Shown piece after piece: positions 1 through 8,871 of a stretch of 8,871 nt of DNA. Both the position numbers and the translations under genes were made by a program. The notes under the pieces are model-generated. The model saw nothing but the letters and a program-made list of their open reading frames with translations, was not told the DNA's origin and ran no database searches. Source of the stretch: Anaerolineae bacterium (GTDB lineage Bacteria > Chloroflexota > Anaerolineae > UBA1429); NCBI GenBank assembly GCA_016928125.1, contig JAFGLK010000400.1:1-8871 (forward strand). Direction: 5' to 3'. Positions within the stretch are counted from its first letter, which is position 1. Each line of letters opens with the position of its first letter.

Positions 1-937
1 CTGAGATCAGCCCGATCTGGAGCAGGAACTCAATCGATTCCTGCCAGGCGGCCTCCTCGCTCGCGCCCAGAGGCTCTCCCTGCCAAAAGTCGATGCAGTT
101 CTGCAGTACGGCCCGCTGCAGCCGGGCGGCCTCGTCATCCATCTCGGGAATGGCCTTGCGCGCGATCTCAAAGGCCGCATCAGGATCGGCTATCGTATCG
201 GCCAGGCCGCGCGAAAACGCACGCGCCACCCCGCGCACCACCTTGGGTTGCTTTTTGAGGGTCTCGTCGTTGGTGATCAGCCCGTTGGACACCAGGCTTG
301 TGTACTGGTCCAGGTAGAACGTGTTGATAGCGTATCCGCCTTCCGCAAGCTGAACCGGCTCGTTGAGCGCATAGCAGACGGCCGCATCGACGCGTCCCTC
401 GACCAGGCTGGCCACCTGGGTATATCCGATCGCCTGCAGGCTCACGCGATCCGAAGCGATGCCTACCTGATCGAGAAAAGCCAGCCAGCCAATATAGCTG
501 GCCCCCTCCGTGACGGGGATGCCCACCGTCTTGCCCACCAGGTCGCCAGGCTCGACGATGCCTTGGTCGGCCATCGAGACGACACACACGGGAAAGCGCC
601 GATACCAGTGAAAAAAGTACTTGACCGGCAGATCGTTGGCGCGCGCCAGGATGACCTGGTCTCCGCTGCCCAGGACAAACTGCAGGTCATTCGTGCCTAG
701 CCGTTTGAGCAGGTCGGTCTCCATGCCATAGTCCAGCTCGACTTTGAGGCCCTCCTCTGCAAAGTAGCCCTTTTCGATGGCCACATACATGGGCGTGAAT
801 TGCACGTTAGGGATAAAGCCCATCGCGATGGTGATGGCTTCCGGCTGCCCCCGGGCCCCGCCAATAGGCCCCCTGGCACAAGCAGCAAGCAGAAGCATCA
901 CCATCCAGACCAGCAGCAACCGTCTCGCTAGACGCAT
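1..937 (-). CDS. ribY: RibY-like ABC transporter substrate-binding lipoprotein (NMT1/THI5 family), 3' end cut by window edge
   Basis: The reading frame is open from ATG at 937 to the left edge (312 codons visible, no stop). The start has a strong ribosome binding site, GGAGGTG, about 6 bases upstream (942-948). The N-terminus is a lipoprotein signal: basic residues, a hydrophobic core and a lipobox LAAC with Cys20, so the protein should be anchored on the outer face of the membrane. The mature part has the NMT1/THI5 periplasmic-binding fold, seen in GFIPNVQFTPMYVAIEKGYF (40-59), LQFVLGSGDQVILARA (85-100), GKTVGIPVTEGASY (135-148) and EGRVDAAVCYALNEP (180-194). Family members are usually about 310-340 residues, so little is missing. 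By similarity alone it would be called a thiamine-precursor (ThiY-like) binding protein. The FMN riboswitch at the head of the operon makes riboflavin or FMN the likelier ligand, as for RibY of the RibXY system. It lies 37 bases after ribX in one operon. Family: high confidence. Ligand: inferred. Confidence 0.85.
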   Translation of the reverse strand, partial: MRLARRLLLVWMVMLLLAACARGPIGGARGQPEAITIAMGFIPNVQFTPMYVAIEKGYFAEEGLKVELDYGMETDLLKRLGTNDLQFVLGSGDQVILARANDLPVKYFFHWYRRFPVCVVSMADQGIVEPGDLVGKTVGIPVTEGASYIGWLAFLDQVGIASDRVSLQAIGYTQVASLVEGRVDAAVCYALNEPVQLAEGGYAINTFYLDQYTSLVSNGLITNDETLKKQPKVVRGVARAFSRGLADTIADPDAAFEIARKAIPEMDDEAARLQRAVLQNCIDFWQGEPLGASEEAAWQESIEFLLQIGLIS

Positions 938-974
938 CCGACACCTCCCCGCGTAAGATCTGCAGAGCAAAAGG

Positions 975-1796
975 CTACTCTTCGGGCCAGTGCCACTTGA
1001 GCAACCAGGACTCGAGCACCGAAACGACGAGATAGAGAGCCAGCGCGATGAACATGAGCGTAAAGAGCGCGACGAACATCAGCGCCGTATCAAAGAGCCC
1101 GCGCGCCAAGTTGACCAGGAAGCCCAAGCCGCGATCGGCGCCCACGAACTCGCCCACGACCGCCCCGATGACCGATAGGGTGACGCCCACCTTGAGCCCA
1201 CCCAGCAGGACGGGCAGGGCGGCAGGCAGCTCGAGGAAGCGAAAGATCTGCCAGCGGGTGGCCCGCAGAGAGCGCATCAACTCGAGCAAATCTTGCTCCA
1301 CCCCTCGAATGCCCACGATGGTGTTGATGAGCACAGGGAAGAAGAGGGTCAGGGCACACACCAGGACTTTGGACAGGCTGCCAGCCCCAAACCAGATCAC
1401 CAGCAGCGGCGCCAGGGCCACGACGGGTACCGCTTGCGAGGCCACGATGTATGGGGAGATCAGTCGTTCGAGGGTGCGCGACTTGGCCAGCAGATAGCCC
1501 AGAACGATCGCCACGCTCAGGCCCAGCGCCAGCCCGCCCAAGACCTCGCGCAAAGTGACTGCGGTGTGCATCAGCAGTGTGCCGTCGGTGATGGCGCCCA
1601 CAAAGCGCGCCATCACCCGCGCTGGAGTCGGCAGAATAAAGGAGGGGTACTCGCCCCACTCAACGACGAGCCGCCATAATCCCACAAAGAAAACGATGCT
1701 CGCGGGCACCAGCGCATGTGTCCAGTTCACCGGGAAGCGCACCTGGCGCCTGGTCCTGGACAGAAGACGATCTTTAAGGCTATCGGCGGTATGCAT
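975..1796 (-). CDS. ribX: RibX-like ABC transporter permease (ThiX/SsuC/TauC type)
   Basis: A 273-residue inner-membrane permease of the BPD_transp_1 family. A cytoplasmic basic N-terminus (1-25) is followed by a first membrane helix near 28-46, the typical PSFILPTPARV segment (51-61), helices near 85-104, 118-136, 141-163 and 200-220, and a last one near 238-261. The coupling (EAA) loop that docks the ATPase is visible as ELMRSLRATRWQIFRFLELP (172-191), with the usual small residue in the middle and LP at the end. The ATG at 1796 fits the family's N-terminal length, but it has only a GGGG about 10 bases upstream, and that GGGG is part of the leader terminator. This makes the ribosome binding site weak and overlapping with the attenuator. 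It is the first gene after an FMN riboswitch and precedes the binding-protein gene, so the pair is RibXY-like and probably imports riboflavin. No ATPase gene is visible in the window; it may lie beyond the left edge or be shared with another transporter. Confidence 0.85.
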   Translation of the reverse strand: MHTADSLKDRLLSRTRRQVRFPVNWTHALVPASIVFFVGLWRLVVEWGEYPSFILPTPARVMARFVGAITDGTLLMHTAVTLREVLGGLALGLSVAIVLGYLLAKSRTLERLISPYIVASQAVPVVALAPLLVIWFGAGSLSKVLVCALTLFFPVLINTIVGIRGVEQDLLELMRSLRATRWQIFRFLELPAALPVLLGGLKVGVTLSVIGAVVGEFVGADRGLGFLVNLARGLFDTALMFVALFTLMFIALALYLVVSVLESWLLKWHWPEE

Positions 1797-1800
1797 AACG

Positions 1801-1829
1801 AAAAAACCCCGCGCTCAACAGCATCGGGG
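1801..1829 (-). terminator. Intrinsic terminator of the FMN riboswitch expression platform
   Basis: Read on the minus strand, the stem is CCCCG paired with CGGGG, with an inner GCT/AGC pairing and a GTTG loop, followed directly by TTTTTT (1801-1806). The U-tract ends only 4 bases before the ribX ATG. The upstream arm GCCCCGA (1824-1830) is exactly complementary, over 7 bases, to TCGGGGC at the 5' edge of the riboswitch (1989-1995). The leader can therefore fold either as antiterminator or as aptamer plus terminator: FMN binding should stop transcription before ribX. Confidence 0.85.
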
Positions 1830-1856
1830 CTCACATCGAAGCGACGAATCGTTCGC

Positions 1857-1999
1857 GCCTTCTTCCATCCGGACTGTACCGTCGGTTCCGGCTTTGCACC
1901 GGATCCACCACATACGTGGCTCGCGGACTCGGCCCCGTCAGGCCATACCGCCGATCGGGAATTGGCTCCATTTGCGAAGCCTCACCCTGCCCCGAAGGC
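1857..1999 (-). promoter_or_regulatory. FMN riboswitch (RFN element) controlling ribXY
   Basis: The minus strand carries the conserved RFN core in order: the closing P1 arm GCCTTC (1994-1999), GGGGCAGGGTG, a P2 hairpin GGCT/AGCC, ATTCCCGATCGGCGGTA, the AGTCCGCGAGCC segment, GATCCGGTG, CCGGAACCGACGGTACAGTC, then GGATGGAAGAAGGC, which closes P1 (GAAGGC, 1857-1862). These blocks match the FMN aptamer consensus closely, including the nearly invariant CCGACGGT and GGATG-AAG parts. It lies between a near-consensus promoter and an intrinsic terminator just ahead of ribX, the standard transcription-attenuation layout. FMN binding is expected to switch the transporter off. Identification is from recalled consensus, not a covariance-model search. 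Confidence 0.96.
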
Positions 2000-2021
2000 T
2001 GTTCTTTTTGCTACCATACAT

Positions 2022-2050
2022 ATCATAGCGGAGACGAGAGCGTTTGTCAA
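2022..2050 (-). promoter_or_regulatory. Sigma70-type promoter of the riboswitch-ribXY operon
   Basis: On the minus strand there is a perfect -35 TTGACA (2045-2050), a 17-base spacer and -10 TATGAT (2022-2027). Transcription should start near 2014-2016, about 15 bases before the riboswitch P1 arm. The match is close to consensus, which fits a leader whose control is mainly by termination. Confidence 0.85.
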
Positions 2051-2108
2051 ACAAATTAGCTCCCGTCCAAACCTGGCAACGGACGACCGCAGGATCACAC
2101 AAGCCAAA

Positions 2109-2137
2109 TGGACAAAACCTTGTGTCAACGATATACT
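2109..2137 (+). promoter_or_regulatory. Sigma70-type promoter of the PHP phosphoesterase-sppA unit
   Basis: TGGACA (2109-2114, five of six bases of the -35 consensus), a 17-base spacer, then TATACT (2132-2137). The expected start near 2144 leaves a leader of about 37 bases before the ATG at 2181. It is divergent from the ribXY promoter, with the two -35 boxes about 58 bases apart. Confidence 0.7.
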
Positions 2138-2180
2138 GCGCGCACTCGCTCCTCATCATGCACATCGGGGGAACATCACG

Positions 2181-3074
2181 ATGCACTGGACCAGCCCTTT
2201 CTCACTCGCCGGCCACTGGTACAAAGGCAATCTTCACACACATACCACCCAGTCCGACGGCCTCTTTACGCCCGACCAAGCCATCGCATGGTACCGCGAA
2301 CACGGTTACGACTTTATCGCCGTGACCGACCACTGGGTCTTCACCCAGGGTCAGACATTTGCACCATCCACTCAGTTCATCACCCTCAGTGGGGCCGAGC
2401 TACACGGCCCGGGATACCATATGCTGGCCCTGGGCAGCTTTGCACTGCCGGATGAGGCCACCGGGGACTCGGCCCAAGCGATAGCGGATGCCATCGGCCG
2501 TCAGGGGGGGCTGGCCTACATCGCGCATCCCTACTGGATGGGCCAGACTTCGGCCGACATAGGCCAGATCGGGGGGCTGGCTGGCGTGGAGGTGTTCAAC
2601 TCGGTTTGCGAGATGATGGATGGCCTGGGCTATGCCAGCGTGCAATGGGACGAGCTGTTGGCCAGCGGCCTGCGCTTGACCGGGCTTGCCGTGGACGATG
2701 TGCACTGGAGGCACGGCGCTCAAGGCCAGGGCTTTGTGATGGTGCGTGCTCCGCAGCTTGAGGAACAGGCCATCCTGGAGGCGCTTCGTTCTGGCCACTT
2801 TTACGCCAGCACGGGACCCACACTGAGCGACCTGCGCGTCGTGGCGGGCTCGGACGGCGGCCCTGCGCTTCAGGTTCGCTGCTCGCCCTGCCAATCGATC
2901 ACCTTCTACGCCGCGGCATCGCACGGGCACCGCTTCAAGGCCGCGGCTGGGGAGTGGCTGGATGGCGCCGTCTGGCCCATCCGAGCTGAGCAGGTCTACC
3001 TGCGCGTCGAGTGCCGCGACGCCATGGGCCACACGGCGTGGAGCAACCCCGTCTTTGTGCAGGACGTGCTCTGA
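2181..3074 (+). CDS. PHP-domain metal-dependent phosphoesterase
   Basis: A 297-residue protein with the polymerase-and-histidinol-phosphatase (PHP) fold. All metal-ligand motifs are visible: NLHTHTTQSDG (17-27, His19 and His21), VTDHW (48-52, Asp50 and His51), GAELH (71-75, Glu73 and His75), AHPYW (His116) and DDVHW (172-176). PHP enzymes of this type hydrolyse phosphoesters with two or three bound metal ions; the substrate cannot be read from the sequence. The last third (about 195-297) looks like a beta-rich appended domain, a common layout in CehA/McbA-like PHP proteins. No signal peptide is seen, so it should be cytoplasmic. I chose ATG 2181 because GGGGGA (2167-2172) lies 8 bases upstream and the protein begins just before motif I. 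The frame stays open back to 1716, but that stretch covers the riboswitch, terminator and promoters. It is probably cotranscribed with sppA, whose start lies 83 bases after its stop. Confidence 0.9.
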   Translation: MHWTSPFSLAGHWYKGNLHTHTTQSDGLFTPDQAIAWYREHGYDFIAVTDHWVFTQGQTFAPSTQFITLSGAELHGPGYHMLALGSFALPDEATGDSAQAIADAIGRQGGLAYIAHPYWMGQTSADIGQIGGLAGVEVFNSVCEMMDGLGYASVQWDELLASGLRLTGLAVDDVHWRHGAQGQGFVMVRAPQLEEQAILEALRSGHFYASTGPTLSDLRVVAGSDGGPALQVRCSPCQSITFYAAASHGHRFKAAAGEWLDGAVWPIRAEQVYLRVECRDAMGHTAWSNPVFVQDVL

Positions 3075-3142
3075 CCCCATTTGAGGCCGCTACGCGATGC
3101 GGGCTCGCGGTCCAAGAGGCAGCACTGTACGGCGCCGAGACC

Positions 3143-3148
3143 AGGAGG
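3143..3148 (+). promoter_or_regulatory. Ribosome binding site deciding the sppA start
   Basis: AGGAGG lies 9 bases before the ATG at 3158. It selects this start over an in-frame ATG at 3011, which would overlap the PHP gene and place about 49 extra residues before the membrane anchor. Confidence 0.8.
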
Positions 3149-3157
3149 GATGCGGAG

Positions 3158-4117
3158 ATGAAGAGCAAATCGAGCGCCTGGGTGATACTGGCGGTCTGCA
3201 TGGTGGCCGTGATGGCCTGCGGAGGCGTGGCGCTGCTGGGCCTCGTGGGCGGTGCCTTGGGTCTTTGGGCCGGCGGGCCTCAGAGGGCGAACGCTGTGGC
3301 GGTGATCGAAATCAAAGGCGCCATCGTTTACGGCTCTGCACCGAGCGCCTTCGCCGACGGCGGCGTGCTCTACTCGGAAGATATGATTGACCAGATTGAG
3401 CAAGCCGGCGCCGATCCGAGCATCGGAGCCCTTGTGTTGGATATCAACAGCCCCGGTGGGAGCGTTGTGGCGAGCGCCGACATCTATCGTGCCCTCAAGG
3501 CATCGTCCAAGCCGATCGTCGCCAGTCTGGGAGAGATCGCGGCCTCGGGTGGCTATTACATCGCCTGTGCCAGCCAGTACAGCTTCGCCCGGCCAGCCAC
3601 GATCACAGGGAGCATCGGCGTCATCAGCCGCTTCACCAACATAGAGGAATTGGCGAGCACCCTCGGCATCGAGGAGCAGGCCATCAAGACAGGCCCATTC
3701 AAGGATCAGGGCAGCCTCTTTCGCCCGCTCTCGCCAGAGGAGATCGCCTTGTGGCAGACCATGCTCGAGGAATCCTACGACGCCTTTGTGCGAGTTGTGG
3801 CCGAGGGTCGCGGGATGGAGGAGCGCCAGGTGCGTCGTCTGGCGGACGGGCGGGTGCTCAGCGGGCGTCAGGCCATCTCCGCCGGGCTGGTGGACGCCGA
3901 GGGCAACCTGGAGGATGCCATTCAGGCCGCGGCCCAAATGGCCGGCATCGAGGGGGAGCCGCGCATCGTGCGCTATGAGCGATCGGTCTCGTACCTGAGC
4001 CTGCTGGGCCAGCTGGCGAGACGGCAGGTGCCCAGCGCGGAACTCGCGCTCCTGGAGGAGATTATGGGCACGCCTGATGCGCCCAGCTTGCAGTATCTCT
4101 ACACCGGGCGGCGATAG
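3158..4117 (+). CDS. sppA: SppA-type signal peptide peptidase (S49 family, membrane-anchored)
   Basis: A 319-residue protein. An N-terminal membrane anchor (about 8-37) is followed by one S49 peptidase domain. The catalytic serine is Ser130 in GEIAASGGYY, and the general-base lysine is Lys182 in TGPFKDQGS. Their spacing of 52 residues equals that of Ser147 and Lys199 in Bacillus subtilis SppA. Other family blocks are LVLDINSPGGSV (92-103), the oxyanion region, TITGSIGVI (148-156), and the C-terminal region with GRVLSGRQAISAGLVD. The length matches the short, single-domain bacterial SppA rather than the 67-kDa double-domain E. coli form. It should degrade cleaved signal peptides or membrane-embedded peptides, with the active site outside the cytoplasm. 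It is the second gene of a plus-strand unit after the PHP gene and ends 57 bases before a convergent gene; no clear terminator is visible in that gap. Confidence 0.95.
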   Translation: MKSKSSAWVILAVCMVAVMACGGVALLGLVGGALGLWAGGPQRANAVAVIEIKGAIVYGSAPSAFADGGVLYSEDMIDQIEQAGADPSIGALVLDINSPGGSVVASADIYRALKASSKPIVASLGEIAASGGYYIACASQYSFARPATITGSIGVISRFTNIEELASTLGIEEQAIKTGPFKDQGSLFRPLSPEEIALWQTMLEESYDAFVRVVAEGRGMEERQVRRLADGRVLSGRQAISAGLVDAEGNLEDAIQAAAQMAGIEGEPRIVRYERSVSYLSLLGQLARRQVPSAELALLEEIMGTPDAPSLQYLYTGRR

Positions 4118-4174
4118 AAGCACGCCATTGGGGTGATGCACCGTATAGCTGGCGCCATTGAGATCTGCGGTTTC

Positions 4175-5281
4175 TCAGCCCCTGCGCGCGACATCCTCGC
4201 GCGCGATATCTTCGCGCGCGAGCAACTTCAAAAAGGCCGCGGCTTCCTCAGGCGCCATCTCATCCGAGATGACCAGAAGGAATCCGCGCCCGCCGATGTT
4301 GCGCATCACGCCCAGCGCTCCCTCGGCGGTCACGTAGATCTGACAGAGCTTGCCCGCGTCAATGATGCGTTTGAGCAGGCGCAACCACTGGTCCGGCGAA
4401 GGATGGCCATCGCCAGGGATCCACTGAATGCCTCGCAGACGGGGGATGCTCAACAAAAGATCGAGATGAGCGATCTGACCCGGGCCATCCAGATGATAGA
4501 AGCCCTGATCCAGAAAATCGCAACAGGCGATCAGATCGGGCATCACAAAGCGCTCGAACATGCCGGGTGAGATCATGTAGGCCAAGTCGCTCTGCAGCAT
4601 GTATGTGCGCCCCTTGGCCCAGATGGGCGCCCACGGTCCCGTGCCGTGACAGGTGGGACGGATGATGCCGTCCAGCTCAGCGTAGGCGGTGAGCCACTGA
4701 GCGGTTACCTCGCGGACCAGACGCTCGATCTCCTCTGGGGCGTCGTACAGGTCCAAAAGCAGCCCCTCGCTGGTCCGAAGGGAAGCCAGGATATCCAGAT
4801 TTCCGCCCAGATCCGTGTGGCAGACCTGCACCTGGCCCTGCCAGGCCTCCACCGCGAGCTCGGTGAGTCGCACGATGCGCCGCCACCAGCGGTTGCTGGC
4901 ATCTCGGGCATGTGTCAGGTGCAGATCATGGGCGGCGACGGGCTGAGCTGGCTCGAACCACACCGTGTCGGGCACCACGCGCACATGGGCGCCCAGGGCG
5001 CCCGCCAGAATGCCAGGCCCAAAGTTGACCCACCAGCGCGGATAGGCGTCTCCATAGTAACGCGTGGCCTCCAGGTCACGCGTGACATCCTGGACGATCT
5101 CCTCCTCAGAGACCGACCAGGGATAGTTGCTGACAAAACTATGCACCTCAGCATAGTCCACGCCCGGCACATGGGTCTTGCCAGCGAGATACACCAGCGG
5201 GCGCTCTAGATCGTGGGCCCACCAGGCCTCATAATCGCGCTCGATACGCTCCCAATCGCGCTCAGTGAAATGTAGGTCCAT
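4175..5281 (-). CDS. Uroporphyrinogen decarboxylase/methyltransferase (UroD-MtaA) superfamily protein
   Basis: A 368-residue protein resembling the divergent UroD-like group that includes corrinoid-dependent methyltransferases. Recognisable segments are CHTDLGGNLDILASLR (154-169), LYDAPEEIERLVREV (178-192), SDLAYMISPGMFERFVMPDL (231-250) and YHLDGPGQIAHLDLLLSIPR (262-281), followed by GIQWIPGDG (284-292), as expected for the late strands of a TIM barrel. Methyltransferases such as MtaA/MtbA use a zinc site of the form His-X-Cys; the matching place here seems to be His263-Leu-Asp265, so cysteine is replaced by aspartate. True haem-pathway UroD is unlikely, since its N-terminal arginine and substrate motifs are not visible. 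Function is therefore open: methyl transfer, decarboxylation, or something else. The ATG follows directly on the TAG of the upstream PEP-CTERM gene and has no ribosome binding site of its own, so translation is probably coupled. The last residues come from a 15-bp DNA repeat. Confidence 0.75.
   Translation of the reverse strand: MDLHFTERDWERIERDYEAWWAHDLERPLVYLAGKTHVPGVDYAEVHSFVSNYPWSVSEEEIVQDVTRDLEATRYYGDAYPRWWVNFGPGILAGALGAHVRVVPDTVWFEPAQPVAAHDLHLTHARDASNRWWRRIVRLTELAVEAWQGQVQVCHTDLGGNLDILASLRTSEGLLLDLYDAPEEIERLVREVTAQWLTAYAELDGIIRPTCHGTGPWAPIWAKGRTYMLQSDLAYMISPGMFERFVMPDLIACCDFLDQGFYHLDGPGQIAHLDLLLSIPRLRGIQWIPGDGHPSPDQWLRLLKRIIDAGKLCQIYVTAEGALGVMRNIGGRGFLLVISDEMAPEEAAAFLKLLAREDIAREDVARRG
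4184..4222. repeat. 15-bp tandem repeat at the 3' end of the UroD-like gene
   Basis: GCGCGCGACATCCTC (4184-4198) and GCGCGCGATATCTTC (4199-4213), then a partial third copy to 4222. The period is a multiple of three, and the repeat encodes AREDIAREDVA just before the stop. It probably arose by slippage and alters only the C-terminal tail. Confidence 0.75.
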
Positions 5282-6643
5282 CTAACGCCGGTTTCGCAGT
5301 AGCCCGGCCAGGGCGCCCAGACCCAGGCCCACGAGCAGAAGCGAGGCAGGCTCGGGCACCTCCGGGGTGGCCGGCGGCGGGGTGGGGGTCTCGGGCGGCG
5401 GCGTGACTGTGACGTCTTGACATTCGGGCACGGAGACCACAGCCGAAACTTCGAGGGGCGTCTCTAGATTGTCAAAGGAGGCGCTTCCCGCGATGCTCAG
5501 GTCCTCCGCTCGGAGACCGCTGGCTCGCGCAGTCCACAGGGCGGAGGCGACCCCAGACGGGGCTACATCGCCCAATGCCCGTGGGCCGGGCGATCCACTG
5601 ACCAGCGTGAGCTCTGGCGGCAACGAGATCGTGGCGGTGCCGTTTACCAGCGCCTCCGCGAGAATGTTCGAGACCCAAAGCGTCACATCGAATTGCAGAT
5701 CGGAGCACTCGACGCGCGCCGGCAGATCGAGCCAGATCCGTCCACCGCCAGGTCCCCCCAAGCCATAAGCTGTTCGGACGCCATAAGACGCGCCAGGACT
5801 CAACGCCCGCGGTCCCCACCAGTAGGCCACAGCTGTGTCACCCGCGTTGGCACCCGGGGTCACCGTGTAGTCCCAAACCGTGTCGACAATACCTTGGCCA
5901 TCGCCGCGGTCCCCAAACCAAGTCGCCACGACGAATCGATCGGGGGTGCTCATGCCATACCCCTTGAGCAGCCCCTGCGCTCTGAGGCTATCCACCGCAT
6001 ACGAGGCGGATTCGAATGCTTTGAAATAGGTGGGCATATCCGCCGCGGCGAACTCCCGCTCTGTGTTCAACTGGCCAACTCCAGGCATAAAGAGGGGTGC
6101 ATAGTCATTCATTCCAACCATCAAGTCCAGCATGCACCGTACGCCCGCTTGCAGGGCGGTCGAGCCCGTATTGCGCAGCGTATACTCGATGCGCACCAGG
6201 TCCTCGCGGCCCGTGTAAGGGTTGTCCATCAAAGACACGGCCTGCGTCACCTCAACGCCGTCGAGAAGCCAGCGCGTGACGATAAACCCACTCTCGAGGT
6301 TGGGGCCGTAGGCGGGCGCCGTATCGATCAAGACATAGTCATGGGTCTCGCCCCCGGTGATCACCCGCAGTGAGGGGAATCCACTGAGACTGGGGCTTGG
6401 ATAGTTGTACAGGAGCTTCTTGTTGTCATCCTCGTCGGTGTGGGGATCCCCGCCCGTCGTGCCGATCACCACCGCCCCCTTGGCCGCCACGATGGCACGA
6501 ACAAGACCATTTTGCAGCGAAGCACCCCCCGCTTGGGCCAGATCCGTATCCCGCGCCGGACCCTTGTCTGCTAGCGCACGCGCAGGCAGCGCGATCAGTG
6601 TAATTATCACCAAGCCCAGAATCCAGCGCCGATAGGGTCGCAT
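5282..6643 (-). CDS. Secreted protein with C-terminal PEP-CTERM sorting signal
   Basis: A 453-residue protein. The N-terminus is a Sec signal peptide: MRPYRR, a hydrophobic core (about 7-20) and a likely signal peptidase I site after ALA (residue 25). The body is beta-rich, with no catalytic motif that I recognise; a segment near 325-410 has the strand pattern of Ig-like or DUF11-type extracellular domains. A proline/threonine-rich linker (about 411-428) leads into the tail: VPEPAS (429-434), a glycine/leucine-rich membrane helix, and an arginine-rich end RNRR. This is the PEP-CTERM architecture, recognised by exosortase in bacteria that export polysaccharide. The protein should therefore be processed at the membrane and displayed or released outside. 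GGAGG lies 9 bases before the ATG, and a promoter lies at 6679-6707. It forms a two-gene unit with the UroD-like gene, with no bases between stop and start. The role of the body is unknown. Confidence 0.88.
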   Translation of the reverse strand: MRPYRRWILGLVIITLIALPARALADKGPARDTDLAQAGGASLQNGLVRAIVAAKGAVVIGTTGGDPHTDEDDNKKLLYNYPSPSLSGFPSLRVITGGETHDYVLIDTAPAYGPNLESGFIVTRWLLDGVEVTQAVSLMDNPYTGREDLVRIEYTLRNTGSTALQAGVRCMLDLMVGMNDYAPLFMPGVGQLNTEREFAAADMPTYFKAFESASYAVDSLRAQGLLKGYGMSTPDRFVVATWFGDRGDGQGIVDTVWDYTVTPGANAGDTAVAYWWGPRALSPGASYGVRTAYGLGGPGGGRIWLDLPARVECSDLQFDVTLWVSNILAEALVNGTATISLPPELTLVSGSPGPRALGDVAPSGVASALWTARASGLRAEDLSIAGSASFDNLETPLEVSAVVSVPECQDVTVTPPPETPTPPPATPEVPEPASLLLVGLGLGALAGLLRNRR

Positions 6644-6678
6644 GCTCGACTGCCTCCGTCACAAGACATCTTCATCCC

Positions 6679-6707
6679 ACTATAGCAAATGCGGCTCAAA
6701 CGGTCAA
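6679..6707 (-). promoter_or_regulatory. Sigma70-type promoter of the PEP-CTERM/UroD-like unit
   Basis: On the minus strand, -35 TTGACC (6702-6707), a 17-base spacer and -10 TATAGT (6679-6684). The predicted start near 6671 leaves a leader of under 30 bases containing the GGAGG ribosome binding site. Confidence 0.75.
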
Positions 6708-6712
6708 CGTTG
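6705..6712. other. CAACGTTG palindrome between divergent promoters (possible operator)
   Basis: A perfect 8-bp palindrome lies in the gap between the two divergent -35 boxes and overlaps the minus-strand one. A further GTTG at 6713-6716 lies in the plus-strand -35 region, giving a CAAC/GTTG inverted arrangement. The position would let one regulator affect both promoters, but a short palindrome can occur by chance and no regulator gene is visible nearby. Confidence 0.35.
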
Positions 6713-6713
6713 G

Positions 6714-6742
6714 TTGAAACCGGCGCGTTGACGTGCTATACT
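6714..6742 (+). promoter_or_regulatory. Sigma70-type promoter of the MBL hydrolase-rtcA unit
   Basis: -35 TTGAAA (6714-6719), a 17-base spacer, -10 TATACT (6737-6742). A second TTGACG (6728-6733) sits too close to the -10 to be used with it. The start near 6749 gives a leader of about 44 bases. Confidence 0.8.
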
Positions 6743-6792
6743 TGAGACGTACGTAGACCTTTTGCGGCACGGCCAATCATAGGAGGTGCGCC

Positions 6793-7419
6793 ATGTCAGA
6801 GCTGCTTCAAGGCATCCATTGGTTGGGACATGCCAGTTTTCGCATCGCGGCTGAAAAGACGATCTACATCGATCCCTGGAAACTGCGGCAACCCGTGCCG
6901 GCCGATGTGATCCTGGTGACCCACGGGCATGGAGATCACCTCTCGCCTGGGGATATCGCGGCCATCTCGCGCGAAGGCACGGTCATCATCTGCCCGCCCA
7001 CATGCGTCGATCAGGTGTCGGGAGACGTGCGCCCCATGCGCGCAGGCGAGTCGTTGCGTGTGGATGACCTGATCATCGAGGCGGTGCCCTCGTACAACAC
7101 CAACAAACCCAACCACCCGAAAAGCGCCGGCAACTTAGGCTATATTCTGCAGATCGGCGAGCGACGGATCTACCATGCGGGCGATACTGACTTGATCCCC
7201 GAGATGAACGAGATCAGGTGTGATGTGGCTCTGCTGCCGGCGGGCGGCAAGTACACCATGGACGCCGATGAGGCCGCCGAGGCAGCCGCTCGCATCAAGC
7301 CCAAGGTGGTGATCCCCATGCACTGGGGTGATATCGTCGGGTCGGCCCGCGATATCAGGCGCATGGCCAGCAAGATGCCTGAGGGGGTCGAGCTGGTGCA
7401 ACTGGAACCCGAACGCTAG
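6793..7419 (+). CDS. MBL-fold metal-dependent hydrolase (UlaG-like)
   Basis: A 208-residue single-domain metallo-beta-lactamase-fold protein. The first metal motif is THGHGDH (43-49: His44, His46, Asp48, His49). Further ligand positions are His128 and Asp131 in YHAGDTD, and His177 in PMHWGD. The opening IHWLGHASFRI and the PMHWG ending are typical of the UlaG/UPF0173 branch, whose members are usually about 210-230 residues and cytoplasmic. Known relatives act on lactones, phosphodiesters or unknown substrates, so the reaction here is undefined. The start is secure: AGGAGGT (6781-6787) lies 5 bases before ATG, with a good promoter behind it. The gene is followed by rtcA after only 7 bases, so the two are almost certainly cotranscribed and translationally coupled. 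Confidence 0.9.
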   Translation: MSELLQGIHWLGHASFRIAAEKTIYIDPWKLRQPVPADVILVTHGHGDHLSPGDIAAISREGTVIICPPTCVDQVSGDVRPMRAGESLRVDDLIIEAVPSYNTNKPNHPKSAGNLGYILQIGERRIYHAGDTDLIPEMNEIRCDVALLPAGGKYTMDADEAAEAAARIKPKVVIPMHWGDIVGSARDIRRMASKMPEGVELVQLEPER

Positions 7420-7426
7420 TCACGGC

Positions 7427-8599
7427 ATGCCCGAACCCCTGACCATCGATGGCTCCCACGGCGAGGGAGGCGGCCAGATCGTGCGCACGGCGTTGGCCAT
7501 CTCCGCTGCTGGGGGCCGGGCCGTGCGTCTTGAGCGGATCCGCGCGCGTCGCGACCCCCCAGGCTTGCGGCCGCAACACCTGGCCGCTGTCCGCGCTCTG
7601 GGCCAAATCTGCAACGCGCAGATCGAGGGTGACACCTTGGGCTCGCGCACACTCTTCTTTGAGCCAACCTCCCCTCCCCAAGCCGGGGACTACCGCTTTG
7701 ATATCACCGATCTCGCGGGCACCTCCAGTGCGGGATCGGTCACCCTGCTCTTCCAGGCCCTATTCATTCCCCTGGCGCTGGCCCCGACCGATTCACACGT
7801 GACGCTCTGTGGGGGCACCCACACCCGCTGGAGCCCGCCCTATCATTATCTGACCGAGGTCTATCTGCCCCTGATGCGACGCATCGGCTTTTCGGCCGAG
7901 CTGAGCCTGAAGCAATGGGGCTGGTACCCTCGAGGCGGGGGACAGGTGGAGGCGACCATTCGGAGCATGGCCGACGATGTACAGCAACTCGCTCCGATCG
8001 ATCTCTGCGACCGTGGCAGCCTCCTGAGCGTCAGGGGGCTATCGGCAGCGTCGAACCTACCCGAGCACGTGGTCCAACGCCAGCGGGATCAGGCCCTGCG
8101 TCGTCTGCGTTCGCGGCACATCAAAGGCGAGATCGAGATCGTCGCCGCTCCGTCGCCGGGGCCCGGCACGGTGCTGTTCCTGGCGGCCGAGTATGAGCAG
8201 ATCACGACGGGCTTCACCGGCTATGGGCGCCTGCGCTATCCAGCCGAGAAGGTCGCCGACGACGCCTTTGAGGCCTTTGACGCCCATCGCAAATCGAAGG
8301 CGGCCCTCGACCCGCATCTGGCAGACCAGGTCATCCTGCCGCTGTCCCTGGTCTCCGCGCCCTCGACCTTCACCACGAGCGAGATCAGTCGGCATCTCCT
8401 CACGGTAAGCTGGGTGGTGCAACGGTTCGGCCTGCGCGAGTCGGAACTCGCGGGCGAGTCGGAACTCGCGGGCGAGCCGGAACTCGCGGGCGAGCCGGAA
8501 CTCGCGGGCGAGCGAGAGCTAGCAGGTGAGCTCTTGCTCGCCCAGGCGATCCGGATCGAGGGCGAGGAGGGCCAGCCAGGCAAGGTGACGATCGGCTAG
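7427..8599 (+). CDS. rtcA: RNA 3'-terminal phosphate cyclase RtcA with a C-terminal repeat insertion
   Basis: RtcA converts an RNA 3'-phosphate to a 2',3'-cyclic phosphate using ATP, through an enzyme-AMP intermediate on histidine. Family motifs are plain: IDGSHGEGGGQIVRTALAIS (7-26), RPQHLAAV (48-55), GGTHTRWSPPYHYL (129-142), YPRGGGQV (167-174) and DPHLADQ (295-301). In the last, His297 corresponds to the adenylated His309 of E. coli RtcA. The protein is 390 residues against about 340 for typical RtcA. Most of the excess is a run of five six-residue repeats (338-367, pattern E-x-E-L-A-G) between VVQRFGLR and the normal final strands IRIEGEEGQPGKVTI. ATG 7427 matches the family's N-terminus. 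It has no strong ribosome binding site but starts 7 bases after the hydrolase stop, which suggests coupling. An open frame extends back to 7328, but this would overlap the upstream gene. No rtcB ligase is in the window. Confidence 0.95.
   Translation: MPEPLTIDGSHGEGGGQIVRTALAISAAGGRAVRLERIRARRDPPGLRPQHLAAVRALGQICNAQIEGDTLGSRTLFFEPTSPPQAGDYRFDITDLAGTSSAGSVTLLFQALFIPLALAPTDSHVTLCGGTHTRWSPPYHYLTEVYLPLMRRIGFSAELSLKQWGWYPRGGGQVEATIRSMADDVQQLAPIDLCDRGSLLSVRGLSAASNLPEHVVQRQRDQALRRLRSRHIKGEIEIVAAPSPGPGTVLFLAAEYEQITTGFTGYGRLRYPAEKVADDAFEAFDAHRKSKAALDPHLADQVILPLSLVSAPSTFTTSEISRHLLTVSWVVQRFGLRESELAGESELAGEPELAGEPELAGERELAGELLLAQAIRIEGEEGQPGKVTIG
8438..8527 (+). repeat. Five-copy 18-bp tandem repeat inside rtcA
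   Basis: Copies run 8438-8455, 8456-8473, 8474-8491, 8492-8509 and 8510-8527. The first two are identical (gagtcggaactcgcgggc), the next two differ from them by one base (tcg to ccg) and are identical to each other, and the fifth is degenerate. The repeat is in frame and encodes ESELAG/EPELAG/ERELAG. Each junction holds CTCGCGGGCGAG, an imperfect palindrome. Near-identity of four copies suggests recent expansion. Confidence 0.95.
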
Positions 8600-8625
8600 C
8601 GATCAAGGAACGCGAGGCGCGCCGC

Positions 8626-8871
8626 TCAGTGGTAGCGAATCACGCGAAAGCGGAAAAGGTGAAAGGGCTCGTCGGGGCTGATCCAGGCCTTGCGTAAGGC
8701 GATCTGCACCTGTTGCTCAGGCGTGTCGACGCCCTCGAGATCGGGGAGGAGCAATCCCCGTCGGCCCCCGCTGGCCACGATCACGCCGTACTGCTTGGGA
8801 TCCAACTCGGCCAGCGAAGCGATGGGCTCGGGTTCGGTTAACACATCCACCGAGATCTCCAGATCGCGCAG
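8626..8871 (-). CDS. AMMECR1-family protein (AmmeMemoRadiSam system protein A), C-terminal part
   Basis: The frame enters from the right edge and ends at TGA 8626-8628, giving 81 visible residues. They match the C-terminal end of the AMMECR1 domain: [10 protein letters not shown], a [20 protein letters not shown] segment, [20 protein letters not shown] and a last strand FRVIRYH. Proteins of this family are about 170-200 residues in bacteria, often encoded beside a MEMO-like protein and a radical SAM enzyme; those partners could lie beyond the window. The biochemical role of AMMECR1 is not established. A GTG at 8850 could be read as a start, but homology continues upstream of it, so the gene is partial. 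It converges on rtcA with a 26-base gap. Confidence 0.88.

Follow-up and report, generated by a model that had tools for sequence, protein, structure and literature searches.

A predicted riboflavin importer operon, ribXY, behind an FMN riboswitch in a Chloroflexota bacterium

We analyzed a stretch of DNA of 8,871 nucleotides (the window) and found a transporter operon with its leader on the minus strand of positions 1-2050, a span that a preliminary description of this DNA had assigned to it and that fits. In the direction of transcription, the features are:

2022..2050, minus strand: putative sigma-70-like promoter, TTGACA-17-TATGAT, just before the aptamer (consensus scan, 11/12)
1853..2003, minus strand: FMN riboswitch aptamer (RFN element), RF00050 (cmscan, 93.7 bits, full length)
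1989..2003, minus strand: 5' strand of aptamer P1 with its neighbour (AACAGCCTTCGGGGC), predicted left half of the antiterminator (whole-leader fold, duplex energy, permutation test)
1817..1830, minus strand: terminator 5' arm and loop (GCCCCGATGCTGTT), predicted right half of the antiterminator (folds, duplex energy)
1801..1830, minus strand: intrinsic-terminator-like hairpin (GCCCCG...CGGGGT) with a U6 tract (sequence reading; hairpin fold of -15.9 kcal/mol)
975..1796, minus strand: ribX, ABC importer permease of 273 aa (PF00528, BPD_transp_1, 113.7 bits)
2..937, minus strand: ribY, NMT1/THI5-family substrate-binding lipoprotein (PF09084, 156.8 bits), its C-terminus cut by the window edge

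The RFN element was located by cmscan at 2003-1853 on the minus strand (E 3.9e-21). This match covers the whole RF00050 model (positions 1-138 of 138), and it is the sole Rfam match in the window at the gathering threshold. We found no TPP riboswitch in the window at this threshold, and the TPP control of a ThiXYZ operon was accordingly not seen here; such control is usual, though not universal, in the Chloroflexota cases examined. On the same strand, 3' of the aptamer, lie the permease gene and then the gene of the NMT1/THI5-like lipoprotein, which is the layout of RibXY(Z) systems, an FMN riboswitch ahead of ribX-ribY. The Rfam and Pfam matches confirm the earlier observation of an RFN element directly ahead of a permease and a THI5-family lipoprotein, and the FMN covariance model, which had been proposed as a check, scored 93.7 bits against a cut-off of 66.2. 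Ahead of the riboswitch, the TTGACA-17-TATGAT site is a putative sigma-70-like promoter, one of 2 promoter-like sites in the scanned region (0.3 expected). Three stretches in a viral collection fit a search pattern, and none of the three encodes a relative.

The open reading frame of ribY was listed as 2-970, beginning at TTG 970, and runs to the window edge without a stop. We consider ATG 937 the more likely start because the database copy of the protein (P0001) has 312 aa. The lipobox cysteine, C31, is invariant in 46/46 sequences of alignment A1. Those close homologues that have a source name are labelled as NitT/TauT (nitrate/taurine) family or as plain ABC substrate-binding proteins. NCBIfam models for sulfonate, taurine, nitrate and other transporters were matched below their cut-offs only, and a sulfonate or taurine identity was rejected (SsuA, 41.9 against a cut-off of 163.5; TauA, 30.7 against 304.25).

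RibXY of Chloroflexi was named and predicted from FMN riboswitches by Sun et al. 2013 (PMC3766115), and RibXY of Chloroflexus aurantiacus enabled a riboflavin auxotroph of E. coli to grow again, which is evidence of riboflavin uptake (PMC4418817) and the only such published case that we encountered. We located the C. aurantiacus J-10-fl locus (Caur_0816-0817) through a published primer, which matched a single genome among the 158 examined in one class, and found that both published primers flank the ribX-ribY pair. As in the window, an FMN riboswitch (103.3 bits) is followed by the permease and then the binding protein. The window's RibX is 49% identical to its C. aurantiacus counterpart over 261 columns and its RibY 40% over 288 columns (residues 44-323 of 323 against 47-334 of 353), and the two systems fall on the same side of the tree described below. 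PMC4418817 sets an initial ortholog threshold of >38% identity and >=80% coverage to C. aurantiacus RibY, adjusted for some families according to that paper, and the window RibY, a copy without its C-terminus, passes this initial threshold.

We found seven further loci with relatives of the window RibY (51-71% identity), all in Chloroflexi or Anaerolineae MAGs; they represent six genomes, two of them (L005 and L007) being contigs of one MAG. An FMN riboswitch lies upstream in 6/7 of these loci, and the contig of L005 starts inside ribY. In all six loci that continue beyond ribY (L001-L006), an ATPase gene homologous to ribZ follows, whereas L007 ends inside ribY and the 10-kb C. aurantiacus locus that was searched holds no ATPase homologue. 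The full unit in L001-L006 is thus (riboswitch-)ribX-ribY-ribZ. A ribXYZ system with an added ATP-binding gene was described for "a few" Chloroflexi species by Rodionova et al., as cited, also for flavin binding, in PMC4418817. Since the ATPase gene follows ribY in the relatives and the window cuts ribY, the window system is probably ribXYZ by analogy, with its own ATPase just past base 1. The preliminary description was right about the type of transporter, and its name RibXY probably falls one gene short. Its statement that such systems under FMN riboswitches are known from Chloroflexi is borne out by PMC3766115 and PMC4418817. Its claim that the riboswitch "reassigns" the transporter holds as far as the riboflavin-type assignment is concerned, but is overstated, the assignment having already been published in the same two sources.

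To place the binding protein, we examined a tree of 45 proteins and found that a single split with a support of 100/100, present in 100% of 200 bootstrap trees, separates 32 rows labelled by FMN riboswitches from 13 TPP/ThiY rows. The window RibY and C. aurantiacus RibY both lie on the FMN side, outside the ThiY rows; of the checks proposed earlier, neither this phylogeny nor the covariance-model search speaks against a RibXY system. Of the 13 TPP/ThiY rows, ten are Chloroflexota loci that we chose, one is a protein of C. aurantiacus and two are solved structures. Because the ten (L103-L112) are those of 30 TPP loci that have a ribX homologue, they give no measure of how often TPP riboswitches control such operons. 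A length filter dropped two FMN-linked proteins (the 601-aa frame of L087 and the 138-aa fragment of L096), and one of the TPP rows (TPP_L112) sits on a long branch and, like 4nmy, deviates in composition. Pairwise scores agree with the split: against the window protein, binding proteins under FMN riboswitches score 212-495 bits where the gene is complete (83 bits for the L096 fragment), and homologues under TPP riboswitches of the same phylum 45-67 bits.

The two groups also differ at single residues. We identified 23 positions where a residue fixed in 90% or more of the FMN group occurs in no more than 2/13 rows of the TPP/ThiY group. Three of these are uniform in kind in the ThiY group as well, with D, W or H, and Y in all 13 rows where the RibY group has G51 (29/32; S in C. 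aurantiacus), N203 (31/32) and L226 (30/32), respectively. A sequence search found no solved RibY structure, and these positions are accordingly read as apparent correlations with specificity. An AlphaFold2 model of the window RibY has a mean pLDDT of 90.6. The solved structures nearest to it, in sequence as in fold, are ThiY of Bacillus halodurans (3ix1; Foldseek TM by query length 0.73, identity 28%) and thiamin-bound 4nmy (0.75, 22%), followed by THI5 and, lower down, the PQQ-binding PqqT.

What is the substrate of this transporter? The nearest solved structures and the Pfam label NMT1/THI5-like would suit uptake of a thiamine pyrimidine precursor by a ThiXYZ system, with the FMN riboswitch as an odd cross-regulation. 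ThiXYZ does share the transporter architecture and ThiY the fold of RibY, but it lies on the other side of the tree, stands under TPP riboswitches in the Chloroflexota rows and differs at the group-specific positions, the residues fixed in ThiY being replaced in the window protein. With the TPP-linked homologues across a 100/100 split and scoring far below the FMN-linked ones, we regard thiamine precursor uptake as extremely improbable; a ThiY or thiamine identity is supported neither by the tree nor by the group-specific residues. Import of another flavin-like compound, such as FMN, lumichrome, a deazaflavin or a roseoflavin-type analogue, is harder to set apart, since riboflavin, FMN and the analogues are inseparable by sequence. 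PqqT (9b1u, 9b1v, 9ooz), which has a related periplasmic-binding fold and holds a large aromatic redox cofactor, differs from the window RibY in its ligand and in sequence (16-17% identity); its place in the fold neighborhood indicates that the superfamily can hold bulky aromatic cofactors. However, C. aurantiacus RibXY rescued a riboflavin auxotroph of E. coli (PMC4418817), and two families of riboflavin biosynthesis are missing from the genomes of the six relatives while FAD synthetase is present in 4/6, which fits riboflavin import. We therefore consider another flavin-like substrate quite unlikely, and take riboflavin rather than FMN to be the presumable transported species.

We consider it very likely that the window encodes ribXY, an operon for riboflavin import whose ribZ gene probably lies past the edge and whose leader is of the FMN-off type, in a Chloroflexota bacterium close to Anaerolineae. 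This system is a further example of established biology, with a mechanism already known. What we computed here are the aptamer, the gene families, the clade membership, the recurrent alternative pairing of the leader and the ATPase gene of the relatives; new among the results are a RibY-ThiY separation based on additional Chloroflexota sequences, the evidence for an antiterminator and the class-wide counts. Riboswitch and tree give a likely substrate class, so that the close homologues labelled NitT/TauT or plain ABC binding protein can be renamed.

The leader 3' of the aptamer reads GCCCCG-ATGCTGTTGAGCG-CGGGG and then six U, with the ribX start codon 4 nt further on. A simple consensus terminator scanner found 0 terminators in the leader region (0.5 expected); the hairpin with its U-tract is nonetheless plain in the sequence of the window. 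Similar hairpins are present in the leaders of relatives. In the ligand-free minimum-energy fold of the window leader, the aptamer strand AACAGC with TCGGGGC pairs with GCCCCGA and GCTGTT of the terminator, and this antiterminator duplex has an energy of -24.9 kcal/mol. The platform is thereby predicted to be able to switch between two pairings.

To see whether this pairing recurs, 36 leaders were compared. The terminator 5' arm against the aptamer strand gave a mean of 20.3, compared with 12.1 for shuffled arms (sd of single shuffles, 3.0); the hairpin finder used for this comparison is permissive and has no control of its own, and the shuffles control the pairing of the arms only. The variable outer part of the antiterminator was then taken apart from the invariant core, leaving out 6/36 leaders that were unanchored. 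In the remaining 30, a leader's own partner beats the partners of other leaders, and none of 5000 permutations attains the mean that was observed, a statistic that ignores the relatedness of the leaders. The result of 0 in 5000 holds when the leaders are reduced to 25 distinct 5' arms. Nine of the 30 leaders have a weak outer part, with an energy above -3 kcal/mol. The recurrent alternative pairing suggests a transcription switch that FMN turns off, which is the established reading for such leaders, and we infer the direction of the switch on this basis. The terminator before ribX, with a 5' arm able to pair with the first strand of the aptamer, is added by the present analysis.

The same hairpin could act mainly on translation, hiding the sole G-rich candidate ribosome-binding stretch near the ribX start, with termination secondary. 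In the window, just 4 nt separate the end of the U-tract from the start codon, six relatives (L001, L002, L003, L004, L007, L019) have an in-frame ATG right next to the U-tract or nearly so, and the nearby purine-rich GGGG sits within the 3' arm of the hairpin. On the other hand, intrinsic terminators in their standard form consist of a GC-rich hairpin with a U-tract, and in other relatives (for example L006) the hairpin lies farther from the gene. A mainly translational leader is thus unlikely in our view, although we would give it some weight. Alongside the transcription switch, the ribX hairpin may also mask the ribosome site, because the U-tract is followed at once, or almost at once, by the start codon in the window and in these six relatives. 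Dual platforms, in which one hairpin serves as terminator and as ribosome-site mask, have been described in riboswitch surveys.

Based on these features, the operon would work as follows. RibY, a lipoprotein anchored by Cys31 and predicted to bind flavin, would catch extracellular riboflavin or a related flavin. RibX would move it through the membrane, with the RibZ ATPase supplying the energy, and RibF would convert the imported flavin to FMN and FAD inside the cell; we infer both a ribZ adjoining the window copy and a RibF in the window's organism. When FMN is plentiful, its binding to the nascent leader would lock aptamer P1, so that the terminator before ribX folds and ends transcription. 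At low FMN levels, the aptamer's first strand would pair with the 5' arm of the terminator as an antiterminator, and the operon would be transcribed.

The association of riboswitch and transporter was further examined in 121 genomes of the class to which the L001 genome belongs, drawn evenly from a larger group with a requested completeness of at least 90% (individual values were not printed). We found an FMN riboswitch over the cut-off in 86/121 genomes and at E 1e-3 or better in 90/121, in a search whose stricter filters lose weak matches, and RibY at E 1e-40 or better in 93/121. For 80 of the 97 riboswitch matches, a RibY homologue follows on the same strand no more than 4 kb downstream, and 80 of the 96 RibY matches have an FMN riboswitch upstream. 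Five of the 16 unlinked RibY matches begin no more than 10 bases from the first base of a contig. At least 8 of the 17 unlinked riboswitches (G038, G102, G034, G050, G008, G020, G063:C62, G085) share a contig with a gene for lumazine synthase or DHBP synthase no more than a few kb away, and these are probable biosynthesis operons.

Among 34 FMN loci (L008-L041), a ribX homologue lies downstream in 31, only ribY in one (L017) and neither in two (L014, L036). Thirty longer FMN regions were chosen as well (L073-L102): 23 hold homologues of ribX, ribY and ribZ (L087 in another order), four hold part of ribXYZ (L074, L094, L096, L102), and three hold no transporter homologue (L073, L088, L095). This last observation indicates that the riboswitch alone does not imply RibXY.

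To assess how the relatives obtain flavins, biosynthesis and uptake were counted as homologous enzymes and the RibY importer. In the genomes of the six relatives, DHBP synthase and lumazine synthase over the cut-off were found in 0/6 (with one weak lumazine synthase match, 22.9 bits, in G006) versus 14/14 control genomes for both, and FAD synthetase in 4/6 versus 10/14. Across the 121 genomes, RibY is present in 93, lumazine synthase in 12, DHBP synthase in 11 and FAD synthetase in 118, and most of the relatives examined therefore seem to depend on uptake. Lumazine synthase over the cut-off is absent from 85 of the 93 genomes with RibY, RibY is also present in 8 of the 12 genomes with lumazine synthase, and 19/121 have neither RibY, lumazine synthase nor the riboswitch. 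The contig numbers of many of the 121 genomes point to drafts.

Judging from these gene counts, most of the sampled relatives look like riboflavin auxotrophs relying on uptake, which looks like their main flavin supply. Rodionova et al. reportedly described B-vitamin auxotrophy in Chloroflexi. We lean slightly towards a broader proposal, in which auxotrophy would be the rule across the class, the window's organism included, RibXYZ the main entry of flavin, and the ribX hairpin both terminator and ribosome-site mask. Class-wide riboflavin auxotrophy is not stated in the passages of PMC8129789 and PMC6169038 that we examined, and may have been published elsewhere; the latter source describes one freshwater Chloroflexi MAG in which the pathways for cobalamin salvage and riboflavin are almost complete. 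If the proposal is true, vitamin B2 set free by neighbors would sustain most of a class. The apparent riboflavin dependency of the sampled relatives is testable in microbial communities.

We found a second promoter-like site ahead of a metallohydrolase gene, in the opposite orientation to the one ahead of the FMN riboswitch. The features concerned, and those further along, are:

2109-2137, + strand: second promoter-like site, upstream of the metallohydrolase gene
2181-3074: CehA/McbA-type metallohydrolase gene
4175-5281, - strand: 368-aa protein
5282-6643, - strand: protein carrying a PEP-CTERM sorting motif at its C-terminus
7427-8599: RtcA-like gene (RNA 3'-phosphate cyclase)
8436-8513, + strand: tandem repeat at the C-terminus of the RtcA-like gene

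Given this orientation, the metallohydrolase gene and the oppositely oriented gene beside it are probably transcribed divergently.

Among the FMN-riboswitch regions of relatives, the operon order of L087 (genome G106) was changed to ribZ-ribX-ribY, and its ribY was contained in a 601-aa frame. The operon of L093 (G017) was altered too, with its ribX and ribY frames about 1.3 kb apart. Within the region of L096 (G063, contig C52) that was read, the riboswitch was followed only by a 138-aa RibY-like fragment. The genome gave no RibY match at E 1e-40, and lumazine synthase was present. L096 is possibly an importer in decay.

The 368-aa protein had no match in Pfam or NCBIfam at E 0.001; by eye, we take it to resemble uroporphyrinogen decarboxylase-like proteins. 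The body of the PEP-CTERM protein had no Pfam match, and its motif sits on a Chloroflexota-like contig. The tandem repeat (18-bp unit, 4.3 copies, 98% matches) is in frame with the cyclase gene, giving an ELAGES/ELAGEP-type protein tail.
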